Shown in pieces: positions 1 to 64,000 of a stretch of 64,000 nucleotides of DNA. The notes below the pieces were generated by a model that ran no database searches, was not told the DNA's origin, and saw only the letters and a program-made list of their open reading frames with translations. The stretch's first letter is position 1. Every line of letters starts with the position of its first letter. The position numbers and the translations under genes are program-made. Source of the stretch: Cryobacterium flavum. Lineage in GTDB: Bacteria; Actinomycetota; Actinomycetes; Actinomycetales; Microbacteriaceae. The stretch covers positions 186,001-250,000 of the forward strand of contig NZ_FNIB01000001.1 in the NCBI RefSeq assembly GCF_900103805.1, read 5' to 3'.

Positions 1-23
1 TCCGCGAAACATCCGCGAACACA

Positions 24-58
24 AAACGGGATGCCGACAATAAGTCGACATCCCGTTT
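24..58 (-). terminator. Terminator of the rpmB-rpmG-rpsN operon
   Basis: A 10-bp perfect stem (24-33 pairs with 49-58), with further pairing inside it, is followed on the minus strand by a T-rich run. It lies about 50 bases after the rpsN stop and fits an intrinsic terminator for the leftward ribosomal operon. Confidence 0.75.
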
Positions 59-108
59 GGATGATTCAGAGGCCGTCGAAGACAAGCTTCAGCGGCTGCC
101 AGCAGAAG

Positions 109-414
109 TTACCAGCTGGACTTGGTGATGCCGGGCAGCTCGCCGCGGTGCGCCATGTCGCGAAAACGAACGCGCGAGATGCCGAACTTGGAGAGGTGGC
201 CACGGGGACGACCGTCAACGGCGTCACGGTTGCGCAGGCGCACCGGGCTCGCGTTGCGCGGCAGCTTCTGCAGGCCCTTGCGAGCGGCTTCACGCGACTC
301 GTCGGTGCCGGCCGGGTCGACCAGGGCCTTCTTGAGCTCAAGGCGCTTGACGGCGTACCGCTCAACGATGACCTTGCGCTGGTTGTTCTTGGCAATCATG
401 CTCTTCTTCGCCAT
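109..414 (-). CDS. rpsN: 30S ribosomal protein S14, zinc-free form
   Basis: S14 is a small-subunit protein of the 30S head. The product has 101 residues, the length of the long S14 class. It starts [10 protein letters not shown] and ends with the conserved [14 protein letters not shown] region. It has no CxxC pairs, so it is the zinc-independent (C-minus) type. It starts two bases after the rpmG stop and is the last gene of a three-gene operon before the terminator at 24-58. In many actinobacteria the C-minus set is induced under zinc starvation; here the neighbouring zinc operon makes that plausible, but I saw no Zur box in front of this operon. Confidence 0.95.
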
Positions 415-416
415 GT

Positions 417-584
417 TTAGCGCTCCTCACGGAAGTCAACGTGCTTACGGATGACCGGGTCGTACTTCTTGAGTACCAGACGGTCGGGGTCGTTACGGCG
501 GTTCTTCTTGGTCACATAGGTGTAACCGGTTCCAGCCGTGGAACGAAGCTTGATGATCGGACGTACGTCATGAGCCTTAGCCAT
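417..584 (-). CDS. rpmG: 50S ribosomal protein L33, zinc-free form
   Basis: The product has 55 residues, starts [20 protein letters not shown] and ends DFREER. It matches L33 in length and in the central [12 protein letters not shown] stretch. The two CxxC motifs of zinc-binding L33 are absent, so this is the C-minus paralogue type. Its ATG overlaps the rpmB stop by one base (TAATG), which suggests translational coupling. rpsN follows after two bases. Confidence 0.93.
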
Positions 585-820
585 TAGATCTTCACCCCAC
601 GAGCGAGAACGTCCTTGACGACGCTCTCGATACCACGAGCATCAATGACCTTGATGCCCTTTGCGGACAAGGTCAGTGTGACCTTGCGACGAAGCGACGG
701 CACGTAGTACGTCTTCTTCTGAACGTTCGGGTCGAAACGACGCTTGGTGCGTCGGTGCGAGTGCGAAATGTTGTGTCCGAAGCCGGGAACAGCTCCGGTC
801 ACCTGGCATACAGATGCCAT
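584..820 (-). CDS. rpmB: 50S ribosomal protein L28, zinc-free form
   Basis: L28 is a large-subunit protein. The 78-residue product starts [20 protein letters not shown] and carries the conserved [13 protein letters not shown] segment. Only one cysteine of the usual zinc site remains (C5; the CxxC partner is threonine), so it is the C-minus type. The frame is open upstream, but this ATG has a GGAGGT-like ribosome binding site (gaggtaaca) and matches family N-termini, so the upstream extension is rejected. First gene of rpmB-rpmG-rpsN. The 243 bases before it contain a hairpin but no Zur-like palindrome that I can see. Confidence 0.93.
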
Positions 821-1010
821 TGTTACCTCCATTACCGAAGAGCGAATGCTCTTCCCAAGATCCCTTGTCGACGGGCAGAACCACATCAGCTCCGAGCAAA
901 CTCAGAACCGGGGGAGAATCGCCCGCAATGTACGCACACAGGCGTAGCAGCTGTCAACGCTACTAGATTCCCGCACCTCTCGCAAACTGAACTGGCCGCG
1001 AGGCGGGTGA

Positions 1011-1041
1011 AGTGTTGCTTCAGCGAGGTCGAAGCAACACT
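1011..1041 (-). terminator. Hairpin after the zinc-uptake/zur operon
   Basis: A perfect 11-bp stem (AGTGTTGCTTC / GAAGCAACACT) with a 9-base loop begins 23 bases after the zur stop. No strong T-tract follows, as is common in actinobacteria. The most likely role is termination of the leftward zinc operon, separating it from rpmB. Confidence 0.6.
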
Positions 1042-1063
1042 GCACCCGCTTTCGCGAAACGGT

Positions 1064-1465
1064 TCAAGCGGATGCTGCGGCCTTGGCCGTGCAGGCGGCG
1101 CACAGCCCGAAGACGTCCACGACGTGGGCGGCTTGGGTGAACCCGTTCTGGGCGGCGACGTCTTTGGCCCACCGCTCGACGGCATCCGCTTCGATCTCCA
1201 CCGTGAGGCCGCAGTTGCGGCAGATCAGGTGGTGGTGGTGCAGGTTGGTGCTACAGGCGCGGTACAGGCTCTCGCCCTCCGGCGACTGCAGGGAGTCGGC
1301 GTCACCCTTGACGGCGAGGTCGGCGAGAGCGCGGTAGACCGTGGCTAGGCCGATCGGAGATCCGGTGGCGTGCAGGGCGGAGTGCAGGGCCTGGGCACTG
1401 ACGAAGCCGTCGTTTGCATCGAGGGCGCCCCGTACGGCCTCACGCTGCCAGGTGTTTCGCTTCAT
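1064..1465 (-). CDS. zur: Fur-family repressor, probable zinc regulator Zur
   Basis: A 133-residue Fur-family protein. The N-terminal half (about 1-75) is a winged helix; the C-terminal half has a histidine run at 76-79 and two cysteine pairs, C82/C85 and C122/C125, which form the structural zinc site of this family. H114 and D117 add further metal ligands. The start ATG overlaps the upstream permease stop by four bases (ATGA), so it is the last gene of the zinc ABC transporter operon. That position and the Zur box before the binding-protein gene support zinc rather than iron sensing. A much longer upstream reading frame in this phase overlaps the permease genes and is rejected. Confidence 0.88.
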   Translation of the reverse strand: MKRNTWQREAVRGALDANDGFVSAQALHSALHATGSPIGLATVYRALADLAVKGDADSLQSPEGESLYRACSTNLHHHHLICRNCGLTVEIEADAVERWAKDVAAQNGFTQAAHVVDVFGLCAACTAKAAASA

Positions 1466-2313
1466 GCTTTCAACCGTAACGATGTTCGCGTGGGTCGGCG
1501 TGCATCCGTTTGGCCGGGCGCGCCTGCTGCAGCGACCAGCCGTCGAAGAACCAGGGCGAGCAGAAAGAGGGCGGCCGCCGTCAGGGCGATCGCCGGGCCG
1601 GCCGCCACGTCGAGGGAGCGGGACAGCAGCACGCCAACGACACCGGCCACCGCGCCGATTACGGGCGCGATGACGAACATCTGGGTGGTCGTGCGTGACA
1701 CGAGGCGGGCTGCCGCAGCGGGGGCTGCGATCAGGGCGATGGCCAGGATGGCGCCGACGGCCGGCATCGCCGTGACGACCGTGGCCGTGATGAGCACGAG
1801 CGTGAGCAGTTCCATGGGCCATTCGTGATATCCGGCCGCGCGAAAACCGCCAACATCGAAGGTCGAGAACATGATTTGCCGGCCGAACAGCACGATGCAG
1901 AGCACGGCGAGACCCAGCACGACGGCCACGAGGGTCACGTCCTGGTCGGTCACTGTGAGGATGGAGCCGACCAGGTAGGAGTCGACCTTGACCGGCAGCG
2001 AGGGGTTGAGCCCCTGGAGCAGAACCCCGAGAGCGAAGCCGGCGGTGAGCAGAATGCCGGAGGCGACCTGATTGCCCTGACGTTTCACCCGCCCGATCAT
2101 GGTCATGATGCCCACGATGAACACGCTCGCCACCGCGGCCCCCAGCGGGATACTCACGCCCAGGATGGCCGCGCCGACCGCTCCGGGAAACGTCGCGTGG
2201 GTGAGGGCCTGGGCGAAGAACGTGCGCTGGCGCAGCACGACGAGCGTGCCGACCAGGCCGCTGAGGGCCCCGATCAGCAACGCGGCCAGGAGAGCCTGTT
2301 CGAAGTAACCCAT
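1462..2313 (-). CDS. Metal ABC transporter permease (second subunit)
   Basis: A 283-residue integral membrane protein of the ABC-3 family (ZnuB/MntB/AztB type). It has about eight hydrophobic segments starting with [20 protein letters not shown], and a central AAGYH segment typical of the family. The start is the ATG that overlaps the previous permease stop by one base; the open frame upstream is inside that gene. It ends with an ATGA overlap onto zur. With the first permease it probably forms a heterodimeric channel served by the ATPase encoded upstream. Confidence 0.88.
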   Translation of the reverse strand: MGYFEQALLAALLIGALSGLVGTLVVLRQRTFFAQALTHATFPGAVGAAILGVSIPLGAAVASVFIVGIMTMIGRVKRQGNQVASGILLTAGFALGVLLQGLNPSLPVKVDSYLVGSILTVTDQDVTLVAVVLGLAVLCIVLFGRQIMFSTFDVGGFRAAGYHEWPMELLTLVLITATVVTAMPAVGAILAIALIAAPAAAARLVSRTTTQMFVIAPVIGAVAGVVGVLLSRSLDVAAGPAIALTAAALFLLALVLRRLVAAAGAPGQTDARRPTRTSLRLKA

Positions 2314-3197
2314 CAGTGCGCCGCCGATCCCGCAACAACCCGCGTTCGATGCGGGCCGCCGATTCGGTCGAGGACGAGCCGTAGTACCAGGGCCAGCACG
2401 TAGCCGGCGACAAGAACGAGTACGACGGTGGCTCCGCTCGGCAGGTCGACTCCGCCGTTCACCGACGCTTCGTAGCCGAGCGCGAGCCCCACCCAGGCGG
2501 CCAGGATCGCGAAGCCGGCGGCGACCGGAAAGAGCAGCCACAGGCGATTGGTCACCAGCCGCGCCACGGCGCCCGGCACGATCAGCACGGCGAGCACGAG
2601 CAGGTTTCCCACGGCGCTGCTGGCCGCGACCACGACCAGGGCGATGGCAACGTTGAGCAGAATGTCGAGTACGAGCGGCCGGTAGCCGGCCGCCGCGGTG
2701 CCCTCCAGGTCGAAGGCGCGAAACACCTGCTCCTTGAGCGTGAACCCCACGATGATCAGCGCGATCAGGCAGACCACGACGGTCTGGTTGACCTCGGCCG
2801 GGCTGACGGTGAGCAAACGCCCGAAGAGCAGTGCGTCGAGCTGGCCGACGTAGTTTGTTTCCCGTGAAACAACGATGATTCCCACGCTGAACATGGCCGT
2901 GAAGACGATCGCGATCGCGGCGTCTGAGGTGACGGCCCGTCTAACGATCACCGTGAGCACGACAGCGGCAAGAAGGGCCGCGATCAGTGCTCCCACGAAC
3001 AGGCCGTCGCGCCCGCCCCAGACGAATCCGATGGCCACGCCGGGAAAGACCGCGTGCGTGAGTCCGTCACTGATGAACTCGAGCCCGCGCAGGTTAACGA
3101 GCACACCCACGAGCCCGGCCACGAGGCTGAGCACGACGAGCACGAGCAGCGCCCTGGCCATGAACGGCAGGTCGAAGGCTGTGATGAGGGCATCCAC
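2313..3197 (-). CDS. Metal ABC transporter permease (first subunit)
   Basis: A 294-residue ABC-3 family permease with about eight to nine transmembrane segments and the family motif [20 protein letters not shown] near the N-terminus. The start is GTG, directly abutting the ATPase stop codon; the next in-frame ATG is further in. The second permease overlaps its stop by one base. The gene contains a one-mismatch parS-like sequence at 2856-2871, which encodes VSRET. Confidence 0.88.
2856..2871. promoter_or_regulatory. parS-like site, one mismatch, inside the permease gene
   Basis: TGTTTCCCGTGAAACA differs from the canonical parS palindrome TGTTTCACGTGAAACA at one central base. It is about 29 kb from the parS cluster. 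ParB binding here is uncertain, because the central CACGTG is broken. Confidence 0.4.
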
Positions 3198-3995
3198 TCA
3201 GTGACCTCCGTGGCCGGGAACCACGATGGTGTGCTCGTCCATTTCCACACCGACCGAGCCGAACGCCCTTTGCACGTTGGCCAGGGTCAGCACCTCATCG
3301 CGCGGACCGAAGGCCACCTGGGCGCCGTTGAGCAGCAGAACGCTCTCACACACGGCCCGAGCGAGGTCGAGGTCGTGGGTGGACACGAGCACCGCGACAC
3401 CCTGTTGCTTGAGGCGTTTCACCGTTTCGATGAGGGCGTCCCGGTTGACCTGATCGAGGCCGTTGAACGGCTCATCCAGCAACAACAGACGCGGGGCGGA
3501 TGCCACGGCGCGCGCCAGCAGACCGCGCTGCTGCTGCCCGCCCGACAGCTCACCGAAGCGTGTCTTGGCGCGGTTGCCCAGGCCGACGGTCTCGAGCGCC
3601 TCGGTCACGGCCCGGCGGTCGGCCCGAGCGGGCACGCGCCACCAGCCGAGGGACCGGTAGCGGCCCATCATGACGACCTGCTCGAGTGAGACCGGAAAAT
3701 GCGGGTCGAGTTGGTCGGTCTGCGGTACGTAGCCGATGTAGCCGGCCGGTGCCGGCCACTGTCCGAGCACCTCGACAGTGCCAGCCGTGCGGGTGATGAG
3801 CCCGAGAATGCCTTTGAGCACGGTGGACTTGCCCGAGCCGTTGGGGCCGATCAGGGCAACGGCCTGGCCGGGCGACACGGTGAAGTCGATTCCGGTCAAC
3901 GCGGCCTCGGGACCGTACGCGAACGACGCTGCCACCACTCGAAGAGCGGCGGCAGCGTTCGCTGGGGGGGTTACTTGAGAAGTGTTCTCGATCAC
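3198..3995 (-). CDS. Metal (zinc) ABC transporter ATP-binding protein
   Basis: A 265-residue ABC ATPase. Walker A GPNGSGKST is at 50-58, the signature LSGGQQQR at 150-157, Walker B LLLLDEP at 170-176 and the H-loop histidine at 207. It powers import through the two downstream permeases. The start is GTG (followed by IENTSQ), seven bases after the binding-protein stop. The protein abuts the first permease with no gap. Gene order (binding protein, ATPase, permease, permease, zur) indicates zinc uptake of the ZnuABC/AztABC type. Confidence 0.9.
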   Translation of the reverse strand: MIENTSQVTPPANAAAALRVVAASFAYGPEAALTGIDFTVSPGQAVALIGPNGSGKSTVLKGILGLITRTAGTVEVLGQWPAPAGYIGYVPQTDQLDPHFPVSLEQVVMMGRYRSLGWWRVPARADRRAVTEALETVGLGNRAKTRFGELSGGQQQRGLLARAVASAPRLLLLDEPFNGLDQVNRDALIETVKRLKQQGVAVLVSTHDLDLARAVCESVLLLNGAQVAFGPRDEVLTLANVQRAFGSVGVEMDEHTIVVPGHGGH

Positions 3996-4002
3996 GTGTT
4001 AA

Positions 4003-5046
4003 CTATTGCAGGTCGGCGGGCAGCGGCGAGGGTGTGACGCCCCAGGATTCGAGCATGAGCGTTGCATTGTGCAGTTGCGCCTTGATGTAGGTGTCTCCGG
4101 CGCTTCCGGTCGGGCCGAGCGAGTCGACATAGAGAGCTTCGTCGCCGGAGTAGACGGTGACACCGGCTTCGGTCGCGATCGTCTCGGCGGTCTTGGGGCT
4201 GAGCGACGCCTCGGAGAAGACGGCCGTGACGCCGGTGGCCTTGATGGCCGCGACCAGGGCGTCGATCTCGGCGGCGCTCGGCTCGGCGTTGTCATCGAAG
4301 CTCGGAATCACGGAGCCGACATAGTCGATGTGGTACGCCGCGGTGAAGTACCCGAGGGCGTCATGATTGCTCACGAGCAGGCGCTCGCTCTCCGGTACGG
4401 TGTCGACGTTGGTGCGGATCCACTCATCAAGGTCGGTGAGCTGTGCCGTGTACGCGGTGGCATTGGCTTCGAAGGCGCTTGCATTGCCCTGGTCGGCGGT
4501 CACGAGGCCGTCGGTGATCGTCTGCACGATGGTCTCGGCGTTGTGCACGTCAGTCCAGATGTGCGGGTCGCCGCCGTCGTGGGCGTGCGCGTCGTCTGTG
4601 GCGGGCGCATCGGCTTCATCGGTGTGGGCATCCGCTTCGTCGGCGGTGTGATCCTCGCCGGCGCCGACCTCTGAGATGGTGATGCCGGTATCGGCGTCGA
4701 TCGTGACGCCGTCAAAGCCCGAGGCGGCGATGGCGTCGTCGAGCCACTCTTCGAGTCCGACGCCGTTGATGACGAGCACGTCCGCGGCACCGAGCGCGGT
4801 CAGGTCGGCCGCGGACGGGTCGTAGCTGTGGGCGCTCTGGTTGGGCTGAATGAGCTGGGTGAGATCCACGCCGCTGGCGTTACCGATGACATTACGAGTG
4901 AAGTCGGCGACCTGGGTGGTCGTCGCGACGATTTGGAGGTCGGCGTCCGCGCCGTCGGCGCTCGCGGTCGTGCCAGCCGAGCACCCCGAGAGGGCGAGGG
5001 CGGTCGACGCGAGGAGTGCGGGAACGATAAAGGATCTCTTGTGCAT
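4003..5046 (-). CDS. Zinc-binding lipoprotein of the ABC importer
   Basis: A 347-residue cluster A-I metal-binding protein. The signal peptide ends in a lipobox (LALSGC, C22), so it should be anchored outside the membrane. Candidate metal ligands are H73, H162 and H228. A histidine- and aspartate-rich loop at about 133-161 (HTADEADAHTDEADA and following) is typical of zinc rather than manganese carriers. It is the first gene of the operon. A Zur box lies 20 bases upstream, so expression should rise under zinc starvation. Confidence 0.9.
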   Translation of the reverse strand: MHKRSFIVPALLASTALALSGCSAGTTASADGADADLQIVATTTQVADFTRNVIGNASGVDLTQLIQPNQSAHSYDPSAADLTALGAADVLVINGVGLEEWLDDAIAASGFDGVTIDADTGITISEVGAGEDHTADEADAHTDEADAPATDDAHAHDGGDPHIWTDVHNAETIVQTITDGLVTADQGNASAFEANATAYTAQLTDLDEWIRTNVDTVPESERLLVSNHDALGYFTAAYHIDYVGSVIPSFDDNAEPSAAEIDALVAAIKATGVTAVFSEASLSPKTAETIATEAGVTVYSGDEALYVDSLGPTGSAGDTYIKAQLHNATLMLESWGVTPSPLPADLQ

Positions 5047-5065
5047 CCCCCGAGAATAGCCTTGC

Positions 5066-5080
5066 TGATAATGATTGTCA
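5066..5080. promoter_or_regulatory. Zur box upstream of the zinc importer operon
   Basis: TGATAATGATTGTCA is a near-palindrome that closely matches the actinobacterial Zur operator form TGaaAATgATTttCA. It sits in the 57-base gap between the binding-protein start and the E2 stop, where an operator would block the leftward promoter. Confidence 0.8.
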
Positions 5081-5103
5081 AAACCATTAGCGGGTCGTTG
5101 CGA

Positions 5104-6459
5104 TTACTCGAGCAGCAGGGCCGGCTCCTCGATGATGCTCGCGACGTCGGCGAGAAAACGGCTCGCGACATCACCATCGACGACGCGGTGGTCGAAGCTC
5201 GCGCCGATCGTGGTCACGAACCGGGCACGCACCTCACCGTCAACCACCCACGGCTTCTGCTTGATCGTGCCGAGGGCCACGATTCCGGCCTCGGGAAAGT
5301 TGAGAATGGGCGTACCGGTGTCCATGCCGAACACGCCGATATTGGTGATCGTGATCGTGCCATTGCTCATCTCGGCCGGGCTGGTCTTGCCGTCACGAGC
5401 GGTTATGGTGAGCTTCTCGAGCGCCGCAGCGAGTTCGAGCAGGCTCATGTCCTGCGCCTCCTTGATGTTCGGCACGATCAGCCCGCGCGGTGTGGCCGCG
5501 GCGATACCGAGGTTCACGTAGTGCCGCACGATGATCTCCTCATCGGTGAACGTGGAGTTCACCGTGGGGTTGCGGCGCACCGCCCAGATCATGGCCTTCG
5601 CCATGATCAGCAGCGGCGACACCCGAATGCCCGCGAAGTCGGTCGAGGCCTTGAGACGTTTGACGAATTCCATGGTGCGCGTGGCATCCACGTCAACGAA
5701 CAAGCTCACGTGCGGCGCGGTGAACGCGCTCTTCACCATCGCCTGGGCAATGGCCTTGCGCACGCCCTTCACCGGGATGTGTTCGTCGCGATCCGTCGGC
5801 CATTCCGGTGTCTGAATGTTGCGGAACACACTGGCCTGGGTCGCCCCGCGCAGCACGTCTTCCCGCGTCACGTCGCCGACCGGACCGGTCGCCTCGACCA
5901 GAGACAGGTCGACGCCGAGGTCCTTGGCGAGTTTACGAATGGGCGGCTTGGCCATGACCGGCCCAGCGGATGCCGCGCGTCGCGTCGGTTCCAGCGGCTC
6001 GGCCCGCGCACGCACCGGCGCTTGGGGCGCCAGGGTTTCGTGGGCGACGCTCGAGGTGTGGCGCCGACGCCGGGTCGGCATGGTCGCGGCGGCGCCGCGG
6101 CCCACGAGCACGGGTTCGGGCGCCTCATCGCTGATGCTGCTGCCGGTGTCGGTGGCCAAGTCGGTGACGTCGGTGGTCTCGGCGACGGGGGCAACGGCAT
6201 CCGTTTGAGAAACCGAGACGTCGGAGTTGATCGTGATGATGAGGGTGCCCACGTCGACGGTGGTTCCGGCTGCGACCAGGATTTCCCCGACCACGCCGAC
6301 GAACGGTGACGGCAGCTCGACCAGCGATTTGGCCGTCTCAATTTCGACCAGCACCTGGTTGATCGTCACGGTGTCGCCGGGGGCGACCTTCCATTCCACG
6401 ATCTCGGCCTCGGTCAGGCCTTCCCCGACGTCGGGGAGGGTGAATTTAGAAACGCTCAT
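5104..6459 (-). CDS. 2-oxoacid dehydrogenase E2, dihydrolipoamide acyltransferase
   Basis: E2 core of a pyruvate or branched-chain 2-oxoacid dehydrogenase complex, 451 residues. One lipoyl domain (1-80) has its lipoylation lysine at K44 in ETAKS. A flexible linker is followed by a peripheral-subunit binding domain (about 170-207), and the acyltransferase domain runs from about 225. The catalytic HRVVDGD motif puts H424 and D428 near the C-terminus. It follows E1beta by 22 bases. Substrate cannot be settled from sequence; the two-gene E1 and single lipoyl domain fit the branched-chain (Bkd) type at least as well as the pyruvate type. Confidence 0.9.
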
Positions 6460-6481
6460 AAGAGGCCTTTCCTGACGTTCA

Positions 6482-7486
6482 TTAGTAGGCGAGAGCGCGG
6501 TCGACGGCTTCGAGCACCCGGTCGGGGCTGGGCAGAAAGTGCGTCTCGACGGCAGCCGGTGGAAACGGTGTGTCGAAGCCGGAGACCCGCAGCACGGGCG
6601 CTTCGAGCGTGTAGAACGCGCGCTCGGCGACCGTGGCGGCGATCTCGCTGCCGACGCTCACGAAGCCGGGCGCTTCCTGGGTGACGACGAGGCGACCGGT
6701 TTTCGCCACCGAACCGAGGATTGGTCCGTAATCGATCGGGGAGATCGAGCGCAGGTCGATGACCTCGAGGCTGATGCCCTCGGTGGCGGCGAGTTCGGCG
6801 GCCTGCAGCAGCACGCTCACCATGGCGCCGTGACCGACGACGGTGACGTCGGTGCCGGCGGACGCGACGCGGCTGGCGTGCAGCGGCGTTCCGCTCTCAC
6901 CGAAGCGCACCTCGCCCTTGGGCCAGTAGCGGCTCTTCGGCTCGAAGAAGATTACCGGGTCGTCACTCGCGATAGCTTCCTGCATCATCCAGTAGGCGTC
7001 GTGCGGGTTGGACGGGCTGACCACGCGCAGACCGGGGGTGTGCGCGAAATAGGCCTCCGGGCTCTCCTGGTGGTGCTCGATCGAGCCGATGTGTCCGCCG
7101 TACGGAATGCGGATGACCACCGGCATGATCAGGCCGCCCTCATGGCGATTGCGCATGCGGGCCAGCTGGCTGGTGATCTGGTCGAAACCGGGAAAAACGA
7201 ATCCGTCGAACTGGATCTCGCAAACCGGGCGAAAGCCGCGCATGGCCAGGCCGATGGCGGTGCCAATGATGCCGGATTCGGCGAGCGGGGTATCAAGAAC
7301 CCGCTTGTCGCCGAATTCGGCGATGAGCCCCTCTGTCACCCGAAAAACGCCGCCGAGCGGGCCGATGTCCTCGCCCATCAGCAGCACCTTGGGGTCATCC
7401 TGCATCGCTTGACGCAGTCCGGCATTCAGAGCCTTCGTCATGGGCAGCGAAGCGGATGCCACGCTCGTGTCGGTCGCAGCGTTCAT
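6482..7486 (-). CDS. 2-oxoacid dehydrogenase E1, beta subunit
   Basis: A 334-residue transketolase-like beta subunit. It carries the conserved [17 protein letters not shown] region, [15 protein letters not shown], and [14 protein letters not shown], followed by the C-terminal transketolase domain. With E1alpha it forms the thiamine-diphosphate decarboxylase that loads acyl groups onto E2 lipoate. Its ATG overlaps the E1alpha stop by one base (TGATG), indicating coupling of the two subunits. Confidence 0.92.
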
Positions 7487-8664
7487 CAGTTCTTACCTTC
7501 GTCAAAAGACGCTTCGTAGCGTTCCAGCCAGGCCTTTTGCTCAGCCACGAGCGGATGCGGTTCGGCGTAGACGTTGTCGAAGATCACCGATTGCTCTGGG
7601 CCGGTGATTTCCAGAGCGCGACGACGGGCATCGGCCGCGAAGTCGGCCGCTTCTTCATCGACGGCGTCGAGGAATTCCTGCTCGATGCCCCGGCCCTGCA
7701 GGTAGCTGCGAAAGCGCACGATCGGGTCGCGGGCCACCCAGTAGGCGAGTTCCTCCGGGTCGCGGTACTTGGTGGGGTCGTCGGCGGTGGTGTGCGCACC
7801 GACCCGGTAGGTGAGCGCCTCGATCAGGGACGGGCCCTGGCCGGAGCGAGCGTCATCCATCGACTTTGCCGTGACGGCGAAGCTCGCGAGCACATCGTTA
7901 CCGTCGATCTGGGTGCCCGGCATGCCGAAGCCGCCGGCGCGCAGATAGAGCGGAGTGCGGGATTGCCGTGCGACCGGCACCGAGATGGCCCAGTGGTTGT
8001 TCTGCAGAAAGAACACCTGCGGGGTCTGGTAGCTCGCCGCGAAGACGAGCGCCTCGTTGGCGTCGCCCTGCGAGGATGCACCGTCGCCGTAGTAGACGAT
8101 GACGGCCTGGTCGGTCTCTGGGTTGCCGGTCGCGGTCGACCCGTCGAGCTGCATGCCCATGGCATAGCCGGTGGAGTGCAGGGTCTGCGAGGCGAGCACG
8201 AGGGTATAGAGGTGAAAGTTTCCGTGCTCTTCGGGTACCCAGCCGCCGAGGGTGACTCCGCGCAGCATGCGCAGGATGTCCACAACGTCGAGGCCGCGGA
8301 TCATGCCGACGACGTGCTCCCGGTAGGAGGGGAACACGTGGTCCTGCGGCCTGGTCGCGTAGGCCGACCCGACCTGGGCGGCTTCCTGGCCGTGGCTTGG
8401 CACCCAGAGGGCCAGCTGGCCTTGGCGCTGCAGGTTGGCCGCCTCGGTATCGAACTTACGCACCACGACCATGTCGTGGTAAAACCTGCGGTGGTCGGCC
8501 TCGGTGAGTCTGTTGAGATAGGGAAGAAACTCCTCGGCGGCGGCGTTGGGTTCGAACGCGCCGTTCGGAGAGATCATCCGCACGCAGGTCTCGGCCCCAT
8601 CGAGGCCAAAGGGAGCGGATGCTGCAAGGCGTGGCGCAGTCGCGTCGTTTCGGGTGGCTGACAC
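7486..8664 (-). CDS. 2-oxoacid dehydrogenase E1, alpha subunit
   Basis: A 392-residue thiamine-diphosphate enzyme subunit. The cofactor motif begins GDGASSQGD and ends in NN about 25 residues later. The segment RVGAHTTADDPTKYR is typical of branched-chain/pyruvate E1alpha. The start is GTG (then SATRND), four bases after the hisC-like stop. It is the second gene of a leftward unit hisC-like, E1alpha, E1beta, E2, which suggests a link to amino-acid-derived keto acids. Confidence 0.92.
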   Translation of the reverse strand: MSATRNDATAPRLAASAPFGLDGAETCVRMISPNGAFEPNAAAEEFLPYLNRLTEADHRRFYHDMVVVRKFDTEAANLQRQGQLALWVPSHGQEAAQVGSAYATRPQDHVFPSYREHVVGMIRGLDVVDILRMLRGVTLGGWVPEEHGNFHLYTLVLASQTLHSTGYAMGMQLDGSTATGNPETDQAVIVYYGDGASSQGDANEALVFAASYQTPQVFFLQNNHWAISVPVARQSRTPLYLRAGGFGMPGTQIDGNDVLASFAVTAKSMDDARSGQGPSLIEALTYRVGAHTTADDPTKYRDPEELAYWVARDPIVRFRSYLQGRGIEQEFLDAVDEEAADFAADARRRALEITGPEQSVIFDNVYAEPHPLVAEQKAWLERYEASFDEGKN

Positions 8665-8668
8665 CGTA

Positions 8669-9775
8669 CTAACCTATCTTCCGAGCTGGGTGATCGGCGG
8701 GAAGAGCGTCGACAAGATCCGCGCTCATTAGTAGGAGTGTCGCCACAGCCTGCTCCTCACCGATAGAAACTCGAATACCTTCGGGCGCGAACGGACGAAC
8801 GACGAGGCCGGCCTCACCCAGCGCCTCGGCCACAGTGGTCGTTTCAGCACCGGTCGGCAGCCACAGAAAGTTCCCCTGGGGCGCAGGGATGTTCCAACCC
8901 TGTCGGGTCAGCTCCTGCCAGGTCGCATCGCGACGCGCGGCGATGACGCGAACCCGCTCGAGCAACTCCTTCTCCGCTTTCAGGGACGCGATCGCGCCGG
9001 CTGCGGCCTGCGCGGTGACCGAGAGTGGAATCGCGGTCGATCGGGCGGCGTTCAGAATATCCACCGGGCCGAGCGCATAGCCAACCCGCAGCCCGGCAAG
9101 GCCGTAGGCCTTGGAGAAGGTGCGAAGAACGACCAGATTGGGGTAGCGGGCGAGCAGTGGCGGGCCATTCACGGCATCCGCTTGGGTGACGAACTCGATA
9201 TATGCCTCATCGAGAATGACCAGGAGGTCGGTCGGCACGACGGCCATGAAGGCCTCGAATTCGTCCTTCGTGACGATCGTGCCGGTGGGATTGTTCGGCG
9301 AACAGACAATGATGACCCGGGTGTTGTCGCTGATCGCGGCGGCCATCTCGGGCAAATCATGGCCGTGATCGCTGCGATTGGGCACGCGCACGCTGGTAGC
9401 ACCGGCGACGGCCACGAGGGAGGGGTAGGCCTCAAACGACCGCCAGGAGTAGAGCACTTCATCGCCGGGGCCGGCGGCAGCGAGAATGAGCTGGGCCAGC
9501 AGGGCCACCGAGCCGGAGCCGACATGCACCTGGTCAAAGTCGAGGCTGTACTTGGCGGCGAGGCGTTCGCGCAGAACCAGCGCCGAGGCGTCCGGGTAGC
9601 GGTTGTAGGCCGTTTCGGCCGTGACTGCCGCGATTACACCGGGCAGGGGGTCGAACGGGTTCTCATTGCTGGAGAGTTTGAAGGCACTGGCGGCGGCCGG
9701 TTTGCCCTGCTTGTAGGCCGGGAGGGCGATGATCTCCGGGCGCAGTCGGACTGAGGGGCGGTCTGAGAGGCTCAC
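8669..9775 (-). CDS. hisC: HisC-like PLP aminotransferase
   Basis: A fold-type I aminotransferase of 368 residues, histidinol-phosphate/aromatic aminotransferase family. The PLP lysine is K222 in the motif [26 protein letters not shown] near the N-terminus and NNPTGT are also diagnostic. It probably transfers an amino group to an aromatic keto acid or imidazole-acetol phosphate. It is not in a his operon; it heads the 2-oxoacid dehydrogenase unit with a four-base gap. A role as aromatic aminotransferase (Pat) is equally possible. Confidence 0.85.
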
Positions 9776-9878
9776 TCGGTGAGTCTACGCCCGGATATAT
9801 TCGCTGTTGAGAATGAATGTTCGCTTGACTTTCGGCCGCCACGACCTGCATGGCCCGAGCCAGTGAGATAGTAGGGGC

Positions 9879-10271
9879 ATGGCCAGATTCCTGATCCAAC
9901 TGATCGTCAACGCGGTAGCCCTGTGGTTCACCGCCCTGCTCGTGACGGGGGTGCACGTCACGCCCTACGCGCCGGATGCCGGTGCCAGCGTGCTCACCTA
10001 TCTTCTGATTGCGCTCATCTTCGGCTTCGTGAACACCGTTGTCGGCGGGGTGCTGCGCGTCATTGCGTTTCCGCTCTACATTCTGACGCTCGGACTGTTC
10101 GCGTTGATCGTCAACGGCCTGCTCCTGCTGCTCGTGGGTTGGCTTTCCGGTTTCCTGGGCTTCGGCCTCGTCGTTGACAGCTTCTGGTGGGGCGTACTGG
10201 GTGCCCTCGTACTCGGCATCATCTCCTGGCTGCTCGGGCTGATTCTGCGCCCGGTCACCGCACGCGACTGA
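9879..10271 (+). CDS. Phage holin family 4 (PF04020-like) membrane protein
   Basis: A 130-residue protein with four hydrophobic segments and short loops. It fits the family named for mycobacteriophage holin, which is common in actinobacterial chromosomes and is not itself evidence of a prophage. Motifs include FGFVNTVVGG and FPLYILTLGLFALIVNGLLL. It is transcribed divergently from the hisC-like gene and convergently with the hydrolase gene. No lysin, integrase or structural phage gene is nearby. Its cellular function is unknown. Confidence 0.85.
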   Translation: MARFLIQLIVNAVALWFTALLVTGVHVTPYAPDAGASVLTYLLIALIFGFVNTVVGGVLRVIAFPLYILTLGLFALIVNGLLLLLVGWLSGFLGFGLVVDSFWWGVLGALVLGIISWLLGLILRPVTARD

Positions 10272-10289
10272 GCTGCGGCAGGAAGAAAC

Positions 10290-11756
10290 CTACTGCGGCG
10301 CAGGCCTTTCCGGCACGCGGCTGCCGCGCCACAAGACCGCCTCGCCCGCTTCGCTCCCCAGAACGTCGGTCACGGTGTCCCGAAAGCCCTGCAGGTTCGC
10401 CTCCGGAGATGCATCAATGAGCAGCGCTGTCTCGCGGTACGTGTCGAGGTTGTGAGCCGGCAGGGCGGCCCCGGCTGGGAGCGGTTCGGAGGCGAATGCC
10501 TCACGGCGCACGGTCACCCGGTCATCGGAGTCGGTCAGGCTGTCTCCGCCCATCGCAGGTACGATGTCGTCGGTGTGCTCGACCGTCAGGGTGGCTACGC
10601 CGTCCGGCACGGGCACCTTGGATTCGGGTGCCCCAAAGGTGGCCACCGCCTGCACGTTGAACCAACTGTACGCAGCCACCTGGGTGGCGATCAGGCCGCC
10701 CTGGGAATGGCCGGCAAGCACAACAGGGTCGGACGGTGCGATTCCGGCCGCCTTCATGGCGCTTATCACGGTCTCGAATGAACCCGCGGTCTGCCCGGCC
10801 ATCGCGGTGATGTTGGAGGTGAGGTCTAAGGGGTCCGTTTTGGCGATGGCATCCCATTCAACGGTTCCACTGATGTAGACCGCCCACGACGGATGCTCGG
10901 CGTCGCCATAATTCTCGATGCGCACCTGCGGCTTCCCTGCGACGGCCTTCGGGATTCGCTCAGCAAGGTCACCGACACCAGTGGGTGGCGTCGGTTGGGT
11001 TGGAGTTCCCACGGCAGCCACGCTCACCGGACTTTCCCGGAACACGCCTCCGTTGCGCGCCACGGCCAAAACGCCGAGCGCTGTGCGTGAGATGCCGATG
11101 ACACCCAGCCCTTCGTCACCGAAAGCCCGACCAACGGATCGCGGTGTACCGGCCAGGCCCCAAGCTACGTCGTCGAGCGACGAGGCCGCAGCTCGTACCA
11201 GGGCTACCACGTTCGGGTTCGTGAGAAGGCGGGGGTCGAGCTCGTCCGCACCGTTGCGGGCGGCCGGCGACCGGGAGGGCGAACGCAGACTTCCATGAAG
11301 CCCTATGCGCCCGACGCTGGCAGCACCGGCCATGGAGACACCGAACGGCGTGCCTGCAAGGGCAAAAACGCCACCTCGAAGTAACCGGCCCAGGCCATAT
11401 GCGAGATCTGCGGCACCCATCAATGCAGCCTCCCGGGCGACACGCTCCACGTATCCGTAACTTCTAGCCGCTGCAACGAGATTGTCCGCGGTAACACCGC
11501 AGTACTCGTGAAGCGAATTCAGCCGGCCGGCCACCTGGAGCAGATCAGGCCAGGGGTCCTGGCCCAGCCAGTTCGCCGGCCAGTACGGGTCCAGATTGCG
11601 GATCCGATACGCGCGACCCACCCAGTCGGCCAAATCATCTCGCAGAACGTTCAGGAACTGTGCCTGGGCCAACACTTCATCGGTGGCAACGATGGTCGTA
11701 CCTCCGACCGAGACGGTCAGGTCGCCGTCAGCGAGGCCGTCCCTCACGCCGGACAC
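10290..11756 (-). CDS. Alpha/beta hydrolase with WXG100-like partner
   Basis: A 488-residue protein with two parts. Residues 1-250 are helical, with hydrophobic glycine/alanine-rich stretches at about 110-150, and match no family I recognise. Residues 275-460 form a lipase-like hydrolase: the nucleophile S351 is in GHSQGG, and the likely acid and base are near D397 and H435. The start shown is GTG; a second GTG nine bases in has better spacing to the GAGGAG site and is equally possible. It overlaps the upstream small WXG-like gene by 13 bases. No signal peptide is seen. The layout recalls type VII-associated hydrolases, but no secretion genes are in the window. Confidence 0.72.
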   Translation of the reverse strand: MSGVRDGLADGDLTVSVGGTTIVATDEVLAQAQFLNVLRDDLADWVGRAYRIRNLDPYWPANWLGQDPWPDLLQVAGRLNSLHEYCGVTADNLVAAARSYGYVERVAREAALMGAADLAYGLGRLLRGGVFALAGTPFGVSMAGAASVGRIGLHGSLRSPSRSPAARNGADELDPRLLTNPNVVALVRAAASSLDDVAWGLAGTPRSVGRAFGDEGLGVIGISRTALGVLAVARNGGVFRESPVSVAAVGTPTQPTPPTGVGDLAERIPKAVAGKPQVRIENYGDAEHPSWAVYISGTVEWDAIAKTDPLDLTSNITAMAGQTAGSFETVISAMKAAGIAPSDPVVLAGHSQGGLIATQVAAYSWFNVQAVATFGAPESKVPVPDGVATLTVEHTDDIVPAMGGDSLTDSDDRVTVRREAFASEPLPAGAALPAHNLDTYRETALLIDASPEANLQGFRDTVTDVLGSEAGEAVLWRGSRVPERPAPQ

Positions 11757-12034
11757 AGCTCCTCCTCGAGGTAGATCTGGTTTCGCACGCTGGCCACCGC
11801 CTCGTGCAGGTAGTGCAGCACAACATCGAGGTGTTGCACGATGTCTGCGACGCAGCCCGAGTAAGCCCGCTGAGATTTGGAACTCCAGAATTCGCTGGGG
11901 TCCAGGGCGAGCAACTGGCGACGTTTGCCCTCGATTTCGGCATGCAGGCCGAGCAGGAGATCGCGCTGGGAATGCATCATCGCCAGGTGCTCAGGACTAT
12001 ATGGCCCACCCGGCATCCGCCCCACTGCGTCCAT
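11744..12034 (-). CDS. Small WXG100-like helical protein
   Basis: A 96-residue, mostly helical protein with a central FWSS turn (W50) and a tyrosine eight residues on (Y58). This size and layout resemble WXG100/ESX-type helical hairpins, although the exact W-x-G is not present. The ATG at 12034 is chosen because it has an excellent ribosome binding site (CTGGAGGTGTC before ATG); an upstream in-frame start adds 24 unconserved residues. It overlaps the hydrolase gene, so the two are likely made together as partners. Function is inferred from layout only. Confidence 0.65.
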   Translation of the reverse strand: MDAVGRMPGGPYSPEHLAMMHSQRDLLLGLHAEIEGKRRQLLALDPSEFWSSKSQRAYSGCVADIVQHLDVVLHYLHEAVASVRNQIYLEEELCPA

Positions 12035-12151
12035 GACACCTCCAGGTCGCGACAATCGTCGCAGAATCCGCGACGCACCCGGCTGCCCGTCGCGCAATCT
12101 GTGCACAGAGACCGAATACTGGGCGTGTGGAGAAGGCGAAACTGCTCCAGA

Positions 12152-12688
12152 ATGGAAGACATGTCCTTCGCGTCACTCACCCCCGACGAGTCGACGCCGT
12201 TTCGAATCATTTTCGTCTGCACCGGAAATATCTGTCGGTCGCCCATGGCCGAGGTTGTGCTGCGCGACCTCGTCACGAAACTCGGACTCGGACGTCTCAT
12301 CGCGAGCAGCTCGGCCGGCACCGGAGACTGGCATGTGGGTGAGCAAGCCGACGGTCGCACGATCACGGCCCTGGCCAAGCGCGGCTACGACGGCAGCCAC
12401 CATCGGGCCCGCCAGTTTGACCCGCTGTGGTTCGCCGAGCACGACCTCGTCGTCGTGCTCGACCGCAGCCAGGAGCGCATTCTGCGCAACTGGGCCCTGG
12501 AGGATCGCGATCGCGCCAAGGTGCGCCTGCTGCTGAGCTTTGACGCCCAGCAGGCCGCCCTGTTCGACGTGCCTGACCCCTACTATTCCGACGATGCGTT
12601 GTTTGACGCCGTATTAGGCATGATTGAGAGGGCAAGTCACGCACTTGTGAAACAACTTGCACCCGCAATTCGACAGGGAGTCCGATGA
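12152..12688 (+). CDS. Low-molecular-weight protein tyrosine phosphatase
   Basis: A 178-residue LMW-PTP. The P-loop CTGNICRSP near the N-terminus follows the C-x5-R-S signature, and the general-acid loop DPYY is near residue 150. It should hydrolyse phosphotyrosine (or arsenate, in the related reductases; the DPYY loop favours phosphatase). The start is uncertain: ATG at 12152 or ATG at 12161, neither with a strong ribosome binding site. A longer upstream frame overlaps the divergent WXG-like gene and is rejected. It overlaps purB by four bases (ATGA). Confidence 0.88.
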   Translation: MEDMSFASLTPDESTPFRIIFVCTGNICRSPMAEVVLRDLVTKLGLGRLIASSSAGTGDWHVGEQADGRTITALAKRGYDGSHHRARQFDPLWFAEHDLVVVLDRSQERILRNWALEDRDRAKVRLLLSFDAQQAALFDVPDPYYSDDALFDAVLGMIERASHALVKQLAPAIRQGVR

Positions 12689-14067
12689 GTCACCTACCCG
12701 TACAGGTTCTGAGCCCGCTTGATGGCCGCTACCGAGCCGCCGTTTCCGATCTGGGCGAGTTCCTGTCCGAGGCCGGTCTCAACCGGGCCCGCGTGCGCGT
12801 CGAGGTGGAGTGGCTGATCACCCTCACCGACCGCAGCCTGTTCGGTTCCGCGCCCCTGAATGACGAGCAGAAACTCGCCCTGCGCACGCTCGTGACCGAC
12901 TTTGGCCAGCCCGAGATCGACGAACTGGCCGAGCTCGAGGCCACCACCCGCCACGACGTGAAGGCCGTCGAATACCTCGTTCGCCGACGCCTCGGCACAC
13001 TGGGCCTCGATCACATCAGCGAGCTCACCCACTTCGCGGCGACCAGCGAGGACATCAACAACCTCTCCTATGCCCTCACCGTGCGGGATGCCGTGCAGAC
13101 CGTCTGGCTGCCCAAACTGCGCCTCGTGATCGGAGCACTTCGCAGCAACTCGCTGGAATTTCGAGCGGATGCGATGCTGGCCCGTACCCACGGGCAGCCC
13201 GCGACGCCGACCACCATGGGTAAGGAACTCGCCGTGTTCGCCTACCGCCTCGAACGCATCGTGCGGCAGATCGAGGCCGGCGAATACCTGGGCAAATTCA
13301 GTGGCGCCACCGGAACCTTCGCCGCCCACGTGGTCGCCGATCCGTCCGTTGACTGGCCGGCCGTCTCGCGCGAGTTCGTCGAGGGTCTCGGCCTCGGCTG
13401 GAACCCGCTCACGACGCAGATCGAGTCGCACGACTGGCAGGCCGAGCTGTACTCCCGCGCATCCCACGCAAACCGCATTCTGCACAACCTGGCCACCGAC
13501 ATCTGGTCCTACATTTCAATCGGCTACTTCCGCCAGATTCCCCAGGTCGGTGCCACCGGCTCCTCGACGATGCCGCACAAGATCAACCCGATTCGCTTCG
13601 AGAACGCGGAAGCCAACCTCGAACTGTCCTGCGCCATCCTGGACTCACTCGCGGCTACCCTCGTGACCAGCCGCCTGCAACGCGACCTCACCGACTCCAC
13701 CACCCAGCGCAACATCGGAGTCGGCTTCGGGCATTCGTTGCTCGCGCTCGACAATATCCTGCGGGGCCTCGGCGAGATCGACATAGACCGTGCGCTGCTG
13801 GCGAGCGACCTCGACTCCAACTGGGAGATTCTGGGCGAGGCGATTCAGACCGTGATTCGCGCTGAAGTCTCGGCCGGCCGCTCGTCCATCGAAGACCCAT
13901 ATGCCCTTCTCAAGGAGCTGACCCGCGGCAAACGCATCACGAGCGCGGACCTGGCGGCATTCGTTTCGGCCCTCGATATTGGCGAAGCGGCCAAGACCCG
14001 CCTTCGGGCCCTGACCCCTGGTAGTTACGTCGGCCTCGCCGCCGCCTTGGTTGACTACCTGCCGTAG
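12685..14067 (+). CDS. purB: Adenylosuccinate lyase
   Basis: Catalyses two steps of purine synthesis: fumarate release from SAICAR and from adenylosuccinate. The 460-residue protein contains the fumarase/aspartase signature SSTMPHKINPIRFEN and upstream ARTHGQPATPTTMGKE, which holds the catalytic histidine of the family. It starts LSPLDGRYRAAVSDLG, typical of the E. coli-like PurB type. It is coupled to the phosphatase gene by an ATGA overlap and followed by a strong terminator. Confidence 0.95.
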   Translation: MSHLPVQVLSPLDGRYRAAVSDLGEFLSEAGLNRARVRVEVEWLITLTDRSLFGSAPLNDEQKLALRTLVTDFGQPEIDELAELEATTRHDVKAVEYLVRRRLGTLGLDHISELTHFAATSEDINNLSYALTVRDAVQTVWLPKLRLVIGALRSNSLEFRADAMLARTHGQPATPTTMGKELAVFAYRLERIVRQIEAGEYLGKFSGATGTFAAHVVADPSVDWPAVSREFVEGLGLGWNPLTTQIESHDWQAELYSRASHANRILHNLATDIWSYISIGYFRQIPQVGATGSSTMPHKINPIRFENAEANLELSCAILDSLAATLVTSRLQRDLTDSTTQRNIGVGFGHSLLALDNILRGLGEIDIDRALLASDLDSNWEILGEAIQTVIRAEVSAGRSSIEDPYALLKELTRGKRITSADLAAFVSALDIGEAAKTRLRALTPGSYVGLAAALVDYLP

Positions 14068-14084
14068 TCGTCACCAGTTACAGG

Positions 14085-14121
14085 AAAGCACCTTCGCCCA
14101 CAGGGACGAAGGTGCTTTTTT
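14085..14121 (+). terminator. Intrinsic terminator of purB
   Basis: A 12-bp perfect stem (14085-14096 with 14107-14118), a 10-base loop and a T run to 14121. It lies 18 bases after the purB stop. Because the stem starts with AAA, it could also work leftward for the convergent membrane-protein gene. Confidence 0.9.
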
Positions 14122-14137
14122 GGCGCTGCGGTGCCGG

Positions 14138-14407
14138 CTAGTGTCCGTTCTGCTCGTCGAGGTCGGTCTGCTCCGAGGCATTGGGCTTCATGCCGAGCAC
14201 GAGCATGGCGATCACCACGAGCGCCACGATGAACGTCACGCCGAGTCCGATAACGGAGAGCATGACCTCGCGCGTGGTGCCCAGAATGGTCAGCCCGACG
14301 AACAGGGCCATTCCGGCCGAAATGGCGAGCAATTCGACCGGCTTCAGTCGGTCAGAGCGGCTGGGCTGGTGCGCCGAGTTGGGCGCGCCAGGGGTCTTCT
14401 TGGTCAC
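14138..14407 (-). CDS. Small two-helix membrane protein, unknown function
   Basis: An 89-residue protein with two hydrophobic helices (about 27-45 and 50-72), a charged N-terminus and an acidic tail ending DLDEQNGH. I do not recognise a named family. The start is GTG, overlapping the upstream gene stop by four bases (GTGA), so it is the second gene of a two-gene leftward unit and is probably translated together with the DUF308-like protein. Confidence 0.7.
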   Translation of the reverse strand: MTKKTPGAPNSAHQPSRSDRLKPVELLAISAGMALFVGLTILGTTREVMLSVIGLGVTFIVALVVIAMLVLGMKPNASEQTDLDEQNGH

Positions 14408-15030
14408 AGTGAGTCCAAATCTTTAGGCGCGGTGTTCGTTGGTGCGGTGTTCGTTGGTACGGCGGCGTCGCGGCGCTGCCTGGGCGAATCCCATTTGATG
14501 GAGAGGCCGGCGATGGGCAGAAAAACAGCGAGAAAGACCAGGTAGGCACCGAAGAGGCCGACCGAGACGACCGGATTGGGCGGCAGAAGCAGAAAGAGCA
14601 GGGCGAGGATCGCGGTGCCGATTCCGGTATACAGCCAGTCTTTGGCTGGCAGCGGGCGTTTGCGCACCCGGATGCCGGCATAGATCTCGAGAAAGCCGGT
14701 GACGGCTCCCCAGACACTCACGATGAAGAGAAAGAACCCGTGGCCTCCGGCGTGAAAACCGAGCGCTGCCGCGCCGGCGACCATGCTCACGATGCCCTGG
14801 ATCAGAAACAGGCTGCGGTCGGCAGCGACGGTAAGGGTACGCGGGCCGGTGAGAACGAGGAGCAGGCCACTCGCGAGCGCGAAAACACCGAATACGAGCA
14901 GACCAAGCTGAGCCGAGTGGTCCCGGTTGAAAGTGATGATCGCTGCGGGAACCACGGCGATCAGGGCGCGCCCAACGGCCACGGACCAGTACCCGGAACC
15001 GACGTGTGATGGTGCCTGGGCGTTTGCCAC
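14404..15030 (-). CDS. DUF308/HdeD-like membrane protein
   Basis: A 208-residue membrane protein with about six hydrophobic segments and repeated short helices, resembling the DUF308/HdeD family. The C-terminus has a short repeat, PTNTAPTNTAP. The start is placed at GTG 15030 (VANAQAPSH) because AGAGG lies six bases before it; a TTG seven codons upstream has no such site. It overlaps the next small membrane gene by four bases. Function unknown. Confidence 0.72.
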   Translation of the reverse strand: MANAQAPSHVGSGYWSVAVGRALIAVVPAAIITFNRDHSAQLGLLVFGVFALASGLLLVLTGPRTLTVAADRSLFLIQGIVSMVAGAAALGFHAGGHGFFLFIVSVWGAVTGFLEIYAGIRVRKRPLPAKDWLYTGIGTAILALLFLLLPPNPVVSVGLFGAYLVFLAVFLPIAGLSIKWDSPRQRRDAAVPTNTAPTNTAPKDLDSL

Positions 15031-15174
15031 GCACGACCTCTTTCGTTGCAAAATTTGTCAGGCTCAGTCTACGCGGCGAGACCGTGCGGATCTGCGAGCG
15101 GGCTGCACGCGGTGCGCTTGGCCGCGACGAACCGGGCCCGGCACGATCAGGCTCCTGCATGAAGCAGTGCCGAG

Positions 15175-16602
15175 CTACCCGCCGGCCACCATGTCAGCGA
15201 ACCGGGAGTAGTGGCCGTGGAAGGCAACGGTGACGGTGCGGGTGGGGCCGTTCCGGTGCTTGGCCACGATGAGGTCGGCCTCACCGGCGCGCGGGTTATC
15301 CTTCTCGTAGGCACTCTCGCGGTGCAGCAAAATCACCATGTCGGCGTCTTGCTCGAGCGAACCCGACTCACGAAGGTCGGAGATGGCCGGCATCTTGTCG
15401 GCGCGCTGCTCCGGACCTCGGTTGAGCTGGGACAGCGCAATAACCGGAACCTGCAGTTCTTTGGCAAGCAGCTTGAGCGCCCGGGAGAACTCACTGACCT
15501 CTTGCTGTCGCGACTCGACTTTTTTGCCGCTGGTCATCAGCTGCAGGTAGTCGATAATGACCATCTTGAGCCCGACGCGCTGCTTGAGCCGGCGACACTT
15601 GGCTCGAATCTCGACCAGGGTCATGTTCGGGCTGTCGTCGATGTAGAGCGGCGCGTCGTTGATGCGACCGCGGGTGGCCGCAATAGTGGTCCAGTCGCGG
15701 GCCTCGACGGTGCCCTTGCGCATGCTCTGCAAGGGAACGGATGCCTCCGCCGCGAGCAGGCGCATGGCGATTTCACTGCGCCCCATTTCGAGGGAGAAGA
15801 AAATGCTCGGCATGTTGTGGTGGATCGAGGCCGACCGCGCGAAGTCGAGGGCGAGGGTGGACTTACCCAGTGCCGGACGGGCGGCCACGATGATGAGCTG
15901 GCCACCATGGAACCCGTTGGTGAGTTCGTCGAGGTCGGCGAAGCCCGTGGGTACGCCGCTCATCTGGCCGTCTTTGAGCTTGGCGGCCTCGATTTCTTCG
16001 ATGGCCGCCGTCACAGCGTCGGTGAGCGGAACGTAGTCCTCGGTCTGGGTGCCCCCGGTGACGGCGTAGATTTCGGCCTGAGCCGTGTTGACGAGGTCGA
16101 GCACCTCACCCTCGGCGGCGTAGCCCATCTGCGCGATGCGCGTACCAGCTTCCACCAGCCGGCGCAGCAGCGCGCGTTCGGCGACGATGGTGGAGTAGAA
16201 CCCCGCGTTGGCAGCGGTGGGCACCAGGCTCGTCAGGGTGTGCAGGTAGTCCGCACCACCGGCACGGGACAGTTCACCGACCTTGGTGAGCTCATCGGTG
16301 ACCGTGATGACGTCGGTCGGCTCGCCCTGGGCGTAGAGGGAGAGAATCGCGTCGAAGATGATCTCGTGCTTGGGGATGTAGAAGTCTCCGCCCTGCACGG
16401 TTTCGACGACGTCAGCGACGGCGTCCTTGCTGAGCATCATGCCCCCGAGGGCGCTCTGCTCGGCAAGAAGGTCGTGGGGCAGCGCCCGCTCCGACTTCCA
16501 CGCTTCAGCGGGCCGCTCCAGACGGCCCTGCCCACCACCGGTCGACGAACCGTACTCGTTTGACGCTGGCTGGTTGGCCAGGCCCAAATGGGCGATCGAC
16601 AC
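15175..16602 (-). CDS. dnaB: Replicative DNA helicase DnaB
   Basis: The hexameric helicase that unwinds DNA at the fork. 475 residues: an N-terminal domain (about 40-150), a linker, and a RecA-like motor with Walker A ARPALGKST at 241-249, Walker B VIIDYLQL, and the DnaB H4 region SDLRESGSLEQDAD. There is no intein, unlike some actinobacterial dnaB genes. It lies downstream of rpsF-ssb-rpsR-rplI, separated by 456 bases containing a hairpin and DnaA-box-like sites, so it probably has its own promoter. Confidence 0.96.
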   Translation of the reverse strand: MSIAHLGLANQPASNEYGSSTGGGQGRLERPAEAWKSERALPHDLLAEQSALGGMMLSKDAVADVVETVQGGDFYIPKHEIIFDAILSLYAQGEPTDVITVTDELTKVGELSRAGGADYLHTLTSLVPTAANAGFYSTIVAERALLRRLVEAGTRIAQMGYAAEGEVLDLVNTAQAEIYAVTGGTQTEDYVPLTDAVTAAIEEIEAAKLKDGQMSGVPTGFADLDELTNGFHGGQLIIVAARPALGKSTLALDFARSASIHHNMPSIFFSLEMGRSEIAMRLLAAEASVPLQSMRKGTVEARDWTTIAATRGRINDAPLYIDDSPNMTLVEIRAKCRRLKQRVGLKMVIIDYLQLMTSGKKVESRQQEVSEFSRALKLLAKELQVPVIALSQLNRGPEQRADKMPAISDLRESGSLEQDADMVILLHRESAYEKDNPRAGEADLIVAKHRNGPTRTVTVAFHGHYSRFADMVAGG

Positions 16603-16734
16603 TCGGTACCTCTTTCACTGTCGTGACTCTAGGTGTATCAGGACCCACCGACACGGGACGCACTCACCCAGCCCGAGCCAGATTCCGCTACTGGATCACC
16701 CTAAGGAGCCGGTAGCACGACCCACAAACACCCC

Positions 16735-16810
16735 TGTGGATAACTCTGTGGAAAATCTGCGCGAAACGCCGTGGAGATTGTGCAGAACCTGTGCACTCAC
16801 TTGTGGACGG
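16735..16810. promoter_or_regulatory. DnaA-box-like cluster upstream of dnaB
   Basis: TGTGGATAA at 16735-16743 is an exact reverse-strand DnaA box (TTATCCACA). TGTGGAAAA at 16747 and TGTGGACGG at 16802 are near matches. A strongly AT-rich stretch (attttaaatatttgcaaata) begins at 16811. This lies about 110-200 bases before the dnaB start in an otherwise gene-free 456-base gap (16603-17058). A DnaA-controlled dnaB promoter is an inference. Confidence 0.5.
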
Positions 16811-16970
16811 ATTTTAAATATTTGCAAATAACTGCTGGTTCATCAGGAGTTTAAGTTCTGCACATGGGTGTGAATAAAGTAGCCTCAATCAACCCTTGAA
16901 CCTTGCCGATAGGAATGCTCACCTGTGCACAAAAGCAGTGGGTCAATGCCCCAAAAGTGGCTCTTAACGC

Positions 16971-17010
16971 CCCATAGCGGAGGATTCCTTACGGAACCCC
17001 CCGCTATGGG
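16971..17010 (-). terminator. Hairpin between rplI and dnaB
   Basis: CCCATAGCGG (16971-16980) pairs perfectly with CCGCTATGGG (17001-17010), with inner GG-TTCC/GGAA-CC pairing. It lies about 50 bases after the rplI stop and probably ends or attenuates the rpsF operon before dnaB. No strong T run follows on the minus strand. Confidence 0.6.
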
Positions 17011-17058
17011 AGTGGTACAGGCGACCGGCCAAAAAGCCCGGCCTGCCGAGGTGCGATG

Positions 17059-17508
17059 CTACTTGGCAGCGACGACCACGAGAGTGATCGTGGCGCTGAG
17101 CTCGTCACGAAGACGAACCGTTGCCGTGTGCTCACCGGTCAGCTTGATGGCGGTGAGTTCGATCTTGCGCTTGTCGACCGTGCCGAGACCTGCGGCTGCA
17201 ACGGCGTTAGCCACATCCGTGGTCTTGACCGAACCGAACAGGCGTCCGCCGGCGCCGGCCTTGACGACCAGGGTGACCTTGGTGTTCTCAAGTTTGACCT
17301 TGAGCGCCTCAGCCTCTTCGAAGGTGGCGTGCTCTCGCGCAGCGCGGGCTGCCTTGATCTGCTCGATCTGCTTCTCGCCACCGCGGGTCCACGCTACAGC
17401 GAAGCCCTTGGGAACGAGGTAGTTACGAGCAAACCCGTTCTTGACGTCTACGACGTCGCCGGGTGCACCGAGGCCGGAGACCTCATGCGTCAGAATCAAT
17501 TTCGACAT
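17059..17508 (-). CDS. rplI: 50S ribosomal protein L9
   Basis: A 149-residue L9, the standard length. The N-terminal domain begins [20 protein letters not shown] and contains [16 protein letters not shown], the RNA-binding signature. A long central helix (about 45-75) leads to the C-terminal domain. Last ribosomal gene of the rpsF-ssb-rpsR-rplI operon, nine bases after rpsR. Confidence 0.96.
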
Positions 17509-17517
17509 TTGGTTTCC

Positions 17518-17781
17518 TTACCGGCCTGAGCCTGCGTAGGGCAGCAAAGCCATTTCGCGGGCGTTCTTGACGGCACGGGCGATGAGGCGCTGTTCCTGAA
17601 CGGAAACGCCTGTGATGCGGCGGGCGCGGATCTTTCCACGCTCGGAGATGAACTTGCGCAGGGTGGGGACATCTTTGTAATCAATGACACCAACCCGAAT
17701 CGACTTCGCGGGAGCAGCGTTCTTGCCACCCTTAGCTCCGCGAAGCGGCTTGCGGCGGTCGCCGCTCGACTTTCCAGCCAT
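17518..17781 (-). CDS. rpsR: 30S ribosomal protein S18
   Basis: An 87-residue S18 with the conserved core [19 protein letters not shown] and the C-terminal [24 protein letters not shown] region. No CxxC zinc motif is present, so this is the zinc-free form, like the S14, L28 and L33 copies at the left end. It sits between ssb and rplI in the conserved order. Confidence 0.95.
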
Positions 17782-17829
17782 GATTTCCTTACTTTCTAAA
17801 AAGAGGTGTTAGCTACGCGCTAGGCGAGC

Positions 17830-18348
17830 TTAGAAGGGGGTCTCGTCGCTGAAGTTACCTGGGCTGTTCCAGACGTCTCCACCAGATGCTGCTGGCGCAG
17901 CAGTCTTGGCGGGGGCGCTGGGTGCCCATGGCTCATCGTTGCCCTGGCCGCCGGCAGCGGGTGCACCACTGCGAGGGCCGGAGGACTGCGCACGAGTGAG
18001 GGAAGCGGTGGCGTAGCGCAGCGAAGGACCAATTTCGTCGATCTCGAGCTCCATGCTCGTGCGCTTTTCACCTTCCTTTGTCTCATACGAACGCTGCTTG
18101 AGACGCCCGGAAGCGATGACACGCGACCCCTTGGTCAGTGAACCTGCAACGTGCTCGGCGAATTCACGCCAAACGCTCGCACGCAGGAACAGCGCGTCGC
18201 CATCTTTCCACTCGTTGGCCGCACGATCGAACGTACGCGGAGTGGAAGCGATGGTGAAGTTGGCAACCGCCAGCCCGTTCTGCGTGTAACGCAGTTCCGG
18301 ATCGCTGGTGAGGTTGCCCACCACGGTGATTACGGTCTCGCCAGCCAT
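17830..18348 (-). CDS. ssb: Single-stranded DNA-binding protein
   Basis: 172 residues. The OB fold covers about 1-110, with [20 protein letters not shown] at the N-terminus. A glycine/proline/alanine-rich linker follows, then the acidic protein-interaction tip DETPF. It binds exposed single strands at forks and recruits repair proteins. It begins three bases after rpsF, the usual co-translation arrangement. Confidence 0.95.
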
Positions 18349-18351
18349 GGG

Positions 18352-18963
18352 CTACTTGTCGCTTGCCTTGTCGGCAGCGGCCGGCGCAGGAGTCGCCTTG
18401 GCAGCAGCAGGCTTGGCAGCGGCAACCTTCGCGGCGGGAACCGCGGTGGAGGCAGCAGCAACCGGAGCAGCAGCATCGGCCTTCGCAGCAGCGGCCGGAG
18501 CCTCTGCAACGACGGCTTCTGCTACGACAGGCTTGGCAGCAGCGGCGACCTTGGCGGCCGGAGCGGCAGCGGCTGCAGCAGCAGCGTCAGCCTTGGCAGC
18601 GATGACCTTCGGGTTGGCAGCCTTGCGAGCAGCCTTCTCTGCGGCCAGCTTGGTGGCAACGACGACCTGGGCGATGCCCTCTTCGGCGCGGAGCACCTTG
18701 GTGCGCATGACGGCCTCGGACAGCTTCAGCTGACGGTCGAGCTCGACCGTGGCTGAGGCGTTCGCGGTGAAGTCAACAACGGCATAAATGCCTTCGGTCT
18801 TCTTGTTGATCTCGTAAGCGAGACGACGACGACCCCAGACATCAACCTTGTCAATGCTGCCACCATCGTTGCGAACAACGTTGAGGAACTTGTCAAGGCT
18901 GGGAGCAACGGTGCGCTCATCGATCTCGGGATCGAGGATAACCATAAGTTCGTACTGATGCAT
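18352..18963 (-). CDS. rpsF: 30S ribosomal protein S6 with long alanine-rich tail
   Basis: Residues 1 to about 97 are a normal S6 ([20 protein letters not shown], then [14 protein letters not shown]). From about 105 to 203 there is a low-complexity tail of alanine, lysine, proline and valine, doubling the usual length of the protein. The ribosome binding site is strong (AAGGAGGT). It is the first gene of rpsF-ssb-rpsR-rplI. The tail is probably disordered; its function is unknown. Confidence 0.93.
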
Positions 18964-19127
18964 GACTAACCCACCTCCTTCGGACTAAAACGGCTGCAGA
19001 ATTTCTGCAACAGGAGGGTTGTGCATGTGCTGCAGGCGGAGGCCGGGAATCCGGCACGCAGGCAACCTGTCCAGACTACCGGATGCCGCGCGCATACGCC
19101 AGTCGACCTGCCCGTCGTTGGGTCGAC

Positions 19128-20468
19128 CTACTCGGTCTGAGTGGCATTAGCGGCATTCTGGGCGGCACGGACACCGGAGTCCACTGGCGTGCGGCCGATG
19201 AATACCTCGTCGAGCAGCGGCCGCATGGCGTTTTCGGCGGCCGGCCAACCGGCTCCCCGCGGTGCCGGCGCCGTTCCGGCGGCCAGCACGTCGTAGAACG
19301 GGCTGATGTCGACATTCTCCGAAGTCCAATAGGCCGCGTAGGCCGGCTGCGCGGCCAGCACGGCCGGAGACGCCGCACCGGATGCCCCGATGAATTCTGA
19401 TCCGGCGGCACTCCCGAGCCATTCCAAGACCCGCTGCGTTTCGGCCGGATGCTGGGATGCCGCATTACCGGCGGCCGCGATGCCATCGACACCGCTGATC
19501 GCACCGGCCGGGCCGCTGGGCAGGCGCACAACGCCCCAATCGAAGTTCGCCCCGGCGCTCACGTTGGCGAGGTTGTAGACACCACTCTGAAACAGGGCCA
19601 TCTTGCCCTGCAGAAACTGCTCGCGGCTGAAGTCGCCGTTGGTGTTCGTATCGGCGGCCGACGGAGCGACCTGCCACTTGTTCATGAGATCGACCAGGTA
19701 CTGGAACGAGGCGATGCCGGCGTCGGACGCGAAGGCATACTGGTTGGACTCGTCCTGAAACTGGGCACCATTGGAGGCCAGGTAATTCAGCACCATCGCC
19801 TGCAGGTCGTAGCCGGCGTTGTAGCCATATTGGCTGAGGTTGGAACCGTCGAACTCGGCGCTGTCGGCCGTGTTCCCGTTGTAGTCCTTGGTGAGTTTCT
19901 GCAGCACGCCAATGAGGGTGTCGTTGTCACCGGTGGGATCCCAGGTGAGTGCGGACACGTCGTCGGCGGTCAGGCCGGCATCACCGAGCAGGTCAGCGTT
20001 GTAATACACCGCAATGCCGGGGTCGGCCAGCTGCGGCACTCCCCACAGCGTGGCGTCCCTGGTGTACTGGGCGACGACGGGTGCGGACCAGCCGGCCTGG
20101 GCATCCGCTGGCAGGGCCGTCGTAATGTCAAGCAGCGCCCCCGCGTCGGCGTAAGCGGGGTAGCTGCCGCCGTCGACCCAGAAGACGTCGGGCGCCCCAG
20201 CACCGGCGACGTCGGTGCGAAGCTTCTCGAAATAGTCGTCCCACGGCACGATTTCGACGCCGACCTGGATGTCGGGGTTGTCCCGTTCGAAGGCGGAGAA
20301 GGACTTCTCGTAGGCGGCCGCGACCTGTTCATCCCAGAGACGCACGGTCACGGTGGTGGCATCGCTGGATGATTCGGAGCTGGAGAAGTTCAGGGCCGTG
20401 ACGGCCCCGGCAATGACGAGCAACACGCCGGCAACGCCGGCAGCAATGATGGTGGAACGCTTGGCCAT
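19128..20468 (-). CDS. Sugar ABC transporter substrate-binding protein
   Basis: A 446-residue family 1 extracellular solute-binding protein. The N-terminus has a hydrophobic anchor or signal (about 6-27) without a clear lipobox cysteine. The mature part begins near VTVRLWDEQVAAAYEKSF, typical of oligosaccharide or glycerol-phosphate binders. The start ATG at 20468 has AAAGGA before it; the open frame upstream is rejected. It is the last gene of a leftward permease-permease-binding protein unit. Substrate not determined. Confidence 0.87.
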   Translation of the reverse strand: MAKRSTIIAAGVAGVLLVIAGAVTALNFSSSESSSDATTVTVRLWDEQVAAAYEKSFSAFERDNPDIQVGVEIVPWDDYFEKLRTDVAGAGAPDVFWVDGGSYPAYADAGALLDITTALPADAQAGWSAPVVAQYTRDATLWGVPQLADPGIAVYYNADLLGDAGLTADDVSALTWDPTGDNDTLIGVLQKLTKDYNGNTADSAEFDGSNLSQYGYNAGYDLQAMVLNYLASNGAQFQDESNQYAFASDAGIASFQYLVDLMNKWQVAPSAADTNTNGDFSREQFLQGKMALFQSGVYNLANVSAGANFDWGVVRLPSGPAGAISGVDGIAAAGNAASQHPAETQRVLEWLGSAAGSEFIGASGAASPAVLAAQPAYAAYWTSENVDISPFYDVLAAGTAPAPRGAGWPAAENAMRPLLDEVFIGRTPVDSGVRAAQNAANATQTE

Positions 20469-20511
20469 GATGTCCTTTATTGACGGATCGAACCTTCCCC
20501 AGTGAACCAGC

Positions 20512-21342
20512 CTACGCAGATCCCGAGATGGTGATCGACCGCACAAAGCTGCGCTGAAACAGGAGAAACAACAGGAGCAGCGGCACTAGGGCGAGCGTCG
20601 TGGCCGCCATGACGAGGGTCCAGTTGCCATTGAACTGGCTTTGCAGGCTCGCTGTGGCGACGGTCACGACCCGCCATTCACTTCCGGTCGTGACCACGAG
20701 CGGCCACATGAAACTGTTCCAGTTGCTCACGATCGTGATCAGGGTCACCGTGGCGATAATCGGACGCGACAGTGGCACGACGATCTCGACCAGCACGTCG
20801 AGGGTGTTCGCACCGTCGAGCCGGGCAGCATCGATGAGTTCCTGGGGGATTCCACGAAAGTATTCGCGCAGCAGGAAGATCGCGTAGGGGGAAGCAAACG
20901 CGAACGGCAGCACGAGACTCCAGAACGAGTTGCGCAGCCCGGCCTCGGTCATCATCAGGTACAGGGGAATGACCAGCACGACGGGTGGGATCATCAGGGT
21001 CGACAGGTATACCCAAAACAACACCTGGCGGCCCGGAAAATCAACCCGAGCGAAGGCATAGGCGGCGAGAATCGAGCAGATCAGCTGCCCGACCAGAATC
21101 AGTACCGCCGCCAGGATCGTGACCACGATGGCACGACCGAATTGTGCCGGTCCGGTCAGCAGCAGCGCAAAATTGTCGAGCGTGAATGGGTCAGGCCAGC
21201 TCAGGGCTGGCTCCTGCGCGAACTGCTCCCGGGTCTTGAACGCCGTCAGGATGCTCAGCAGGAACGGCCCGAGGGTGAACAGGGCACCGAGCACGAGCAC
21301 CACGTAGACGGCGGCCGTTGAGGAGAATCTAGTCCATTTCAT
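20512..21342 (-). CDS. Sugar ABC transporter permease (MalG/CUT1 type)
   Basis: A 276-residue permease with six transmembrane segments. The EAA loop, EYFRGIPQELIDAARLDGANTL, contacts the ATPase. The start at 21342 (MKWTRFSS) overlaps the upstream permease by 14 bases. It pairs with the MalF-like permease. There is no ATPase gene in this unit, so it probably shares a general ATPase such as MsmK or UgpC encoded elsewhere. Confidence 0.9.
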   Translation of the reverse strand: MKWTRFSSTAAVYVVLVLGALFTLGPFLLSILTAFKTREQFAQEPALSWPDPFTLDNFALLLTGPAQFGRAIVVTILAAVLILVGQLICSILAAYAFARVDFPGRQVLFWVYLSTLMIPPVVLVIPLYLMMTEAGLRNSFWSLVLPFAFASPYAIFLLREYFRGIPQELIDAARLDGANTLDVLVEIVVPLSRPIIATVTLITIVSNWNSFMWPLVVTTGSEWRVVTVATASLQSQFNGNWTLVMAATTLALVPLLLLFLLFQRSFVRSITISGSA

Positions 21343-22210
21343 AGGTGACCCTCCGGCGAAAATAGAACTGCTGGGCGAGGGTGATGACCACCAGGATGAC
21401 CAGCAGAACGACCGCCATGACGGCCGCACGACCGAGGTCGAAGGCGTCGAAAGCTTCGTAGTAGATGCGCGCCGCTACGACATCCGTTGATCGTGCCGGG
21501 CCGCCCTGGGTGAGCGCGTACACCTGGTCGAAGACCTGAAAGGCCGAGATGACCGTGGTGACGAGCACGAAGAACATGGTAGGACGCAGCAGTGGCAGCT
21601 TGATGTGCCAGAACATCTTTACCGCGCCGGCACCGTCGATGCGGGCCGCCTCGAGAATCTGCCCTGGAATGTTGAGCAGCCCGGCCATGAAGAACAGCGT
21701 GACGTAGCCGACGTTGGTCCAGATCACCACGGCAGCCACGGCCGGCAATGCGAGCGCTGGGTCGCTGAGCCACTCAACGCGCTGACCGAGCAGGGTGTTC
21801 AGGGCTCCGTCGGTCGGCGCGAGAATCCACTTCCACACGACTCCGAGAGCCAGCGGAGCACAAATCCACGGCAACACGTAGATGGTGCGAAACCAGGCCG
21901 ACCCCGGCAGACCTCGGGTGAGCAGTGTCGCCGCGCCGAGCCCGATCAGGGTTTGAATCGGCACGACGAGGGCAACGAAGATCAGCGTGACCAGCAGGGA
22001 ATTGCCGAAGACACCGTCGCTGAGAACGGACTGGTAGTTGTCGAGACCGACGAAGGTGATCGGGCCGATCAGGTCCCAGCTCTGAAAGCTGAGCCAGAGC
22101 ACGACCAGCACCGGGAGTAGGAGAAAGCAGACCACACCGAACAGGCTGGGGGCGAGAAGGGCATAGCCGGTGATCGCACTGCGTCGACGGAGCCTCCCTC
22201 TACTCCGCAC
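21329..22210 (-). CDS. Sugar ABC transporter permease (MalF/CUT1 type)
   Basis: A roughly 293-residue CUT1 permease with six or more transmembrane segments. The EAA loop is LLNIPGQILEAARIDGAGAV. The start is uncertain: GTG at 22210 keeps the overlap with cca to 11 bases; an ATG at 22270 would overlap by 71 bases and has no ribosome binding site. It follows cca directly and may be cotranscribed with it. Confidence 0.85.
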   Translation of the reverse strand: MRSRGRLRRRSAITGYALLAPSLFGVVCFLLLPVLVVLWLSFQSWDLIGPITFVGLDNYQSVLSDGVFGNSLLVTLIFVALVVPIQTLIGLGAATLLTRGLPGSAWFRTIYVLPWICAPLALGVVWKWILAPTDGALNTLLGQRVEWLSDPALALPAVAAVVIWTNVGYVTLFFMAGLLNIPGQILEAARIDGAGAVKMFWHIKLPLLRPTMFFVLVTTVISAFQVFDQVYALTQGGPARSTDVVAARIYYEAFDAFDLGRAAVMAVVLLVILVVITLAQQFYFRRRVTYEMD

Positions 22211-23651
22211 GCTCCGCCCACCACTGAACCAACCGGCGGGTGGCTTCTTCCTCACCCAGCGGGCCATCATCGAGACGCTGCTCGAGCAGATACCGGTAGG
22301 CCTCTCCCACCTCGCGGCCTGGCTTCAGGCCGAGCACCACCATGATCTGCTCGCCGTCAAGGTCGGGACGCAGGGCTCCGAGCTCTTCCTGCTCGTTCAG
22401 CGCGGCAATGCGCTGTTCCAGGTCGTCGTAGGCGAAGCCGAGACGGTCGGCCTTGCGCCGGTTGCGGGTCGTGACGTCGGCGCGGGTCAGAATATGCAGC
22501 CGTTCCAGCTGGTCGCCGGCGTCGCGCACGTACCGGCGCACGGCCGAGTCGGTCCAGGCGCCCTCCGTGTAGCCGAAGAATCGCAGGTGCAGCTCGATCA
22601 GACGGGCGACGGCGTTGATGGTGTCGTTGTCAAAGCGCAGGGCGCGCAGGCGCTTCTTGGCGAGCTTGGCACCCACCACGTCGTGGTGGTAGAAACTCAC
22701 GACGCCGCCGGGTTCCAGCTTGCGGGTGGCCGGCTTGCCGATGTCGTGCAGCAGGGCGGCGAGACGCACGATCAGGTCTGGGGCCTCCAGGTTGCCGCGC
22801 GAGGTCTCGTAGCCCATCGCCTGCTCCAGCACCGTGAGCGTGTGCTGGTAGACGTCCTTGTGGTGGTGGTGCTCGTCGATCTCGAGCCGCAGGCCGGGAA
22901 TCTCCGGCAGCACGATCTCGGCCAGGCCCGATTCCATCAGTACCTCGATGCCGGCGCGCGGGTCCCTGGAGACCAACAGCTTCGAGAGTTCGTCGCCGAT
23001 GCGTTCGGCCGACACGATACGGATGCTTTCCCGCATCTTCTCCATGGCCACTGCGGTATCCAGATCCAGCGTGAAACCCAGCTGGCCCGTGAACCGAGCC
23101 GCGCGCAGCATCCGCAGCGGGTCGTCACCGAAGGACACCTCCGGAGTGCTCGGGGTGCGGAGGCGCCCGGCGAGCAGGTCATCGATGCCGCCGGCCGGGT
23201 CGACGAGCGTGAGCTGGGGCAGGCGCAGGGCCATGGCGTTGACGGTGAAGTCCCGGCGGAGCAGGTCGGGTTCCAGGCTGGTACCGAACACCACGTCGGG
23301 TTTGCGGGTGGTGCCATCGTAGCTGTCCGCCCGATAGGTGGTGATCTCCACGGTTTCACCGGCGAGGCTCGCACCGATCGTGCCATACGCCCGACCGATG
23401 TCCCACTGGGCTTCGGAGAGGGGTTTGACGAGCGCGAGAATCTGATCCGGTGTCGCATCCGTGGTGAAATCAAGGTCGTGCAGCGGGCGGTCCAGGAACG
23501 CATCGCGAACCGGGCCGCCGACCAGGGCCAGCTCGTGGCCGACCGCAGCAAATGCGTTCGCGAGACGAGAAACGGTGGGGGTGGCAGCCAGGTCGCCCAG
23601 TCGTGCGAGGGCTGCCGCGACGCTCTGCATATGCCCCATATTAGTTGCCAT
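22200..23651 (-). CDS. cca: CCA tRNA nucleotidyltransferase
   Basis: Adds or repairs the 3'-CCA of tRNA. 483 residues: a class II nucleotidyltransferase domain with LVGGPVRDAFL and DLDFTTDA metal motif near residues 40-65, RRDFTVNAMAL, and the RNA-binding DDPLRMLRAARF segment. A C-terminal HD-like domain contains LLHDIGKPATR. The start could also be one of two ATGs four or seven codons further in. Downstream genes for sugar import overlap its end. Confidence 0.93.
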   Translation of the reverse strand: MATNMGHMQSVAAALARLGDLAATPTVSRLANAFAAVGHELALVGGPVRDAFLDRPLHDLDFTTDATPDQILALVKPLSEAQWDIGRAYGTIGASLAGETVEITTYRADSYDGTTRKPDVVFGTSLEPDLLRRDFTVNAMALRLPQLTLVDPAGGIDDLLAGRLRTPSTPEVSFGDDPLRMLRAARFTGQLGFTLDLDTAVAMEKMRESIRIVSAERIGDELSKLLVSRDPRAGIEVLMESGLAEIVLPEIPGLRLEIDEHHHHKDVYQHTLTVLEQAMGYETSRGNLEAPDLIVRLAALLHDIGKPATRKLEPGGVVSFYHHDVVGAKLAKKRLRALRFDNDTINAVARLIELHLRFFGYTEGAWTDSAVRRYVRDAGDQLERLHILTRADVTTRNRRKADRLGFAYDDLEQRIAALNEQEELGALRPDLDGEQIMVVLGLKPGREVGEAYRYLLEQRLDDGPLGEEEATRRLVQWWAERAE

Positions 23652-23711
23652 CAGGGGGGCACGCAGACTCGGTGCAGGCGGCTCTAGGCTGACACGCCGT
23701 AGAATCCCCCT

Positions 23712-26030
23712 ATGGTGGCCGAGTCAGATTCCGCGCATCGGCCCGCGCTCCCGGCTGCCGCGTGCAGCGCCGTGCGCCCGGCCCGGCGCGCGATGAGTCG
23801 TCGCCGGCCCGGGCCGATTACGGCGTTTCTGGTGGGAGCTCTGACCCTGGCGTCGCTGATTTTTGCACCGATCTTCGTTCTAGCGTCGGCTCAGGCCGAC
23901 CCGGCGACCGGCTCCGTCGCGAGCGCCACCACCCCCGCTGACACCGTCGGCGTCACGGTCGCGCCGACCACGTCGCCGCAGCTGGTACCTGGCCAGGACC
24001 TGGTTCTAACGGTGACCGTGCACAACAACACCAGCGCCGACATTCCGATCGGCCGAGTCGATGTGTACCTCGCGCAGCTCGCGCTGACCACCCGGGCGGC
24101 ACTCGATAGCTGGCTCCGGCCCGATGACGACGCAAATTCCGGCGACCAGCTGGTGAGCGTGCCCACCACGGAAGGTATTCCGGCTGGTGCCAGCACGAAC
24201 CTGAGCGTCACGGTTCCGGCTGCGGCCGTGGGATTGACAGATGACAACGCGTGGGGAGCGCGTGGGATCGCCGCGATTCTCGTTGCGGGTGACGTGATTC
24301 AAGCTGAGGGCCGCGGCACGTTTGTCTGGTCCCAGGGCAGCGCGATCACCCCGGTCGCTCTCGCCGCTATTTTGCCGATCACGACCCCGGAAAGCGCGAC
24401 CGGCCTGATCACCTCGAAGGCACTCGAGTCGTACACGAGCTCGGTCGGTCTGCTCTCGCGCCAACTGGATGTCGCCATTGATGCGCCCACCGCGACGATC
24501 GCCATAGATCCGCAGATCATCGCCTCGATTCGAGTGCTCGGCACGGCCGCTCCGGCGTCGGCCGTGGCCTGGCTCGACCGTCTGGCCGGTGCGAGCAATG
24601 ACATCTTCCCGCTCGGCTACGCGGATGCCGACATCGCGTTGCAAGCGCAGGCGGGCGCCACGACGCTGCTCGCGCCCACCTCTTTCGTGTCGGCGATCGA
24701 CGCGAGCCTGTTCGTCGTGCCCTCGGCCACACCGCTCCCGGAAGACACCACCGACCCGACCGATGTGCCCAGCGTCACGTCACGAGCCAGGGCCCAAGCC
24801 ACCGCGTCTCCGACACCCACCCCGACACCCACGCCGGAACCCGGCGCAACGGTCATCCCCTCGACCAGCGACCTGCTGGCCTGGAACTACACGAGCACCG
24901 CTATCGGCTGGCCGGTCGCCGGGCAGGTTGCGCGCGCCGATCTTGACGTCTTTGCCGCGAGCGGCCTGACCACGACCATCCTCTCCAGCGGGAACGTCGA
25001 ACAGTCAGACGTCTTCACGCCGAATACCGCGTTCGCTCTTCCGGGCGGGCTTGGTCTGGTCAGCGACTCCGCACTGTCGGCCGCCATCCGTACCGCGGCC
25101 GAAGCCACGACCGAGGACGAGTGGCGGGTCAGCGTCTCCGAGGCGGCTTCGCTGCTCGCGGTTGTGTCTGCGGAGAACCCCAACTCGGCACGCACATTGT
25201 TGGTCACCTTCAACCGCAGCAGTCAGGAAAGCGCGACCCGGGTCGCTCAGACGCTTGCGGCCCTCGATTCGACGACCTGGTCGAACGCGGCCCCGCTGCA
25301 GGCTGCCCTGGATTCCGCCCCGGGCACTACGGTGACTTTTCGGGACCAGGCCATTGACACTAACCGGGTCACGCTCGCCCGATCGCTGTTGCAGCGCGAG
25401 GCGGCAATCGCCGAATTCGCGACCATTCTGGCCGATCCGCTGGCGTTCACCGCGCCGGCGCGATTGGATTTGCTGACCCTTCTGGACACAACCTGGGCCT
25501 CGCAGACTGAGGCCTGGGCTGACCAGGTGCGGGCGAACCTCGCTGCCTCCTTCGACCTGATCCACGCCGTGACCGTGACCACCCGCGGGCCGATCATTGT
25601 GGTGGGCAGCAAGGTCGACCTGCGCATAACGCTCAACAACGCCCTGGACCAGGCCGTCACCGTGCGCACCGAGATCGTGCCGTCCAACGGGCGACTCGTG
25701 GTCGGTGAAACCCTCGAGACGACCATTCAGCCGAACTCCGCGCAGGCCGTCTCCGTACCCCTCAGCGCCGCTGTCGGTAACGGCGATGTCGTCCTGCGGG
25801 TCACCCTGTTCACCCTGAATGGCACCCCGCTCGGCCAGCCGGCTCCGATCGATGTCAGCGTGCGCGCCGACTGGGAAGGTGTTGGCGCGAGTATCTTCGC
25901 CATTCTCGTCGTCGGCTTCTTCGGTTTTGGTATCTGGCGCAACATCGTGCGCCGACGCCGCGAGAAATCGGCCGAGGCATCCGCTGTCAGTGAAGAGACG
26001 GTGTTACCCACGGCGGTGCCCGATGCCTGA
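23712..26030 (+). CDS. DUF6049 family secreted/membrane protein
   Basis: A 772-residue protein. Residues 37-62 form a signal or anchor helix (ITAFLVGALTLASLIFAPIF). A large outer region follows, with a TPTPTPTPEP linker in the middle and an Ig-like fold near the C-terminus. A second transmembrane helix (about 722-742) leads to a basic cytoplasmic tail. The family is commonly encoded next to murJ in actinobacteria. The stop overlaps the murJ start by eight bases. A role in peptidoglycan precursor export is inferred from context only. Confidence 0.8.
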   Translation: MVAESDSAHRPALPAAACSAVRPARRAMSRRRPGPITAFLVGALTLASLIFAPIFVLASAQADPATGSVASATTPADTVGVTVAPTTSPQLVPGQDLVLTVTVHNNTSADIPIGRVDVYLAQLALTTRAALDSWLRPDDDANSGDQLVSVPTTEGIPAGASTNLSVTVPAAAVGLTDDNAWGARGIAAILVAGDVIQAEGRGTFVWSQGSAITPVALAAILPITTPESATGLITSKALESYTSSVGLLSRQLDVAIDAPTATIAIDPQIIASIRVLGTAAPASAVAWLDRLAGASNDIFPLGYADADIALQAQAGATTLLAPTSFVSAIDASLFVVPSATPLPEDTTDPTDVPSVTSRARAQATASPTPTPTPTPEPGATVIPSTSDLLAWNYTSTAIGWPVAGQVARADLDVFAASGLTTTILSSGNVEQSDVFTPNTAFALPGGLGLVSDSALSAAIRTAAEATTEDEWRVSVSEAASLLAVVSAENPNSARTLLVTFNRSSQESATRVAQTLAALDSTTWSNAAPLQAALDSAPGTTVTFRDQAIDTNRVTLARSLLQREAAIAEFATILADPLAFTAPARLDLLTLLDTTWASQTEAWADQVRANLAASFDLIHAVTVTTRGPIIVVGSKVDLRITLNNALDQAVTVRTEIVPSNGRLVVGETLETTIQPNSAQAVSVPLSAAVGNGDVVLRVTLFTLNGTPLGQPAPIDVSVRADWEGVGASIFAILVVGFFGFGIWRNIVRRRREKSAEASAVSEETVLPTAVPDA

Positions 26031-27651
26031 CCCGGCTCCCAGCGGCAGTGGAGGTATCGGCCGGGCCAGTGCGTTCTTGGCCTCCGGCACGATAGTGTCG
26101 CGCATTCTCGGCTTCGTGAAGGTCATCGTTTTGGCCGCCATCATCGGCCAGTTCGGTGCCGCGGCCGACACGTTCGCGATCGCCAATCAGCTGCCGAACA
26201 CCATCTATGTGATCGTGGCCGGCGGAATCCTGACCGCCGTTCTGGTTCCGCAAATCGTTCGAGCCAGCCTCCACGCCGACGGTGGCACGGCGTACATCAA
26301 CAAGCTGCTCACCCTCGCCCTGGTCGTGCTGTTTGCGACGACCCTCATCGCTACCCTGTTGGCCCCGACCATCACCGGGTTCATCGGCTTGAACCTCCCC
26401 CAGAACGAGAAGGCACTGGCCGTGGCATTTGCTTACTGGTGCCTTCCGCAAATGTTCTTCTACGGGCTATACACCCTGCTGGGCGAAGTGCTCAACGCCC
26501 GCAAATCTTTCGGACCGTTCACCTGGGTGCCAGTGCTCAACAACCTGGTGGCCATCATCGGCCTGATCGTTTTCGCGACGCTGTTCAGCCCTGACCCGTT
26601 CGGTGCTCGATCGGCCGCCGAGATCACGTCGGCCATGGTCGCCGTACTGGGCGGCAGTGCCACCCTCGGCGTGATCACCCAGGCCGTCGTGCTGTTTTAC
26701 TTCTGGCGCCGCATCGGATTGCACTACCGCCCGGATTTCCATTTTCGCGGCGTGGGTCTCGGTGCCGCCGGCAAAATGGCGAGCTGGACCTTCGGGATGC
26801 TTCTGCTCACGACTTTCGCGGGCATTGTCGAAACGCAGGTCGTGACGCTCGCACACGGTGAGGCATCCGTTGCCGTTCTCGCCACCGCCTGGCTAATTTT
26901 CATGCTGCCGCACTCCGTGATCACGGTGTCGGTCGCGACGGCGTACTTCACCCGCATGAGCGAACATGCCGCACTCGGAAGCTGGTCACTGGTGCGAACG
27001 GATGCCTCGAGCGCGATTCGGGGAACGTCGCTCGTGATTGTGCTCGCCGCGGCCGTCATCGCGGTCTGCGCTTACCCGTTTGCGGCGATCTTCGTGACAC
27101 CGTTCGACCAGGTGCAGTCGATCGGCAACGTCATCATCGCGTTCATTCTGGGGCTGGTGCCATTCTGCGTGTTGTTCGTTCTGCAGCGCACCTTCTACGC
27201 CCTCGGTGACACGCGTACACCGTTCTTTTTCACCCTGTTCCAGGTCGTTCTGCTGATTTGCGCCGTGCTGGCCTGCGCGTGGCTGCCCACGGAATGGATC
27301 GCCGTTGGCATCGCCGCGTCGATCACGGTGACCGGTACGCTGCAGGCAATCTTGGCCGCCATTCTCCTGCGCCGCCGAATGCACGGTATCGACGGACGAC
27401 GCATTCTGCGCAGTCTCGTGAAATATCTGGTCGCTGTGATAATTCCAGTGGCTGCCGGCCTGACCCTCACGACCCTCCTGGGGGGCAATGTCGACTGCGG
27501 ATTCGCCGTGTCCTCGAGGCTCACGGCCATGGTCTCCATGGTGTTGATCGGGGTCGTCATGTCCGCGGCCTACTTCGGACTGCTCCTGGTCATGCGCAGC
27601 GGCGAGCTCACGGCCTTTCTGGCGCCCCTGCAGCGCCGCTTCGGCCGCTAA
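26023..27651 (+). CDS. murJ: Lipid II flippase MurJ
   Basis: A 542-residue MOP-superfamily flippase with about 14 transmembrane segments. It moves lipid II across the membrane for peptidoglycan synthesis. Family features include GFVKVIVLAAIIGQFGAAADTF in helix 1-2 and LGEVLNARKSFGPF. The start is the ATG at 26023, overlapping the DUF6049 stop by eight bases; the long frame upstream is a shadow. No kinase-like C-terminal domain is fused, unlike mycobacterial MviN. Confidence 0.92.
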   Translation: MPDPAPSGSGGIGRASAFLASGTIVSRILGFVKVIVLAAIIGQFGAAADTFAIANQLPNTIYVIVAGGILTAVLVPQIVRASLHADGGTAYINKLLTLALVVLFATTLIATLLAPTITGFIGLNLPQNEKALAVAFAYWCLPQMFFYGLYTLLGEVLNARKSFGPFTWVPVLNNLVAIIGLIVFATLFSPDPFGARSAAEITSAMVAVLGGSATLGVITQAVVLFYFWRRIGLHYRPDFHFRGVGLGAAGKMASWTFGMLLLTTFAGIVETQVVTLAHGEASVAVLATAWLIFMLPHSVITVSVATAYFTRMSEHAALGSWSLVRTDASSAIRGTSLVIVLAAAVIAVCAYPFAAIFVTPFDQVQSIGNVIIAFILGLVPFCVLFVLQRTFYALGDTRTPFFFTLFQVVLLICAVLACAWLPTEWIAVGIAASITVTGTLQAILAAILLRRRMHGIDGRRILRSLVKYLVAVIIPVAAGLTLTTLLGGNVDCGFAVSSRLTAMVSMVLIGVVMSAAYFGLLLVMRSGELTAFLAPLQRRFGR

Positions 27652-27830
27652 CGCGTTCCCGGCCTGACACGCGGCTCAGCGCCCCTGTGAGTGGTGCGCC
27701 TCGCTGGCGGTGGCTGGGTACCGGCGGCTCTTGCTGGGAGGCCGCGGAATAGCATCGGATTAGGATGTGTTGTATCGAAGCGTGAGGCGGGATATTGCCC
27801 GTCTTGCCCACCACTGCAAGGAGTGTGCGC

Positions 27831-28793
27831 GTGCGTCAGATCATCATCATCGGTTCCGGACCGGCCGGCTATACCGCGGCAATCTACGCCGCGCGGGCCA
27901 ACCTCAAACCGCTTCTGATTGCCAGTTCGGTGGAGGCTGGCGGTGAGTTGATGAACACGACCGACGTTGAGAACTTTCCCGGCTTTCCGGAGGGCGTCCA
28001 GGGACCCGATCTGATGACCAAGATGCAGGAGCAGGCAGAGCGCTTTGGCACCGAGGTCGTCTACGACGACGTCGAATCGGTCGACCTGTCCGGCCCGATC
28101 AAGACGGTCGCCCTCGGTAATGGTGACGTGGAGCAGGCACTCACGGTTATTTTTGCCACCGGTTCCGCCTACCGCAAGCTCGGCCTCAACGACGAAGAAC
28201 GTCTCTCCGGCCGCGGTGTCTCCTGGTGTGCCACCTGCGACGGTTTCTTCTTCAAGGGCAAGGAAATCGCCGTCATCGGTGGCGGCGACTCCGCCATGGA
28301 GGAAGCCACCTTCCTCACCCGATTCGCCTCGAAGGTGCACGTCATTCACCGCAAGGGTGAACTGCGCGCCTCCAAGATCATGCAGGAACGTGCTTTCGCC
28401 AACGACAAGATCGAGTTCACTTGGAACTCCGAAGTCGTCGGTATCACCGGCACCGAGGCCGTCGATGGTCTGACCCTGCGCGACACCGTCTCCGGCACCG
28501 AGAGCAGCCTTCCGGTCGGCGGCGTGTTCGTGGCGATCGGCAACGACCCGCGCACGCACCTCGTGCACAAGCAGCTCGACCTCACCCCCGAGGGCACCAT
28601 TGCCGTCGCGGGCCGGTCATCCCTGACCAGCCAGGCCGGTGTCTTCGCGGCCGGTGACGTGATCGACTCCAGCTACCGCCAGGCCATCACGGCTGCTGGC
28701 TCCGGCTGCGCGGCCGCCCTCGATGCAGAGCACTACCTCAGCACTCTTCCCCAGGACCTGCTGGCCTCGGCCAGTGAACCCGAACTCGTCTGA
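27831..28793 (+). CDS. trxB: Thioredoxin reductase
   Basis: An FAD/NADPH enzyme that reduces thioredoxin, 320 residues. It has an N-terminal GSGPAGYTAAIYAARA (FAD), the redox-active CATCDG, the GGGDSAMEEA NADPH motif and a C-terminal FAAGDVIDSSYRQAITAAGSG. The start is GTG at 27831, seven bases after AAGGAG; the open frame before it is not used. trxA follows after 53 bases, a common actinobacterial pair. Confidence 0.95.
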   Translation: MRQIIIIGSGPAGYTAAIYAARANLKPLLIASSVEAGGELMNTTDVENFPGFPEGVQGPDLMTKMQEQAERFGTEVVYDDVESVDLSGPIKTVALGNGDVEQALTVIFATGSAYRKLGLNDEERLSGRGVSWCATCDGFFFKGKEIAVIGGGDSAMEEATFLTRFASKVHVIHRKGELRASKIMQERAFANDKIEFTWNSEVVGITGTEAVDGLTLRDTVSGTESSLPVGGVFVAIGNDPRTHLVHKQLDLTPEGTIAVAGRSSLTSQAGVFAAGDVIDSSYRQAITAAGSGCAAALDAEHYLSTLPQDLLASASEPELV

Positions 28794-28846
28794 TTTTACT
28801 AAAACCTAAGTTTACCAGTACTAAGTTACCCAAGAAGGAGACACAC

Positions 28847-29170
28847 ATGACTGCACGCGCCGTAACAGAGGCCAACTTCGAACAGGAAGTCATCAACAAC
28901 GAGAAGACCGTTCTGGTGGACTTCTGGGCCGAGTGGTGTGGCCCCTGCCGCGCCGTCAGCCCCATTCTCGACCAGATCGCGGCCGAAAACGCCGACAAGC
29001 TCGACATCGTCAAGCTCAACGTCGATGAGCACCCCGCTCTGGCCGCCAAGTACCAGATCACCTCCATCCCTGCGATGAAGGTCTTCCAGAAGGGCGAGGT
29101 CGTCAAGACCGTCATCGGCGCCAAGCCGAAGCCGCAGCTCGAGAAGGACCTGGCCGACTACCTCGTATAA
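28847..29170 (+). CDS. trxA: Thioredoxin
   Basis: A 107-residue thioredoxin with the active site WCGPC (about 33-37), the cis-proline segment TSIPAMKVF and a conserved DFWAEW lead-in. The ribosome binding site AAGGAG is well placed. It is reduced by the product of the upstream trxB gene. A strong terminator follows. Confidence 0.96.
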   Translation: MTARAVTEANFEQEVINNEKTVLVDFWAEWCGPCRAVSPILDQIAAENADKLDIVKLNVDEHPALAAKYQITSIPAMKVFQKGEVVKTVIGAKPKPQLEKDLADYLV

Positions 29171-29184
29171 CCGACTCAACCCAG

Positions 29185-29218
29185 AAAACCCGCCCGGCTT
29201 CAACCGGGCGGGTTTTTT
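29185..29218 (+). terminator. Intrinsic terminator of trxB-trxA
   Basis: AACCCGCCCGG (29187-29197) pairs with CCGGGCGGGTT (29204-29214), with a 6-base loop and a T run. It lies 15 bases after the trxA stop. Confidence 0.92.
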
Positions 29219-29271
29219 GGTGCCCGGGGTCACCCCATACGATGAAGACGACAGCAGAACGGATAGGTGAC

Positions 29272-30648
29272 GTGACAATTCAAGGCTCCACTGCCGATAA
29301 CAAGCAGTCCGGGCCTGTGCAGACAAATACTGTGCAGGGCGGCAACAACCTCGACCCGTGGTACCACCACTACGCCGATCGCGCCGCCGGCCTTAAAGCC
29401 TCCGAGGTACGCGCGCTCTTCGCCGTGGCCTCCCGCCCCGAAGTCGTCTCCCTCGCCGGCGGTATGCCCTACGTTGCGGCCCTGCCCCAGGACCTCGTGA
29501 TCAATGCCATGGAGCGCGTCATGCGCGAGAAGGGCGCTACCGCACTGCAATATGGCTCTGGTCAGGGAGTTCCCTTGCTGCGCGAGCAAATTCTCGATGT
29601 CATGGCACTCGAGGGCATCAAGGCCAATGCCGATGACGTGGTTGTTACCACCGGTTCGCAGCACGCCCTGGAACTGGTCAGTAAGTTGTTCCTCAACCCC
29701 GGAGATGTCGTCATCTCCGAAGGCCCCAGCTATGTCACCGCCATGGTGATCTTCAAGTCGTACCAGGCCGAGGTCGACCATGTACCGATGGACGAGAACG
29801 GCCTGATCCCGGCCGCGCTGATCGAGCACATCGCCGCCCTCAAGGCAGCCGGTCGCACCATCAAATTCCTCTACACGATCCCCAGTTTTCACAATCCGGC
29901 CGGCGTCACCCTCAGCTGGACACGCCGCATGGAGATTCTCGAGATCTGCCGTTCGAACAATATTCTCGTGCTCGAGGACAACCCCTACGGACTGCTCTAC
30001 TTTGACAAGCAAGCACCGGATGCCATTCGCTCACTCGAGCGCGACGGTGTCGTCTACCTGGGAACCTTCTCCAAGACCCTGGCTCCCGGCTTTCGGGTTG
30101 GCTGGGCTCTCGCCCCGCACGCGATCCGCGAGAAACTCGTGCTCGCCAACGAAGCTGCCGTGCTCTCCCCCAGCTCCTTCACCCAGATGGTGATCTCGGA
30201 ATACCTCTCCACCGCCGACTGGAAGGGGCAGATCAACACCTTCCGCGGTGTCTATCACGAGCGCAAGAACGCTATGCTGGCCGCCCTCGAGGAGTACCTC
30301 CCCGATTTGACCTGGACCAACCCCACCGGCGGATTCTACGTCTGGGTCACCCTGCCCGAACAGCTCGATTCCAAGGCCATGCTGCCCCGCGCGGTCAAGG
30401 AACTGGTAGCGTACACGCCCGGGACCGCGTTCTATGCCGACGGTGACGGGCGCCAAAACATGCGTTTGGCCTTCTGCTATCCAACGCCGGAGAGTATCAG
30501 AGTCGGCATCCGTCGCCTGGCCACGGTCATTCGCGGCGAGCTTGATCTGCTCGACACCTTCGCCGGCACGGGTACACTGGGCGCCGCGCCCGACCGGCCC
30601 GGCGCCAGAAATCAACGCTATGCCGGTCCACCGGCCAACATCTCCTAG
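29272..30648 (+). CDS. PLP-dependent aminotransferase (class I/II, LysN-like)
   Basis: A 458-residue fold-type I aminotransferase without a GntR domain, close to the 2-aminoadipate/kynurenine aminotransferase group. Motifs: PSFHNPAGVTLS, LEDNPYGLLYF, and the PLP lysine in GTFSKTLAPGFRVGW. The start is taken as GTG 29272 with AGGTGA just before it; an ATG at 29242 would add ten residues but has no ribosome binding site. Substrate unknown. It lies between trxA and ddl without obvious operon partners. Confidence 0.82.
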   Translation: MTIQGSTADNKQSGPVQTNTVQGGNNLDPWYHHYADRAAGLKASEVRALFAVASRPEVVSLAGGMPYVAALPQDLVINAMERVMREKGATALQYGSGQGVPLLREQILDVMALEGIKANADDVVVTTGSQHALELVSKLFLNPGDVVISEGPSYVTAMVIFKSYQAEVDHVPMDENGLIPAALIEHIAALKAAGRTIKFLYTIPSFHNPAGVTLSWTRRMEILEICRSNNILVLEDNPYGLLYFDKQAPDAIRSLERDGVVYLGTFSKTLAPGFRVGWALAPHAIREKLVLANEAAVLSPSSFTQMVISEYLSTADWKGQINTFRGVYHERKNAMLAALEEYLPDLTWTNPTGGFYVWVTLPEQLDSKAMLPRAVKELVAYTPGTAFYADGDGRQNMRLAFCYPTPESIRVGIRRLATVIRGELDLLDTFAGTGTLGAAPDRPGARNQRYAGPPANIS

Positions 30649-30690
30649 ATATCCACGTTCACCCACACCAAGCTAGGGAAAAACCTGATC

Positions 30691-31647
30691 ATGAGCGAAT
30701 TCAACTCCCTTAATATCGTTATTCTGGCCGGCGGAATCTCCCACGAACGTGATGTTTCGCTGCGCTCGGGGCGACGGGTAGCGGATGCCCTCACGGGCGG
30801 GGGCCACACGGTCACCGTGATCGATCCCGGGGCCAACCTCCTGACCACTCTCACCGAACAAGCCCCCGACGTGATCTGGCCCACCCTGCACGGAGCTACC
30901 GGAGAGGATGGCGCCCTGCTCTCCCTGCTGGAGACCACCGGCATCCCGTTTCTCGGCTCAACTGGGCCCGCCGCCGCCCTGGCCTGGAACAAGGGCACGG
31001 CCAAGGAGCTCGTGCGCCGAGCTGGTTTTGCCACTCCCCCGGCTATCGCCCTCTCCACCGAGACATTTCGGGACCTCGGGGCCACGAGCGTACTTGAGCA
31101 CCTGATCGGCGCAATCGGCCTGCCCCTGGTCGTTAAACCAGCTCAGGGCGGTTCCTCTCAGGGTGTCACGATCGTGCGCACCGCAGCGGACCTGCCCCGT
31201 GCCATGGTCGACGCGTACACCTACGCCAACACCGCCCTCGTTGAGGCCTATATTGACGGCGTTGAGGTTACGGTGGCGGTAATTGACACCGGGACCGGCC
31301 CCACAGCTCTGCCGATCGTTGAAATCGTGCCCGTTGACGGCGTCTACAGTTTCGAGGCACGGTACAACGCCGGCGAGACAGACTTCTACACGCCGGCTCG
31401 CCTTTCCGACGAGGCCTCAGCGGCGGTTTCCGCAACCGCAGTCGCCATTCACACACTGCTGGGCCTCCGCCACCTGAGCCGTATCGACCTCATTGTCGAT
31501 GCCGCAGGTACCGCCTGGTTCCTGGAGGCCAACGTGCTTCCTGGCCTGACGGAAACGTCACTGGTGCCGCAGGCGATCGAGGCCACCAACCAGACCCTGG
31601 GTTCCACCTACTCCGCCCTGGCCACGAACGCCCTGACGGGCCAGTAG
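30691..31647 (+). CDS. ddl: D-alanine--D-alanine ligase
   Basis: An ATP-grasp ligase of 318 residues that makes D-Ala-D-Ala for peptidoglycan. The N-terminal signature GGISHERDVSLRSG is clear. KPAQGGSSQGVT is the ATP-grasp loop and EANVLPGLTETSLVPQ the C-terminal metal/substrate site. It lies beside the parS cluster, as the last gene before the partition locus. A terminal-acceptor variant (D-Ala-D-Lac type) cannot be excluded from sequence but is unlikely. Confidence 0.9.
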   Translation: MSEFNSLNIVILAGGISHERDVSLRSGRRVADALTGGGHTVTVIDPGANLLTTLTEQAPDVIWPTLHGATGEDGALLSLLETTGIPFLGSTGPAAALAWNKGTAKELVRRAGFATPPAIALSTETFRDLGATSVLEHLIGAIGLPLVVKPAQGGSSQGVTIVRTAADLPRAMVDAYTYANTALVEAYIDGVEVTVAVIDTGTGPTALPIVEIVPVDGVYSFEARYNAGETDFYTPARLSDEASAAVSATAVAIHTLLGLRHLSRIDLIVDAAGTAWFLEANVLPGLTETSLVPQAIEATNQTLGSTYSALATNALTGQ

Positions 31648-31653
31648 GCCTTA

Positions 31654-31669
31654 CGTTTCACGTGAAACC
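31654..31669. promoter_or_regulatory. parS: parS site 1
   Basis: The 14-base core GTTTCACGTGAAAC is exact; the outer bases are C and C. It lies seven bases after the ddl stop. Confidence 0.8.
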
Positions 31670-31685
31670 TGCGCGGCCTCAGCGT

Positions 31686-31701
31686 TGTTTCACGTGAAAC
31701 A
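31686..31701. promoter_or_regulatory. parS: parS site 2, perfect
   Basis: Perfect 16-base palindrome TGTTTCACGTGAAACA, the consensus ParB binding site. Confidence 0.93.
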
Positions 31702-31800
31702 CCACGACAGGACTCCCTCAGGCCAGCCAGCGGGAGTGCGACTGCGGTCTCGACGAGCTCGACCGGCGGTCTGTGGGCAATTCATACGGCCACGGGATAC

Positions 31801-31816
31801 TGTTTCACGTGAAACA
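31801..31816. promoter_or_regulatory. parS: parS site 3, perfect
   Basis: Perfect TGTTTCACGTGAAACA, 115 bases from site 2. Confidence 0.93.
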
Positions 31817-31891
31817 CTCCGTTGCAGCTCCCGCGAATTGCTCGCGGGACGGCAATTACGGTCTCGACGAGGCCGACCGACGGGCCGTGGC

Positions 31892-31907
31892 CGTTTCACG
31901 TGAAACA
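31892..31907. promoter_or_regulatory. parS: parS site 4
   Basis: CGTTTCACGTGAAACA: exact core with one outer base changed; 91 bases from site 3. Confidence 0.88.
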
Positions 31908-32006
31908 TCGCGACAGGCGTCCCGCAAACCAGCCAACGGGACGGCGATTACGGTCTCGACGAGCTCGACGGCCGCTGGGTGGGCAATTCACGTGGCCGCG
32001 GGATAC

Positions 32007-32022
32007 TGTTTCACGTGAAACA
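32007..32022. promoter_or_regulatory. parS: parS site 5, perfect
   Basis: Perfect TGTTTCACGTGAAACA, 115 bases from site 4, last site of the tandem array. Confidence 0.93.
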
Positions 32023-32365
32023 TCGCGACAAGATCCCCGCAAACCAGCCCATCGGTAGGGCGATGGACTTCTATACAAGCTCTGCCAACGGTGTGGGCAG
32101 AGTGAATTCAGCAACATAGGGGCGGCGGCGGGTTTTTCGCGCAAGTTGCGAGTTTTGAACGTCTTTCAGCGGACTCGCGCACGCTTTTCGCGAGAAGCCC
32201 CTGAAAGACCTCGATGTCTAAGCGGGGAGCGAATGACCCGTCAACGCCCGCCGCGCCCGTACAAGCGCCATCAAGATCGACCAAGCCATGGACCGCAGTA
32301 AATAGTTCGCCGTCAGCCGTGAACCGTGGGGCGGTTCACAGAAAAAAATGCCCCGCCGCGCGCCA

Positions 32366-32381
32366 TGTTTCACGTGAAACG
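32366..32381. promoter_or_regulatory. parS: parS site 6, just after the parB stop
   Basis: TGTTTCACGTGAAACG, exact core with one outer base changed, 18 bases from the parB stop codon. Confidence 0.88.
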
Positions 32382-32398
32382 GCCCACGGGGGGATGAA

Positions 32399-33349
32399 CT
32401 AGCTCGCGCTAAAGGCCGGTTCGCCGAGAACGGTAAGAATGCGGTTAAGATCGCCAATTGTGGCGAAATCAACTGTGATCTGGCCTTTTCTAGCCCCAAG
32501 ATTGATTTTGACGCGCGTGTCGAGTCGTTCTCCGAGGTGCTCAGCGATTTCATCGAGGTGCCCCTGGCGTCGACCAGGAAGTGGTTTAGCCTTAATCAGT
32601 CTTGGCACGGATGTCGCCGCAGCCTCGGCCGCCCGCACCGAGAGATCCTCTTCGACGATCTTGTCAGCCAAGCGAAGCATGCCAGCCAGGTCACCCACGG
32701 ACAAAATCGCCCGCGCATGGCCAGCCGAGAGCACGCCGGCCGCAACTCGTAGCTGCACCGGTACCGGCAATTTCAGCAGACGCAGGGTGTTGGTGATCTG
32801 CGGCCGCGATCGACCAATTCTGGTCGCCAATTCTTCCTGTGTGATATCGAAGTCAGCGAGCAGCTGCTGGTAAGCGGATGCCTCTTCGAGCGGATTCAGC
32901 TGGGCGCGGTGTAGGTTTTCCAGCAGCGCGTCGCGCAGCATATCGACATCGGCGGTCTCTCGAACGACAGCTGGAATGCTGTCGAGCCCGACCTCTTTGG
33001 TCGCGCGAAGACGACGCTCGCCCATGACGAGTTCGTACTTGCCCGGCTCATCCGCTAATGGCCGCACGACGATCGGTTGCAGAACTCCGACTTCGCGAAT
33101 GCTGTGCACGAGTTCAGCGAGGTCATCCTCGTCGAAAATAGTGCGCGGCTGGGCGCGGTTGGGCACGATGTCCTGCGGGTTCAGGTGGGCCAGACGCGCT
33201 CCGGGCACGGGAACGAGCTCGGGGGAGTCATCCGTTTCACGTGAAACACTACGCGGAAAAAAGACATCAACCGGCCGGGGAGCCGACGCGTCGTCCTGCA
33301 CCGGGATGAGTGCGCCGATACCGCGGCCGAGGCCGGTTCTTTTCGCCAT
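32399..33349 (-). CDS. parB: Chromosome partitioning protein ParB
   Basis: A 316-residue CTP-dependent clamp that loads at parS. The N-terminal ParB/Srx domain has NRAQPRTIFDEDDL and the GERRLRA nucleotide motif; the central helix-turn-helix (ITQEELATRIGRSRPQITN) reads parS; the C-terminus dimerises. Its ATG overlaps the parA stop by one base. The gene itself holds a parS site (33233-33248, encoding VSRET). The N-terminal arm between residues 1 and 45 is variable. Confidence 0.96.
   Translation of the reverse strand: MAKRTGLGRGIGALIPVQDDASAPRPVDVFFPRSVSRETDDSPELVPVPGARLAHLNPQDIVPNRAQPRTIFDEDDLAELVHSIREVGVLQPIVVRPLADEPGKYELVMGERRLRATKEVGLDSIPAVVRETADVDMLRDALLENLHRAQLNPLEEASAYQQLLADFDITQEELATRIGRSRPQITNTLRLLKLPVPVQLRVAAGVLSAGHARAILSVGDLAGMLRLADKIVEEDLSVRAAEAAATSVPRLIKAKPLPGRRQGHLDEIAEHLGERLDTRVKINLGARKGQITVDFATIGDLNRILTVLGEPAFSAS
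33233..33248. promoter_or_regulatory. parS: parS site 7, inside parB
   Basis: CGTTTCACGTGAAACA lies in the parB coding region near its 5' end and encodes the residues VSRET. Confidence 0.88.
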
Positions 33350-34302
33350 TAGTGCTTATCTTTCATTTGGGGCTTATCTTCGGTTCGGGGAGCACCTCGA
33401 TGGGCCATTTCTGCTGCTGCTTCGAGGTAGGAGAGCGATCCTGCGGAGTTGAGGTCGTAACTGACGACGCTCTGACCGTAGCTCGGGGCCTCAGAAACGC
33501 GCACAGAGCGCGGAATAGCGGTATTCAGCACCTCTTTGGGGAAGTGATCGCGTACTTCCTTGGCTACCTGGGTCGCCAGATTGGTACGGCTGTCGTACAT
33601 GGTCAACAGAATCGTTGATACCACGAGGTCGGGGTTCAGGTGTTTCTCGATCAGGGCAATGTTCTTGAGCAGCTGGCTCAGTCCTTCGAGGGCGTAGTAC
33701 TCACACTGAATTGGAATGAGCACCTCGCGGGCCGCGACGAAGGCATTGATGGTGAGCAGCCCCAAAGATGGCGGGCAGTCAATGAAGACGTAGTCGTAGG
33801 GCTCGGCCATCTCGGCCAGGTAGAGGTCCAGTGCCCGGCGCAGGCGTTGCTCGCGTGCGACAAGCGACACCAGTTCAATCTCAGCACCAGCGAGGTGGAT
33901 GGTAGCGGGAACGCAGAACAGTGCACCGAATTCCGGGCTCTTCTGCACGACTTCAGACATGGGCATGTCGTTGATGATGACGTCGTAGACGCTCGGCGTC
34001 TCGGCGCGGTGCTCCACTCCCAGGGCGGTGGAAGCGTTACCCTGCGGGTCCAGGTCGATGACCAGCACGCGGGCTCCCTGCCGCGCGAGGGCGGCGGCAA
34101 GGTTGACGGCGGTCGTTGTCTTGCCGACGCCACCCTTCTGGTTGGAGATCGTCAGCACCCGGGTCTTGTCGGGTTTGGGCAGTTCGCCGGCCGCGATAAC
34201 CTGGCGGCGCCGCGTGAGTTCAGCGATTTCGCGGGCGAGCGGCGTTGTGCCGTCGAACCCTCCCGCCTTGCCCGTGCGCTGATCTTCAGCAGGATGTTTC
34301 AC
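33349..34302 (-). CDS. parA: Chromosome partitioning ATPase ParA
   Basis: A 317-residue ParA/Soj-type ATPase that moves ParB-bound origins. The deviant Walker A KGGVGKTTT follows VLTISNQ at about residue 55; Walker A' and B are VLVIDLDPQGNAS and YVFIDCPPSLG. The start is GTG at 34302, with AAAGG six bases before it. This GTG is part of the CACGTG centre of parS site 8, so ParB binding could directly affect parA transcription or initiation. It is followed by parB. Confidence 0.95.
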   Translation of the reverse strand: MKHPAEDQRTGKAGGFDGTTPLAREIAELTRRRQVIAAGELPKPDKTRVLTISNQKGGVGKTTTAVNLAAALARQGARVLVIDLDPQGNASTALGVEHRAETPSVYDVIINDMPMSEVVQKSPEFGALFCVPATIHLAGAEIELVSLVAREQRLRRALDLYLAEMAEPYDYVFIDCPPSLGLLTINAFVAAREVLIPIQCEYYALEGLSQLLKNIALIEKHLNPDLVVSTILLTMYDSRTNLATQVAKEVRDHFPKEVLNTAIPRSVRVSEAPSYGQSVVSYDLNSAGSLSYLEAAAEMAHRGAPRTEDKPQMKDKH

Positions 34303-34310
34303 GTGAAACC
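34295..34310. promoter_or_regulatory. parS: parS site 8, overlapping the parA start codon
   Basis: TGTTTCACGTGAAACC spans the parA GTG start codon (34300-34302). The exact 14-base core is present. Autoregulation of parAB by ParB is an inference from this position. Confidence 0.88.
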
Positions 34311-34378
34311 TTTGCGTTCGACGATTGATGAGCCACCCGAAAGGGACCCCCGAACACCAAATCTGGTGACATTCGGGA

Positions 34379-35119
34379 CTAGTCCACTGTAGCCCGGATG
34401 ACCCGGGTTACCTCGGGCAGCACGCCCGCGCCGAGGGTAATAACCTCGACATCACGCAGGCGGTGCTTGCGAATAGCCTTTGCTGCGGCGTCGACTTCAC
34501 GCTGGGCACCCTCACCCTTCATGAGAATGAGCTCGCCGCCGGCACGCAGCAGGGGCGCCGTCAACGGGATGAGCTTGCTGAACGCACTCACCGCACGGGC
34601 CGTGACCTGGTCGAGCGGATGCGCCAGCCTCGCCTCCTCCGCTCGCGCCCGCACCACGGTCACATTGGCGAGGTGAAGTGCAGCAACCTGATCATTCAGC
34701 CAGGCCACCCGACGCTCCATCGGCTCGATCAGGACGAAGTTCACATCCGGCCGAGCAATGGCCAGGACCAGGCCGGGAAGGCCGGCACCGGAACCCACAT
34801 CACCGACGAGGCCCGGACGCAGCAGTGGTGCAACAATGGCGCAATTGAGAATATGGCGAGACCACAGCCGGGGGAGTTCCAGCGGGCCAATCAACCCCAG
34901 AATTTCGCCCTGATCAGCCAAATTATTCGTAAAAGTGCGAATGACGTCGAGCTGGGAACCGAAGAGGCCGGCGGCGCCGGCCGGTTCGGTCTCCAGCTCC
35001 ACCGAATCGATTGGAACCGCGTCGATGGCAACCGAGTCGGACGCGACCTGTTCAGGGGTCGCCTGTTCAAATTTATTCAAGACTGAACGGGTTGGTTCCG
35101 GCGTGGCAGATTCCGACAT
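34379..35119 (-). CDS. rsmG: 16S rRNA (guanine-527-N7) methyltransferase RsmG
   Basis: A SAM-dependent methyltransferase that modifies G527 of 16S rRNA. 246 residues, with motif I VGDVGSGAGLPGLVLAIARP and the PLELPRLWSRHILNC substrate segment. The first about 50 residues form an extra acidic stretch (SDSVAIDAVPIDSVELE) longer than usual. It lies in the standard order yidC-khpB-rsmG-parA, 12 bases after khpB. Confidence 0.93.
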   Translation of the reverse strand: MSESATPEPTRSVLNKFEQATPEQVASDSVAIDAVPIDSVELETEPAGAAGLFGSQLDVIRTFTNNLADQGEILGLIGPLELPRLWSRHILNCAIVAPLLRPGLVGDVGSGAGLPGLVLAIARPDVNFVLIEPMERRVAWLNDQVAALHLANVTVVRARAEEARLAHPLDQVTARAVSAFSKLIPLTAPLLRAGGELILMKGEGAQREVDAAAKAIRKHRLRDVEVITLGAGVLPEVTRVIRATVD

Positions 35120-35130
35120 GACCAGCGAGA

Positions 35131-35751
35131 CTAGGCTGCGGTGATGACGGTGTGGCGGTCTCGACCCTCGCCGGAGGACTCGGACCGGTAGCCACCGCTC
35201 GCGGCGACGATATCGTGCACGAGCTTGCGCTCGTAGGAAGACATGGCCGGCAGGTCAGCTTCCTTCGAGCCGGCAACGATCCGCTCTATGGCCCGCGCCA
35301 CAAGGGTGGCAAGCTCAGCTTCGCGCGCCTCGCGGGACCCGCCGATATCGAGGATCAAGCGTGAAAACGAGCCCGTCTTGTTCTGCACGGCGAGGCGCGT
35401 CAGCTCCTGCAGGGCGTTGACGGTTTCCGGCTTGGACAGCACGCGCAGGTTGTCGGCGTCGGAGGCCTTGACCGAGAGGTACGCGCGGCCGTTTCGGGCA
35501 TCGATGTCGATGTCGCCGTCCAGGTCGCAGATGTCGAGAAATTCTTCGATGTAGTCGGCGGCGATGTCGCCTTCACGTTCGAGCTGGTCGGTCGTGAGGG
35601 GAACCTCGGCGACACTGCCCGTCTCTGGAGCGGTGGGGGAGGAGGCATCCGTTGTGGCGGGGGCAGTGGGAACTGCGCTGTCAGCAGAGACGGTACTGGT
35701 CTCGGTGCTGAGCTCGGTGAGGCCGGTCTTGTCCGTCACGGTGATCTCCAC
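35131..35751 (-). CDS. khpB: KH/R3H RNA-binding protein KhpB (Jag)
   Basis: A 206-residue protein. Residues 1-55 are a low-complexity serine/threonine/alanine tail; a KH-type domain covers about 60-137 and an R3H domain about 140-206, with R175 and H179 as the R-x3-H pair in SSYERKLVHD. It binds RNA and in related bacteria affects cell elongation and division. The GTG start overlaps the yidC stop by one base. Confidence 0.9.
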   Translation of the reverse strand: MEITVTDKTGLTELSTETSTVSADSAVPTAPATTDASSPTAPETGSVAEVPLTTDQLEREGDIAADYIEEFLDICDLDGDIDIDARNGRAYLSVKASDADNLRVLSKPETVNALQELTRLAVQNKTGSFSRLILDIGGSREAREAELATLVARAIERIVAGSKEADLPAMSSYERKLVHDIVAASGGYRSESSGEGRDRHTVITAA

Positions 35752-36734
35752 TACTTCTTCGGGCCGGTTTGCTTCTTGGCGCGGGCCTTACCAACCGGCT
35801 GCTGACGCTGCACGGGCTTGGCGGGCTCCTCGACCACAATGATGTCACCGTCGGTCGCGATGAGTTTACCCTTGCGGGCGAGGCGCTCTTCGCGGGCCTT
35901 GGCGGCCTCACTGCCGGGAGTCGGCATGTTTCGAATCACCAGGAACTGCTGAATCATCGTCCAGAAGTTGGAGGTAAGCCAGTAGAACATGACGCCGAGC
36001 GGAAAAGCCACACCGGAAAAGGCGAAGACGAGGGGGAGCAGGTAGAGCATGATGCGCTGCTGCTTGAACATGGGGCTCGCCTTGGTCTCCGGCGACATGT
36101 TCTTGGAGACGATCTGCAGCTGCGTGATGAATTGCGACGCGGTCATCAGCACAACCATGGTGGCGGCGATGATCATGACGGTGAGGTTGAACTCGTTGCC
36201 GGCGATCCATCGCGTCCACTGTGAGGCGAATGTGTCGTGCAGCGGGGCGTTTCCGAACAGCGTCGCGCTACCGAAGCTCTCGGCGAGGCTCTGATTGAGC
36301 GGCCCGACACCGGCGTTGGAGCGCTGGGCGTCGTTCAGCACCGAGAACAGGGCGAAGAAAATCGGCATCTGCAGCAGCAGCGGCAGGCAGGAACTCAGCG
36401 GGTTGGTACCCGTCTTCTTGTACATGGCCATGGTCTCGCGGGACATTGCCTCACGCGAGAACTGGTCCTTCTTGCCCTTGTACTTGTCCTGGATCTTCTT
36501 GAGCTGTGGGGCAACCTCGAGCATCTTGCGTTGGCTCTTGATCTGCCGCACGAAGATGGGAATGAGGGCGGCCCGCACGACCAGAACGAGGCCGACGATG
36601 GACAGCACCCAAGTGAGACCGTCGTCGTAGCCCAGTCCCGCGATTTCCATCTGCGAAAAGAGCCAGTGGAAGGCCACGAGCAGCAGCTCGACCACCCATT
36701 TCAGAGGCCAGAGGATCGTACCTATGAGGTCCAT
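35751..36734 (-). CDS. yidC: Membrane protein insertase YidC
   Basis: Inserts membrane proteins alone or with Sec. 327 residues with five hydrophobic segments; the conserved arginine lies in the helix starting VLVVRAALIPIFVRQ. NPLSSCLPLLLQMPIFFALF and PLVFAFSGVAFPLGVMFYW are family motifs. There is no lipoprotein cysteine. The C-terminus is basic (QRQQPVGKARAKKQTGPKK), as expected for ribosome contact. It follows yidD by eight bases. Confidence 0.95.
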   Translation of the reverse strand: MDLIGTILWPLKWVVELLLVAFHWLFSQMEIAGLGYDDGLTWVLSIVGLVLVVRAALIPIFVRQIKSQRKMLEVAPQLKKIQDKYKGKKDQFSREAMSRETMAMYKKTGTNPLSSCLPLLLQMPIFFALFSVLNDAQRSNAGVGPLNQSLAESFGSATLFGNAPLHDTFASQWTRWIAGNEFNLTVMIIAATMVVLMTASQFITQLQIVSKNMSPETKASPMFKQQRIMLYLLPLVFAFSGVAFPLGVMFYWLTSNFWTMIQQFLVIRNMPTPGSEAAKAREERLARKGKLIATDGDIIVVEEPAKPVQRQQPVGKARAKKQTGPKK

Positions 36735-36742
36735 ACTGTGGG

Positions 36743-37054
36743 TTAGCCCTTTCCGTGGCTAGGTGCGACAACAAAACCGAACTTCGTCACGCGGTAGCGA
36801 CGTTTGCTCTTGAGCGGTACATCATCAATGCCGCCTTCTGACCACGGATGACAATGGCTCAGTCTGCGCGCAGTGAGAGCCGAACCCCACGCTAGTCCGT
36901 GTTCCTGAACGGCTCCCAGTGCGTAGGCCGAACAAGACGGGTAAAACCGGCACACATCTCCATACAGCGGAGAGATTACAGCGCGATATACGCGAAGAAT
37001 GACGACACCCACATTGCGGGGTATCAGGATGATCGTCCCGCGTATCGAGTTCAT
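36743..37054 (-). CDS. yidD: Membrane protein insertion efficiency factor YidD
   Basis: A 103-residue YidD. The core RAVISPLYGDVCRFYPSCSAYALGA carries the three conserved cysteines, and HPWSEGGIDDVP follows. The ATG at 37054 overlaps the rnpA stop by four bases; the longer open frame upstream is inside rnpA. Its product assists YidC-dependent insertion. Confidence 0.92.
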   Translation of the reverse strand: MNSIRGTIILIPRNVGVVILRVYRAVISPLYGDVCRFYPSCSAYALGAVQEHGLAWGSALTARRLSHCHPWSEGGIDDVPLKSKRRYRVTKFGFVVAPSHGKG

Positions 37055-37428
37055 CGCCCCGGACTGCCCTTCCGCGCCGGGAGCGGGCGAGCAAGCGAGC
37101 GTTGGACTTCTTCGTACAGCGTCTGCCACGCCGCACCTTGCGCCGTCGGCAAAGCGCGGATGACGACATCCGTTCCTGGCGGAACCAGGGAGAGCAGTTC
37201 GTACGTAACCGCCTTGAGGCGGCGGCGAACGAGATTGCGCCTCACGGCGTCACCCACATTCCTTGCGACAATGAAGCCGAACCGTACCGGAACGCCGGCG
37301 GCACCCGAAGCAACCTCAGCGCTCTTTCGTACATAGAGAACGGTGTGCGCACCAACGATCCGCACACCGCGCCGAACGACGCCTTGATAGTCGCTGCCGC
37401 TCGTGATGCGATTTACGTGAGCGAGCAC
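37051..37428 (-). CDS. rnpA: Ribonuclease P protein component
   Basis: The protein cofactor of RNase P, which matures tRNA 5' ends. 125 residues with the RNR-type signature RNVGDAVRRNLVRRRLK and an N-terminal VNRITSGSDYQGVVRRG. The start is GTG. It lies 39 bases after rpmH and is coupled to yidD by an ATGA overlap. Confidence 0.94.
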   Translation of the reverse strand: MLAHVNRITSGSDYQGVVRRGVRIVGAHTVLYVRKSAEVASGAAGVPVRFGFIVARNVGDAVRRNLVRRRLKAVTYELLSLVPPGTDVVIRALPTAQGAAWQTLYEEVQRSLARPLPARKGSPGR

Positions 37429-37468
37429 GAGAACCCGGCGACCACAACGAACCTAGGCAGACTCTGGC

Positions 37469-37606
37469 CTACGCGGAGAGTTCGGTGCGACCCTTGCGAC
37501 GGCGAGCACCAAGGATGGCGCGGCCCGCACGGGTGCGCATGCGCAGACGGAAGCCGTGCACCTTGGCGCGACGACGGTTGTTCGGCTGGAAGGTTCTCTT
37601 GCTCAT
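37469..37606 (-). CDS. rpmH: 50S ribosomal protein L34
   Basis: A 45-residue L34: it begins [20 protein letters not shown] and continues through [20 protein letters not shown] to TELSA. ATG at 37606, ribosome binding site GGAG nine bases before it. First gene of the leftward rpmH-rnpA-yidD-yidC-khpB-rsmG block, divergent from dnaA. Confidence 0.97.
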
Positions 37607-38080
37607 AGTTCAATCTCCACGTATTTGAATCACCGCTGGCCAAATTCCCCTCGGCCAGAACAGCAGCGCGCACAGAAGTTAGAAGCCCGCGGGATGGGGT
37701 CAACTGATTAAAACTACGGCCTCGGCCACGTCTGGTCAAACTCAGGCCCCGAATCGGCCCATTCTCCACAATAATGACTCCAACACAGATACCAACCGGA
37801 GAAGCCGATTCACCGCTGAATTCGCCTCGCTGAGCGGGATTGACTACCGTAAAGACAAGTTATCCACAGGTTGGTGGCATCAACCTGAGAATTAGGTCGG
37901 TTTTATACACAAGCGGTGGATAACTTTAATGATGAACTCGAACCCAGATTTCGAACCAGGCCCCAAAACGCCCGCAGTGCGGGCCAACTGACGGCGGCTT
38001 GCCGGTGTTCAACAGCGGCCCCGCACCCGTCCGCCGCGGTCCAGTAGTGAAACACCCGAAATACACAGATTGTAGGAACA
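37607..38080. promoter_or_regulatory. rpmH-dnaA divergent promoter region with DnaA boxes
   Basis: This 474-base gap has no gene I can support. It holds an exact DnaA box TTATCCACA at 37860-37868 and a one-mismatch box GGTGGATAA at 37915-37923, about 160-220 bases before dnaA. Both promoters (rpmH leftward, dnaA rightward) must lie here. DnaA autoregulation is an inference from the boxes. Confidence 0.7.
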
Positions 38081-39499
38081 ATGGCAGACGTAGAAGCGCC
38101 GATAGCTGAAACCTGGCGGTCCGTTCTGACCACGTTGGAATCCGACGCCACGATCACCCCCATGCTCTACGGGTTCCTCAGTCTGGTCGAGCCGAAGGGC
38201 ATCGCCGCCGGTACCTTCTACCTCGAAGTGCCGAACGAGTTCACGGCCAGCATGCTCAATCAGCGGATGCGGGTTCCCCTGCTGACCGCGATGGGTCAGC
38301 TCGACGAAGCCACTGCGGTGTCGACCTTCTATGTGGTCGTCAACCCGGAGCTCGAGCAGGAATCCCTGCGCCCGGTGCAACAGACACTGACCCCACCCGA
38401 TGTCATCACCCCCGCCCCGCCGCAATCGGTATTCGAAGGTGCCGTTCCGGCGCAGCCGCACGAGACCCGACTCAACCCCAAATACAGTTTCGACAACTTT
38501 GTGATCGGCCAGTCCAACCGATTCGCGCACGCGGCTGCCGTGGCCGTGGCCGAAGCTCCGGCGAAGGCCTACAACCCTCTCTTCATCTATGGATCATCGG
38601 GGCTCGGCAAAACTCACCTGCTGCACGCGATCGGTCACTACGCCATGAGTCTGTACCCGGGCATCCGCGTACGTTATGTCAGCTCCGAAGAGTTCACCAA
38701 CGACTTCATTAATTCGATCGCGAACAACCGAGGCTCGGCATTTCAGGCCCGATATCGCAACATCGACATCCTCATGATTGATGACATTCAGTTTCTGCAG
38801 AACAAAGCTGAAACCCAGGAAGCCTTTTTTCACACCTTCAACACGCTCCACGACCATAACAAGCAGGTGGTGATCACGAGCGACCTGCCGCCGAAGCATC
38901 TGACCGGCTTCGAAGACCGCATGCGCAGTCGATTTGAGTGGGGCCTGATCACGGATGTCCAGGCACCCGACCTCGAAACCCGCATCGCTATTCTGCGCAA
39001 GAAGGCCCAGAGCGAGAAGCTGCAGGTTCCCCACGACATTCTCGAGTTCATGGCGTCAAAGGTTTCCTCCAATATTCGCGAGTTGGAAGGAACATTGATT
39101 CGGGTCACCGCCTTTGCGAGCCTCAATCGCACGCCGGTGGACATGGACCTGGTGCAGACGGTGTTGAAAGACCTCATCACTCTGGATGAGGACAACGTCA
39201 TCGCCCCGGTCGACATCATTACGAACACGGCCAACTACTTCAAACTATCCGTCGACGACCTATACGGGTCGAGCCGCTCGCAAGCGATTGCCACTGCTCG
39301 CCAAATCGCCATGTACCTGTGTCGTGAGCTCACCAACCTCTCCCTCCCCAAGATCGGTCAGCTTTTCGGTAACCGGGACCACACCACGGTGATGTACGCG
39401 AATAAGAAGATCAGCGAACTCATGAAGGAGCGTCGGTCGATCTATAACCAAGTGACCGAGCTCACCAATCGCATCAAGCAGGACCACCGATACAAGTAG
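38081..39499 (+). CDS. dnaA: Chromosomal replication initiator DnaA
   Basis: Binds DnaA boxes and opens oriC. 472 residues: domain I about 1-90, a short proline-rich domain II, AAA+ domain III with Walker A GSSGLGKTH (171-179) and Walker B ILMIDDIQF, and DNA-binding domain IV with FGNRDHTTVMYA. Domain II is much shorter than in Streptomyces. The start has a weak leader (TAGGAACAATG). The 3' end is partly duplicated just downstream (39490-39590). Confidence 0.97.
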   Translation: MADVEAPIAETWRSVLTTLESDATITPMLYGFLSLVEPKGIAAGTFYLEVPNEFTASMLNQRMRVPLLTAMGQLDEATAVSTFYVVVNPELEQESLRPVQQTLTPPDVITPAPPQSVFEGAVPAQPHETRLNPKYSFDNFVIGQSNRFAHAAAVAVAEAPAKAYNPLFIYGSSGLGKTHLLHAIGHYAMSLYPGIRVRYVSSEEFTNDFINSIANNRGSAFQARYRNIDILMIDDIQFLQNKAETQEAFFHTFNTLHDHNKQVVITSDLPPKHLTGFEDRMRSRFEWGLITDVQAPDLETRIAILRKKAQSEKLQVPHDILEFMASKVSSNIRELEGTLIRVTAFASLNRTPVDMDLVQTVLKDLITLDEDNVIAPVDIITNTANYFKLSVDDLYGSSRSQAIATARQIAMYLCRELTNLSLPKIGQLFGNRDHTTVMYANKKISELMKERRSIYNQVTELTNRIKQDHRYK

Positions 39500-39590
39500 G
39501 TCCTAGCAGCAAAATACCGACCCCTCGCGGAAGCGAGATCACAGATACAAGTAGGCATGTCCAAAGCAAAATTTCGGCCCCACCGGAAGC
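39490..39590 (+). repeat. Imperfect tandem duplication of the dnaA 3' end
   Basis: ATACAAGTAGG at 39490-39500, which includes the dnaA stop, is repeated exactly at 39545-39555. Downstream, GCAAAAT-NNCG-CCCC and CGGAAGC are also shared, at an offset of 55-57 bases. This is a diverged duplication of about 45 bases. Confidence 0.7.
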
Positions 39591-39991
39591 TCGTACGAGT
39601 TCTGACCCGGAGGGGCCCAAATTTTTTTAGTTTTCACACCTGTGGATAACCCTGTGGAATTAACTCACACAACCGGTCGTCGCCTGTAGAAACTCGAGGC
39701 CTGCCTGTAGAAACTTGTAATTACCACGAGTTGCGCTTGCTCAAACGAATGACAAACTTCCACAGCTCGCCCACAACTTACAAGCGTGTAGTTCCCAATG
39801 CCTGAGCGGTTTTCACAGAGTTATCCACAGTTTCCACAACGGTTAAGAAGATTAACAAGAATTCTTTAACCTTCATCCAGCCGACAACCTTGAGAGCCAG
39901 GGCCCTCAGAGCAGCACGGTACTGAATAGACCTGTGACAACAGCTAGCATTGAGGCCCACCCATCCGCCCGTCGAACGCAAGGAATGTTTC
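39500..39991. other. oriC: Replication origin oriC (dnaA-dnaN gap)
   Basis: In actinobacteria the origin usually lies between dnaA and dnaN. Here the 492-base gap has exact DnaA boxes at 39641-39649 (reverse) and 39821-39829 (forward). Near matches are TGTGGAATT 39653, TTTTCACAG 39810, TTTCCACAA 39831 and two TGTAGAAAC. An AT-rich imperfect palindrome at 39841-39871 (GGTTAAGAA...TTCTTTAACC) is a good unwinding element. Gene orientation changes sign here: mostly minus to the left, plus to the right. Confidence 0.85.
39576..39628 (+). terminator. dnaA terminator
   Basis: GGCCCC-A-CCGG (39576-39586) pairs with CCGG-A-GGGGCC (39607-39617), with an inner palindrome in the loop and seven T to 39628. 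It protects the origin from readthrough. Confidence 0.8.
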
Positions 39992-41149
39992 GTGAGATTT
40001 CAGGCCAATCGGGATGTCTTCAGCGAAGCAGTTTCCTTCGCGGTCAAACTTCTGCCCCAACGCACGACCCTGCCGATTCTGAGTGGTGTACTCATCGAGG
40101 CGACAGCAACGGGCTTGATTCTGTCGTCGTTCGACTACGAGGTCTCTGCCCAGACCGAGATCGTCGCCGAAGTTGAAGAGACCGGAAAAGTTCTCGTCTC
40201 CGGCCGGCTCCTCGCCGAAATCGCCAGCCGTCTCCCCAACGCTCCTGTGCGGTTTTCCACGGAAAATTCGCGCATCAAGGTCAGCTGTGGATCGGCCAGC
40301 TTCACCCTGCTGTCCATGCCTGTTGAGGAATATCCGAGCATTCCCGTGGTCACCACCCAGTCCGGCCTCGTACCGGCTGAGGAATTTGCTGCGGCTGTCG
40401 CTCAGGTTGCCGTCGCTGCCTCGCGGGACGATGTCACCCCAGTCATCACCGGGGTGCAACTCGAGGTCACCGAAAATAGCCTCAGCCTCGTAGCCACCGA
40501 CCGGTACCGTGTCGCGGTTCGGGAAATCGACTGGGATCCGGGCAGCAACACCGCCCCCAATGAAGCAGGAACAATCACCGCACTCGTGCCGGCCCGTACC
40601 CTGCAGGAGGTCGGTAAGACTTTCGGTCACAGCGGAACCATTTCGGTTTCTATCACCAACAGTGACGACCGCGAACTGATCGCGTTCACCGCGAACAAGA
40701 AGACCGTCACGTCGCTGCTGATCAAGGGTAATTTTCCTCCCGTTCGTCGCCTGTTCCCGGCCACCGTTGACAACTACGCGGTGATGAACACGGCGGACCT
40801 GATCGAAGCCACCCGCCGTGTGCAGCTCGTGTTGGAACGTGAAGCCGCGCTGCGCTTCACTTTCGACGCCTCCGGCGTCACCCTCGAAGCCGTAGGATCC
40901 GAGCAGGCCCAGGCTTCGGAAACCATCGATGCCATTCTCTCCGGCACCGAGACCGTCGTCTCACTCAAGCCGCAGTTTCTCCTGGACGGGCTCAGCGCCG
41001 TGCACTCCGAATTCGTGCGCATCTCGTTCACGAAAACGGAAAACCCGAATAAGCCCGGGCCGGTATTGATCACCAGCCAGACTTCGCGCGAGCAGGCCGG
41101 AGTGGACAGCTACAAATACCTGCTGCAGCCCAACCTGCTCCTGCGCTAA
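39992..41149 (+). CDS. dnaN: DNA polymerase III sliding clamp (beta subunit)
   Basis: 385 residues, the usual clamp length, with three repeated clamp domains and a start VRFQANRDVFSEAVSFAVKL. It tethers polymerase and partners. GTG at 39992 is chosen because AAGGA lies about nine bases before it and it matches family N-termini; the upstream in-frame ATG at 39950 would add 14 unrelated residues. recF follows six bases after the stop. Confidence 0.96.
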   Translation: MRFQANRDVFSEAVSFAVKLLPQRTTLPILSGVLIEATATGLILSSFDYEVSAQTEIVAEVEETGKVLVSGRLLAEIASRLPNAPVRFSTENSRIKVSCGSASFTLLSMPVEEYPSIPVVTTQSGLVPAEEFAAAVAQVAVAASRDDVTPVITGVQLEVTENSLSLVATDRYRVAVREIDWDPGSNTAPNEAGTITALVPARTLQEVGKTFGHSGTISVSITNSDDRELIAFTANKKTVTSLLIKGNFPPVRRLFPATVDNYAVMNTADLIEATRRVQLVLEREAALRFTFDASGVTLEAVGSEQAQASETIDAILSGTETVVSLKPQFLLDGLSAVHSEFVRISFTKTENPNKPGPVLITSQTSREQAGVDSYKYLLQPNLLLR

Positions 41150-41154
41150 CAGCG

Positions 41155-42321
41155 GTGCGAGTTACTCACCTCTCGCTGACCGACTTTCGCAACTATGCGA
41201 ACGCCGAGGTTGGTTTCGTTCCGGGCCCGAACCTCATCGTCGGCCGGAACGGCCAGGGCAAAACCAACCTGGTCGAAGCGCTCGGCTTTCTCAGCACGCT
41301 CGGATCGCACCGAGTCTCCACCGACAAGGCCATGATTCGCTCCGGGCAGGATGCCGGCATTATTCGGGCCCGACTCGAATACAACGGCCGGGATATCCTC
41401 GCCGAAGTGCAGCTGAACCGCTCGGGGCAAAACCGGGCGCAGGTCAACCGGTCAGTCATCAAGACCCGCGATCTGCCCCGCTATTTTTCGAGTGTGGTGT
41501 TTGCTCCGGAAGACCTGGCCCTGGTGCGTGGCGACCCTTCGGGGCGTCGTAAGTTTCTCGATCAGCTGTTGGTGCTGCGCAGCCCGCGGCTGGCCGCAGT
41601 GCTCAGTGATTACGACCGGGTGCTCAAACAACGCAATACCCTGCTCAAGTCGGCCCGGGCCTCGGGAGTGCGCGGCAACCAACTCTCCACACTCGATATC
41701 TGGGACGAACGGCTGGTGGAGTTCGGCTCGGAAATCATCGACGAGCGCGCCAAACTCGTGCAACAGCTTGGTGAACCGTTGCGGGCGGCCTATCGTGCTG
41801 TCGTGAATGAAGATCATGGTCCGGCGTTGGTGGCGAGCCTCAGCATCCTGGGCGCCGACGAAGATGCCGATCTCGGCGTTCTCCCGGCCAGCGTCCCGCA
41901 ATCTGCGGCTTCGGTGGAGTCGTCTACCAATGATATCTTTCGAACGGCGCTGGTCGGACTGCGAAAACGCGAATTGGAGCGGGGTATCACCCTTGCCGGA
42001 CCCCACCGCGACGATCTGGTCTTCATGCTCAATGCCTTGCCGGCCAAGGGTTACGCCAGCCACGGGGAGTCGTGGTCGTTCGCACTGTCCTTGAAACTCG
42101 CATCCGCTCAGCTGTTGCGGCAGGAGTCAGCCAGCGGTGATCCGGTCCTGATTCTCGATGACGTCTTTGCCGAGCTCGACCTGCAGCGTCGGGCCCGGTT
42201 GGCCGCTGCGATCGGGTCGTTCGAACAGGTTTTGATTACCGCCGCGGTACTCGAGGATGTTCCGCCCGCCCTCGTTGCGCACACTATTCACATTCATGCC
42301 GGAGCGGTCATCGATGGCTGA
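41155..42321 (+). CDS. recF: DNA replication and repair protein RecF
   Basis: An SMC-like ATPase that helps load RecA at gaps. 388 residues, Walker A GRNGQGKTN at about 30-38, and the C-terminal signature and Walker B region ending ILDDVFAELD. The start is GTG. It overlaps the DUF721 gene by eight bases. Confidence 0.95.
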   Translation: MRVTHLSLTDFRNYANAEVGFVPGPNLIVGRNGQGKTNLVEALGFLSTLGSHRVSTDKAMIRSGQDAGIIRARLEYNGRDILAEVQLNRSGQNRAQVNRSVIKTRDLPRYFSSVVFAPEDLALVRGDPSGRRKFLDQLLVLRSPRLAAVLSDYDRVLKQRNTLLKSARASGVRGNQLSTLDIWDERLVEFGSEIIDERAKLVQQLGEPLRAAYRAVVNEDHGPALVASLSILGADEDADLGVLPASVPQSAASVESSTNDIFRTALVGLRKRELERGITLAGPHRDDLVFMLNALPAKGYASHGESWSFALSLKLASAQLLRQESASGDPVLILDDVFAELDLQRRARLAAAIGSFEQVLITAAVLEDVPPALVAHTIHIHAGAVIDG

Positions 42322-42853
42322 AGAAAATGTTCCACGTGAAACAACTGAGACCGTCGATTCGGTGGAATCGGGTACCAGTGAAGCAGCGCAGGTCTATCTG
42401 CGCTTCAAGAGTGTTTTCGGTGATCCCAACGCCAGACGCTCACGCGGCCGTAAGCGAATTGCGCCGGTAGTCGGCTCGAGTGTTCCCTTCGGGATCGGCC
42501 GCGACCCGCGAGGTCTGGGTGACACGATCAATTCGTTGACCATGCAGTTGGGCTGGAATTCACCGCTGGCCCAGTCCGAACTTCTGGCGTCCTGGACCGA
42601 GCTGGCCGGTGAAGAAACCGCCAACCATTCGACCCCGGCCGGTATCGATGACGGTGTGCTCACGGTGCACTGTGAATCCACGGCCTGGGCCACCCAATTG
42701 CGCCTGATGCGCAATGTGATCATGGAGCACATTGCGCATCGATACCCAGACGCGGGCATTCAATCAATTCGTTTCCAAGGGCCCAACGCTCCGTCCTGGA
42801 AAAAGGGTCCCAGATCAATTCCAGGGCGTGGTCCGCGCGATACCTACGGGTAA
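42314..42853 (+). CDS. dciA: DUF721 protein, probable helicase-loading factor DciA
   Basis: A 179-residue DUF721 protein. The conserved part is about 70-160, with LGDTINSLTMQLGW, SWTELAGEETANHSTP and LTVHCESTAWATQLRLM. DciA proteins of this family interact with DnaB and replace DnaC in many bacteria; the location next to recF/gyrB is the same as Mycobacterium. ATG at 42314, GGAG nine bases before it. Near the 5' end it contains a parS-like sequence encoding VPRET. Confidence 0.85.
   Translation: MAEENVPRETTETVDSVESGTSEAAQVYLRFKSVFGDPNARRSRGRKRIAPVVGSSVPFGIGRDPRGLGDTINSLTMQLGWNSPLAQSELLASWTELAGEETANHSTPAGIDDGVLTVHCESTAWATQLRLMRNVIMEHIAHRYPDAGIQSIRFQGPNAPSWKKGPRSIPGRGPRDTYG
42328..42343. promoter_or_regulatory. 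parS-like site, one mismatch, inside dciA
   Basis: TGTTCCACGTGAAACA differs from perfect parS by one base in the left half; the central CACGTG and right half are intact. It is about 8 kb from the parA site and 2.5 kb right of oriC. Confidence 0.6.
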
Positions 42854-42875
42854 CCCAACAATTAAGGTCACCCCC

Positions 42876-42904
42876 TTGAACAAAACGCGTCAAACGGCGA
42901 TTAT
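42876..42904 (+). promoter_or_regulatory. Candidate gyrB promoter
   Basis: TTGAAC (42876-42881), 17 bases, then GATTAT (42899-42904), about 70 bases before the gyrB ATG. A second -10-like TAGACT is at 42930-42935. Both are by-eye matches. Confidence 0.35.
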
Positions 42905-42974
42905 GGCCGGTTCGTCTCCCCCCGTTTGGTAGACTGAATGGTCGCCCGTGCGATGGTCAGGAGCCTAATTTCAG

Positions 42975-44993
42975 ATGACAGTTGAACCGACGCCCGAACG
43001 CACGTCCCCAGATATATCCCCAGCCGTGGCGGAACGGGAGCCGGAGCACGAATACGGTGCCGATGATATCCAGGTGCTCGAAGGCCTGGAAGCCGTTCGC
43101 AAGCGACCCGGAATGTACATCGGATCCACCGGACCGCGCGGACTGCACCACCTGGTCTATGAGATCGTCGACAACTCCGTCGATGAGGCTCTCGCCGGAC
43201 ACTGCGACACCATTGACATTCGCATTCTCGCCGACGGCGCGATCCGCGTCGAAGACAACGGCCGTGGAATTCCGGTCGATATTCACAAGGCAGAGGGTCG
43301 GTCGACCGTTGAGGTCGTGCTGACCGTGCTGCACGCCGGCGGCAAGTTCGGTGGAGGCGGCTACTCCGTCTCCGGTGGCCTGCACGGCGTCGGAAGCTCC
43401 GTCGTCAACGCCCTGTCGAGCCGCCTCGAAGTCGAGGTTCGTCGCCAGGGGTTTATCTGGCGCCAGAGTTTCGCCAACGGTGTTCCGAATGCTCCCCTCG
43501 AGCAGGGCGAGGCCAACGACGAAACCGGCACGACCATCACCTTCTGGCCGAGTGCGGAAACCTTCGAGACGATCGAGTTCGACTATGAAACCCTGCGCGC
43601 ACGGTTTCAGCAGATGGGCTTTCTCAATAAGGGACTGCGCCTCACCCTCACTGACGAGCGTGAAGCCCACCGCACCGACGACGGCAAAGTCGTCAGCAAC
43701 ACCTTCAAATATGACCAGGGTCTCGTCGACTACGTCGAGTACTTGAACCGTGCCAAGAAGGCCGACCTGGTCAACGACGAGATCATCTCGTTCGAGTGGG
43801 AAGATCACGAGCGCAAGATGGCCCTCGAAGTGGCCATGCAGTGGACCACGGCGTACACCGAGAGTGTGCATACCTACGCGAACACCATCAACACCCACGA
43901 GGGTGGCACGCACGAAGAGGGGTTCCGCGCCGCGCTGACCACGCTCGTGAACAAGTACGCCCGGGAGAAAGGCATCCTGAAAGAGAAGGATGACAACCTC
44001 ACCGGCGATGACGTGCGTGAGGGACTGACCGCGGTCGTATCGATCAAGCTCGCCGAACCGCAGTTCGAGGGCCAGACCAAGACCAAACTCGGCAACACCG
44101 AGGCGAAGTCGTTCGTGCAGAAGGTCGCCAACGACCAGCTCACCGACTGGTTCAACCGCAACCCGAACCCGGCACGCGAGATCATCCGCAAATCCCTGCA
44201 GGCCTCGAACGCCCGCATGGCAGCCCGCAAGGCCCGTGAAACCGCGCGCCGCAAGGGACTGCTCGAGGGTGGCGGTATGCCGGGCAAGCTCAAGGACTGC
44301 CAGAGCAAAGACCCATCGATTTCTGAGATTTTCATTGTGGAGGGCGACTCGGCTGGCGGTTCAGCCGTGCAGGGCCGTAACCCAGAAACGCAGGCGATTC
44401 TGCCGCTGCGCGGCAAGATCCTCAACGTGGAGAAGGCCCGACTCGACCGTGCCCTCGGCAACAACGAGGTGCAGGCCATGATCACCGCGTTCGGCGCTGG
44501 CATCGGTGAAGAGTTCAACCCAGACAAGGTTCGTTACCACAAGATTGTTTTGATGGCCGACGCCGACGTCGATGGGCAGCACATCACCACCCTGCTGCTG
44601 ACCCTGCTGTTCCGCTACATGCGCCCGTTGATCGATCTCGGCTACGTGTACCTGGCCCAGCCGCCGCTGTACCGGCTCAAGTGGAGCAACTCGCCGCACC
44701 AGTACGTGTACTCCGACGTCGAGCGCGACGCACTCCTCGCCGACGGTGCCGCGGCCGGCAAGCGCATCCCGAAGGACAACGGAATCCAGCGGTACAAGGG
44801 CCTCGGCGAGATGGACTACAAGGAGCTGTGGGAAACCACCATGGCCCCCGAATCCCGTACCCTGCTGCAGGTCACCCTGGACGACGCGGCATCCGCCGAC
44901 GAAATCTTCTCCACCCTGATGGGTGAAGACGTCGAATCACGACGCAACTTCATCCAGAAAAACGCGAAGGACGTGCGTTTCCTTGACATCTGA
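42975..44993 (+). CDS. gyrB: DNA gyrase subunit B
   Basis: ATPase subunit of gyrase. 672 residues: GHKL domain with [28 protein letters not shown] and [14 protein letters not shown]; Toprim domain with EGDSAGGSA and [10 protein letters not shown]-terminal signature [20 protein letters not shown] about 11 bases before the ATG. gyrA overlaps its last 11 bases. Confidence 0.97.
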
Positions 44994-47625
44994 CGACACC
45001 ACGGGCCAGCCCGACGCCGAAGAGACGGCGGCAACCGCGGCCGCTAAGGCCGCCCACCTCGTGCAGCACGGCAAGATCGACCAGGTCGACCTGCAGCTGG
45101 AAATGCAGCGCTCCTACCTCGACTACGCGATGAGCGTCATCGTCGGGCGCGCACTTCCCGACGTGCGTGACGGCATGAAGCCGGTTCACCGCCGTGTGAT
45201 CTACGCCATGTTCGACGGCGGCTACCGGCCCGACAAGGCGTTCTCCAAGTGCGCCCGCGTCGTCGGCGACGTGATGGGCCAGTTCCACCCGCACGGTGAC
45301 TCTTCCATTTATGACGCCCTGGTGCGCCTCGTTCAGCCGTGGAGCCTGCGGTATCCGCTCGCCCTGGGCCAGGGAAACTTTGGTTCCCCCGGCAACGATG
45401 GTGCCGCTGCCCCGCGATACACCGAAACGAAGATGGCCCCGCTCGCCCTCGAGATGGTGCGCGACATCGACGAAGACACCGTCGATTTTCAAGACAACTA
45501 CGACGGCCGCACGCTCGAGCCGACCGTGTTGCCGGCCCGTTTTCCGAACCTGCTGGTCAACGGTTCGGTGGGTATCGCCGTCGGTATGGCCACCAACATT
45601 CCCCCGCACAACCTGCGCGAGGTTGCTGCTGGTGCCCAGTGGTACCTCGACAACCCCGACGCCGGCCGCGAAGAACTGCTCGAAGCGCTAATTGCGCGCA
45701 TCAAGGGCCCCGACTTTCCCACCGGCGCGCAGATCCTCGGCGTCAAGGGAATTCAGGATGCCTACCGCACCGGTCGCGGCTCGATCACGATGCGGGCCGT
45801 GGTGAGCATCGAAGAGATTCAGGGGCGCACCTGCCTGGTGATCACCGAGCTGCCCTACCAGGTGAACCCGGACAACCTGGCGATCAAGATCGCCGACCTG
45901 GTCAAGGACGCCAAGATCACCGGCATCGCGGACATTCGCGATGAGACTAGTGGTCGCACCGGCCAGCGCCTCGTGATCGTGCTCAAGCGCGATGCCGTTG
46001 CCAAGGTAGTTCTGAACAACCTGTACAAGCACACCCAGCTGCAGGAGAACTTCGGCGCCAACATGCTCGCCATCGTCGACGGCGTGCCGCGCACCCTCTC
46101 CCTCGATGGCTTCATCTCGGCCTGGGTTGCGCACCAGATCGAGGTCATCGTTCGGCGCACCCAGTTCCGCCTGAATAAGGCGGAAGCGGATGCCCACATC
46201 CTGCGCGGCTACCTCAAGGCGCTGGACGCACTCGACGAGGTGATCGCGCTTATCCGTCGGTCCAACACTGTCGACGACGCCCGCGAAGGCCTGATGGCCC
46301 TGCTCGACGTGGACAAGCTGCAGGCCGACGCGATTCTCACCATGCAGCTGCGCCGTCTCGCCGCTCTGGAACGTCAGAAGATCATCGACCAGGCCGCCGA
46401 ACTCGAACTGCAGATCGCTGAGTTCAAGTCGATCCTGGCCAGCCCCGAGCGCCAGCGCACGATCATCAGCGAAGAACTCGCCGAGATCACCGCCAAGTTC
46501 GGCGACGACCGCCGCACCGAGATCATGTTCGGTTTCGACGGCGACATGTCGATCGAAGACCTCATTCCCGAAGAGGAGATGGTGGTCACCGTCACCCGCG
46601 GCGGCTACATCAAGCGCACCCGCAGCGACAACTACCGCAACCAGCACCGTGGTGGCAAGGGTGTCAAGGGTGCCCAGCTGCGCGCCGACGACGTGGTCGA
46701 ACACTTCTTCGTCACCACGACGCATCACTGGCTGCTGTTCTTCACCAACACCGGCCGGGTCTATCGGGCCAAGGCCTATGAGGCGCAGGAATCGGGACGG
46801 GACGCCAAGGGCCAGCACGTCGCCAACCTGCTCGCCCTGCAGCCGGGTGAAGAAATCGCGCAGATCCTCGACATTCGCGACTACGAGGTGGCCCAGTATC
46901 TGACCCTCGCCACCCGCGACGGCCTGATCAAAAAGACCGCGCTCAGTGAGTACGACACCAACCGCACCGGCGGCATTATTGCGATCAAGCTACGTGAGGG
47001 CGACGAGCTCGTCTCCGCGCTGCTGGTCGAAGATGATTCCGACCTGCTGCTGGTCTCTCGCAAGGGCATGTCGATTCGCTTCACCGCCACCGATGAGGCG
47101 CTGCGCCCGATGGGCCGCAGCACGTCGGGCGTGATCGGAATGCACTTTCGCGGCGAGGACACCCTGCTGGACGCATCCGTTATCAATGACGACGGCTACG
47201 TCTTCGTGGTGACCGAGGGCGGTTACGCCAAGCGCACCGCCGCTGACCAGTACCGCCTGCAGAATCGTGGGGGCCTCGGCATCAAGGTGGCCAAGCTCAA
47301 CGACGACCGCGGTGATCTGGTTGGCTCGTTGATTGTGAACCCCGAGGACGAGGTCCTTGTGGTTCTTGCCAGCGGCAAGGTGGTACGCTCGTTCGTCGCC
47401 GAGGTTCCAGCCAAGGGCCGGGACACGATGGGCGTTGTGTTCGCGAAATTCGCGGATGAAGATCGAATCATTTCCATCGCGAAAAACATCGAACGTAATC
47501 TGGTCGCCACGGACGAAGAGGGCGCAGCGGATGCCGATGCCACGGCTGGTACCGTCGACACCAGTGCTGCAGAGGGCACTGCTCCGAACGCGGATTCAGG
47601 GAAAGTAGAGACACCGAATGAGTAG
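44983..47625 (+). CDS. gyrA: DNA gyrase subunit A
   Basis: The breakage-reunion subunit. 880 residues from a TTG start ([10 protein letters not shown]) that overlaps gyrB by 11 bases, with AAGGA about 11 bases before it. The catalytic tyrosine is Y146 in APRYTETK. The quinolone region reads [14 protein letters not shown], with no residue that is a recognised resistance change. The C-terminal beta-pinwheel and GyrA box QRGGKG-like (HRGGKGVKG) are present, then an acidic tail. It overlaps the DUF3566 gene by eight bases. Confidence 0.96.
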
Positions 47626-48022
47626 CGTCGCCGAAAAGCTCGCCAAGAAATCCACTCGCAAGACCGCGAGCAAGCAGGTTCGCCTCAAACTGGTCTACGT
47701 CGACTTCTGGTCGAGCGTGAAGCTGTCATTCCTGGTGGCGGTCTGCCTGGCTATCGTCACGATCGTGGCCACCTTCTTCACCTACACCGTGCTGGTGCAG
47801 ACCGAGGTGCTGACCAAGGTGGACGAGCTGTACGCGACCGTCGCGGGAGAATCGGCCGACCTGGCCGCCATCCTTTCCATCGGCAACGTCATGGGCTTCG
47901 CGGTCGTCGTGGCGGTTCTGAACATGGTTGTGATCACCGCCCTCGGTGCCATCTACGCGGTGCTCTACAACCTGAGCGTTAAAATAACCGGCGGCTTGCT
48001 CGTCGGCTTCACGAATAACTAG
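47618..48022 (+). CDS. DUF3566 transmembrane protein
   Basis: A 134-residue protein with a basic N-terminus and two transmembrane helices (about 37-60 and 90-115). [21 protein letters not shown] is characteristic of DUF3566, a family found just after gyrA throughout actinobacteria. Function unknown. The eight-base overlap with gyrA suggests coupling. Confidence 0.88.
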
Positions 48023-48036
48023 TTTTTCCGCACGAT

Positions 48037-48068
48037 CGAGGGCTGTTTCTCCCCAAAAAAAGCCCTCG
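48037..48068 (+). terminator. Hairpin after the gyrB-gyrA-DUF3566 operon
   Basis: CGAGGGCT (48037-48044) pairs with AGCCCTCG (48061-48068), loop of 16 bases, no T run after it. Probable terminator before the tRNA genes. Confidence 0.55.
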
Positions 48069-48157
48069 CAGCCCGATTTGGGTAATTCTTCCGCCTGGAA
48101 GGGTGGCTCGATTTCAGGTTCCGGCCAGATTCCGGTAGTCTCTAATCTGCCCAAGAG

Positions 48158-48231
48158 GGGGATATAGCTCAGTTGGTTAGAGCGCTTCACTGATAATGAA
48201 GAGGTCCCAGGTTCAAATCCCGGTATCCCCA
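48158..48231 (+). tRNA. tRNA-Ile (GAT)
   Basis: A 74-base tRNA. The acceptor GGGGATA pairs with TATCCCC; the D arm is GCTCAGTTGGTTAGAGC; the anticodon loop CTGATAA gives GAT; the T arm contains GGTTCAAATCC. CCA is not encoded (ACG follows), matching a need for the cca product encoded in the same window. Confidence 0.97.
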
Positions 48232-48299
48232 CGCAGCACCAGATTCACCACTTCTCACCCGCTTCTGCTGGCTTATCCATCCGTGCCGGTCGGGTAATT

Positions 48300-48372
48300 G
48301 GGGCCATAGCTCAATTGGTAGAGCGCCTGCTTTGCAAGCAGGAGGTCCGGGGTTCGATTCCCCGTGGCTCCA
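48300..48372 (+). tRNA. tRNA-Ala (TGC)
   Basis: A 73-base tRNA. The acceptor GGGGCCA pairs with TGGCTCC with one G-T pair; the anticodon loop TTTGCAA gives TGC; the T arm is GGGGTTCGATTCCCC. CCA is not encoded. It lies 68 bases after tRNA-Ile, the conserved actinobacterial pair after gyrA. Confidence 0.97.
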
Positions 48373-48381
48373 CACGCAGGT

Positions 48382-48415
48382 GAAGGGCCCGTCTTCGGAC
48401 GGGCCCTTCTTTTTT
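48382..48415 (+). terminator. Strong terminator after tRNA-Ala
   Basis: GAAGGGCCCGTC / GACGGGCCCTTC, a 12-bp perfect stem with a TTCG tetraloop and six T. It ends the tRNA transcript. The following 180 bases to the next gene hold nothing else that I can support. Confidence 0.95.
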
Positions 48416-48595
48416 GCCCGAGCGTGATGTCTTAGCTCGCGAATCTGTTGCCTGCGTGATCGGCCGGCGCCGGGCATCCGCTGGGATGTCGTGTGTACGG
48501 CTCCCAGCAGGGCCGTGTCGGCCGCAGCCGCCCTTAACGCGGCCGGGCCCGCATCCGGTGGATGCGGGCCCTGCACGAGCGGACGAGCGTCTGCT

Positions 48596-49123
48596 CTAGT
48601 CTTCCTGCCTAGCGGCTGGTTCAACCTCGTCGTCGGCGACCCAGAGCTCGTCGTCGGCACGGAAGGTCTGCCAGACGGCGTAGGCGACGCCTACGGCGGC
48701 GACCACGGCCAGGCCGAGGGCGAAGTAGGTTCCGGCTCCGGGGCCCTTGGGTTCGACCACAACCGGCTTCTGCAGGCGGAGGCGACCTAATGCAGCGCGC
48801 ACTCGGGCGTCGCGGGCGACGTCACCGACGGACATGACCGTGCCGATGGCGGTACCGATTCCGGGGAGAACGTCGTTGACGACGCGCCGGCGCACGCCGT
48901 CGGCGGCTTCCTGGGTGGCGTTCACGCTCGGGCGAACGTAGTGGTCATAGCTCTCGCGTACGCGCGGAGCTACTTCTTCGCGAGCAAGAATACCGGCCTG
49001 GTGACCGGCCTGACGAGCGAGAACGTTTGCTCGCTCCAGTACTTCTTGCTGGTGGCTCCATAGTTCGTCTGCGCTTTTGCGCAGCCGAGTGAGTTCCTTG
49101 CGGCGCTTGCGTGACAGGCTCAT
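48596..49123 (-). CDS. Hypothetical membrane-anchored helical protein
   Basis: A 175-residue protein. Residues 1-80 are highly charged and helical (probable coiled coil), and a hydrophobic helix (about 130-153) precedes an acidic tail ending ARQED. The ATG at 49123 has GGAGGG seven bases before it, so upstream frame is rejected. I recognise no domain. It lies alone between the tRNA genes and the cyclophilin gene. Confidence 0.7.
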   Translation of the reverse strand: MSLSRKRRKELTRLRKSADELWSHQQEVLERANVLARQAGHQAGILAREEVAPRVRESYDHYVRPSVNATQEAADGVRRRVVNDVLPGIGTAIGTVMSVGDVARDARVRAALGRLRLQKPVVVEPKGPGAGTYFALGLAVVAAVGVAYAVWQTFRADDELWVADDEVEPAARQED

Positions 49124-49275
49124 CTGGACCCTCCATCGATGTCGTGTGGCGAATGTGTATCTATCTTGCCACTGAGTGCCCATCTTGCCACTCAATCGCG
49201 GAGTTGCCAGCGAATGCACTGGGAGCGCACGGCGGCAATCAGATTCGGTCGAGGTAGCTGTGCAAGAATCGGGGT

Positions 49276-49815
49276 ATGTCTAAGCACACTGCTGTCGCCA
49301 CCCTGAACACCACCCTCGGACCGATCAAGGTCAACCTCTTCGGCAATCACGCGCCGAAGACGGTCAAGAACTTCGTCGGCCTCGCGACCGGCGAACTCGA
49401 GTGGAAGCACCCCGCCACCGGCGTCGCCTCCACCACGCCGCTCTACGACGGCACGATCTTTCACCGCATCATCAAAGACTTCATGATTCAGGCCGGCGAC
49501 CCGCTCGGCCAGGGCACCGGTGGCCCCGGCTACCAGTTCGATGACGAAATCAGCCCCGACCTCGACTTCACCCAGCCGTACGTGCTCGCCATGGCCAACG
49601 CGGGAATCCAGGGCGGCCACGGCACGAACGGGTCACAGTTCTTCATCACCGTCGTTCCGACCACCTGGCTGCAGGGCAAGCACACCATCTTTGGTGCCGT
49701 TGAAGACGAAGACAGCCGCGCGATCGTCGCCAAGCTTGCCACGGTCGCTACCGACGGTCGGGACCGGCCCCTCGAAGACGTCAAGATTCTGACCGTCTCC
49801 GTCGAGAACGTCTAA
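49276..49815 (+). CDS. ppiA: Cyclophilin-type peptidyl-prolyl isomerase
   Basis: A 179-residue single-domain cyclophilin without a signal peptide, so cytoplasmic. The catalytic FHRIIKDFMIQAGDP and the QFFITVVPTTWLQGKHTIFG region are conserved. It speeds proline isomerisation during folding. Same position as ppiA in Mycobacterium, between gyrase/tRNA genes and rhomboid/crgA. Confidence 0.95.
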   Translation: MSKHTAVATLNTTLGPIKVNLFGNHAPKTVKNFVGLATGELEWKHPATGVASTTPLYDGTIFHRIIKDFMIQAGDPLGQGTGGPGYQFDDEISPDLDFTQPYVLAMANAGIQGGHGTNGSQFFITVVPTTWLQGKHTIFGAVEDEDSRAIVAKLATVATDGRDRPLEDVKILTVSVENV

Positions 49816-49835
49816 CCAGTACCTCTGCACAGAAA

Positions 49836-50669
49836 ATGAGTGATCTGCCGGCCTCGGCGGCGAATTTTTGTTACCGCCATCCGGGGCGGCAGAGCTTCAT
49901 TCTGTGCCAGCGTTGCGGCCGCACCATCTGCGCCGAATGCCAAACCCAGGCCGCTGTCGGGGTCATCTGCCCCGAGTGCATGAAGGAACAGCGCAAGAAC
50001 GCACCCCGCACCAAACCGGCGGTGCTCACCCGACTGACCGCCGGGAAGCCTGCCGTGACGTATTCCATAATTGGAATAACGCTCGTCGTGTACCTTCTGC
50101 AGTTCGTTTTCGGCAATCAGATCACCAACCTGCTGATCTACGCAGGCTTCTTCTCCCAGCCCGGCAGTTTTGAACCCTGGCGCATGCTCACCACCGCCCT
50201 CGCACACGGCTCTATCTTCCACGTGCTGCTGAATATGTACACGCTGTGGATCTTCGGGCAGCTCCTGGAACCTCTGCTCGGCCGGGGCCGCTACTTGGCG
50301 CTGTATCTGCTGAGTGCGCTGGCCGGTTCACTCGGGGTGCTGTTTTTGGCGGATCCCTTCACTCCCGTGGTGGGGGCATCCGGTGCGATCTTCGGCCTGA
50401 TGGGCGCGTTCCTGGTGATTCAACGCCGACTCGGCGGCAATGCCACCCAGTTGCTCGTGCTGGTCGGTATCAACCTCGTGATCGGGTTCATTCCAGGCCT
50501 GAATATTGCCTGGCAGGCGCACGTCGGCGGAATCATCGGCGGTGCGGTGCTCGGCCTCATCTTCGTGCAGACCCGGCGCATCCGTCAGAAGCCCCTGCAG
50601 GTGGGGCTGATCGGCGCGTTCGCCGCCCTGTTGGTGCTGCTGAGCTTCGCGCGCTTCTTCGTGAGTTAA
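49836..50669 (+). CDS. Rhomboid family intramembrane serine protease
   Basis: A 277-residue protein. An N-terminal zinc-binding module (residues 11-50) holds C12, H15, C24, C27, C32, C35, C45 and C48, like a B-box or treble clef. Then come six transmembrane helices, with the catalytic serine S182 in GASGAIFG and histidine H229 in AHVGG. It should cleave substrates within the membrane. Substrate unknown. Confidence 0.9.
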   Translation: MSDLPASAANFCYRHPGRQSFILCQRCGRTICAECQTQAAVGVICPECMKEQRKNAPRTKPAVLTRLTAGKPAVTYSIIGITLVVYLLQFVFGNQITNLLIYAGFFSQPGSFEPWRMLTTALAHGSIFHVLLNMYTLWIFGQLLEPLLGRGRYLALYLLSALAGSLGVLFLADPFTPVVGASGAIFGLMGAFLVIQRRLGGNATQLLVLVGINLVIGFIPGLNIAWQAHVGGIIGGAVLGLIFVQTRRIRQKPLQVGLIGAFAALLVLLSFARFFVS

Positions 50670-50695
50670 CCGACCGAGCGCTGCGCGAGGGCGAG

Positions 50696-50704
50696 TTATC
50701 CACA
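50696..50704. promoter_or_regulatory. DnaA box between rhomboid and crgA genes
   Basis: Exact TTATCCACA at 50696-50704, with a one-mismatch CTATCCACA at 50708. It lies in the convergent gap, about 10.8 kb from oriC. May be a DnaA titration site. Confidence 0.4.
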
Positions 50705-50821
50705 GGTCTATCCACATGGGGATAATTACACCCGTGTCATTACCCTTGTTATTACGCCGTGGTGACGCAGCGGTAACGGATCAACGTTCATTGGCCGAAC
50801 AGTTGGTGCAGGGTCGCCGGA

Positions 50822-51067
50822 CTAACGCCAGCGCGTGGTCATCAGGAAGCCGATGAAGGCGATCCCGAAGCCGACCAGAATGTTCATGGCGCCAAGCCCC
50901 GCAATGGGAAGCTGGCTGCCGCTGACGTAGAACACGATGATCCAGGCCAGGCCGAGGAGCATGAAACCGAACATGACCGGCTTGAACCAGACGGCATTGG
51001 GCGCGTCCTCGTTCGAGCGGGCAACGTCGGTGCGGGCGGGCCGGGTGCGGGGATTCTTACGTGCCAT
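50822..51067 (-). CDS. crgA: Cell division protein CrgA
   Basis: An 81-residue protein with a basic N-terminal tail and two transmembrane helices. The motif VWFKPVMFGFMLLGLAWIIVFYVSG, with GLGAMNILVGFGIAFIGFLM, is diagnostic of CrgA. CrgA helps recruit FtsQ and FtsI to the divisome. Same place and strand as in Mycobacterium (next to the sortase/trpG/pknB block). Confidence 0.95.
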   Translation of the reverse strand: MARKNPRTRPARTDVARSNEDAPNAVWFKPVMFGFMLLGLAWIIVFYVSGSQLPIAGLGAMNILVGFGIAFIGFLMTTRWR

Positions 51068-51147
51068 TCTGCGATCCTAGCGTCTTCGCCTGTTTGAGTG
51101 GATTTGACGCGAGGTCTGGTACACGTTCAGGTCGGTAGACTCGCAGT

Positions 51148-51966
51148 ATGTGTCCCCAGGCCGACGATCCCACCGAGATCGTCACCAAGCGCCCGCGCCG
51201 GGCGAAGTCAGGCAAAATTAGCGTGCTCGGCTTGCTCGGCGAACTGCTCATCACTGCGGGCGCACTCGTGTTGCTGTTTTTGGGCTGGCAGCTTTGGTGG
51301 AATGACATGATCATGGCCAACTCGCAGTCCGATGCTGCCAGTCAGATCAGCCAGGACTGGATCCAACAGGACACGTCGACGCCCGAACCGGTGCCAACGA
51401 CTGACCCGGCAGAACCGAGTGCAGAACCTGCACCGGTTGACTACGGAGCACCAATGGTGGCTACCGCTCCGGCCAATGCCCAGGCATTCGCCGTGTTGTA
51501 TGTGCCACGGTTCGGCGCTGACTATCACCGCACCATTGCTGAGGGCACTGGCCACGACGTTCTAAACAGCAACCGCCTGGGAATCGGGCACTACGACGGC
51601 ACTCAGATGCCCGGTGGGGTGGGTAATTTCGCCATCGCCGCCCACCGCAGCGCCTTCGGCGGCGGCATGCATTTGATCAACGAACTTCAGCTCGGTGACG
51701 CCATCTATGTGCAGACCGCCGACGGCTATTACACCTACCGGTATCGCGATACCGAGTACGTGGCGCCCTCTCAGGTGCAGGTGCTGGCATCCGTTCCGAA
51801 TAATCCCGACGCCACTGCTGTCGACCGGATCATCACCCTGACCAGCTGTAATCCGTTGTATTCCACCGCGGAACGCATCATCGCCTACGGCGTGTTCGAG
51901 TCGTGGCAGCCGATTTCGGCCGGCGCACCGGCCGAACTCGCACCGATCATCGCAGCCCAGGGCTAG
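51148..51966 (+). CDS. Class E sortase
   Basis: A 272-residue sortase. One N-terminal membrane anchor (about 25-50), a proline/threonine-rich spacer (75-100) and a catalytic domain with H166 (AIAAHRS), C234 (TLTSC) and R243. It covalently attaches or joins surface proteins; class E enzymes usually prefer LAxTG signals. No substrate protein with such a motif was seen in the window. Confidence 0.9.
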   Translation: MCPQADDPTEIVTKRPRRAKSGKISVLGLLGELLITAGALVLLFLGWQLWWNDMIMANSQSDAASQISQDWIQQDTSTPEPVPTTDPAEPSAEPAPVDYGAPMVATAPANAQAFAVLYVPRFGADYHRTIAEGTGHDVLNSNRLGIGHYDGTQMPGGVGNFAIAAHRSAFGGGMHLINELQLGDAIYVQTADGYYTYRYRDTEYVAPSQVQVLASVPNNPDATAVDRIITLTSCNPLYSTAERIIAYGVFESWQPISAGAPAELAPIIAAQG

Positions 51967-51975
51967 GAGGCTCCC

Positions 51976-52137
51976 ATCTACGCAGCACTGTGGCGCATTC
52001 TTCCCGGGCCAATCTGGGTGCGCATCATTTTGGTTCTGATCCTGTTACTGGCGGTACTCGCCGTGCTGGCCACCTGGGTGTATCCCTGGATCGACGGCAT
52101 TCTCAACAACCAGGAAGCGACGGTGGGCGGCCCATGA
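51976..52137 (+). CDS. Small membrane protein with apparent ATC start
   Basis: A 53-residue protein (IYAALWRILPGPIWVRIILV...), with one hydrophobic helix (about 15-37) and a VYPWID segment. It matches my recollection of a conserved actinobacterial small protein beginning MY-LWR-LPG before trpG. A perfect AGGAGG (51965-51970) stands five bases before ATC, where homologues have ATG. The only canonical in-frame start (GTG 52018) would delete the LWRILPGP part and has no ribosome binding site. The TGA overlaps the trpG ATG (ATGA). Confidence 0.7.
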   Translation: MYAALWRILPGPIWVRIILVLILLLAVLAVLATWVYPWIDGILNNQEATVGGP

Positions 52138-52772
52138 CCCGTATTCTCGTGATCGACAACTACGACAGCTTTGTGTACACCCTCAATGGGTACCTCATGG
52201 AGCTCGGCGCTGAGACCGATGTCGTGCGCAACGACTCTTTTGACAAAGCGGATGCCGCCTCCCGCATTTCCGACTACGACGGCGTTCTGATCTCACCTGG
52301 TCCGGGCAAGCCGTCAGATGCTGGTGTGTCCATTGCCGTGGTCGAGGCGGCACTCGAGGCCGAACTTCCGCTTTTTGGCGTGTGCCTCGGGCACCAGGCC
52401 ATCGCTGAGGCCTTCGGAGCTACGGTGACCAACGCTGAAGAGCTCATGCACGGCAAGACGTCGCTCATCACGCACGACGGCAGCGACTTCTATGAGGGTG
52501 TGCCCCAGCCGTTCACGGCCACCCGGTACCACTCGCTCGCCGTCGTCGCGTCGACCGTTCCGAGCGACCTCGTGGTGACGTCACGCACGCAGGGCGGCGT
52601 CATCATGGGGCTACGCCACGCATCCGCTCCCATTCTCGGTGTGCAATTTCACCCGGAATCGGTGCTGACCGAGGGCGGATACCGCATGCTCGGCAACTGG
52701 CTGGCCCTGACCGGCCTCGCGGGCGCCCAGGAGACCGCAAAGTCCCTGCATCCCCTGCTGCGCCTCACCTGA
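52134..52772 (+). CDS. trpG: Glutamine amidotransferase, TrpG/PabA type
   Basis: A 212-residue class I glutamine amidotransferase that supplies ammonia for anthranilate or aminodeoxychorismate. C84 is in FGVCLGHQ, and the histidine/glutamate pair in VQFHPESV. The N-terminal NYDSFVYTL is the PabA/TrpG signature. ATG at 52134 overlaps the small protein stop by four bases. It is not near trpE, so a PabA role or dual use is likely. Confidence 0.9.
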   Translation: MTRILVIDNYDSFVYTLNGYLMELGAETDVVRNDSFDKADAASRISDYDGVLISPGPGKPSDAGVSIAVVEAALEAELPLFGVCLGHQAIAEAFGATVTNAEELMHGKTSLITHDGSDFYEGVPQPFTATRYHSLAVVASTVPSDLVVTSRTQGGVIMGLRHASAPILGVQFHPESVLTEGGYRMLGNWLALTGLAGAQETAKSLHPLLRLT

Positions 52773-52775
52773 CGT

Positions 52776-52813
52776 CTCCTTCTGCACGGGGCCCAGGCCC
52801 CGTCCAGCAGGAG
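52776..52813. terminator. Bidirectional terminator between trpG and pknB
   Basis: A long hairpin: CTCCT-TCTGC-ACGGGGC at 52776-52792 pairs, with two mismatches, with GCCCCGT-C-CAG-C-AGGAG at 52797-52813. It sits exactly between the convergent stops. Confidence 0.75.
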
Positions 52814-52823
52814 CGGGAGGGGG

Positions 52824-54518
52824 CTAGGAGCCGGAGCAATAGGTGAGCGTGATGTCCGAGCGCTGGGGGACATCGCCCGGCGCCAGGGACTGCGCCTTGA
52901 TCGGGGAACCGGACTCTTGGGCGCAGGTGGGATCGGGCTTGGAGACGGGCGCGAGGCCATTGCTGCTGACCAGATCGATCGCGGCGACGAGTGACTGACC
53001 GGTGAGATCCGTCAACGTGACCAGTCCGCTCGACACGATGTAGTTGATCGTGTCCCCGGCGAATTGCGCGGATGCCGCTGCCGGGTCGGTGCGCAGGACG
53101 ACGTCGGTGGCCACGGTCGGCGAGTTCTCAGCGGTGACCGACCCGGAGACGAAACCGAGCGCTTCGATCGCGGCCTGGGCATCCGTTATCGTCTGGTTGG
53201 TGACATCGGGGACGACGACGGGCACCGGACCGGTCGAAACGAAGACCTTGATCACGTCGGACGGGTTGACGATGGTGCCGGCTGGCGGGTCTGTGCGAAT
53301 GACCTGATCGGCGGGTACCGTGGTGCTCGACTCTTCGGCACGGGTGGCCGCGAGATCCAGGTCGAGGAGGGTGTTCTGGGCATCATCGTAGGTCTCGCCG
53401 GTGAGCGAGGGCACCTCGCGTGAGCTGTCGGGCAGTTCCACCGAGGGTTGCAGATTCGCCACCCAGATCATGACAGCCACGACAATAACGACGACGCAGA
53501 CGATTCCGGCCCAGACCCAGATCACGGGAGGGCGACGCTGCGTGCGCACCATGGTCTGGTCTTCGGAGAGCTGTTTGAGGGCCAGGGCCGAGCCGGTGAT
53601 GGCGGTGGGTGCTGCGCCGAACAGTCCGGCGCCGACCTCTTCGCCGGCATGATGGATGGGGATCTGGCCGGACCCGGCGGTCTCGACATCGTTGCGGAAC
53701 TCGACGGCGCTCTGGTAGCGAGCAAAACGGTCCTTGGCCAGGGCGTGCAGCACGACCGAATCGAGGGCCGGAGACACGCGGGGGTTGATCGCGGACGGCT
53801 TGACCGGCGTCTCACTGACGTGCTGGTAGGCGACGGCCACGGGCGTATCACCGCGGAACGGCGGGCGGCCGGTGAGCATTTCGAACAGCACCACACCGGT
53901 CGAGTACAGGTCGGTGCGTGCATCGACGGACTCGCCCTTGGCCTGCTCGGGGGAGAAATAGGCGGCGGTTCCGAGGATCGCGGTGGTTTGGGCCACGGTC
54001 GTGGCGGAGTCGGAGATAGCTCGGGCGATACCGAAGTCCATCACCTTCACCTGGCCGGACTTGGTGATCATGATGTTGCCCGGCTTGATGTCGCGGTGTA
54101 CGACTCCAGCCCGGTGTGAGTACTCTAGGGCGGTCAGTACCCCGTCGATGATGCGCACGGCCTCGATGGAATCGATCGGACCTTCCCCAATGATGTCCTT
54201 GAGCAGCCGACCGTCGACGTGTTCCATGACGATGAACGGAATCTGCGAGTCGTGGCCGGACTCATCGGTGACGGTCTCTTCGCCGGCGTCGAACACGCGC
54301 ACGATCGTCGGGTGAGCCATGCGGGCTGCGGCCTGGGCCTCCTGACGGAAGCGGGTGCGAAAGGCCGGGTCAGCCGCAAGGGTCGACTTCAGCAGCTTGA
54401 TCGCCACCGTGCGGCCGAGCCGGGAATCGGTGCCGATGTGCACGTCGGACATACCGCCACGGCCGAGCAGGGCGCCGACGCGATAGCGACCCGCGATCAA
54501 ACGACCAGAGTCAGGCAC
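52824..54518 (-). CDS. pknB: Serine/threonine kinase PknB with three PASTA domains
   Basis: A 564-residue receptor kinase. The kinase domain has glycine loop LGRGGMSDV, K41 in AIKLL, and HRDIKPGN. A transmembrane helix (about 340-360, VIWVWAGIVCVVVIVVAVMIWV) leads to three extracellular PASTA repeats, which sense muropeptides. The last repeat contains two cysteines. GTG at 54518 is preferred because GGGGAG lies seven bases before it; a GTG five codons upstream lacks this. It follows pknA. Confidence 0.93.
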   Translation of the reverse strand: MPDSGRLIAGRYRVGALLGRGGMSDVHIGTDSRLGRTVAIKLLKSTLAADPAFRTRFRQEAQAAARMAHPTIVRVFDAGEETVTDESGHDSQIPFIVMEHVDGRLLKDIIGEGPIDSIEAVRIIDGVLTALEYSHRAGVVHRDIKPGNIMITKSGQVKVMDFGIARAISDSATTVAQTTAILGTAAYFSPEQAKGESVDARTDLYSTGVVLFEMLTGRPPFRGDTPVAVAYQHVSETPVKPSAINPRVSPALDSVVLHALAKDRFARYQSAVEFRNDVETAGSGQIPIHHAGEEVGAGLFGAAPTAITGSALALKQLSEDQTMVRTQRRPPVIWVWAGIVCVVVIVVAVMIWVANLQPSVELPDSSREVPSLTGETYDDAQNTLLDLDLAATRAEESSTTVPADQVIRTDPPAGTIVNPSDVIKVFVSTGPVPVVVPDVTNQTITDAQAAIEALGFVSGSVTAENSPTVATDVVLRTDPAAASAQFAGDTINYIVSSGLVTLTDLTGQSLVAAIDLVSSNGLAPVSKPDPTCAQESGSPIKAQSLAPGDVPQRSDITLTYCSGS

Positions 54519-54595
54519 TACAGCACTCCCCACAATCAGACACTGTATTCGGGACGGACACAGTGAGCGCTACTTTACCGCACGGCATGAGGGAG

Positions 54596-56302
54596 TTACT
54601 CCGTGACAGCTGGGTCGCCCGTGACTTTCACATCGACCGTGGGCGAGAACTCGGAGCTGACCTGACCACAGAAGTAGCGGAACTTGACCTTGAAATTCTC
54701 GGTTCCAGCGGTGATGGTGCCCGTCGTCGTTTCCGCGTTGGTCGGGTTCGCCGACGTGATGACGGCGGCACCGCCCTCGGTGGCGATTTCGTAACCGGCC
54801 AGGGTCTGGCCGGCCGGGCAGGTCTGCGCGTTCCAGCTGACCGTGACCGTACCGGCGGGGGCCGCAGGCGAGGGCGTCGCCGTCGGGGCCGACGTCGGCG
54901 TGCTCGGCGTTGCCACCGGGCCATAAACGGTGAGGACCACGGTGGTGCCAGCCGGAACCGGACCGGTGGGGTTCACCCGGTAGACCCTGTCGACGTTGTC
55001 ACTGGTCTCGGCGGCATTGCCCGTGGCGATGTCAGCCACGAAGCCCATGTCGACGAGCAAAGCTGCGGCTTCGGCGCTTGGCTTGCCGACGAAGTCGTCG
55101 GGATTGACCGAGGTGTTGGTGGGGGTCGGAGTGGGTGTCGGGCTCGGAGTCGGTGTGGGAGACGGCTTGGGCGTGGTCGAGGGTGTCGCCGACGTCGCTG
55201 CCGGCACCGGCGTCTCGTTGTTCTGGGTGAACAGCGCGATGAGCGTGCCGGTGAGCACGATTACGAGCAGGGCGACGAGGGCGATGAGTGGCCAGGTCCA
55301 CTTGCTGCGTTTCTTCTTCTCCGCTTCGGCGGCTGCTGCAGCGGATGCCCGGGTGATGGGGGAACCAGTGGCCGGAAGGATGGTCGTGGCTTGGTCGTTT
55401 CCGGCGCCGGGCATGAGCATGGTGGCGCTGGTGGCACTGAGCCCGCCCAGAACGGATGGCACGGCCACGGCAGCCGCGGCCACGTCACCACGACGCAGAG
55501 CGGATGCAGCGCGCGCCAGGTGGGCAGCCGACGCCGGCCGGTCGGCCGGGTTCTTGGCCAGGCAGGCGAACACCAGGTTGCGCACCGGCTCGGAGACGGT
55601 CACCGGGAGGTCAGGAGCGATCTCATTGATCTGTGCCATGGCGATGGCGACCTGCGACTCGCCCGTGAAAGGACGTCGGCCGGCGAGGGACTCGTACGCG
55701 ACGATGCCGATGGAGTAGATGTCGGTGGTCGGTGACGCCGGGTGTCCGCTGGCCTGCTCGGGTGAGAGGTACTGCACGGTGCCCATGACCTGGCCGGTCG
55801 CGGTGAGCGGAACCTGGTCGGCGATGCGGGCGATACCGAAGTCGGTGATCTTGACCCGGCCCTCCGGCGTGATCAGCAGGTTACCGGGCTTGATGTCGCG
55901 GTGTACGAGACCGGCGGCGTGGGCAGCGTGCAGCGCGGCCGAAGTCTGCGCGACGATGTCGAGCACCTTGTCGGTCGGCAGCACGTGCTCGCGCTCGAGG
56001 ATGGTGGACAGGGCTTCGCCGGGCACGAGTTCCATGACCAGGAAAGCACTGCCGTCTTCTTCGCCGTAGTCGAAGACATTCGCGATGCCTTCGTGGTTGA
56101 CGAGAGCGGCGTGGCGGGCTTCGGCGCGGAAGCGCTCGAGAAAGCCCGGGTCGCCGAGGTACTCGTCCTTCAAAATCTTGATGGCGACGCTGCGTCCGAT
56201 GACGAGGTCGGTGGACTTCCACACCTCGCCCATGCCGCCAATCGCAATGCGCGATTGCAGCTCGTATCGTCCCCCGAAGGTGAGGCCTGCTGTGGGTCTC
56301 AT
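54596..56302 (-). CDS. pknA: Serine/threonine kinase PknA with one PASTA and an extra outer domain
   Basis: 568 residues. Kinase domain with [11 protein letters not shown]42 and [11 protein letters not shown]; activation loop [15 protein letters not shown]. Transmembrane helix at about 335-358. Outside: a threonine/proline linker, one PASTA repeat (about 390-455), a second [12 protein letters not shown] linker, and a C-terminal domain of about 80 residues with two cysteines (AQTCPAG, RYFCGQ). Mycobacterial PknA has no such outer part. It overlaps the pbpA stop by four bases. Confidence 0.93.
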
Positions 56303-57750
56303 TTGTTAAGCACCGCCTCTAGTACTTTCTGTGCGACAGGTGCGGCAAGTTTGTTGCCGAACCCGGTTTGTCCTTCTCCCCCGCCGTTCTCGACGAGAAC
56401 GGTGATGGCATACTGCGGGTCGTTCGCCGGTGCGAAACCGGTGAACCACAACGTGAATGGATCGGTTGATCCGTTCTGAGCCGTGCCTGTTTTTCCCGCC
56501 ACGTCGACCCCGTCTATTCTTGCATTGCTTGCAGCGCCATCCTGAACGCCGTTGATCATCATCGCGGTGATCGTCGCGGCAGTTTCTTCGCTCATCACCC
56601 GTCCGAGTTCGACCGGTTTGAAGGTTTCGATGGCGCTGAGGTTGGGCGCGAGAATTTCCTGCACCAGGTTAGGGGCCATTACGACGCCGCCGTTGGCGAT
56701 GGCGCCGCTGACCATGGCCATCTGCAGCGGCGTTACCTGCACGTCGAACTGGCCGAACGCCGACTGCGCGGTCTGCGGATCGTCGAGCCCACGCGGATAC
56801 ACGCTCCCGGCGACGTTCATGGGAATGCTGTAGCTGCTGTTGAAGCCGAATTTCTCGGCTGTCTCACGAATAGCGGTGTCACCGAGTTCGACGCCGAGTT
56901 CGGCGAACGGAATATTGCAGGACAACCGGAGCGCTGTGGCCAGGGTGACCGTGTCACCCGCGCCGCAGGTGCCCCCGCTGGAGTTTTCGATCTTGCTCGT
57001 GGTGCCGGGCGCCGTGTAGACGGCCACGTTGGGAAAGGTGCTTTCCGGGGTGTAGTCGCCCGATTCCAGGGCCGCTGTGGTGACGACGAGCTTGAACACC
57101 GACCCGGGAGGGTTGAGCGAATTGATCGCCCGGTCGATCAGTGGGTCGCTCGGATCGGCCAGCAACGCTTCGTAGCTGGCCGTGACCTCGGCATTGTTGT
57201 GCACGGTGAGCAGGTTCGGGTTGAAACTCGGCTTGGACACCATGGCCAGGATACGGCCGGTGGCCGGCTCGGTGACGACGACCGATCCGGTGTAATCGCC
57301 GAGGGCATCCCAGGCGGCCTGCTGGGCTATCGGATCGATCGTGACCTCGACGGCTGCGCCCTTCGGGTCCTGGCCGGTGACCAGGGCGCTGATCTTGTCA
57401 AAGAACTGCGAGTTGGAGGTCCCGGTGAGTTCGGCGTTGAGGGCGAACTCGAGGCCGGTCGGTTCGCCGTTGATCGGGATATACCCGGTGATCGGTGCGT
57501 ACAGCTCTGGATTGGTATAGGTGCGCAAGAATTTGTAGTCGTCGTCGGCCGGCATCGACTGCGCGATCGGTTCCCCGGCGACGAGGATGGCGCCGCGCTC
57601 AACCTGGTAGCTGTCGTAGAGCGTGCGGGTATTGCGCGGGTCGGCCGACAGATTGTCGGCCTGGAAGGCCTGCACGACCGAGGTCGAGCTGAGCAGGGCG
57701 ACGAACATCAGCATCACGACGATGCTGACGCGCTTGAGTTCGCGGTTCAC
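56299..57750 (-). CDS. pbpA: Penicillin-binding protein PbpA (class B transpeptidase)
   Basis: A 483-residue class B PBP. N-terminal anchor (about 8-28), a pedestal domain, and a transpeptidase domain with S217-x-x-K220 (PPGSVFKL), SCN and KTGTAQ. It cross-links peptidoglycan with the RodA glycosyltransferase encoded upstream. GTG start directly abuts the rodA stop. Confidence 0.93.
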
Positions 57751-59139
57751 TTAGACCACCAGCCTGGGTTGGTTGCGCACGGTGTCGGAGAGCCGCAGCA
57801 GCAGGGCCGCGATGATCCAGTTGGCCACGAGCGATGAGCCGCCGGCGGCCAGGAACGGCGTGGTCAGACCGGTCAGCGGAATGACCCGGGTGACACCGCC
57901 GATGACGATGAAGCACTGCAGTGCAACGACAAAGGCGAGGCCGACAGCGAGGAGCTTGCCGAAGTCATCCTGTCCGGCGAAGCCGATGCGGAAGCCCCGA
58001 GCCACGAACAGTAGGTAGAGGGCGAGGATGCCGAACAGCCCGGCGAGCCCGAGTTCCTCGCCGAGGCTCGCGATGATGTAGTCACTCTGCGGTACCGGAG
58101 TGATTTCCGGGCGGCCCTGGCCCCAGCCGGTGCCGAGCAGCCCACCCTTGGCGAGGCCGAACAGGCCCTGCACCAGCTGAAAGCTGCCCCCCTTCGCCTC
58201 GTAGACGTCTGGATTCAGAGCATCCAGCCAGTTGGTGAACCGGCCGTTGACGTAGTCCAGGGTCTGGCTGGCCAGTAGCGCGCCGCCGAGAAAGAGACCC
58301 ATGCCCAGGATGACCCAGCTCAGTCGACCGGTGGCGAGGTAGAGCATGACCAGGAACAGGCCGAAGTAGAGCAGGGCGGTGCCGAGGTCGCGCTGAAAGA
58401 TGATGACTGACATCGACAGGGCCCAGACGATGAGAATCGGTCCGAGGTCGCGAAAGCGGGGAAACCGGGCGCCGAGAAACTTTTTGCCGACCATGGAGAG
58501 ACTGTCTCGGTTGCGCACGAGATAGCCGGCGAAGAACACGGCGAGGGCGATCTTGGCGATCTCACCGGGCTGGAAGGTGCCGAAATTGCCGAAGCTGATC
58601 CACACCCTGGCGCCGCTGATCTCCTTGCCGAGGCCCGGAACGAGCGGAAGAAAGAGCAGGAGCACACCGACGAGACCGGCAATGTAGGTGTACCGAAACA
58701 GCACACGGTGGTTGCGGATGACCAGCAGCACGACGATGGCACTGAAAATAGCCAGGGCACTCCAGACCGTCTGGCGCACGGCCGCGCTCTCCCAACCGCC
58801 CTGTTTGTCGGCGATATCGATGCGGTAGATCATGGCGATACCGATGCCATTGAGCACCGTGGCGATCGGCAGGATGAACGGGTCGGCATCGCGGGCGACA
58901 AAGCGCAGCACGATGTGCAGGGTGATCACCAGGGCCGACAGGCCGGCGCCGAGCAGCACGAGGGTCGGGTCCAGCTCGCCGAGGGCACCGAGTTGTACGA
59001 GCACGACCGCGCTGGCGTTGATGAAGCACGCGATCAGCAGCAGGAACAGTTCGAGGTTGCGCAGTTTCTGCGGGAGGCGCAGGCGACGCACCGGCTCGGT
59101 TGCCGTCGGACGCGCCGTTTGAGCGGATGCCTTACTCAA
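57751..59139 (-). CDS. rodA: RodA/FtsW SEDS glycosyltransferase
   Basis: A 462-residue SEDS protein with about ten to twelve transmembrane segments. GAKSWISFG-like (GARVWISFGNFGTFQPGEIAKIA) and the late IIASLGEELGLAG loop are conserved. It polymerises lipid II with PbpA. TTG start (SKASAQT) overlaps the pstP stop by eight bases. The N-terminus is extended and hydrophilic. Confidence 0.93.
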   Translation of the reverse strand: MSKASAQTARPTATEPVRRLRLPQKLRNLELFLLLIACFINASAVVLVQLGALGELDPTLVLLGAGLSALVITLHIVLRFVARDADPFILPIATVLNGIGIAMIYRIDIADKQGGWESAAVRQTVWSALAIFSAIVVLLVIRNHRVLFRYTYIAGLVGVLLLFLPLVPGLGKEISGARVWISFGNFGTFQPGEIAKIALAVFFAGYLVRNRDSLSMVGKKFLGARFPRFRDLGPILIVWALSMSVIIFQRDLGTALLYFGLFLVMLYLATGRLSWVILGMGLFLGGALLASQTLDYVNGRFTNWLDALNPDVYEAKGGSFQLVQGLFGLAKGGLLGTGWGQGRPEITPVPQSDYIIASLGEELGLAGLFGILALYLLFVARGFRIGFAGQDDFGKLLAVGLAFVVALQCFIVIGGVTRVIPLTGLTTPFLAAGGSSLVANWIIAALLLRLSDTVRNQPRLVV

Positions 59140-60367
59140 CGATGGCCCCCTTCAGTCGCTCGATGATGGCCAGGGCGTCGTCCAGTGAACCGGCATTGAT
59201 GGTCTGCTCCACCTGCTGGCGGTCATAGACGCGCAGGTCGGACAGGCTCAGCTCGGTGTCTTCGTAGACGCTGGACAGTTTGATCGGACCAATGTCCTGC
59301 TGCACGCCCTGATAGATGGCGACGTTCGAACCGTCGACGCCCACGTAGTAGCGGGTCTGGGTCCACTGGTAGCCGATGATCGTGGTCGTGACGATGCTGA
59401 GCACCAGCAGAATGACACCGACCAGCCAGGTGACCTTGCGGCGGCGCGCGCGGCGGGCATCCTCTTCGATCAGTTCGGACAGGTAATCCTGCGAATCGGG
59501 CTCGAAGTGGGTTTCCCGCACCGGGTGCAGGCGCAGGGCCGGGATGCGCAGGGCACGGTTGCGGCCCGGTTCCTCACCGAAGGCGAGCGGATTCGCGGCG
59601 GAACCGACGATGACCGGGCTGTCTGTGCGCGCGGAGCCGTCGCCCGCGCCGATGTCGACGATGACCACGGTGACGTTGTCGGGGGCGCCGCCGTCGAGGC
59701 TCTCCTTGACCAGCAGGTCGGCGACATCCTGCGCGCTGGCACCGCTCGCCAGAGCGGAGGCTATGGCGGTGTGCGAGACGACGCCGGTGAGGCCGTCGGA
59801 GCAAAGCAGCCAGCGGTCGCCGTCGATCGTGGCCAGAATCGAAGTGTCGATTTCGGGACTCGCCTCGACATCGCCGAGTACGCGCATGAGCACAGAGCGG
59901 CGCGGATGCACCATGGCCTCGGCCTCGGTGATGCGCCCGCTGTCAACGAGGCGCTGCACGAAGGTGTGGTCGATGGTGATCTGGGAGAGTTCACGCTCGC
60001 GCAGCAGGTAGATGCGCGAGTCGCCGATGTGGGCGATTGCCACCTCGTTCTCGAGCACCACGATGGCACTGACCGTCGTGCCCATGCCGGTGAGTTCGGC
60101 GTGTTCGAAGACCGTCTCGGCCAGCTGGGCGTTGGCACCGATCAGGGCGGCCTGCAGAGCGAATTCGGCGTCCTGCGCGCTCGCATAGTGCTTGTCGGCC
60201 TCGATGATGCGTTTGGTGGCGATCGACGACGCGACGTCGCCGCCGGCGTGGCCACCCATGCCGTCGGCGACCACAAACAGGCTGCGACCGGCGTACCCGG
60301 AGTCCTGGTTGTTGGAGCGAATCTTGCCGACGTGAGACGCGGCTGCGCTATGACTGACCGTCGCCAT
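59132..60367 (-). CDS. pstP: PP2C-type serine/threonine phosphatase PstP
   Basis: A 411-residue PPM phosphatase that opposes PknA/PknB. Metal-site motifs: SNNQDSGYAG, VADGMGGHAGGD, HIGDSRIYL, LLCSDGLTGVV and GAPDNVTVVIV. A transmembrane helix (about 310-332) and an outer domain of about 75 residues follow. Three bases separate its start from fhaB. Confidence 0.94.
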   Translation of the reverse strand: MATVSHSAAASHVGKIRSNNQDSGYAGRSLFVVADGMGGHAGGDVASSIATKRIIEADKHYASAQDAEFALQAALIGANAQLAETVFEHAELTGMGTTVSAIVVLENEVAIAHIGDSRIYLLRERELSQITIDHTFVQRLVDSGRITEAEAMVHPRRSVLMRVLGDVEASPEIDTSILATIDGDRWLLCSDGLTGVVSHTAIASALASGASAQDVADLLVKESLDGGAPDNVTVVIVDIGAGDGSARTDSPVIVGSAANPLAFGEEPGRNRALRIPALRLHPVRETHFEPDSQDYLSELIEEDARRARRRKVTWLVGVILLVLSIVTTTIIGYQWTQTRYYVGVDGSNVAIYQGVQQDIGPIKLSSVYEDTELSLSDLRVYDRQQVEQTINAGSLDDALAIIERLKGAIVE

Positions 60368-60370
60368 GAC

Positions 60371-60958
60371 CTACCGCCGAAGCTCGAAGCTGGTGGCGCC
60401 GATCTTCACGGTGGCGTTCAGGGGAATTTTGGTCGGCACGGTGACGCGGGAGCCGGCCAGGAAGGTGCCGTTAGTGGAATCCAGGTCTTGCAGCATCCAC
60501 TCGTCGTTCCAGAGCATGAGACGCGCGTGGTGCGTGGAGGTGTAATCGTCGCGGATGACCAGGCTGGAGTCGCTCGAACGACCGATGGTGATGGTTTCGG
60601 CGCCGAGCGGAAACTCCGTGCCGGCCTTCGGGCCGCTCGTGATGACCAGGCGGGTGGTGTTCTGGGCAGTCGCCCTTCCCCCGTCTGCCCCTGAATTCCC
60701 GCCCGCAGGGCTGGCGCGCGCGACCGGCGGCGTGAAGGCGTCAGCGGCAGCGGGGGCAGCGACGGGGCCGGGGACGGCGGCGGGAACAGCGGATGCCGGG
60801 AATGCGGCGGCGGGGGCGGCGGCATCCGTTTTCATCTTGCGCACGCGCTGGCCGAACAGGTCACTGCGCAGGGCGTAGACGATGCCGAAGATGAACATCC
60901 AAAGCAAGAGCAGAAAGCCGATGCGCAGCACCAGCAGGGTCAGTTCGCTGACGTTCAT
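60371..60958 (-). CDS. fhaB: FHA-domain protein FhaB (FipA-like)
   Basis: A 195-residue protein: N-terminal transmembrane helix (about 6-28), an alanine/proline-rich linker (45-95), and an FHA phosphothreonine-binding domain (about 110-195) with TIGRSSDSS and LDSTNGTF. It links PknA/B phosphorylation to cell-wall proteins. Its ATG overlaps the fhaA stop by four bases. Confidence 0.93.
   Translation of the reverse strand: MNVSELTLLVLRIGFLLLLWMFIFGIVYALRSDLFGQRVRKMKTDAAAPAAAFPASAVPAAVPGPVAAPAAADAFTPPVARASPAGGNSGADGGRATAQNTTRLVITSGPKAGTEFPLGAETITIGRSSDSSLVIRDDYTSTHHARLMLWNDEWMLQDLDSTNGTFLAGSRVTVPTKIPLNATVKIGATSFELRR
60788..60830. repeat. Inverted pair of the ARCGGATGCC motif in fhaB
   Basis: AGCGGATGCC at 60788-60797 faces GGCATCCGTT at 60821-60830, so the two copies could pair as a hairpin with a 23-base loop. 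Both lie in the linker-coding part of fhaB. Confidence 0.7.
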
Positions 60959-61713
60959 GTGTTCGGCCCCCAGAATCCGCCCATATCGTGGCGTTCGGTG
61001 GGCGGGTCGGCCGGCGGCGCGGCGCGCGGGTACTCGCGGGAGTCTGGTGAGGCCTGGGCGAGCACGCGGAACACGATGCGGGTGCGACCGATGGTGACGA
61101 CCGAGTCGGGCTCGAGGATGGCCTGGCTGACCGGGGCGCCATTGAGCTGGGAGCCGTTGGTGGAGCCGAGGTCACGCACCTGGGCGCGCGAGCCGTCCCA
61201 GAGGATTTCGACGTGGCGACGCGAGGTGCCGGTGTCGTCGACGGTGATGTCGGCGTCGGAGCCACGGCCGATCACGGTGCGGGCCTTGACCAGGGGGTGC
61301 CGGGTGCCGTTGATGTCGAGCACCGGGCTCCAGGCGACGTTGCTCTTGACCGAGCTGGAGTCGATCTGCACCATGCCCTCGCTGAGGCTGCGGTCGTCTT
61401 GCAGGGTGATATCGATGCCGCCGGTGAACTGGTAGCGCTGCTCGGTGCCGTGCTTTTGCATGAGGGCGGTGAGCTCGTCAATGAGGGTGACGCCGAGCGC
61501 GCTCATGCGGGTGTAGTCGGCGTGGGACATGCGCACGGTAAAGCGATTGGGCGCGAGGATGCGATCCCGCGCGACGACAGCGGCCTTGGTGTCGAGCTCA
61601 CGACGCAGCGCGGAGGTTATTTCCACCGGCTGCAAGCCCGATCGAAAGGTCTTGGCGAACGCTCCGTTGACGGCGCGCTCCAAGCCTTTTTCAAAGTTAT
61701 CCAGTATGCCCAC
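60955..61713 (-). CDS. fhaA: DUF3662/FHA-domain protein FhaA
   Basis: A 252-residue protein. Residues 1-120 are a DUF3662 domain (MGILDNFEKGLERAVNGAFA); a short linker is followed by an FHA domain with VIGRGSDADITVDD and LGSTNGSQLN. FhaA proteins bind phosphorylated MurJ/CwlM partners in Mycobacterium. GTG start. First gene of the leftward fhaA-fhaB-pstP-rodA-pbpA-pknA-pknB operon. Confidence 0.93.
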   Translation of the reverse strand: MGILDNFEKGLERAVNGAFAKTFRSGLQPVEITSALRRELDTKAAVVARDRILAPNRFTVRMSHADYTRMSALGVTLIDELTALMQKHGTEQRYQFTGGIDITLQDDRSLSEGMVQIDSSSVKSNVAWSPVLDINGTRHPLVKARTVIGRGSDADITVDDTGTSRRHVEILWDGSRAQVRDLGSTNGSQLNGAPVSQAILEPDSVVTIGRTRIVFRVLAQASPDSREYPRAAPPADPPTERHDMGGFWGPNT

Positions 61714-62154
61714 AGGTCTCCCGATCCGGTCCGTTTGGCTATGAGCATGTTACTTGTCTCGGGCGACAACCCACCTTCAGGGCGCAAACGGCACGAACAG
61801 CCATACTACCCGCGGAGGGTCCCGGACCGAATTCGGGGCCCATTATGGGCATTCCGTGGGTATTTTTCGATAGGTGGCGGGGAGCGGATGCTGCGCGGCC
61901 GTTTCTGGCGGTGGCATCCGTTCTCTCCGAGGCTGGCCGAGGCGGGCATCCGTTGTGCCCGCGCCCGATAGGCGGGCTCTCCTGATGGTCGCGCCCGATA
62001 CCGGTGGGCGCTGCAGTAATTACCGGCGCGGCTACCAATTTCGGGCGCAGTCATGGCTGCGGGGGCCGAGATTGGGCCGATTCAGCCCCCGGACCCGCGC
62101 GGCGCGCCGTCGAATGGCGCTGACCCCCCTCGCAGTGTTAGCATTCCTAAGTTC
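61714..62154. promoter_or_regulatory. Gene-free region upstream of fhaA
   Basis: This 441-base gap between fhaA and tRNA-Leu has short reading frames, but none with a ribosome binding site or recognisable product. The fhaA operon promoter must lie here. The most distinctive content is the cluster of three ARCGGATGC motifs at 61883-61954. Confidence 0.5.
61883..61954. repeat. Cluster of three ARCGGATGC motifs
   Basis: AGCGGATGCT at 61883 (plus orientation), then GGCATCCGTT at 61913 and 61945 (minus orientation) within 72 bases of non-coding DNA. The first two form an inverted pair with a 20-base loop. Confidence 0.75.
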
Positions 62155-62238
62155 GCGCGAGTGGCGGAATTGGCAGACGCGCTGGCTTCAGGTGCCAGTG
62201 TTCGAAAGGACGTAGGGGTTCAAGTCCCCTCTCGCGCA
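62155..62238 (+). tRNA. tRNA-Leu (CAG)
   Basis: An 84-base class II tRNA with a long variable arm. Acceptor GCGCGAG pairs with CTCGCGC; the anticodon loop TTCAGGT gives CAG; T arm GGGGTTCAAGTCCCC. CCA is not encoded. A transposase lies about 225 bases downstream. Confidence 0.96.
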
Positions 62239-62462
62239 CTCTGGGTGTTTCAGGAAATTGAAGTCTCGTTTTCGTGAAATCCAAGCGAACAGGTCGGTTG
62301 AGTAGAAATACTCGGCCGGCCTTCGGTTTTTAACGGTGTTGGCGGGGCTGACCGGGCCGGTTGAGGTGGCGTTGACCTCTTAAATAGGAAAAGGCCTGCG
62401 GGTGGGCAGGCTGAAGCTTTCGGTGCGCGGGTCGGTGGTGCTGGAGTGGGTGGCGGCCGTTG

Positions 62463-63233
62463 TTACTGCGGTGGTGCCAGGGCCGGTAGGGCGCTGTGGG
62501 CGCTCAGTGGTGTTCCGGTGGCTTCTTTGCGGCGTCGTTCGCGGGAAAGTTTCTCGCCGAGGTCGAGTTCGGCGGCCTTCACGAAGAAGTCGTAGGTTTT
62601 GCGGAGGTTCGCTGAGACGGCGGCGAGGGTGGCGGCGAGGTAGTTGAAGGCGAAGCCGCGGCCGGAGCGTTTGCTGACGTTGGCGAGGTCTTCGAAGTTC
62701 TTGCCCTTGAGCGATTTGTAGGCGGACTCGACGAGGCTGCGCATACCGAAGTGCTCGCGGTGTTCCCGTGATTTGTAAGCGAACTTCTGCAGGTGCTTCA
62801 CCGCGAGCCGGGGGTCCTGGTTTCGTTCGGACGGTGCTCCGGCGTCGAGGGGGATGGTGACACTCACGGGTGTTGAGGGCTTGGCCACTCGTTTGCCACT
62901 GACACGGTCAATAGCCATATAGCTGCCGGGCGTGGGGTAGAGAAAACGCTGAAATCCGTCCTTGTCGGGACGGCCCTTGGGCTTCATCCGATAGGCGTTG
63001 CGGTTCTCGAGGTAGGTCTTGAAGGTCTTCTTGTCGATGAGGCGCCGGGGCTTTTTCGGGTTGGTGGGGTTGGGCTCACGGGTGTTGTAGTTTTTGGTGG
63101 CGTCGATGAGGTTTTGGGGCATCCAGGTGACGTACCAGTTGCCGTCGACGAGGATGAGGTCACCCCATTGGTTTTGCAGCCCGAGATCAGTCTTCTTATA
63201 GTCGATGACGAGCTCGCAGCCGCGAAGCCTCAA
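62463..63233 (-). pseudogene. Transposase, C-terminal part (after frameshift)
   Basis: Encodes about 256 residues of the C-terminal half of a DDE-type transposase (VIDYKKTDLGLQNQWGD ... LVESAYKSLKGKNF). The glutamate in LVESAYKSLKG is a candidate for the third catalytic residue. It is in the next frame from the N-terminal part; reading PLRLRG across the junction restores a continuous protein. The apparent TTG start is not a real start. The family was not assigned. Confidence 0.75.
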
Positions 63234-64000
63234 CGGAATTTGAAAGTTGCGGGCCTTTCCCCGTTGTAGGCACGGTCGACGATGACTAGGCCGCTGGTGA
63301 AGCCGAGGCGTTGGTGGGAGTCGACGAGCTTTGCGCCGTGCCCGATGATTTCTCCCGGCCGGTGAAAACCGACGGCGGTGATGAGTGAGGGGAACAGCAT
63401 GTTCTGGCCGGGCTTGTCCCAGACCATGACGCTGATTTCGAGTTCGTAGCCGGCCTTATCGGTTTTGGCACCCAGGCCGCCGTGGCTGCCTTCGCGCCGG
63501 TAGCGTCCGGAGTGGGAGTCGGCATTGCCGCGCCGCAGAGTCGGGTCGGTTGGGTTGGGTCGACCGGTTCCCGGAATCAGAGTCGCATCGGCGGCGATGT
63601 TGCCGGTGTATTTGGCCCAGATGTCTGCGGGCAGCATGCGCACGCTGGTGTGAAGGAGTTGTTCGCAGAGCCAGTCCAGGCGCTCAAGATTGCGTGCAGA
63701 CTTTCGTGTGGCCTTCGGCGTTGCTTGCTTCGTGAGCAATTTCGCATAGGCCTTCGGCTTCAACCGCTTATTGCGGGGACCGGGGTAGGGGTCGATGAGA
63801 GCCATCATACGATTCGCTGAGCGCCACAGACGTTGGTACCAGTCATCGTGTTCGCCGGCGTGGTTTTGTATTCCGAGCAGGGCAAATTCTTCGTCGTGGA
63901 AGTGCACGTCGAGGGTTTCCGCGATGCGGTGATAGTTGATGCCGTACCCCAGTTGCACGTGCAGGAGAAAGAGCACGAGTACAGCGCGAAAAGGGATGGT
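63230..64000 (-). pseudogene. Transposase, N-terminal part, runs off the window
   Basis: The frame is open to the right edge of the window, so the true start lies outside. It contains LHVQLGYGINYHRIAETL, the candidate first aspartate in AADATLIPG and the second in VIVDRAYNGE, then stops in TFKFR. The sequence TTCAAATTCCG fits loss of one C from TTCCAAATTCCG at about 63238-63246, which breaks the frame. No inverted repeat could be checked, because the right end is missing. Confidence 0.78.

What the first reader, a model, noticed from the sequence alone, without database searches (positions are those of the whole stretch)
31654..32022. The centromere is a tandem repeat: parS sites inside 115/91/115-base units
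Four parS palindromes are spaced 115, 91 and 115 bases, and the DNA between them is repeated too (GGTCTCGACGAG, GTGGGCAATTCA, GGGATACTG before; ATCGCGACAGG, CCCGCAAACCAGCC after). parS sites are normally embedded in unrelated sequence; an array that has grown by unit duplication is unusual. The inter-parS blocks might be passive or might bind another factor.
Basis: seen in the sequence. Interest (0 to 1): 0.62.

Follow-up and report, generated by a model that had tools for sequence, protein, structure and literature searches.

The report
parS centromere enlarged by tandem duplication
In this Cryobacterium (a genus of cold-loving bacteria), part of the chromosome's centromere appears to have grown by copying a roughly 100-base unit that holds one ParB-binding site, and related species carry from none to seven such units, so a bacterial centromere can change size somewhat like repeat DNA.

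Summary
The gap between parB and a D-Ala-D-Ala-ligase-like gene (ddl), about 6 kb from dnaA, carries six perfect parS sites; four are spaced 115/91/115. The blocks between them are homologous: 80% over 97 nt for the outer pair, 91% over 33 nt for the middle block; 0 of 1000 shuffles reach either score. All eight exact parS of the genome are in this region.

It is a ParABS centromere partly built by tandem duplication. The unit recurs in 7 of 17 closely related Cryobacterium gaps (window included), 1 to 7 copies each; strain Y11 has a 130-bp array. The window and its two nearest relatives have 4, 2 and 0 units; whether by gain or loss is not settled. Homologous inter-parS blocks occur in 8 of 35 Cryobacterium loci and 0 of 22 other loci.

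parS stays intact while spacers drift. Tandem parS repeats are classic on plasmid F; I met no report of a chromosomal case in the listings searched. No binding was tested.

The parts
31655..31668 (.). parS 1 (14-bp palindrome), 7 nt after the ddl stop codon
   Evidence: exact match
31687..31700 (.). parS 2, belongs to unit B
31701..31801 (.). inter-parS block B; 80% identical to D over 97 columns
31731..31764 (-). REP-like core element in block B
   Evidence: model R1 (built partly from this copy), 32.4 bits
31802..31815 (.). parS 3, belongs to unit C
31816..31892 (.). inter-parS block C (shorter); 91% identical to D over 33 columns
31845..31878 (-). REP-like core element in block C
   Evidence: model R1 (built partly from this copy), 29.9 bits
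31893..31906 (.). parS 4, belongs to unit D
31907..32007 (.). inter-parS block D
31937..31969 (-). REP-like core element in block D
   Evidence: model R1 (built partly from this copy), 36.8 bits
32008..32021 (.). parS 5, belongs to unit E
32022..32121 (.). block E: degenerate unit; 81% identical to D over 43 columns next to parS; lies in a stretch that aligns with L044 over 397 columns; no core found at up to 4 mismatches
32119..32245 (.). separate dispersed hairpin element between E and parS 6; copies elsewhere in this and related genomes
32367..32380 (.). parS 6, 18 nt after the parB stop codon (parB is on the - strand)
32399..33349 (-). parB
   Evidence: Pfam ParB_N, HTH_ParB, ParB_C
33234..33247 (.). 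parS 7 inside parB; of the 16 other close-relative loci only L044 and L045 have it at this place
33349..34302 (-). parA
   Evidence: Pfam AAA_31, CbiA
34296..34309 (.). parS 8 across the parA start
30691..31647 (+). D-Ala-D-Ala-ligase-like gene (ddl), convergent with parB
   Evidence: Pfam Dala_Dala_lig_C and _N

Best explanation
This is the origin-proximal centromere of a normal chromosomal ParABS system whose parS number was raised by tandem duplication of a roughly 91-115-bp unit. ParB dimers load onto each parS and slide into the flanking DNA; several parS in one short non-coding gap give more loading points and redundancy (inferred from what is known of ParB elsewhere). The gap between convergent genes tolerates length changes; copies of parS and of a REP-like core inside the units give short direct identities on which slippage or unequal exchange can add or remove units. 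After copying, selection keeps the 14-bp parS while the spacer drifts. Shown here: homology of the blocks, copy-number differences among relatives, intact parS against diverged spacers, and the dispersed nature of the core. Inferred: ParB binding, the recombination route, the direction of change in each lineage, and the benefit of more parS.
For: Block homology beyond all shuffles. ParB and ParA confirmed by Pfam; DnaA and DNA polymerase III beta genes 6-8 kb away. The parB-ddl gap holds at least two parS (up to one mismatch) in 40 of 40 gaps analysed. Of 47 non-overlapping parS flanks in 17 close gaps, 21 resemble the unit clearly: window 4, L044 2, L048 1, L051 2, L052 (Y11) 7, L057 3, L060 2; a 22nd (L047, score 24 against a shuffle maximum of 22) I do not count (the reference units were two of the window and one of Y11). 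Y11 has eight parS-like sites exactly 130 bp apart, the first with one mismatch, and four identical spacers. In the supported trio window/L044/L045 (SH-aLRT 99, quick tree) copies are 4/2/0. Of 81 parS-like sites within three mismatches in the 17 gaps, 75 are exact; all six in the window gap are, although B and D differ by 20%. Between-species identity in 16 aligned units: parS 1.00, core 0.77 (used for picking), post-core 0.71, middle 0.45, pre-core 0.33, chance 0.27. The core is dispersed: exact pattern in 49 of 57 genomes, up to 591 copies, one control match in all.
Against: No within-species comparison was made (the collections hold one genome per species), so change is seen only between species, and gain in the window against loss in L044 is not decided: L044's second unit matches window C, D and B about equally (77% each). 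The number of identical copies in Y11 comes from a scaffold assembly and may be wrong. Ten of the 17 gaps have several parS without clear units, so duplication is one route only. Units were found through their parS, so decayed units could be missed; only two plus-strand cores of 21 lack a parS at the usual distance. The post-core segment was not used for picking units yet is better conserved (0.71) than its surroundings, which leaves room for a constraint on the block. ParB binding was not tested.
Confidence: 0.73

Rival explanations
1. Composite centromere: the spacer core binds a second protein, and the unit (core, about 45 nt, parS) is amplified because both sites are needed together.
For: Core and post-core are conserved between seven species well above neighbouring spacer. 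In the 17 close gaps, 19 of 21 plus-strand cores (up to 4 mismatches) lie 41-46 nt before a parS; the exceptions are in L047 (5 nt) and L057 (110 nt), and two more cores are on the minus strand (L051, L052).
Against: The core is a dispersed repeat, and full-length copies at 30 bits or more lie away from the cluster in three of eight genomes searched; nine dispersed copies read had no parS within three mismatches within 300 nt. Ten of 17 close gaps have parS clusters without clear units, and two units (window E, L044's first) have no recognisable core. In L074 and L076 (C. frigoriphilum, C. melibiosiphilum) the array cores stand at other places, two in each at 6 nt from parS, though one in L074 is at 42 nt. 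A fixed distance also follows from common descent.
Confidence: 0.12
2. REP-driven amplification with parS as passenger: REP-like repeats in this genus form tandem arrays in many places, and in this gap some arrays happened to include parS; the extra parS have no benefit.
For: Tandem core arrays without parS exist, e.g. 81-bp period in the same gap of L074, evenly spaced cores in G048 and G042. Three of the window's four units carry a core.
Against: parS is intact in every window unit while spacers are about 20% diverged, which neutral drift would seldom give (0.9 to the power 56, roughly 0.003: my own arithmetic, assuming about 10% change per copy in four copies; biased because units were found through parS).
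Confidence: 0.15

Closest known systems
parS (sopC) of plasmid F
   Same: Centromere made of tandem repeats with ParB-binding inverted repeats: twelve 43-bp repeats containing ten 16-bp motifs (passage of PMC6238139).
   Different: On a plasmid, with its own ParB and short regular 43-bp units. Here: chromosomal, universal-type parS, 91-130-bp units, diverged spacers, REP-like core.
parS cluster of Myxococcus xanthus
   Same: Many chromosomal parS in a compact cluster near parAB: 22 in about 3 kb (passages of PMC3899335); [quoted passage not shown]
   Different: The passages I saw do not say whether the DNA between the sites is repeated, and I did not examine that genome. Its sites are reported in forward, reverse and palindromic forms; those here are identical palindromes.
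parS sites of Corynebacterium glutamicum
   Same: Actinobacterial chromosomal ParABS, ten parS in one cluster; a single parS suffices and the authors think the number improves robustness (passages of PMC7083940).
   Different: Spread over 35 kb, nine of ten in intergenic regions; here six sites lie in 0.73 kb, four of them in homologous units.
REP/BIME-type dispersed repeats
   Same: The core of the inter-parS blocks is a short, partly palindromic repeat found in both orientations, singly, in inverted pairs and in tandem runs.
   Different: Here it sits inside a parS array at a fixed distance from parS. The label REP-like is mine, from form and distribution; no curated family was matched or searched for.

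Membership tests
Chromosomal ParABS centromere (parS) | Exact or near-exact universal parS palindrome | tested here: met
   Eight exact 14-mers, all in this region; reversed-pattern control 0. That this 14-mer is the parS core is recalled.
Chromosomal ParABS centromere (parS) | parA and parB next to the sites | tested here: met
   Pfam domains
Chromosomal ParABS centromere (parS) | Close to the replication origin | tested here: met
   DnaA gene at 38081-39499, DNA polymerase III beta at 39950-41149; oriC itself not mapped
Chromosomal ParABS centromere (parS) | ParB binds the sites and spreads | not testable with these tools
   Needs ChIP-seq or in vitro binding
Tandem-repeat centromere (as in plasmid F) | Binding sites lie in head-to-tail copies of one unit | tested here: met
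   Blocks B, C, D and part of E homologous in the same orientation; spacings unequal, 115/91/115
Tandem-repeat centromere (as in plasmid F) | Whole centromere made of repeats | tested here: not met
   Of the six parS in the gap, the four in units are 377, 492, 583 and 698; the flanks of the other two were too short to test. The two in parB and parA were not compared.
REP-like dispersed repeat (core of the blocks) | Many copies in the genome, both strands, outside the locus | tested here: met
   7 exact copies in this genome (one of them in block B), up to 591 in others of 57; full-length copies elsewhere in related genomes
REP-like dispersed repeat (core of the blocks) | Intergenic location | tested here: inconclusive
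   Open frames cover all nine dispersed copies read in this G+C-rich DNA, so frame alone does not decide
REP-like dispersed repeat (core of the blocks) | Associated REP transposase (RAYT) | not tested
   No search made

The most novel reading that the evidence does not exclude
Cryobacterium chromosomes have satellite-like centromeres: parS-bearing units repeatedly expand, diverge and contract within one gap, and array size tunes ParB loading under selection.
Probability: 0.2. Interest if true: 0.66.

Novelty: new variant of a known kind. Interest (0 to 1): 0.43.

Why it matters
How chromosomes come to have different numbers of parS is little explained. Here is a genus with a fixed location, a recognisable unit, and 0 to 7 copies in related species, so gain and loss of bacterial centromere sites can be followed and its effect on segregation measured. 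It also gives a natural series for testing how parS number and spacing affect ParB loading.

Tried and rejected
Chance similarity: rejected. Array as an assembly error in the window: unlikely, because copies differ by about 20%. A conserved hairpin in each unit: the window's three core units fold with a stem, but the later Y11 copies fold only weakly (-14.3), so I dropped a structural role. A parS-specific 35-nt motif: the pattern CGAGACCGNNATCGCC looked array-linked in Y11 (6 of 7 hits), though only 1 of 5 hits in the window genome was in the array; the model search then found full-length copies elsewhere, so the idea was given up. A known RNA: Rfam gave one match far below its gathering score (16.5 against 44 bits). 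Tandem Repeats Finder did not report the array.

Limits. The threshold (score at least 44 over at least 45 columns) was set after seeing and leaves out shorter or partial cases: L051 (35 columns, 89%), L044's two units, and pieces of L077 that include the stretch before its first parS (142 columns, 73%). In many of the 22 other loci the DNA between parS is probably coding, so they are an imperfect control. Flank scores include overlapping flanks that share a parS; one search repeats the count on 47 non-overlapping flanks. The tree is a quick search on two short proteins; the array state needs at least 6 changes on 39 rows. and results include sequences from which R1 was built, and the match list was cut off. 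Alignments used 16 units (4 of Y11's 7).

Papers: passages only of PMC3899335, PMC3778016, PMC7083940 and PMC6238139; other papers only as search listings; the survey of Livny and others 2007 was not held and was met only as cited in the first two. That chromosomal arrays of homologous parS units are not in print rests on the listings alone (searches listed 20 of 69 and 20 of 443 papers).

Full report
What is there. Eight exact parS lie between 31655 and 34309, and these are all in the 4.04-Mb assembly. Six are in the 751-nt gap between the convergent genes parB (32399-33349, -) and ddl (30691-31647, +); dnaA begins at 38081. Four of the six are spaced 115, 91 and 115. With parS removed, the blocks between them are alike far beyond chance: B/D 80% over 97 columns, C/D 91% over 33, B/C 79% over 47, and part of a fourth block E 81% over 43 with D; 0 of 1000 shuffles reached these scores. 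C and E are not alike.

Where it comes from. ParB relatives place the window in Cryobacterium (80 loci kept of 123 found). A ddl gene follows parB in 38 of 39 Cryobacterium loci; no match was found in the other, L093, whose locus ends 2.3 kb after parB. All 40 gaps analysed (window, 38 Cryobacterium, Glaciibacter) hold at least two parS with up to one mismatch. Exact parS number 3 to 10 per genome in 56 of 57 genomes of the genus, and none in one (G060).

The unit in relatives. In 17 close gaps, 21 of 47 parS flanks tested clearly resemble the window's unit: window 4, L044 2, L048 1, L051 2, L052 7, L057 3, L060 2; a 22nd, in L047, is marginal. In L052, Cryobacterium sp. Y11, the unit is 130 bp, with eight parS-like sites in exact register (the first has one mismatch), and the last four spacers are identical. 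The window, L044 and L045 form a supported trio (SH-aLRT 99, quick tree) with 4, 2 and 0 units. Window E lies in a 397-column match with L044 that takes in L044's first unit; L044's second unit matches window C, D and B about equally well (77% each). So numbers differ between nearest relatives, but gain in the window or loss in L044 cannot be told.

Other repeats. With a threshold of score 44 over at least 45 columns, 8 of 35 Cryobacterium loci with two or more inter-parS blocks have homologous blocks (window, L052, L057, L066, L069, L072, L074, L076), against 0 of 22 other loci. Units differ in length, from about 106 bp in L076 to about 440-530 bp in L072, and the loci fall in separate parts of the tree, with at least six changes of state. 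Between the clades the blocks match mainly through the REP-like core. Duplication of parS-bearing DNA therefore seems to have happened more than once; this is inference.

What the blocks contain. Of 21 plus-strand cores (GGTCGAGCTTGCCGAGACC, up to 4 mismatches) in the 17 gaps, 19 lie 41 to 46 nt before a parS in the parB-to-ddl direction; two do not, and two further cores are on the other strand. The core is a dispersed repeat: 49 of 57 genomes have exact copies of its degenerate pattern, up to 591; this genome has seven, one of them in block B; one control match in all. A model of core plus post-core (R1) finds full-length copies at 30 bits or more away from the parS cluster in three of eight genomes searched (G013, G014, G015), and weaker or partial ones in all eight (list cut off); nine dispersed copies were read and none has parS within three mismatches within 300 nt. 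Conservation of the core is therefore not proof of a second centromere-binding protein. Against this reading, the post-core part, not used in picking, is 71% identical between species while neighbouring DNA is 33-45% (chance 27%); constraint on the block or exchange with other copies is possible.

Selection on parS. Of 81 sites within three mismatches of parS in the 17 gaps, 75 are exact. In the window's array parS is unchanged in all copies while spacers have drifted by about 20%. Selection on parS rather than on the whole block is the simplest reading, with the caution that units were found through their parS.

How it works (inferred). ParB binds each parS, closes as a CTP-dependent clamp and slides outwards, and ParA and SMC act on the complex; these steps are known from other bacteria (recalled) and were not tested. 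In C. glutamicum one parS is enough and the authors think the higher number improves robustness (passages of PMC7083940). A convergent, non-coding gap near the origin can lengthen freely, and direct repeats of parS and core offer sites for slippage or unequal exchange. Extra parS are then kept.

Known or new. Tandem centromere repeats are classic on plasmid F (passage of PMC6238139), and dense chromosomal parS clusters are known in M. xanthus (passages). I met no description of chromosomal parS arrays built of homologous units, nor of Cryobacterium parS, in the search listings. I rate it a new variant of a known kind: real and useful, not mechanistically foreign.

Noticed in passing
Rfam gave no match to it.
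   Followed up: partly
window 31655-31700 and ddl ends of related gaps: parS pairs or runs 26-51 nt apart are common: 21 pairs in 16 of 40 gaps, in 12 of them at the ddl end, the last parS 3-42 nt from the ddl stop. In L049, L055, L056 and L115 three or four sites follow one another; their spacers are alike beyond shuffles only in L115 (0 of 1000) and L055 (2 of 1000).
   Followed up: partly
window 33234-33247: A parS inside the parB coding sequence (reads VSRET); at this position also in L044 and L045 but not in the other 14 close relatives.
   Followed up: no
L074, about 1240-1860 nt after parB: An 81-bp-period array of paired REP-like cores without parS in the same parB-ddl gap of C. frigoriphilum.
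   Followed up: no
genus-wide (G004, G048, G020, G008 and others): REP-like core copy number differs enormously between Cryobacterium species, from 0 to 591 exact copies per genome.
   Followed up: partly
G060: A 97%-complete Cryobacterium genome with no exact parS at all: missing contig or changed parS.
   Followed up: no
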